From contig CAMNHM010000037.1 in the NCBI GenBank assembly GCA_946539475.1, forward strand, positions 1 to 20,137: a DNA stretch of 20,137 nucleotides, given 5' to 3'. Positions 1 through 20,137 of this stretch are shown piece by piece. Made by a program: the position numbers and the translations under genes. The first letter of the stretch is position 1; every line of letters begins with the position of its first letter. The notes beneath the pieces were generated by a model. That model searched no databases, was not told the origin of the DNA, and worked only from the letters and a program-made list of their open reading frames with translations. Source of the DNA: an uncultured Prevotellaceae bacterium. Its GTDB lineage: Bacteria; Bacteroidota; Bacteroidia; Bacteroidales; Bacteroidaceae.

Positions 1-108
1 GACTTCATGGTCGGCACGTCTGAGCTCGTTGGCATTGCGCTCGGCTATGCCGCTTCGCAAAGCAAAGAACTGCAAACCCTCGTCAATGCAGTAGATATAG
101 GCAGACAT
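1..108 (-). CDS. possible 5' end of an unidentified gene, cut by the window edge
   Basis: An open frame on the minus strand starts with ATG at 106-108 and runs off the left edge for 36 codons without a stop (MSAYIYCIDEGLQFFALRSG...). The same frame is also open upstream of the ATG into the hairpin at 153-184, so the start is uncertain. The plus strand is open here too, ending in a TGA at 145-147, so an open frame alone is weak evidence. I do not recognise the peptide. The bases around 116-134 resemble a GC-rich motif in the repeat-like segment near 4280-4300 in inverse orientation, so this could be repeat-derived rather than a gene. It would lie downstream of xylA on the same strand. Confidence 0.25.
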   Translation of the reverse strand, partial: MSAYIYCIDEGLQFFALRSGIAERNANELRRADHEV

Positions 109-152
109 GGCAAAGCTCCGAGCTTGCTCGCCGCTGTTGTGCGATGACGCAG

Positions 153-184
153 AGCGCCCGCAGGCACGGTGGCTTGCGGGCGCT
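153..184 (-). terminator. GC-rich hairpin downstream of xylA
   Basis: A perfect 10-bp stem (153-162 with 175-184, core GCGCCCGCA / TGCGGGCGC) with a 12-nt loop sits 37 bp past the xylA stop codon. Position and stability fit a transcript end or an mRNA-stabilising 3' hairpin for the xylBA message. There is no U-tract on the minus strand after the stem, so it is not a textbook intrinsic terminator. Confidence 0.45.
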
Positions 185-220
185 GACGTTGATATAAAAT
201 GTAGTGGGGTAGCGGATGGC

Positions 221-1540
221 TTACTTGGAGTAGAGGGCGACGAGCGTCTCGTACTTCTCCTGCTTGCCGCTGACTAGCTTGGGCTCGCCAACCTTCTTGC
301 CGTACTCGTAGACCTGCTCGAAGGTGAGCTTGCCGTCCTCGAAGTCCTTGCCGAGCCCGGAGTCGAAGGATGCATAGCGCTCCTTCTTCATCTTGGGCAG
401 CTCGCTGTTCTCGAGGATGTCGGCAGCGTTCATCAGGGCGCGGGCCATTGCGTCCATACCGCTGATATGGGCGATGAAGAGGTCCTCGAGGTCGGTGGAG
501 TTACGACGGATCTTGGCGTCGAAGTTGGTGCCGCCGTTGCCAAGTCCTCCGTTGCGGATGATCTCGAGCATGGCCTGCGTCAGCTCATAGTTGTCGATGG
601 GGAACTGGTCGGTGTCCCATCCGTTCTGGGCGTCGCCGCGGTTGGCGTCGATGCTTCCGAGCATGCCTGCGTCGACGGCGCATGCTAGCTCATGCTCGAA
701 GGTGTGTCCGGCCAGCGTGGCGTGGTTCACCTCGATATTCACCTTGAAGTCCTTGTCGAGGCCGTGGGCGCGGAGGAATCCGATGACGGTCTCGGTATCG
801 ACGTCGTACTGGTGCTTGGTGGGCTCCATGGGCTTCGGCTCGATGAGGAAGGTGCCGGTGAATCCCTTTGCGCGGGCGTAGTCGCGGGCCATTCGGAGCA
901 TCATTGCCATGTGCTCCTTCTCGCGCTTCTGGTCGGTGTTGAGGAGGCTCATGTAGCCCTCGCGTCCGCCCCAGAACACGTAGTTGGAGCCGCCGAGCTT
1001 TATGGTGGCGTCGATGGCGTTCTTGATCTGTACGATGGCACGCGATACGACATCGAACTCAGGATTGGTCGAGGCACCGTTCATGTAGCGGGCGTTGCCG
1101 AAGACGTTGGCCGTGCCCCAGAGCAGCTTGATGTTGGGATACTGCTTCATCTTCTCGAGGGCATAGTCGGTGATTTCCTTCATGCGAGCCTCGTACTCCT
1201 CGACGGTGTCGCCCTCCTCGACGAGGTCGACATCGTGGAAGCAGAAATACTCGATGCCGAGCTTGTCCATGAACTCGAAGCCGGCGTCCATCTTCTGCTT
1301 GGCCTTCGTAAGGGCATCGTCGGCCTGTGCCCACTCATAGCAGCGGGTCTGGCCACCGAACTGGTCGCTGGAGGCTGCTCCCAGTGTGTGCCACCAGGCC
1401 ATAGCGAACTTCAGCCAGTCCTTCATCTTCTTTCCCATGACGACCTTCTCGGGCTCGTAGTAGTGGAAAGCCATCACGTTCTTACTGTCCTTTCCCTCGA
1501 AAGGAATCTTACCGGTAAACGGAAAATACTCTTTTGCCAT
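221..1540 (-). CDS. xylA: xylose isomerase
   Basis: This 439-residue protein interconverts D-xylose and D-xylulose in the cytoplasm, the first step of the isomerase pathway. The TIM-barrel active site can be read directly: the FHDVD motif with catalytic His102 and Asp105, Glu234 and Lys236 in IEPKP, Glu270 and His273 in IEVNH, and metal ligands Asp298, Asp309 and Asp311. Trp-Trp-His at 49-51 and FWGGREGY at 189-196 are typical of the long class II isomerases. Length is normal for that class. The gene follows xylB on the same strand with a 59-bp gap containing a long A-run (as read on the minus strand) just before the ATG, and no clear Shine-Dalgarno. The two genes therefore probably share one transcript. 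Nothing is missing or broken. Confidence 0.97.
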   Translation of the reverse strand: MAKEYFPFTGKIPFEGKDSKNVMAFHYYEPEKVVMGKKMKDWLKFAMAWWHTLGAASSDQFGGQTRCYEWAQADDALTKAKQKMDAGFEFMDKLGIEYFCFHDVDLVEEGDTVEEYEARMKEITDYALEKMKQYPNIKLLWGTANVFGNARYMNGASTNPEFDVVSRAIVQIKNAIDATIKLGGSNYVFWGGREGYMSLLNTDQKREKEHMAMMLRMARDYARAKGFTGTFLIEPKPMEPTKHQYDVDTETVIGFLRAHGLDKDFKVNIEVNHATLAGHTFEHELACAVDAGMLGSIDANRGDAQNGWDTDQFPIDNYELTQAMLEIIRNGGLGNGGTNFDAKIRRNSTDLEDLFIAHISGMDAMARALMNAADILENSELPKMKKERYASFDSGLGKDFEDGKLTFEQVYEYGKKVGEPKLVSGKQEKYETLVALYSK

Positions 1541-1599
1541 AATTGCTGTGTCTTTTTTTTTTATGGATTGATAATTGGGGTTGTTGCTTTTATTTGTTG

Positions 1600-3138
1600 T
1601 TACAGTGCCTTCTCAAGGGTTTCCTTCCAGCGGGCGTAGGCGGCGGCATAGGCCTCGCGGTCGGCCTGGCGGGGCTCGATGACCTGTAGCTTCTCGAGCG
1701 ATGCGAACGCCTCGTTGTGGTCGGCATAGATGCCTGCTCCCATGCCTGCGCCCTTTGCTGCTCCCACGGAGCCGTCGGTCTCGTAGAGCTCGATGGTGGC
1801 TCCGCTGACGCCTGCCAGGGTGTCGCGGAAGAGTGGCGAGAGGAACATGTTGGCTTTGCCGGCATGAATTTTCTGGATGTCCATACCCATCTGCTGCATG
1901 ATCTCCATTCCATAGCAGAAGGAGAAGACGATGCCCTCCTGAGCTGCCCGCACGAGGTGGGCGCGATGGTGCTTGTTGAAGTTCAGTCCCTGGATGCTGC
2001 ATCCCAGCTCCTTGTTCTGCAGCACGCGCTCTGCACCGTTGCCGAAGGGCATGACGACTACGCCGTCGCTGCCGATGGGAGCCTGCGCTGCGAGGTCGTT
2101 CATCTCGGCATAGCCCATATCGAAGGTCACGTTACGATGCATCCAGGCGTTGAGGATACCCGTGCCGTTGATGCAGAGGAGGACGCCGAGGCGGGTTGAG
2201 AGTTGAGAGTCCTTCGCAAGCGAAGCGTCCATTTGGGCTGAGCGGAGAGTTGTGAGATGGTTGACGTGTGCGAAGGTGTTCACACGGCTCTTCGTGTCGT
2301 AGTTCACCTCGCCGAGCACGCCGTAGACGACGCCGCTGGTGCCTGCCGTAGCAGCTATCTCGCCCGGTTCGAAGACATTCAGCGAGAGGGCGTTGTTGGG
2401 CTGGTCGCCACCACGATAGGTGATCGGCGTGCCTGCTTTCAGCCCGAGCTCCTTGGCTGCTGCTTCGCTGACGACGCTCTGCTCGGAGAATGTGGGTACG
2501 ATGTCGGGGATGAACGTTGCGGGAATGCCGTAGTAGTCGAGCAGGAACTGCGCCACGCTGTTCTCCTTGAAGTCCCAGAACATTCCCTCGGAGAGTCCGC
2601 TGACGGTGGTGTTGGCGACGCCGCTCATGCGCATCGCCATATAGTCGCCGGGAAGCATCACCTTGTAGATCTTGTCGAACACTTCGGGCTCGTTCTCTTT
2701 CACCCATGCCAGCTTGGCTGCGGTGAAGTTGCCCGGTGAGTTGAGCAGATGGCTCAGGCACTTCTCGGCTCCCAATGCCTGGAAGGCTCGCTCGCCATAG
2801 GGCACGGCGCGGGAGTCGCACCAGATGATGGCGGGCCGCAGCGGCTGTAGGTTCTTGTCGACGCACACCAGTCCGTGCATCTGGTAAGAGATTCCGATGG
2901 CCACGATGTCGTCGCCTTTCACCTGCGCCTCAGCCATGATTTTCTGCAGTGCCTGCTTGGCATACTGCCACCACGACTCGGGCTCTTGTTCAGCCCATCC
3001 TGCCTTCACGGCGAGGATTGGAGCCTCCTTCTCAGGGAAGAAGGCTGAAGACACGCACTTGCCGCTATCGGCATTGACCAGCGACGCCTTGACAGACGAG
3101 CTGCCGACATCGAATCCTAATAAATATCTTGCTACCAT
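1600..3138 (-). CDS. xylB: xylulokinase (with repeat-derived in-frame insertion)
   Basis: This FGGY-family kinase phosphorylates D-xylulose to xylulose 5-phosphate, completing entry of xylose into the pentose phosphate pathway. The first actin-like domain opens with the phosphate-binding loop GFDVGSSSVK (Asp10). The catalytic base is Asp245 in GGDQP. The second domain has GVLLCINGTG and a C-terminal GAAKGAGMGAG loop. At 512 residues it is slightly long. The excess is explained by residues about 295-315, between the conserved AHVNH and RLGVLL blocks, where about 18 extra residues are encoded by a heptamer-repeat/palindrome segment (see 2198-2251). The frame stays open and all catalytic motifs remain, so the enzyme may still work. 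The ATG at 3136-3138 is preceded by an A-rich leader. It is first in the xylB-xylA operon. Confidence 0.95.
   Translation of the reverse strand: MVARYLLGFDVGSSSVKASLVNADSGKCVSSAFFPEKEAPILAVKAGWAEQEPESWWQYAKQALQKIMAEAQVKGDDIVAIGISYQMHGLVCVDKNLQPLRPAIIWCDSRAVPYGERAFQALGAEKCLSHLLNSPGNFTAAKLAWVKENEPEVFDKIYKVMLPGDYMAMRMSGVANTTVSGLSEGMFWDFKENSVAQFLLDYYGIPATFIPDIVPTFSEQSVVSEAAAKELGLKAGTPITYRGGDQPNNALSLNVFEPGEIAATAGTSGVVYGVLGEVNYDTKSRVNTFAHVNHLTTLRSAQMDASLAKDSQLSTRLGVLLCINGTGILNAWMHRNVTFDMGYAEMNDLAAQAPIGSDGVVVMPFGNGAERVLQNKELGCSIQGLNFNKHHRAHLVRAAQEGIVFSFCYGMEIMQQMGMDIQKIHAGKANMFLSPLFRDTLAGVSGATIELYETDGSVGAAKGAGMGAGIYADHNEAFASLEKLQVIEPRQADREAYAAAYARWKETLEKAL
2198..2251. repeat. 54-bp repeat element inserted in frame within xylB
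   Basis: On the plus strand, 7-bp units GAGAGTT/GAGAGTC lie at 2198-2204 and 2205-2211, and another GAGAGTT lies at 2245-2251. They flank a 33-bp core containing the palindrome CTTCGC-AA-GCGAAG (2212-2225). The span is 54 bp, an exact multiple of three, and encodes roughly the residues between Thr297 and Leu314 of XylB. FGGY kinases have only a short loop here between the conserved AHVNH and RLGVLL blocks. Tandem heptamers and a hairpin are features of intergenic repeats, not of kinase coding sequence. The exact boundaries are inferred. Confidence 0.6.
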
Positions 3139-3196
3139 AATCGATTTGTTTTTTTTTACGGTTTTGAACTATTCACAATATAATACGTTCAAGACA

Positions 3197-3225
3197 CAAA
3201 TTTCCCTAATTATTTTAGAAACAAA
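3197..3225 (-). promoter_or_regulatory. weak candidate promoter for xylBA
   Basis: Read on the minus strand, TTTG (3222-3225) is followed after 17 nt by GAAATTTG (3197-3204), a 7/8 match to the Bacteroidetes -7 box TAnnTTTG. The spacer is shorter than the 20 nt at the better promoters in this window, so this is tentative. No operator for a xylose regulator could be identified. The 5' leader to xylB would be about 50-60 nt and A-rich. Confidence 0.3.
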
Positions 3226-3281
3226 TTTGGCTGTGACTCGATATTTTTTTAGAAACTAATTGGCACTAATTAAGAAAAATT
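3217..3281 (+). repeat. two degenerate copies of a ~32-bp AT-rich repeat (plus orientation)
   Basis: TTAGAAACAAATTTGGC (from 3215) and TTAGAAACTAATTGGC (from 3249) begin two degenerate tandem copies. The second continues as ACTAATTAAGAAAAATT and resembles the reverse complement of the units at 3317-3353 and 3395-3431. The region upstream of xylB is therefore an inverted arrangement of one repeat family. Copy boundaries are approximate. Confidence 0.5.
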
Positions 3282-3288
3282 ATTAAGC

Positions 3289-3453
3289 TGTCGGGTGCAG
3301 CACTCCCGCGCGTTAAAAGAAAATTTTCCAGAATTAGTGCTCATTTGTTTCCTATTTTTTATTGTGTCGGCTGCCACGCTCTTCGCACGAAAAAAGAAAA
3401 ATTTTCCAGAATTTGTGCTCATTAGTTTCCTAAAGAGCTCATTAGTTTTCCCT
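3289..3453 (-). repeat. 76-bp tandem duplication plus a truncated third copy
   Basis: Two units start with TGTCGG at 3289 and 3365, a 76-bp period. Each has a GC-rich first part and then an A-rich/ATTTTCCAGAATT...GTGCTCATT...GTTTCCTA block (3317-3353 and 3395-3431). A third shortened copy, AGCTCATTAGTTTTCC, follows at 3435-3450. It fills the gap between the stop codon of the small gene at 3469 and the xylB upstream region. With 3139-3288 this accounts for the 330-bp non-coding stretch, where I see no gene. Confidence 0.65.
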
Positions 3454-3468
3454 TTTTCGGTTGAGCAG

Positions 3469-3735
3469 TTACGACTCGTCGAAGACGGCTGCCAACTGGC
3501 GCGCAGCCTTTGGCTTCAGCCGATAGCATCCACGCTTGCCGGTATGCTCGATGATGGCGTCCGCCCTGCGCGAACGGCTCAGGAGATAGTACTGAGTATA
3601 CCGATGGATCTTATCGAACTCGGGCTGATAAAAAAGCGTACAATAATGGTTGTAGACGTGCTTGGCCAGCTTTTTCACGCTGATGCCACGCCCGCCTACA
3701 TCCAATAATATTCTTAAAATCTGCTGTTCGTACAA
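3469..3735 (-). CDS. small conserved Bacteroidetes protein, winged-helix-like
   Basis: This 88-residue basic protein (MYEQQILRILLDVG, then GISVKKLAKHVYN and a terminal RGCYRLKP block) matches, from memory, a small family found only in Bacteroidetes. The pattern of a helix, a helix-turn-helix-like GISVKKLAKHV segment and a C-terminal RGxYRL strand suggests a winged-helix fold, so DNA binding is plausible but unproven. There is no ATG. The only sensible start is TTG at 3733-3735, six bases after the TAA of the upstream winged-helix gene and in the same frame. Translation is therefore probably coupled to that gene. No signal peptide or membrane segment is seen. The function is unknown. Confidence 0.75.
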   Translation of the reverse strand: MYEQQILRILLDVGGRGISVKKLAKHVYNHYCTLFYQPEFDKIHRYTQYYLLSRSRRADAIIEHTGKRGCYRLKPKAARQLAAVFDES

Positions 3736-3741
3736 GGAAAC

Positions 3742-4047
3742 TTATGCCAGAGCAATCTTGTTGTCCTCAGTACTCTGCAGCTTACCCTCCTTAAAGAGCC
3801 AGCCCAGACCAAGCAGTGTTTCTTCCTCTGAAATCTTTGCAGCCTTAGCAATCTCCTTGACGGTGAGAGCCTTCTCCTCTGCTGCCAGTGCCTGATAGAC
3901 ATCTCCTGCCTTGAAACCAATGTTCTCAGCGTTAACGGCCAGCACTGCCTTTTCTGCCTTCACGGTAGTGGTCTTTTTCGTGGTGGTCTTCTTGACTGCT
4001 ACTTCCTTTGTCTCAGCAGCCTTCTTCGTGGTTTTCTTTTCTGCCAT
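3742..4047 (-). CDS. winged-helix DUF2582-like protein with Lys/Ala-rich tail
   Basis: This is a 101-residue protein. Residues 1-33 are a low-complexity Lys/Thr/Ala tail (MAEKKTTKKAAETKEVAVKK...), the sort that contacts nucleic acid non-specifically. Residues about 42-101 (NIGFKAGDVYQAL, LTVKEIAKAAKI, LGLGWLFKEGKL) match the winged helix-turn-helix family I know as DUF2582. The wing motif LGWLxxEGKL is well kept. It is probably a DNA-associated protein of unknown role. The ATG is at 4045-4047. A good -7 box at 4096-4103 would give a leader of about 40 nt. The gene directly precedes the 88-residue gene, with 6 bp between the two, forming a two-gene unit. Confident as a gene, moderate on the family. 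Confidence 0.85.
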   Translation of the reverse strand: MAEKKTTKKAAETKEVAVKKTTTKKTTTVKAEKAVLAVNAENIGFKAGDVYQALAAEEKALTVKEIAKAAKISEEETLLGLGWLFKEGKLQSTEDNKIALA

Positions 4048-4095
4048 AATGCTTAAAATGTTAATACTATTGAAGTTGAACTTTCAATTCGCCGA

Positions 4096-4103
4096 CAAAA
4101 GTA
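4096..4103 (-). promoter_or_regulatory. -7 box for the winged-helix gene pair
   Basis: The minus strand reads TACTTTTG, a full match to TAnnTTTG, followed by TCGGCGAATTGAAAG, which resembles the initial transcribed sequence at the lplA and uvrA-like promoters. No TTTG is found 20 nt upstream, so only the -7 element is supported. It lies about 48 bp before the ATG. Confidence 0.55.
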
Positions 4104-4176
4104 CTGATTTTCTTTCGTTCAAGTTTCTGATTATGAGCAGATTCTTCCGTTTTTTGAGTTATTCTTGACGCAAATC

Positions 4177-4196
4177 AATCAGCCGACGGGCTGATT
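4177..4196 (+). terminator. orphan terminator-like hairpin
   Basis: AATCAGCC-GACG-GGCTGATT is a perfect 8-bp stem with a 4-nt loop, followed on the plus strand by TTCTTTATTCTTT. It has the form of an intrinsic terminator, but no plus-strand gene precedes it. It sits between two divergent transcription units. Confidence 0.45.
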
Positions 4197-4212
4197 TTCT
4201 TTATTCTTTAAA

Positions 4213-4322
4213 GACAACTCCGACAACTTAGGACAACCGGCTGCGCAGAAAAAAAACGGAAAGAAAGTTCTTGCCTTGCAAGCGAGCAGAGCTCGAGCGG
4301 TCCCAAGTTGTTCTTGTTGTCC
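4213..4322. repeat. ~110-bp MITE-like inverted-repeat segment
   Basis: GACAACTCCGACAACTTAGG (4213-4232) is matched in inverse orientation by CCAAGTTGTTCTTGTTGTCC (4303-4322), sharing the blocks GACAAC and ACAACTT-GG. The left arm is itself three short tandem GACAAC units. The 70-bp interior holds the palindrome CTGCGCAG, a run of A and a GC-rich GCGAGCAGAGCTCGAGCGG stretch. It has no ORF. It ends just before the promoter of the glycine cleavage operon. It could be a miniature mobile element or a structured RNA. Together with the hairpin at 4177 it accounts for the non-coding stretch 4048-4340. Confidence 0.5.
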
Positions 4323-4351
4323 TCTTAAAAATGAAATTATTTGGGAAAACG

Positions 4352-4383
4352 TTTGGTCGTTACGTTTTTTATCAGTAAATTTG
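4352..4383 (+). promoter_or_regulatory. promoter of the lplA-gcv-lpd operon
   Basis: TTTG (4352-4355), exactly 20 nt, then TAAATTTG (4376-4383) is a perfect match to the Bacteroidetes housekeeping promoter. Transcription would start near 4390, about 14 nt before the first ATG of the ligase gene. This rules out the upstream TTG start at 4341, which would lie outside the transcript. No glycine riboswitch can fit in so short a leader, and none is visible. Confidence 0.85.
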
Positions 4384-4403
4384 CAGGCGAATCGAAAGAC
4401 CTA

Positions 4404-5099
4404 ATGTCTATGAAGTACATCGCCCTGCCCGAGGAGCTTGTGGAGGAACGGCCGCTGTCGTTCTATCTGGCTATGGAAGAGTACGTGACGCGCCTGGCCG
4501 GCGAGTCCGACCTGCTGTTCACCTGGCAGACGGGTCCCAGCGTGATCTATGGTCGCAACCAGCTGAAGGAGAACGAGGTAGACGTCGACTATTGCGAGCA
4601 GCGGGGCATTCGCGTCTACCAGCGGAAGAGCGGTGGCGGCTGTGTCTACTCTGACTGGGGTAACATCATGATTTCGTACGTCACGCACGAAGACGCTGCG
4701 GGGAAGGCTTTCTACACGTTTATCAACATGATCACGCTGACGCTGCGGCGCATGGGTATCGAGGCAACGTCGACGAGCCACAACGACGTACTGATCAACG
4801 GGCAAAAGGTGAGTGGCACCGCTTGCCGACGACTGCCCGAAGGATGCATCGTTCACGGTACACTGCTCTACGACACCGATATGGAGAACATGCTGCGAGC
4901 CATCACGCCCAGCCGGGAGAAGCTCGAGCGAAAAGGCGTGGAGAGCGTGCGCCAGCGCATCACGCTGCTGAAGGACTTTACGACGATGACCATCGGCGAG
5001 GTACGAGCTCTCATCCGCCAGACGCTCTGCGTGGGCGAGCTAAGGCTTACAGAGGACGACATAGCTGCCATTGAAGCATTGACTATTGAACTATATTGA
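4404..5099 (+). CDS. lplA: lipoate-protein ligase family protein (catalytic domain only)
   Basis: This 231-residue enzyme of the biotin/lipoate ligase fold attaches lipoyl groups to carrier proteins. Here the obvious acceptor is GcvH, encoded two genes downstream. Family motifs are present: RKSGGGCVYSDWGN at 74-87 (lipoyl-AMP binding loop), HNDVLINGQKVSG at 126-138 with the conserved Lys135, and VHGTLLYD after it. It is shorter than E. coli LplA (about 338 aa) and ends before the accessory C-terminal domain, so it could be a bipartite ligase needing a partner, or an amidotransferase/octanoyltransferase relative. The ATG at 4404 (or 4410) is chosen from the promoter position. gcvT begins 6 bp after its stop. 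The symbol reflects the family, not a proven activity. Confidence 0.85.
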   Translation: MSMKYIALPEELVEERPLSFYLAMEEYVTRLAGESDLLFTWQTGPSVIYGRNQLKENEVDVDYCEQRGIRVYQRKSGGGCVYSDWGNIMISYVTHEDAAGKAFYTFINMITLTLRRMGIEATSTSHNDVLINGQKVSGTACRRLPEGCIVHGTLLYDTDMENMLRAITPSREKLERKGVESVRQRITLLKDFTTMTIGEVRALIRQTLCVGELRLTEDDIAAIEALTIELY

Positions 5100-5105
5100 A
5101 AAAAT

Positions 5106-6182
5106 ATGAAACAAACCTGTCTTTACGAGAAACATGTGGCACTGGGCGCACTGATGTCGCCCTTTGCGGGCTTCGACATGCCCATCCAGTATACTAACAT
5201 CACCGACGAGCACCAGGCAGTGCGTACTGACTGCGGCGTGTTCGACGTGAGCCATATGGGCGAAGTCGTCGTGCGCGGCAAGGATGCCGAGCGCTACGTA
5301 CAGCACATCTTCACCAACGACGTGAAGGACGCCCCGCGGGGAAAGGTGTTCTACGGCATGATGTGCCTGGAGAACGGCGGTACGGTCGACGACCTGCTGG
5401 TTTATAAGATGGGCGAGCAGGACTTCTTCCTCGTGATCAACGCCGCCAACATCGACAAGGACTGGGCTTGGATGCAGAAGCAGTCGGAAGGCTTCGACAT
5501 CGACCTGCGAAACGTCTCCGACGACTATGGGCAGCTGGCCGTACAGGGACCGCAGTCGGAGGCTGTCGTCCAGCAGGTGCTGGGGCTGGCGTGCAGCGAG
5601 CTGGCGTTCTACACCGTGAAGACCATCGGCGACGTCATCGTCAGCCGTACGGGCTACACGGGCGAGGACGGCTTTGAGATCTACGCCTCCCACGCTGACA
5701 TCAACCGCTATTGGGACCTGCTGATGGCCTCCGGTCGCTGCAAGCCCTGCGGACTGGGGTGCCGCGACACGCTGCGCTTCGAGGTGGGCCTGCCACTCTA
5801 CGGCGACGAGCTGTCGGAGGAGATCTCGCCCGTGATGGCCGGTCTGAGCATGTTTGTGAAACTCGACAAGGAGGAGTTCGTCGGCAAGGAAGCCCTAGCT
5901 CGGCAGAAGGCTGAGGGTGTCGCCCGCCGCGTGGTAGGCATCGAGCTGGCAGACAAGGCGATTCCCCGTCACGGCTACGTCGTGCTCAGCGCCGAGGGAG
6001 CGCCCGTCGGCGAGGTGACCACCGGCTATCACACCATCTCGAGCGACAAGAGCGTCTGCATGGCACTGGTCGACAGCCACTATGCCAAGCTCGACACTCC
6101 GCTGCAGATCCAGATTCGCAAGAAGGTGTTCGCGGGTAAGGTGGTGAAGAAGCAGTTCTACAACAAGTGCTACAAGAAGTAA
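5106..6182 (+). CDS. gcvT: glycine cleavage system T protein (aminomethyltransferase)
   Basis: This 358-residue protein takes the aminomethyl group from the lipoyl arm of GcvH and transfers the one-carbon unit to tetrahydrofolate, releasing ammonia. Signature segments are visible: SPFAGFDMPIQY near 18-29, the DVSHMGE block at 47-53, the GGTVDDLLVY block with the folate-site Asp at 95/96, and the CGLGCRDTLRFEVGLPLYG region in the second half. Length is normal (E. coli 364). It starts 6 bp after the ligase gene with an A-rich leader. The stop codon is followed by an AAATAGT heptamer repeat array that fills most of the 45-bp gap to gcvH. Intact. Confidence 0.97.
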   Translation: MKQTCLYEKHVALGALMSPFAGFDMPIQYTNITDEHQAVRTDCGVFDVSHMGEVVVRGKDAERYVQHIFTNDVKDAPRGKVFYGMMCLENGGTVDDLLVYKMGEQDFFLVINAANIDKDWAWMQKQSEGFDIDLRNVSDDYGQLAVQGPQSEAVVQQVLGLACSELAFYTVKTIGDVIVSRTGYTGEDGFEIYASHADINRYWDLLMASGRCKPCGLGCRDTLRFEVGLPLYGDELSEEISPVMAGLSMFVKLDKEEFVGKEALARQKAEGVARRVVGIELADKAIPRHGYVVLSAEGAPVGEVTTGYHTISSDKSVCMALVDSHYAKLDTPLQIQIRKKVFAGKVVKKQFYNKCYKK

Positions 6183-6190
6183 CAGCAAGC

Positions 6191-6223
6191 AAATAGTAAA
6201 TAGTAAAACCGTAAATAGTAAAT
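6191..6223 (+). repeat. AAATAGT heptamer repeat between gcvT and gcvH
   Basis: The spacer consists of AAATAGT units, two intact in tandem and then one after a short interruption (AAATAGTAAATAGTAAAAC, CGTAAATAGTAAATC). Each unit contains TAG, and unit junctions create TAA, so all three frames are closed. The reverse complement ACTATTT has no G. Confidence 0.85.
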
Positions 6224-6227
6224 CATT

Positions 6228-6608
6228 ATGTCAAAAGTAATTGAAGGACTCTACTATTCAGAGTCGCACGAGTATGTGAAAGTGGAAGGTGATTTCGGAT
6301 TCATCGGTATCACCGACTATGCCCAGCATGCACTGGGCAACGTGGTTTACGTCGATCTGCCCGAGGTGGACGACGAGGTGGAAGCAGGCGAAGAGTTTGG
6401 CGCCGTAGAGAGCGTGAAAGCCGCCAGCGACATTATATCGCCCGTCAGCGGAACGGTAGTGGAAGTGAACGAGGCCCTCGACGACCAGCCTGAGCTGCTC
6501 AACCAGGACGCCTACGAGAACTGGATCATCAAGGTGGAGCTGAGCGACAAGACTGAGCTCGACAACCTGATGGATGCCAAGGCTTACGAAGAATTCTGCA
6601 ACAAATAG
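6228..6608 (+). CDS. gcvH: glycine cleavage system H protein
   Basis: This 126-residue lipoyl carrier shuttles the aminomethyl intermediate between the P, T and L proteins. The lipoylation site is Lys64 in GAVESVKAASD. The flanking sandwich strands (SHEYVKVEG and GITDYAQHALGNVVYVDLP on the N side, SPVSGTVVEVNEAL after) are canonical and the length is standard. The lipoate ligase at the head of the operon is the probable modifying enzyme. The TAG stop lies inside the first unit of an AAATAGT array that runs to the start codon of gcvPA. Intact. Confidence 0.97.
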   Translation: MSKVIEGLYYSESHEYVKVEGDFGFIGITDYAQHALGNVVYVDLPEVDDEVEAGEEFGAVESVKAASDIISPVSGTVVEVNEALDDQPELLNQDAYENWIIKVELSDKTELDNLMDAKAYEEFCNK

Positions 6609-6634
6609 TAAATCGTAAATAGTAAATAGTAAAT
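6603..6634 (+). repeat. AAATAGT heptamer repeat from the gcvH stop to the gcvPA start
   Basis: AAATAGT-AAATCGT-AAATAGT-AAATAGT-AAATG: the first unit supplies the TAG stop of gcvH (6606-6608) and the last partial unit supplies the A and T of the gcvPA ATG (6633-6635). The intergenic spacer is made only of repeat. Confidence 0.9.
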
Positions 6635-7964
6635 GTTTAAGTATTTCCCTCACACGGCTGCCGACCTCAAGGCCATGATGGAGAAGGTGGGTGTCGACTC
6701 ACTGGAAGGACTCTACGCCGATGTGCCCGAACAGATTCGCTTCCGCGGCGACTACCAAATCCCTTCGGAGATGAGTGAGGTGGAGGTGCGCCAGCTGTTC
6801 GAACGGCTGGGGGCTCAGAACCAGCGCCTGATGTGCTTCGCCGGCGCCGGCGTCTACGACCACTACACGCCCTCCGTCATTCCGCAGCTGCTGCAGCGCT
6901 CGGAGTTCCTGACGAGCTACACGCCCTATCAGGCAGAGATTTCACAGGGCACGCTGCACTATATCTTTGAATACCAGTCGATGATGGCTGAGCTGACAGG
7001 GATGGACATCTCGAACGCCTCGATGTACGACGGCACGACGGCCACTGCCGAAGCAATGATGATGGCCGTAGCTGCGGGAAAGAAGCAGCGGAAGGTGCTC
7101 ATCGCCTCAACCATCGACCCCAAGACGCTGGCTGTGGTAAAGACCTACGCTCACTTCCAGGGCATCGAGCTGGAGATGATTGCCGAGGAGAATGGCGTCA
7201 GCTCGCGTGCCGACATGCAGCAGAAGCTGGCACAGGGTGGCGTAGCAGGCGTTATCGTGCAGCAGCCCAACTACTTCGGCATCATCGAGGACTATGAGGG
7301 ATGGGCCGACGACATCCACGCCGCGAAGGGGCTGTTCGTCGTGAACAGCATCGCCGCCGACCTGGCACTGCTGAAGACGCCCGGCGAGCTGGGAGCCGAC
7401 ATCGCCGTCGGCGACGCTCAGAGCCTGGGCATTCCCATGCAGTGGGGTGGGCCCTACGTGGGCTACATGTGCTGCACGGAGAAGCTCATCCGCAAGATGC
7501 CAGGACGCATCGTAGGAAAGACAATGGACAACCGTGGACAGCGCGCCTTCGTGCTGACATTGCAGGCGCGCGAACAGCATATCCGACGGCAGAAGGCTAC
7601 GTCGAACATTTGTTCGAACCAGAGTCTGATGGCTCTCTTCGTCACCATCTATTGCGCACTCATGGGTAAAGAGGGGCTGAAGGAGGCTGCCCAGCTGAGC
7701 TACGCCGGCGCACACTACCTCTGCGACCAGCTGACACAGACGGGTCACTTCGAGCTCGTCTACCAGCATCCCTTCTTCAATGAGTTCGTAATGCGTTTCG
7801 ACGGTGACGTCGACGCGCTGCAGCGACACTGGCTGGCCAACGGCATTTTCGGAGGCATAAAGATAGCCGACGACCAAATCATGTTTGCCGTCACTGAGAA
7901 CAGAACGAAGGATGATATCGACCGTATGGTATCTTTATCTACCGCATACAAAGGTGAAAGTTAA
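6633..7964 (+). CDS. gcvPA: glycine dehydrogenase (decarboxylating) subunit 1
   Basis: This 443-residue protein is the N-terminal half of the P protein, which decarboxylates glycine and loads the aminomethyl group onto lipoyl-GcvH. It has the fold-type I transferase layout without the PLP lysine. Recognisable blocks include MCFAGAGVYDHYTPSVIPQL, SQGTLHYIFEYQ, MYDGTTATAEAMMMA and MQWGGPYVGYM. A separate gcvPB follows 11 bp after its stop, so the P protein is two chains, as in Thermotoga, Bacillus and clostridia, rather than the single ~950-residue chain of E. coli. The two subunits should form an alpha2beta2 enzyme. Start ATG directly abuts the heptamer repeat. Confidence 0.96.
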   Translation: MFKYFPHTAADLKAMMEKVGVDSLEGLYADVPEQIRFRGDYQIPSEMSEVEVRQLFERLGAQNQRLMCFAGAGVYDHYTPSVIPQLLQRSEFLTSYTPYQAEISQGTLHYIFEYQSMMAELTGMDISNASMYDGTTATAEAMMMAVAAGKKQRKVLIASTIDPKTLAVVKTYAHFQGIELEMIAEENGVSSRADMQQKLAQGGVAGVIVQQPNYFGIIEDYEGWADDIHAAKGLFVVNSIAADLALLKTPGELGADIAVGDAQSLGIPMQWGGPYVGYMCCTEKLIRKMPGRIVGKTMDNRGQRAFVLTLQAREQHIRRQKATSNICSNQSLMALFVTIYCALMGKEGLKEAAQLSYAGAHYLCDQLTQTGHFELVYQHPFFNEFVMRFDGDVDALQRHWLANGIFGGIKIADDQIMFAVTENRTKDDIDRMVSLSTAYKGES

Positions 7965-7975
7965 TGTCCTAGGCT

Positions 7976-9385
7976 ATGAACAACAAACTATATGGGAACT
8001 TGATCTTCGAGCTGTCACAGCCTGGAAGACGTGGATATTCCCTCCCCAAGAACCGCTTCGGCGATTACCAACTGCCGGAGGCCCTCCGCCGCAAGAACGA
8101 CGCCCAGTTGCCTGAGTGCGACGAGATGACCGTCGTGCGCCATTACACGAATCTCTCAGCCAACAATTTTGGCGTCGACAATGGCTTCTACCCCCTCGGC
8201 TCGTGCACGATGAAGTATAACCCCAAGATCGACGAGGAGATGGCTGCCCTGCCGCAGTTTGCCTCGCTCCACCCGCTGCAGCCCTCCGACACAGTGAAGG
8301 GTGCAGAGGCAGTGTGCACGCTGCTGTGCCACTCGCTCTGTGAGCTGACCGGGCTTCATGCCTTCACACTGAAGCCTTTTGCTGGTGCTCACGGCGAGCT
8401 GACCGGACTGATGGTTATTAAGAAATATCATGAGAGCCGCCACGACGAGGCCCGCCGACTGGTTGTCGTACCCGACTCAGCTCATGGCACCAATCCGGCT
8501 TCAGCAGCTGTCTGCGGACTTGAGATTGTTGAAGTGAAGTCGCTTGCTGACGGCACGGTCGACATGGACGACCTGAAGCGCACCTGCGCGGCTTGCGGCG
8601 ATGCCATCGCCGCCATGATGATGACCAACCCCAACACCCTGGGCCTCTTTGAACGCCAGATACCGGAGATAGAAAAGCTCATCCACGGCTGCGGCGGACT
8701 GATGTATTACGACGGTGCCAACCTCAACCCCATGCTAGGCGCTGCACGTCCTGGCGACATGGGATTCGACGTGATGCACATCAACCTGCACAAGACGTTC
8801 TCCACTCCTCATGGCGGAGGAGGCCCCGGTGCAGGTCCTGTGGGCGTGAGGAAAGGGCTGGAGGAGTTCTTCCCCGAGGTGTCGCCCTATCACGGCAATT
8901 TCGCCGTCGCCATTCGCGCCTATGCCTACATCCTTTCGCTTGGACGCGAGCACATCAAGGAGGTAGGACCGCTATCGGTGCTGAATGCCAACTACATCAA
9001 GGAGTCGCTCAAGGACGTCTACGAATTGCCCATCGAGGGGCTCTGCAAACACGAGTTCGTCTTCGACGGACTGAAGGATAAGCTGACGGGCGTCACCACG
9101 ATGGATGTGGCGAAGCGGCTGCTCGACTACGGCTACCACGCGCCAACCATCTACTTCCCCCTACTCTTCCACGAAAGCCTGATGATAGAGCCCACAGAGA
9201 ACGAGTCGAAGGAGACCATCGACGGATTCATTGCTGTAATGCGCCAGATAGCAGCAGAGGCGAAAAACGACCCCGAGCTGGTGAAGTCGGCACCTCACCA
9301 CACGCCAATCGGCCGTGTCGACGACGTGCTGGCTGCGAAGCATCCTGTTGTAACCTACAGACAGCTGGTCAATGACGCAGACTGA
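7976..9385 (+). CDS. gcvPB: glycine dehydrogenase (decarboxylating) subunit 2
   Basis: This 469-residue PLP-bearing half of the P protein is recognised by the PLP Schiff-base lysine, Lys273, in NLHKTFSTPHGGGGPG, and by GSCTMKYNPKI, PDSAHGTNPASA, NPNTLGLFE and YYDGANLNP. The length is normal for a separate subunit 2. It starts 11 bp after gcvPA and its last 14 bp overlap the start of lpd, so translation of the three genes is likely coupled. The C-terminal block SAPHHTPIGRVDDV is also typical. Intact. Confidence 0.97.
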   Translation: MNNKLYGNLIFELSQPGRRGYSLPKNRFGDYQLPEALRRKNDAQLPECDEMTVVRHYTNLSANNFGVDNGFYPLGSCTMKYNPKIDEEMAALPQFASLHPLQPSDTVKGAEAVCTLLCHSLCELTGLHAFTLKPFAGAHGELTGLMVIKKYHESRHDEARRLVVVPDSAHGTNPASAAVCGLEIVEVKSLADGTVDMDDLKRTCAACGDAIAAMMMTNPNTLGLFERQIPEIEKLIHGCGGLMYYDGANLNPMLGAARPGDMGFDVMHINLHKTFSTPHGGGGPGAGPVGVRKGLEEFFPEVSPYHGNFAVAIRAYAYILSLGREHIKEVGPLSVLNANYIKESLKDVYELPIEGLCKHEFVFDGLKDKLTGVTTMDVAKRLLDYGYHAPTIYFPLLFHESLMIEPTENESKETIDGFIAVMRQIAAEAKNDPELVKSAPHHTPIGRVDDVLAAKHPVVTYRQLVNDAD

Positions 9386-10712
9386 TTTAATCATTATCGG
9401 CGCGGGGCCTGGTGGCTACCGCGCCGCCTTCCATGCTGCCCAGCATGGGCTGAAAGTCGTCGTCTTTGAGAAGAGCCACGTGGGAGGAACATGTCTCAAC
9501 GAGGGCTGCATACCTACAAAGGCCTATGCCCGCAACGCTGAGGTGATGACACTAATGCGCGAGGCTTCCCATTTCGGCATTGACTGCGACGGAGCGCCCA
9601 GCTTCAGCCTGGAGAAGGCCCGCAGCAGGAAGGACGGCGTTGTCGACGCACTACGCAACGGCATCGACACACTCCTTGCCCACCCAGGCATCACGCTGAT
9701 ACACGACGAAGCACGCTTCGTCGATGCACATACCGTGGAGACTCCCTCTGGCGGGCAGTGGCAAGCCACAAACATCATCGTGGCTACGGGCTCCGTACCC
9801 AAGGCACTCCGGCTCACCAACCCAGCACCTTTCCTAGACAGCAGCGACCTGCTGCAGCTCGACCAGCTGCCTGAGAGCCTGTGTATCATTGGTGCAGGAG
9901 TCATCGGCATGGAGTTTGCCAGCATCTTCTCGGCATTCGGTACAAAGGTGACGGTTGTGGAATTCCTCAAAGAGTGCCTGCCAGCCATCGACAGCGACAT
10001 AGCCAAGCGACTGCGCAAGAGCCTTGAGAAGCGAGGTGTGGAGTTCTGCCTGCAATGTGCCGTCACAGCTGTCACCGCCGAGGGCGTCACCTATCAGGAT
10101 AAAAAAGGGCGCCAGCAGACTGTTGCTGCCGACAAGGTGCTGATGGCCGTAGGACGCGCTCCGCGGGTGTACGACCATTTCCGCAACGCAGGTTTCGACT
10201 ACGATGAGCGCAGCGGCATCCACGTCGACGGCCACTGCCAGACGACCGTCGAAGGCGTCTATGCCATCGGCGACGTCAACGGGCGCCAGATGCTGGCACA
10301 TGCTGCCGAGATGCAGGGCATCCACGTCGTAAACCGCATCCTTGGCCTTGACGACGACATCGACCTGACCATCATGCCTGCCGCCATCTTCACCAGTCCT
10401 GAGGCTGCTGGCGTAGGGAAGACCGAAGACCAGCTCAAGCAGGAGGGTGTGGCTTACGAATGCAGGAAGGCTTTTCACCGAGCCAACGGAAAAGCTCTGG
10501 CGATGGACGAGACTGACGGCATGCTAAAGCTGCTCAGCGAACCAGAGGCAGGCCGCATCCTGGGGTGTCATGCCTACGGTGCTCACAGCGCCGACCTCGT
10601 CCAGGAGGCCAGCGTACTGATGTGCAGACAGACGACGGTGGGGCAGCTGCGCCACATGGTGCACATCCACCCCACCCTATCCGAGATTCTTCTTGCTGCC
10701 GCTGAGTCTTAA
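9372..10712 (+). CDS. lpd: dihydrolipoyl dehydrogenase (L protein)
   Basis: This 446-residue FAD enzyme reoxidises the dihydrolipoyl arm of GcvH with NAD+. Domains in order: FAD-binding GAGPGGYRAA (10-19), redox disulphide Cys41-Cys46 in GGTCLNEGCIPTK, NAD-binding GAGVIGMEFA (about 173-182), second FAD motif YAIGDVNG, and the C-terminal dimer domain ending in HIHPTLSE, giving the catalytic His433/Glu438 pair. It is somewhat shorter than E. coli Lpd (474). The ATG lies inside the last codons of gcvPB (14-bp overlap), which makes it the dedicated last gene of the glycine cleavage operon. It may also serve 2-oxo acid dehydrogenases if the cell has them. A terminator follows 16 bp after the stop. 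Confidence 0.96.
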   Translation: MTQTDLIIIGAGPGGYRAAFHAAQHGLKVVVFEKSHVGGTCLNEGCIPTKAYARNAEVMTLMREASHFGIDCDGAPSFSLEKARSRKDGVVDALRNGIDTLLAHPGITLIHDEARFVDAHTVETPSGGQWQATNIIVATGSVPKALRLTNPAPFLDSSDLLQLDQLPESLCIIGAGVIGMEFASIFSAFGTKVTVVEFLKECLPAIDSDIAKRLRKSLEKRGVEFCLQCAVTAVTAEGVTYQDKKGRQQTVAADKVLMAVGRAPRVYDHFRNAGFDYDERSGIHVDGHCQTTVEGVYAIGDVNGRQMLAHAAEMQGIHVVNRILGLDDDIDLTIMPAAIFTSPEAAGVGKTEDQLKQEGVAYECRKAFHRANGKALAMDETDGMLKLLSEPEAGRILGCHAYGAHSADLVQEASVLMCRQTTVGQLRHMVHIHPTLSEILLAAAES

Positions 10713-10728
10713 AGGGCGACAATACGAA

Positions 10729-10769
10729 AAAGCCGCCGCAACTCTCGAACATGAGGTCGCGGCGGCTTT
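10729..10769. terminator. bidirectional terminator between lpd and the minus-strand unit
   Basis: AAAGCCGCCGC (10729-10739) pairs perfectly with GCGGCGGCTTT (10759-10769), an 11-bp GC-rich stem with a 19-nt loop. The plus strand continues CGCATTCTTTTCTCTT. The minus strand extends the stem with TTTTTCG. It lies between the convergent lpd (+) and the lipoprotein gene (-) and can serve both. Confidence 0.85.
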
Positions 10770-10783
10770 CGCATTCTTTTCTC

Positions 10784-11344
10784 TTAGAAGATGACATCAC
10801 GTTCCTCTGCCGTGAACGAGCAGAAACGTGCCGTCGCATCAGTGATGTAGAGGGTCGCCATATTGTCATCGTCAGCCTTGTACATCGACTTCAGATGTGG
10901 GTTGCGGTCGAGGAACGTCTCTTTCACCGACAACGTCTCATCGTTCACCAGTGTGCCGTAGAGGCGCATCCATTCGCTGCCCGATGCCTTCAGCGCGCAG
11001 ATCTCCACCTTTCCGTTCTTTGCGATCTGCTTGTAAACGTCCTTCACCTTGCCAGTACAGAGATAAAGCTTTCCGTCGATAATCTCCGATACGCCGAAGG
11101 GGCGCACACGAGGCTGGTCGCCATCGACAGTGGCAATGAAGAAGGCACCGCACTCCTTCAGGTAAGCCTGCACTTCCTCCATGTTTGCCTTGCGTTCCTC
11201 GTCACTGATGTCAGGACGCTCGGCGTCTTTGCCGTTCTCAGTCTCTACGACCTCTGCTGCGACGGCGGCAGGGGTGGCATCGTTCTTGTTTGCGCAGGCT
11301 GTCAGTGCCAGCAGCACTGCAATTGTCATCAATGTCTTTTTCAT
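10784..11344 (-). CDS. lipoprotein with PNPOx-like (split-barrel flavin-binding) domain
   Basis: This 186-residue protein starts MKKTLMTIAVLLALTAC, a lipoprotein signal with lipobox LTAC (Cys17). The ATG at 11342-11344 is preferred over a TTG three codons upstream. Residues 18-50 are an Ala/Glu/Asp-rich linker. Residues about 51-186 (EVQAYLKECGAFFIATVDGDQPRVRPFG, GKLYLCTGKVKDVYKQI, EICALKASG-EWMRLYGTL) match the pyridoxamine 5'-phosphate oxidase-like family of small FMN or F420-binding proteins, which are normally cytoplasmic. Envelope anchoring is unusual. A redox or heme/flavin-binding role is possible but the substrate cannot be told. It follows the GH43 gene by 42 bp on the same strand and ends at the bidirectional terminator. 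Confidence 0.85.
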   Translation of the reverse strand: MKKTLMTIAVLLALTACANKNDATPAAVAAEVVETENGKDAERPDISDEERKANMEEVQAYLKECGAFFIATVDGDQPRVRPFGVSEIIDGKLYLCTGKVKDVYKQIAKNGKVEICALKASGSEWMRLYGTLVNDETLSVKETFLDRNPHLKSMYKADDDNMATLYITDATARFCSFTAEERDVIF

Positions 11345-11386
11345 TTTAGGCAATGTTTATAAGTAGTTAAAACGTGAAAAATGTTT

Positions 11387-12520
11387 TCAGAAAGGTTTAT
11401 CGGCCCAGGCAATGACGGGCGTTCCCTGCTTGTCGAAGCGGATGGGAAGCCATAGATGCAGGCTCTGGGCGAGATGGCGGGGATTCCAGATGTCGGCCAT
11501 GAACAGCAGCTGCGAACCGCGCTGAAGAATATAGGTACCCTGTGCACCGAACGTCTTGTTGGCAGGCATGTCCTGATAGCCTGTAGCCGTGCCGACAAAC
11601 GGTGAGGGCAGCTGTTCCCACGGCCCCCAGATACTCTTCGAGCGGAACATACGAGCCTCGTTGGGCGCCCAGCCTGTACACCCCGAGCAGATGAGCCAAT
11701 AGGTACCATTACGGCGGAAGATGCAAGGAGCCTCGTTCTGTCCGCCAGGAACGACCATCACGAAGCGCCCCGTGAAGTCGAGGTAGTCGTCGGTGAGCTC
11801 GCTGATGAGCAGCGTCAGGTTCTCCTGCGATGAGGTGATATGGTACGCCTTACCGTCGTCGTCGACGAAAACGGTCATGTCGCGGCTCATCTGACCCTCC
11901 TTCATGTCTCGCCAGAGGTACATGCCCTTCTCCACCTCGCGCCGCCAGTCCGGCGTCCACCAGTCCTTCCACTTCGAGGCATCCGTCTGACGGGCAGCCT
12001 CACGCTCAGCCTCAGTCATGTTGAAGGGCCACTGTCCGGCATGCAGGCGAGTGCTGCGGATGAAGCGGAAGGGCCCCGTAGGCTTCTCGCTCTCGGCAAT
12101 GCCCACACGGGCTGCTTCATAGCCGCGACCACGTAGCTCAAGATGGAATAGCATGACGAAGCGCTGCGTCTTCTCGCACCAAAGCACCTTCGGACGCTCC
12201 ATGATGCACCCGCGCTCAATGTCGCTGCCGGGCTCAGTGCTCACGCTCAGCGCGACGCCCTCGTTCTTCCACTGTCGCATGTCGGTGGAGGAATAGACGC
12301 TGACGCCCGTGTCCATCGAGTATCCACGCTCAGGGCGCTGCTCGCCATACCAGTAGTACCTGCCGTCATACTCGATGATACAGCCCCCATGGGCATTGAT
12401 ATGTCGGCCGTTGGTGTCCAGCCACGGCTGTCCGTTCACCAGCTGTGCCTGAGCTGGCAGAATCATCAGACAAAGCATAGCGATAAGAATCGTCTTCAAG
12501 GTACAGTCATTGTGTCTCAT
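11387..12520 (-). CDS. secreted glycoside hydrolase, family 43-like
   Basis: This 377-residue protein has a signal peptide ending at about residue 25 (LMILPAQA) and a five-bladed beta-propeller hydrolase pattern. NAHGGCIIEYDGRYYWYGE is the first-blade motif seen in GH43 subfamilies such as 24 and 34 (galactan or arabinose-type substrates). DMTVFVDDDGKAYH contains the acidic residue near Asp214. GGQNEAPCIF carries the probable acid Glu263. It probably trims exposed galactose or arabinose side chains in the periplasm or outside the cell; the exact substrate is unknown. ATG at 12518-12520 is chosen because a longer frame would run into the tRNA-Leu gene 42 bp upstream. No separate promoter is evident, so it may be read through from the tRNA. 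Residues 234-347 are duplicated as a relic at 19704-20045. Confidence 0.85.
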   Translation of the reverse strand: MRHNDCTLKTILIAMLCLMILPAQAQLVNGQPWLDTNGRHINAHGGCIIEYDGRYYWYGEQRPERGYSMDTGVSVYSSTDMRQWKNEGVALSVSTEPGSDIERGCIMERPKVLWCEKTQRFVMLFHLELRGRGYEAARVGIAESEKPTGPFRFIRSTRLHAGQWPFNMTEAEREAARQTDASKWKDWWTPDWRREVEKGMYLWRDMKEGQMSRDMTVFVDDDGKAYHITSSQENLTLLISELTDDYLDFTGRFVMVVPGGQNEAPCIFRRNGTYWLICSGCTGWAPNEARMFRSKSIWGPWEQLPSPFVGTATGYQDMPANKTFGAQGTYILQRGSQLLFMADIWNPRHLAQSLHLWLPIRFDKQGTPVIAWADKPF

Positions 12521-12562
12521 AAGGCTGTTGTCTGTAAAGAAAGGGGTTAGTAAATACTGATG

Positions 12563-12644
12563 TGCGCCTGACAGGACTCGAACCTGCACATCGTGAGATA
12601 CTAGATCCTAAGTCTAGCGCGTCTACCAATTCCGCCACAGGCGC
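12563..12644 (-). tRNA. tRNA-Leu (anticodon UAG)
   Basis: The minus strand folds as a class II tRNA of 82 nt. The acceptor stem is GCGCCTG/CAGGCGC with discriminator A. The D region is GGAATTGGTAGACGC. The anticodon stem CTAGA/TCTAG has loop CTTAGGA (anticodon TAG at 12608-12610). A variable arm follows, and the T arm reads GCAGGTTCGAGTCCTGT. CCA is not encoded. A strong promoter lies 40-70 bp upstream and a 14-bp palindrome sits immediately before the 5' end. Confidence 0.97.
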
Positions 12645-12646
12645 AT

Positions 12647-12660
12647 ACGACAATTGTCGT
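12647..12660. repeat. 14-bp perfect palindrome in the tRNA-Leu 5' leader
   Basis: ACGACAATTGTCGT is self-complementary and lies two bases upstream of the mature tRNA 5' end, between it and the promoter. In RNA it could form a small hairpin next to the RNase P cleavage site. In DNA it could bind a dimeric protein. Confidence 0.5.
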
Positions 12661-12683
12661 CCCAGTTTTCAAAAAGAGCGGTG

Positions 12684-12715
12684 CAAAGGTACGATTTTTC
12701 TTCGAAACCACCAAA
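12684..12715 (-). promoter_or_regulatory. promoter of the tRNA-Leu gene
   Basis: Read on the minus strand, TTTG (12712-12715), exactly 20 nt, then TACCTTTG (12684-12691) and CACCGC: a perfect Bacteroidetes promoter. Transcription would start near 12677, giving a leader of about 33 nt before the tRNA. The GH43 and lipoprotein genes downstream have no better promoter of their own that I could find. Confidence 0.85.
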
Positions 12716-12768
12716 CTTTTTGCACGAAATGTAGTCCTTATGCCCCTCCGAGTCCTCCAGTCCCGCTA

Positions 12769-13779
12769 TTACTGCAGCAGTTTCCGTGCAAATTCGATGA
12801 TCGTGTCGCGACCTCGGGCAAAGTCCTCGCTGTCGAGACTGACGTAATAGTCGGGGGCGATGCCGAACTCGGTGGACTGGTGCTGAGCGTCGAAGCTAGG
12901 GACAGCCGAGAAGCGGACGCTCCACCCGTTGGGCAGCGACGAGCTGAAGGGCATGCCGGCTCCCCCACCCGTATGATCGCCGACGATGGTGACGCCGGGC
13001 AGTGCCTTCATGTACATCGTGAACTCGTTGGCAGCTGAGAAGACATGACGGTTGGTGAGCACCACGACAGGCTTCTGCCAGGGGATATTGGCAGAGGGCT
13101 CCAAGTATAGGGGTTCGAGCTTCGAGAAGGCATCGTGGGCGGGCCCGGTCTTATGCTGAATGTAACCCACGAGGGTCTTCTCCCTGCAGAATCGGCTTGC
13201 GAGGATCTCGGCATTGGTAAGGTTGCCGCCGCCATTGCCCCGTATGTCGATGATAAGTCCCTGACAGAGCATCATGTACAGCAGGGCTTCGTCGAGGTTG
13301 CCTTCACCGATGGCATCGGCGAAGCTCTCGTAGCGCAGGTAGCCGATATTGTCGTCGAGGATACGGTACTCCAGCCCAGAGGCAATCTTGTAGTCAGTGC
13401 CCATATAAGTACGCAGCAGCGAGTCGCTGAAATTGGCAGGATAGCTTTCGAACCACGACCAGTAGCGACCGTAGTCGTGCGAGGTGGCGAGATTCACATG
13501 CCCGTCGCGCAGCTCGCCGAGCATCTGCGTGAGCACCTCGAAGAGCTGTAGGTCGGTGAGTTTTCCTCGCACGCGAACATTATATTTATCGTACACCGCC
13601 TGCCAGTCCAGCCCGTACTCCTGCTGCTTGTAGTCGAAGAAACAGTAGTGCTCGTCGATGATTTTCCAGAGGGCCTCGAAGTTGCCCTGCGGCGTGTCGT
13701 CGAATTCCTCCTCGTCGACGCATGCTGTCAGCACGGGCATCAGGAGCAGGATGAGAAAGAAATGTGCCAGTCGGTTCAT
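12769..13779 (-). CDS. S41 family peptidase, lipoprotein
   Basis: This 336-residue protein has a lipoprotein signal ([20 protein letters not shown], Cys20), so it is anchored in the envelope. A helical N-terminal part ends in [11 protein letters not shown], where His94 matches the conserved DGH of tricorn/IRBP-type S41 peptidases. Then come [11 protein letters not shown] (about 176-186) and [10 protein letters not shown] with the nucleophile Ser248, followed by [20 protein letters not shown] domain is not obvious. It probably degrades or processes envelope proteins or peptides. Its ATG overlaps the TGA of the upstream secreted-protein gene (ATGA, 4 bp), so it is translationally coupled and is the last gene of the parC unit. 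Confidence 0.9.
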
Positions 13780-14576
13780 GGGCGGTAGTGGTTGATGGAG
13801 AAACGTTTCACGATGCCCAGCATCAGTCGGTGGGTGTAGACGTGCTGCCGGAGGTTGTTGGCTTTCAGCTGCTGGTAGTGCCCCAGGTAGCCCAGCGACA
13901 GGGATGTGGTGCGCCCGATGTTGTAGGCCAGTGTGAGGTGCTGCCGCAGCGTCGGGGCATTGACGAAGGTCGTCGCCACGATGTTGTGGTCGTAGTTGCC
14001 CAGTGCGAAGATCTCATAGTACGACTGTCCGTAGTTGGGACTGAAGGCGAGTCCCAGCAGCGGTAGGTCAATCTCGTAGCGCAGCATGGCCCCCCGTCCG
14101 AAGAGCGAGAAGCGCTCCGTGACGACGGCAGAGGGCATCACCTGCAGTGCCAGGCGTGCCTGTGCGGGGTTGTTCGAGTTGCGCATGTTGTAGATGAATC
14201 CCAGTCCGGCGTTCGCCAGTGCTCCCAGCTGCAGCCTGAGACGCCGGCTGTTGCCTACCGGCAGGCCATAGTATCGCCCCCAGAAGAAGTCGTAGGCACC
14301 CTCTATCGTCGACTCATTGCCCGCACGGTCCTCGCAAAAGGAGAGGTTGAGCTGGTTCTGAACGACGGTAGCCCACCGCCGCGAAGCCCTCTGGTGCTCG
14401 CTGACGTTGAGGAACGTGAGGCCCTCGCCGCTGAACTTCTCCTGCGAGAGGTAGGTGTCGAGTATTCGCGTGGTGCCCAGTCCCAGCTGGCTGTAGCTCG
14501 TCGTCTGTGCCCCTGCGTGTCCTATACAGGCCGCCAGGAGCGCCAACACCGCAAGGTGTCTATTTGAAATCTTCAT
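13776..14576 (-). CDS. secreted DUF3316-like protein, possible outer-membrane barrel
   Basis: This 266-residue protein has a Sec signal peptide ([23 protein letters not shown], cleavage near residue 23). The mature part begins with [26 protein letters not shown], which resembles the Bacteroidetes DUF3316 family. Alternating hydrophobic strands ending in aromatic residues suggest a small beta-barrel, consistent with an outer-membrane location, but no function is known. Its start overlaps the end of parC by 17 bp, and its stop overlaps the start of the S41 peptidase by 4 bp, so expression should be coupled to both. Family call is from memory. Confidence 0.8.
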
Positions 14577-17292
14577 CGGGGAAGAGATTTAGTTGTCCGG
14601 TCATCTCGTCGATCACCTGCTGCTGGCTCTTGCCGGCATCGGGGTCTAGGTTTTCAGGTTCTGCTGCGCCCTCGGGTGTCCCTGCATCCTCCGCCTCCTC
14701 CGGCGGAACAGGGAAGCGCACGGGTTCCAGCTCTACGATGCTTCCTATCTCGTAGGTCGATATGCGCTTGCCCTTCGCCTTGAAGCCCTTGACGGCAATG
14801 AACGCCTCGGCGTCGATGTCCTCCTGCTGTCGGAGTTCGTCCTTGCCGCCATAGCTGACGCGGATGAGGGGATATACCTGGTCGGTGAGCAGCACAAGGC
14901 GCGACGCGGGGTTGTCGCCCAGGAAGTTCTGCTTGCGCTTCGAGGCGTCCATGAGGAATCGCTTCATGTAGGGATAGCCCTGGTTGTCGGCATCGAAGAG
15001 CACCGCCGTCCACACCTTGTCGGCCTGGTATTTCTCTATCCGCAGGATGTCGTCCTCGTAGTGGTTGTTCACGTCGAAGTTGGTCAGGTAGTAGTCGCCG
15101 TTGGGCAGCACGACGAGTATCTGGTCCTCGTCGTAGAACTCGCCCAGCAGTCGCCCGTGGTCGTCGTAGTTCAGGCGGTTGACGTCGGGATCGAACCACA
15201 CGCGGCGCCCTCCCAGGGTCGAGTGCCCCTGGCTCTTGAGCGAGATGCGGTGCACGGGCAGCTTCGTCAGGATATTGCCCTTTGCCGCGCGCCCCTTGAT
15301 GTCGACGGCCGCAAACGAGCGCTCCAGGAAGATGCTCATGCGGGGATGTTTCTCCAGGATGGAGGCGTCGAGCGTCACCTTGATCACCTCGGCCTCGCCG
15401 TTGGGGTTGGCGGTGAAGTAGAGCACGCGCGAGCCTGGCGTGCCCTGCGTCAGGTCGTTCTCGCGGTCGCGGATGATGCCGCCCACGTTGAAGCGCTTGA
15501 TATAGCAGGGTCCCGCCTTGCCGTCGCGGTAGACGGCGTTGTAGGTCGTGCGCTTGTCGTTCTTCTTGAACACGCCCAGCCATATCACATTCTTGCCCAC
15601 GAAGAGCTTCTCGGCCACGCGCACCACCTTGAACTTTCCGTCGCGGTAGAAGATGATGATGTCGTCGAGGTCGGAGCAGTTGCAGACGAACTCGTCCTTC
15701 TTCAGCCCCGTGCCGATGAATCCCTCCTGGCGGTTGATGTAGAGCTTCTGGTTGGCCTCAGCCACCTTCGAGGCCTCGATCGTGTCGAAGTTTCTGATCT
15801 CCGTCAGCCGCGGGTGATCCTTGCCGTACTTGTCCTTCAGGAACTGGAACCACCCGGCGGTGACCTCGGTGAGATTCGCCAGGTCGCGGTCGATCTGCTC
15901 GATCTCAGCCTTGATGCGCGCCATGAGCTCGTCGGCCTTCTCCTTGTTGAACTTCAGGATGCGCTGCATCTTGATCTCGAGCAGGCGGAGAATGTCGTCC
16001 TTCGTCACCTCGCGCACCAGCTGGGGGTAGAAGGGCGTCAGGCGGTCGTCGATGTGCTCGCAGACCTTGTCGACGTTGGGGGCCTCCTCGAACTTGCGGT
16101 CCTTGTAGATGCGCTCCTCGATGAAGATCTTCTCCAGCGACTGGAAGTGCAGCTGGTCGAGCAGCTCGTCCTTCCGTATCTGCAGCTCTTGGCGGATGAG
16201 GTCCCTCGTGCGGTCGACGGAGTGGCGGAGGACGTCGCTGACGGTGAGGAACTGCGGCTTGTCGTCCTTGATGACGCAGCAGTTGGGCGAGATGTTTACC
16301 TCGCAGTCGGTGAAGGCATAGAGGGCATCGATCGTCTTGTCTGACGACACGCCGGGCGAGAGGTGGATCAGTATCTCCACCTGCGCCGAGGTGAGGTCGT
16401 CGACGCGGCGGGCGCCGATCTTATCCTTCTCGATGGCCCTCGTGATGCTCTCGCAGAGCGTCGAGACGGTCTTCGTGAACGGCAGCTCGCGCACGACGAG
16501 CGTCTTCTGGTCGAGCTTCTCAATCTTCGCCCGCACCTTCACCAGGCCGCCGCGCTGACCGTCGTTATATTTGCTGACGTCGACGGAGCCGCCCGTCAGG
16601 AAGTCGGGGTAGAGATGGAACTCCTCGCCGTGCAGGTAGGCAATGGCGGCGTCGCAGATCTCGTTGAAGTTGTGGGGCAGGATCTTCGTCGACAGTCCCA
16701 CGGCGATGCCCTCCGCGCCCTGCGAGAGGAGCAGCGGAAACTTCACGGGCAGCGTGATGGGCTCCTTGTTACGCCCGTCGTACGACAGCTGCCACTCCGT
16801 GGTCTTCGGGTTGAACACCGTGTCGAGGGCAAACTTCGACAGGCGTGCCTCGATGTATCGCGGCGCGGCGGCGCGGTCGCCCGTCAGGATGTTGCCCCAG
16901 TTGCCCTGCGTGTCAACCAGCAGGTTCTTCTGTCCCAGCTGCACCAGGGCATCGCCGATGGAGGCGTCGCCGTGGGGGTGGAACTGCATGGTGTGGCCCA
17001 CGATGTTGGCCACCTTGTTATACCGGCCGTCGTCCATGCGCTTCATCGAGTGCATGATGCGTCGCTGCACAGGCTTGAAGCCGTCCTCGATATGGGGGAT
17101 GGCGCGGTCGAGTATTGAGTAGCTGGCATAGTCCAGGAACCAGTTCTGGTACATGCCGCTCAGATGATGCACGGCGGCAGCATCGAAACGGTTCACAGGC
17201 TTATAGTCCGAATGCCCCTGCGCCGAGTCTTCGCTCTCCTCGTTGTTGATCCCGTTTTCCTCAGGGATATCGTCTCTTATTTCGTCGTCCAT
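14560..17292 (-). CDS. parC: DNA topoisomerase IV subunit A
   Basis: This 910-residue type IIA topoisomerase breakage-reunion subunit decatenates and relaxes DNA together with a ParB/ParE partner not in this window. After an acidic 35-residue tail come the [13 protein letters not shown] block (71-83), [17 protein letters not shown] (105-121) and the catalytic Tyr146 in [11 protein letters not shown] coiled-coil region lies near 430-480, and the C-terminal DNA-wrapping propeller is followed by an acidic Pro/Glu-rich tail. Length suits Bacteroidetes ParC; GyrA would normally carry a clear GyrA box, which I do not see. The residue matching quinolone-site Ser80/Ser83 of E. coli is Ala110, and Asp114 matches position 84/87. 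This is probably the normal state for the group. A perfect promoter lies just upstream. Confidence 0.93.
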
Positions 17293-17319
17293 TCACTAGA
17301 AGGTTTTTCAGTTTGACTG

Positions 17320-17351
17320 CAAAGGTAATAAATTTTGGGAAAAAGACCAAA
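17320..17351 (-). promoter_or_regulatory. promoter of the parC unit
   Basis: Minus strand TTTG (17348-17351), exactly 20 nt, TACCTTTG (17320-17327) then CAGTC. The predicted start is near 17313, with a leader of about 20 nt to the ATG at 17290-17292. It is back to back with the -7 box of the divergent uvrA-like gene. Confidence 0.85.
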
Positions 17352-17369
17352 TATTTCGATTTTTTTGTG

Positions 17370-17377
17370 TAAGTTTG
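17370..17377 (+). promoter_or_regulatory. -7 box of the uvrA-like gene
   Basis: TAAGTTTG followed by CAGTCGAAAAGCGAAAGAC, nearly the same initial sequence as at the lplA promoter (CAGGCGAATCGAAAGAC). No TTTG lies 20 nt upstream; that position (17346-17349, ACCA) falls within the -33 element of the parC promoter. The predicted start near 17384 sets the coding start at 17419 or 17422 rather than the upstream frame at 17335. Confidence 0.6.
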
Positions 17378-17418
17378 CAGTCGAAAAGCGAAAGACTGAG
17401 ATAATTCTTCATTCCAAG

Positions 17419-19698
17419 ATGATGACAACCGACAAGATCATCGTTCGCGGAGCACGCGAAAACAACCTGAAGAACGTGTCGCTGGAGATTCCCAAGCACC
17501 GCATCACCGCCTTCACAGGCGTCTCCGGATCGGGGAAGAGCTCACTCGTGATGGACACCATTGCCGCGAAGTCGCGACGCGAGCTCAACGACACCTTCCC
17601 CACCTTCGTACAGCAGTATCTACCTAAGTATGGCCGTCCCCATGTCGATGCCATCGAGGGCCTTCCCGTAGCCATCGTCATCGACCAGCGGAAGCCTGCC
17701 TCCAACTCACGATCGACGGTGGGCACCTATACCGACATCTACGCCCTCATCCGCCTGCTCTTCTCCCGAGTGGGCAAGCCCTTCATAGGCTATGCCGAGT
17801 CGTTCAGCTTCAATCATCCCGAAGGCAGCTGTCCGCGCTGCTCGGGCCTGGGCGAGATTCGCGAGCTCGACATCCACAAGCTGGTAGACTTCGACAAGAG
17901 CCTCAACGACGAGGACACCATCCACTACATCGCCTTCGGCAAGGGCGGATGGCGCTGGATACGCTATGCACACAGCGGGCTGTTCGACCTCGACAAGAAG
18001 ATTCGCGACTACTCGCCCGAGGAGCTCGACCTCTTCCTCTACAGCCCGCAGATCCGGCTGAAGAACCCACCCGCCAACTGGCCGAAGACCGCCAAGTACG
18101 AGGGTCTGATACCCCGCATGTACCGCAGCATCATCAATTCCGAGGAAGGGCTGCTCCACAGCTCTGTGCTCAACCCCATGCTCACCATGGGCACCTGTCC
18201 CGACTGCCACGGCACCCGCCTCAACCCGCGTGTGCTCTCCTGCCGCATCGAGGGCATGAACATCGCCGAGGTTTGCGCCCTCTCCATCACGAAGCTCAAC
18301 GAGTGGATACGCTCGCTCACCGACCCTCTGGCCGTCGATCTCAAGCGTGCCATCGGCGACCGCCTCACGGCCCTCGAGGAGATAGGTCTGGGCTACCTCA
18401 GCCTCGACCGGGGCGTGGGCACCCTCTCAGGCGGCGAGGCACAGCGCTGCAAGATTGCCAAGTACATCAATTCCTCGCTGTCCGATGTGCTCTACATCCT
18501 CGATGAGCCTAGCACCGGCCTCCATCATCACGACATCGAGCTGATGAAGCACTCCGTCCGCCGGCTGCGTGACCACGGCAACACCGTCCTCCTGGTCGAG
18601 CATCACAAGGAGATGATACGCATGGCCGACTATATCGTCGACATGGGACCCGGACCAGGCATCGACGGCGGGCACATCGTCTTTCAGGGCACCTACGACG
18701 AACTGCTCCGCAGCGGCACCAGCACAGGCGATGCCCTCAATGAGACGGGCGCCTTCAAGGCGGCTCCTCGACAGCCCCAGAGCACCTTCGAGCTCACGCA
18801 TGCCTCGCTCCACAACCTCCGCGATGTCAGCGTAGCCTTCCCCCTGGGCATCTTCGGCGTGGTGGCAGGTGTGGCAGGCTCGGGCAAGAGCTCGCTCATG
18901 GAGTGCTTCCGTCGCAGCTTTCCTCATCCCGATCAGATCGTGCATATATCACAGAAGAATATCGGTGTGAGCCTGCGCTCCACGCCTGCCACCTATATGG
19001 ATGTGGCTGCTGATATCAGGAAGGTCTTCGCACGCAAGCATCACATGAAGGAGGCCTACTTCGCCTTCAACGGCAAGGGTGCCTGCCCTGTCTGTGGAGG
19101 CAAGGGCGTCATCGTCTCAGAGATGGCATTCATGGACAGCATCGAGACCACCTGCGAGGCCTGTGGCGGCCTGCGCTACTCCGACGAGGCCCTCGCCTAT
19201 ACCGTCAGCGGCGAGAAGCTCGATGAGGGCAAGGACGTTGATCTTAACATCGCCCAGGTCTTCGACCTCTCAGTCCGCCTGGCTAGCACCTTCTTCCAGG
19301 GCACCATCATCCAGCAGAAGCTGCGCCCCATGATGGACGTCGGACTAGGCTATCTGCATCTCAACCAGGCGCTCTCCACCCTCTCCGGCGGTGAGCTGCA
19401 GCGGCTGAAGATGGCCTCTTCGCTGGGTGAGAAGGGCAAGGTGTTCATCATCGACGAGCCCACCGACGGTCTGCACCTCAAGGATGTGCGCCACCTCATC
19501 CTTCTCTTTGAGAAGATGGTCGACGAGGGCAACACCGTCTATGTCGTCGAGCACAACACCGATGTCATCAAGGCTGCCGACTATGTCATCGAACTTGGAC
19601 CCAGAGCCGGCGACGAGGGCGGCACCATCCTCTATGCCGGCAGTCCTCACGGCATGCTCAGCTGCCCCTCGTCAGTCACAGCACATTATTTAACTTAA
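17419..19698 (+). CDS. UvrA-like ABC ATPase (short UvrA paralogue, DrrC/UvrA2 type)
   Basis: This 759-residue protein has two ABC ATPase modules in the UvrA arrangement. Walker A sites are GVSGSGKSS (34-42) and GVAGSGKSS (about 484-492), with signatures LSGGEAQRCK (about 336) and LSGGELQRLK (about 655). CxxC zinc modules are CPRCSGLGEI (about 138), CPDCHGTR (about 261), CPVCGGKG (about 556) and CEACGG (about 579). True UvrA is about 940 residues; the shortness suggests the class of UvrA paralogues that includes DrrC, linked to tolerance of DNA-binding drugs, and possibly weak or no UvrB interaction. It binds DNA in the cytoplasm. ATG at 17419 (or 17422) is chosen from the -7 box. The C-terminus ends SSVTAHYLT immediately before a GH43 relic. 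The role is inferred from the family. Confidence 0.88.
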   Translation: MMTTDKIIVRGARENNLKNVSLEIPKHRITAFTGVSGSGKSSLVMDTIAAKSRRELNDTFPTFVQQYLPKYGRPHVDAIEGLPVAIVIDQRKPASNSRSTVGTYTDIYALIRLLFSRVGKPFIGYAESFSFNHPEGSCPRCSGLGEIRELDIHKLVDFDKSLNDEDTIHYIAFGKGGWRWIRYAHSGLFDLDKKIRDYSPEELDLFLYSPQIRLKNPPANWPKTAKYEGLIPRMYRSIINSEEGLLHSSVLNPMLTMGTCPDCHGTRLNPRVLSCRIEGMNIAEVCALSITKLNEWIRSLTDPLAVDLKRAIGDRLTALEEIGLGYLSLDRGVGTLSGGEAQRCKIAKYINSSLSDVLYILDEPSTGLHHHDIELMKHSVRRLRDHGNTVLLVEHHKEMIRMADYIVDMGPGPGIDGGHIVFQGTYDELLRSGTSTGDALNETGAFKAAPRQPQSTFELTHASLHNLRDVSVAFPLGIFGVVAGVAGSGKSSLMECFRRSFPHPDQIVHISQKNIGVSLRSTPATYMDVAADIRKVFARKHHMKEAYFAFNGKGACPVCGGKGVIVSEMAFMDSIETTCEACGGLRYSDEALAYTVSGEKLDEGKDVDLNIAQVFDLSVRLASTFFQGTIIQQKLRPMMDVGLGYLHLNQALSTLSGGELQRLKMASSLGEKGKVFIIDEPTDGLHLKDVRHLILLFEKMVDEGNTVYVVEHNTDVIKAADYVIELGPRAGDEGGTILYAGSPHGMLSCPSSVTAHYLT

Positions 19699-19703
19699 TA
19701 CCA

Positions 19704-20045
19704 AACCTCACCCTGCTCGTCAGCGAGCTCACCGACGACTACCTCGACTTCACTGGACGCTACAACATGATTGCTCCCGGCGGACAGAATGAGGCACCCT
19801 GCATCTTCAAGCGCGGCAAGGACTACTGGCTCATCTGCTCCGGATGCACAGGCTGGGCACCCAACGAAGCCCGCATGTTCCACTCGCGCAGCATCTGGAG
19901 ACCCTGGCAGCAGCTGCCCTCGCCCTTCGTAGGCACTGCCACGGGCTATCAGGACATGCCTGCCAACAAGACCTTCGGCGCACAGGGCACTTATATCCTC
20001 CCTCTGGGCGACCAGTGGATGTTCATGGCCGACGTCTGGAATCCA
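19704..20045 (+). pseudogene. internal fragment of a second GH43-like gene
   Basis: These 114 codons, in a frame different from the upstream uvrA-like gene, align without gaps to residues 234-347 of the intact GH43-like protein at 11387-12520. I count 19 differences, about 83% identity. They include GGQNEAPCIF with the probable catalytic Glu and CTGWAPNEARMF. There is no start codon, signal peptide or first half, since position 19698 is the last base of the uvrA-like stop. After WNP the similarity ends abruptly. No stop codon interrupts the fragment. It is a both-ends-truncated relic of a paralogue, in the opposite orientation to the intact copy. An assembly join cannot be excluded. Confidence 0.85.
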
Positions 20046-20069
20046 TTTCGACACGATTTAGGCATACAA

Positions 20070-20111
20070 AAGGTGAGTGGTGGATGGATAGCTCCCTTCA
20101 CCACTCACCTT
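20070..20111. repeat. 13-bp perfect inverted repeat with heptamer-like units
   Basis: AAGGTGAGTGGTG (20070-20082) and CACCACTCACCTT (20099-20111) are exact reverse complements around a 16-nt centre. CACC recurs about every 7 bp to the right (20099-20124, ending in a CGCC variant), another short-period G-free repeat. No T-tract follows, so it is not an obvious terminator. It starts 24 bp after the GH43 relic ends. Confidence 0.7.
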
Positions 20112-20137
20112 CACCATTCGCCAATCTACTTATTCAG

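Follow-up and report, generated by a model that had tools for sequence, protein, structure and literature searches.

Palindromic repeats that sit in frame inside protein-coding genes are on record in Rickettsia and in several other, mainly proteobacterial, species, as far as the accounts in PMC3733652 and PMC10969869 extend. The Rickettsia palindromic elements (RPEs) are described as small palindromic repeats of about 150 bp, carried in frame by many unrelated genes (PMC10969869), and two of them, RPE-4 and RPE-6, are given as CGTC repeats (PMC3733652). Intragenic REPs belong, in the latter description, to the GTAG and CGTC superfamilies of 20–40 bp palindromes with variable stems, mostly intergenic, some of which lie in genes that include uvrA and tRNA synthetases (PMC3733652). 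The CGTC repeats are portrayed there as lacking an adjacent transposase and as consisting of an unpaired CGTC (TGTC/CCTC) tag and one stem of 8–9 bp with a loop of 4–5 nt; in the main text of that paper, the word 'Prevotella' has no occurrence and 'bacteroid' has one (PMC3733652). Short direct repeats form a separate body of work: TAACTGA arrays are reported as head-to-tail 7-bp units, mostly intergenic, in genomes that include five Bacteroidetes, with some arrays in ORFs, and the account at hand places these genic arrays for the most part at protein termini or within hypothetical proteins (PMC4679880).

The window analysed here, a whole stretch of 20,137 nucleotides from an uncultured Prevotellaceae bacterium, contains xylB, whose product matched the xylulokinase profile TIGR01312 from position 1 to 479 of 481 (294 bits, E = 1.3e-87, profile search) and PDB entry 2itm (E = 6.5e-44). 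The TIGR01312 score was about equal to those of three core-free relatives (298–301 bits), and all four proteins lay under the curated cut-off of 380 bits. One loop of the protein, 21 residues long, is encoded by 63 nt (2194–2256) of repeat-derived sequence. This loop is made of two unrelated repeats, nested: a 33-bp core with two hairpins lies within a (CAACTCT)n heptamer array, in frame. The features are as follows.

1600..3138, minus strand: xylB, xylulokinase, 512 aa, the host gene of the repeats (ORF list; TIGR01312; PDB 2itm).
2194..2256, minus strand: repeat-filled loop, residues 295–315, LTTLRSAQMDASLAKDSQLST, flanked by FAHVNH and RLGVLLC (loop comparison with relatives).
2245..2256, minus strand: left remnant of the (CAACTCT)n heptamer array, coding strand CTCACAACTCTC (sequence and excision test).
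2212..2244, minus strand: 33-bp core, CGCTCAGCCCAAATGGACGCTTCGCTTGCGAAG, encoding RSAQMDASLAK, residues 299–309 (family alignment; limits from the excision test).
2226..2240, minus strand: core hairpin 1 (variable), decayed, with several positions unpaired (comparison with family alignments).
2212..2225, minus strand: core hairpin 2 (constant), CTTCGC-TT-GCGAAG, intact (family alignment, covariation, fold).
2194..2211, minus strand: right part of the heptamer array, GACTCTCAACTCTCAACC (excision test).

The earlier note on this DNA had reported GAGAGTT units on both sides of a CTTCGC/GCGAAG palindrome that kept the reading frame, all of which are present in the sequence. Its core limits (2212–2244) were exact, whereas its outer limits fell a few bases short of the full stretch; and the repeats are indeed inserted in frame, but as two unrelated nested repeats instead of the single element it proposed. 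The gain of about 18 residues that it gave comes out nearer to 16 (512 aa, where many short-loop relatives have 496). A 29-nt piece of the element (2210–2238) had no second copy within the window at up to 3 mismatches, with 0 expected from shuffles. At 90% identity, the window XylB clusters with one other protein (2 members on 2 contigs, of which 1 was examined), and an assembly error is an unlikely origin for the core. An AlphaFold model of XylB (30-row alignment) was set aside because its pLDDT was low (mean 52.8; 28–46 in blocks covering residues 281–340); from the variability of the loop and the gap in the 2itm alignment, we infer that it is surface-exposed. Elsewhere in the window, a 40-nt direct repeat lies upstream of xylB (copies 3315–3354 and 3393–3432, 90% identical), and two inverted stretches (11481–11821 and 19704–20044, 81–85% complementary) are probably two related genes on opposite strands.

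When the 33-bp core was removed in silico, the flanks fused into an in-phase heptamer array, CAACTCTC(G)ACTCTCAACTCTCAACC, and lag-7 identity stood at 0.80, versus 0.40 with the core present. Excision of the core gave the top lag-7 score among 81 positions tested, with offsets 0 and +1 tied. The empty-site peptide, HLTTLDSQLSTR, resembles that of the relative P0013 (HQLSTLNSQLSTR), and a core-free loop would read about HLTTLNSQLSTR; the first base of the right array part was probably A in the empty site. The simplest reading of these sequences is that the array came earlier and that the core would have entered it later. At two loci outside XylB (L084 and L087), cores lie between CCC- and GGG-rich arms that resemble one palindrome split by the core, so that unrelated repeats nest outside XylB too.

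The core pattern, CGCTCRRN{5,14}CGCTTYGCTTGCRAAG, matched 84 of 398 same-genus genomes, with a maximum of 24 copies per genome; the same pattern reversed, used as a control, had 0 matches in same-genus genomes, and the pattern itself matched 0 of 296 genomes in a phylum-wide draw. The recurrence of the core in other genomes that the earlier note had asked about is thereby borne out, with some copies in ORFs and two at clean gaps relative to homologues. A 21-base piece of the core, at up to 2 mismatches, was found in 18 of 299 genomes of the genus. An Rfam search of positions 1500–3500 returned nothing above family cut-offs, with two chance matches far under them. We assembled 52 distinct copies from the fetched loci and the window, a smaller set than the genus-wide pattern count; they span 29–36 bp, and 22 of them have a length that is a multiple of 3. 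In the family alignments, the stems are of 5 and 6 bp with loops of 3 and 2 nt, and there is no conserved tag. Compensatory variation marks the 5' stem (GACC/GGTC, GAGC/GCTC, GAAC/GTTC), and the 3' stem takes the form TTTGC/GCAAA or TTCGC/GCGAA.

Covariation was assessed in 15 equal-length copies from the family-pattern listing against 500 shuffles. Paired cells made up 98.8%, and 10 cells had changed on both sides; no shuffle reached either value. Two of the five measures were weak: pairs changed on both sides numbered 3, a value equalled or exceeded in 17/500 shuffles, and further pair types numbered 5, equalled or exceeded in 376/500. Shifting the stem partners lowered pairing to 33–40%. 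Single copies folded moderately (z = −2.23, the best of four), and the window copy folded no better than shuffles (z = 0.44), its first stem being decayed and hairpin 1 missing from its minimum-energy fold. A variant, GTACGCTTCGCTTGCGAAGAA, forms 33-bp head-to-tail copies at L088, L099, and L100 (genomes G173, G171, and G237, respectively) and is a tandem-forming relative of the core.

The dinucleotide AA follows directly 3' of the core in 50 of 52 distinct copies, against a background AA frequency of 6.1%. The two exceptions are one copy followed by TC and the window copy, followed by GA, which fits the rule only with one later A to G change. Empty sites were resolved for two genes, an esterase (L081) and an Rhs gene (L094). 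In the esterase, an in-frame core encoding RSALDASLAK lies between GTC and AAC; 120 of 120 homologues among the matches listed are without this peptide, and in all of them Asn directly follows the gap, so that AA would have stood there before insertion. In the Rhs gene, a core encoding RSALWDASLAK lies between ATG and AAC. A pattern search of 30 loci found 13 corresponding Rhs segments, of which 11 were uninterrupted, including a paralogue on the L094 contig, and 10 of these 11 had Asn beside ATG; L272 had a different long segment. The Pfam match of the L094 protein was under the cut-off (23 versus 27.9 bits). As AA lies in the Asn codon of empty relatives of both genes, insertion of the core appears to take place on the 5' side of AA and to leave no target duplication. 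The in-frame copies outside XylB are as follows.

L081: BD-FAE esterase, 30-bp core, AAC after it, at a clean gap relative to homologues.
L094: Rhs, 33-bp core, AAC after it, at a clean gap relative to the paralogue and others.
L113: GH35, 33-bp core, AAC/AAT after it, in a lengthened loop.
L093: CHC2 zinc-finger, primase-like, 33-bp core, AAC/AAT after it, in a long open frame.
L083 and L203: one gene in two genomes, 33-bp core, AAC/AAT after it, in a long open frame (L083 without a Pfam match).

Genic copies were located via open frames, so that their lengths show consistency and are not an independent test. They are read in two frames, as RSA..DASLAK and as PLGPKGRFACEE. The GH35 copy was rejected as a clean single insertion: its loop exceeds the common form by 18 residues, of which the core accounts for 11 only. 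A 20-aa segment was present in 106 of 120 GH35 homologues, versus 38 aa in L113, which 2 of them matched, and the remaining 12 (within P0241–P0360) carried other inserts of 29–41 aa; on this comparison, the core sits in a loop that looks to have been lengthened previously by something else. Among the GH35 inserts, YEKDNLASPS occurs once or twice over, making this a second hot loop besides that of XylB. Three further loci (L089, L183, and L198) were not scored as genic, as open frames overlap their cores only by upstream or opposite-strand reading. Copies at L191 and L199 measure 31 bp, not a multiple of 3, and the L191 copy falls close to where a short open frame ends. Going by open frames only, most of the remaining core copies seem to lie outside genes.

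We compared the XylB loop across 160 rows, comprising 120 proteins among the matches listed (the window's included) and 40 of 80 genome loci; the nearest genes come mainly from rumen Prevotella and Prevotellaceae assemblies. The loop varies in both length and sequence. A short loop, mostly of 5 residues (e.g. AADNT), is the commonest state (105/160), followed by heptamer-type peptides (QLSTLNSQTSNLKPQT and similar; 30/160) and a Gly/Pro-rich class (24/160). The alignment with related XylB proteins that the earlier note had proposed supports insertion for the core, which occurs in one row, the window protein, and is missing from the other 159; the heptamer array, on the other hand, replaces the usual short loop residues. 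Heptamer-loop DNA was examined for one relative, L007, and reads CAACTCTCAACTCTCAAACCTCAAACC... The Gly/Pro class (e.g. APSPLGKAGDGA) was named from peptides only, and its label, 'gpal', includes short loops like SGEGAT that are possibly not repeats. A back-translated palindrome pattern, at up to 3 mismatches, located CCCTCCCC-type repeats in 5 of 9 genomes.

On an XylB tree built from 99 of the 160 rows, with the loop left out and a short tree search, the loop type switches 12–13 times; on the starred branches alone fewer switches are forced, 3–4 per class. The window XylB is not part of the main heptamer clade (support 99) but groups with short-loop rows (weak support, 81), which makes its array a separate gain if that weak placement is right. 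One Gly/Pro-loop protein, P0006, is identical to three heptamer-loop proteins over the kept columns; it comes from a 2454-bp contig and may be a chimeric assembly. A core search in the 80 XylB loci (~1 Mb around XylB) matched the window alone, and the core was likewise absent from 780 kb of genome G005, so near relatives hold few copies.

Heptamer arrays are dispersed across these genomes: (CTCAACT)3, at up to 1 mismatch, was present in 10 of 12 genomes tested. Its reversed control carries no information, since reading this unit backwards yields the same heptamer. In-frame genic arrays were found in CysS and AlaRS (Pfam), and further sampled arrays were read as lying in UvrA-, imidazolonepropionase-, and RseP-like frames, among others. 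The AlaRS array occurs in G010 only, and 10 of 11 readable AlaRS loops are without it. Two candidates were set aside: HisS as a case of added length, where the array replaces a loop of similar length, and ThiL as a clean insertion, where relatives show similar native sequence; the ThiL array seems to have grown from that native sequence. In 780 kb of G005, taken from contigs picked for heptamer or palindrome matches (so that array density is biased), with genes called by a home-made codon-usage script, there were 37 period-7 arrays, 13 of them in called genes (two near N-termini). Periods 5, 6, 9, and 10 gave no arrays; period 8 gave 15, none in called genes, unlike period 7; period 11 gave 6, none genic; and period 12 gave 2, both genic. 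A third repeat class in G005, CCCTCCC...GGGAGG palindromes, is also genic. It lies in frame in IspF (L258:19215-19892), with 22 residues versus 1 of 5b8f between aligned blocks, and in an amylase-like gene (L234:9980-11893), together with a heptamer array. In the window itself, an AAATAGT heptamer array occurs at 6603–6634, between gcvH-like and gcvP-like genes (named by reading), and a similar heptamer stretch at 6191–6230, before gcvH.

The best overall explanation, to which we give a probability of about 0.8, is that a heptamer array replaced the XylB loop, that the core inserted into this array, and that the result is a selfish repeat that is tolerated. The array would have replaced the usual 4–5 residue loop; since 7 mod 3 = 1 and CAACTCT is stop-free, every frame of this strand gives a Leu/Asn/Ser/Gln/Thr peptide (LNSQLST). 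The core, as a non-autonomous, REP-like selfish repeat, would then have inserted into the array just 5' of AA, without target duplication. Because 33 bp is a multiple of 3 and stop-free, XylB gains 11 residues; its function was probably kept, and tolerance of insertions by the loop would account for the retention of the core.

An ordinary, fast-drifting kinase loop that became repetitive by chance would agree with the variable length and sequence of the XylB loop across relatives and with the heptamer-like coding in ThiL that is partly native, but the 33 bp belong to a dispersed family whose ends are fixed and whose stems covary, and RSA..DASLAK peptides also mark clean gaps in two other proteins, an unrelated esterase and an Rhs protein, which leaves this account hardly credible. 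It is improbable, too, that the heptamers arrived together with the core, in one step, as parts of a composite mobile element. Among 48 distinct copies (the window not among them), 4 do have a lag-7 array in the 28 nt directly upstream of the core, where lags 5, 6, 8, and 9 give 0–1 copies; the heptamer units of those four nevertheless differ (AATTCAC, AATGTTT, CTTAATT, GGGTGAA), no copy has a downstream array, 44 of 48 are without an upstream array at that threshold, nothing but the core was inserted in the esterase and in the Rhs gene, and the window flanks rejoin in phase upon excision. That the inserts are beneficial, for example as a new regulatory or binding loop for XylB, is very unlikely. 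The repeated appearance of different peptides in one loop across lineages (12–13 tree label changes) could mean selection for length, yet different lineages carry unrelated peptides, those from heptamers and core do no more than follow the repeat, and the short loop is commonest (105/160).

A possible, though doubtful, alternative is spread without a transposase, in which replication slippage would act together with ectopic recombination or gene conversion among existing repeats. The many units and lengths of the G005 arrays (37 in 780 kb) and the suggested local birth of the ThiL array from native sequence are in its favour, and no transposase linked to the core was found among the 10 Y1 matches of 14 core-bearing genomes. 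For the core, the fixed ends, the AA at 50/52 junctions, and the esterase and Rhs target sites without a prior repeat argue against it. Slippage and recombination remain a good account of the heptamer arrays themselves, for which local slippage is at least as likely. Under the preferred reading of array replacement followed by core insertion, we would tentatively envisage a trans-acting, HUH/IS200-605-like enzyme moving the core as a folded single strand. Profile PF01797 (Y1) matched 10 times across 8 of 14 core-bearing genomes, with 6 of these 8 above the cut-off, and not at all in the remaining 6, and no core-like hairpin, at up to 2 mismatches, was present in 10 loci of 2–3.3 kb around the matches; these negatives speak against a simple RAYT or IS200 link.

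More speculatively, a two-tier colonisation of protein genes may be active in rumen-type Prevotella. Frame-indifferent heptamer arrays would arise in surface loops; an AA-targeting double-hairpin repeat, mobilised in trans by a candidate single-strand transposase, would enter arrays, and genes directly, in multiples of three; and loops would be repeatedly refilled with unrelated peptides. If true, this would supply conserved enzymes with new loop sequence. The present case extends such in-frame repeats to relatives of a dominant rumen genus. It comprises nesting defined to the base, a probable insertion rule (at AA, without duplication), and a further class of repeat within genes, namely heptamer arrays that occupy tRNA synthetases and other conserved enzymes. 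Because sister species and empty sites are plentiful, it becomes testable whether small repeats make usable new protein loops. A title- and abstract-level literature search, covering few subscription journals, did not find the core or in-frame heptamer arrays in Prevotella enzymes.

Set beside the described systems, the 7-bp units resemble TAACTGA arrays in being head-to-tail and genome-dispersed (10/12 genomes; 37 arrays in G005), and differ from them, as those are portrayed, in that several lie inside conserved enzymes (AlaRS, HisS) and one array hosts a second repeat. Cyanobacterial STRR sequences are also heptamer direct repeats in head-to-tail arrays. IS200/IS605 elements have hairpins and insert as single strands beside a short fixed target, with no target duplication. 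The core shares with them the hairpins and an AA target without duplication (50/52; two empty sites; window copy GA), but it carries no transposase gene, and none adjoins it at the loci examined. The earlier note had named the RPEs as the nearest parallel, and the likeness holds: the core, too, is in frame in unrelated genes and missing from homologues (esterase, 120/120 listed; Rhs, 11/13; XylB, 159/160). Intragenic REPs are equally among the nearest parallels, however. By description, RPEs are ~150 bp in length, whereas the core measures 29–36 bp, has two short hairpins, and occurs in Prevotella relatives, and in the window it lies inside a heptamer array; it also lacks the CGTC tag by which RPE-4 and RPE-6 are described. 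Compared with CGTC REPs as published, it likewise has no adjacent transposase at the loci examined, but is tagless, with two stems of 5 and 6 bp and loops of 3 and 2 nt. GTAG is missing from its consensus, which ends in AAG before AA, and, in contrast to RAYT-linked REPs (REPtrons), no core lies beside the Y1 transposase matches (10 loci). In the broad sense, the core resembles a REP as a dispersed palindromic repeat with covarying stems, mostly outside long open frames as judged from the frames themselves. It works like a REP or an RPE, yet falls outside both the GTAG and the CGTC definitions.
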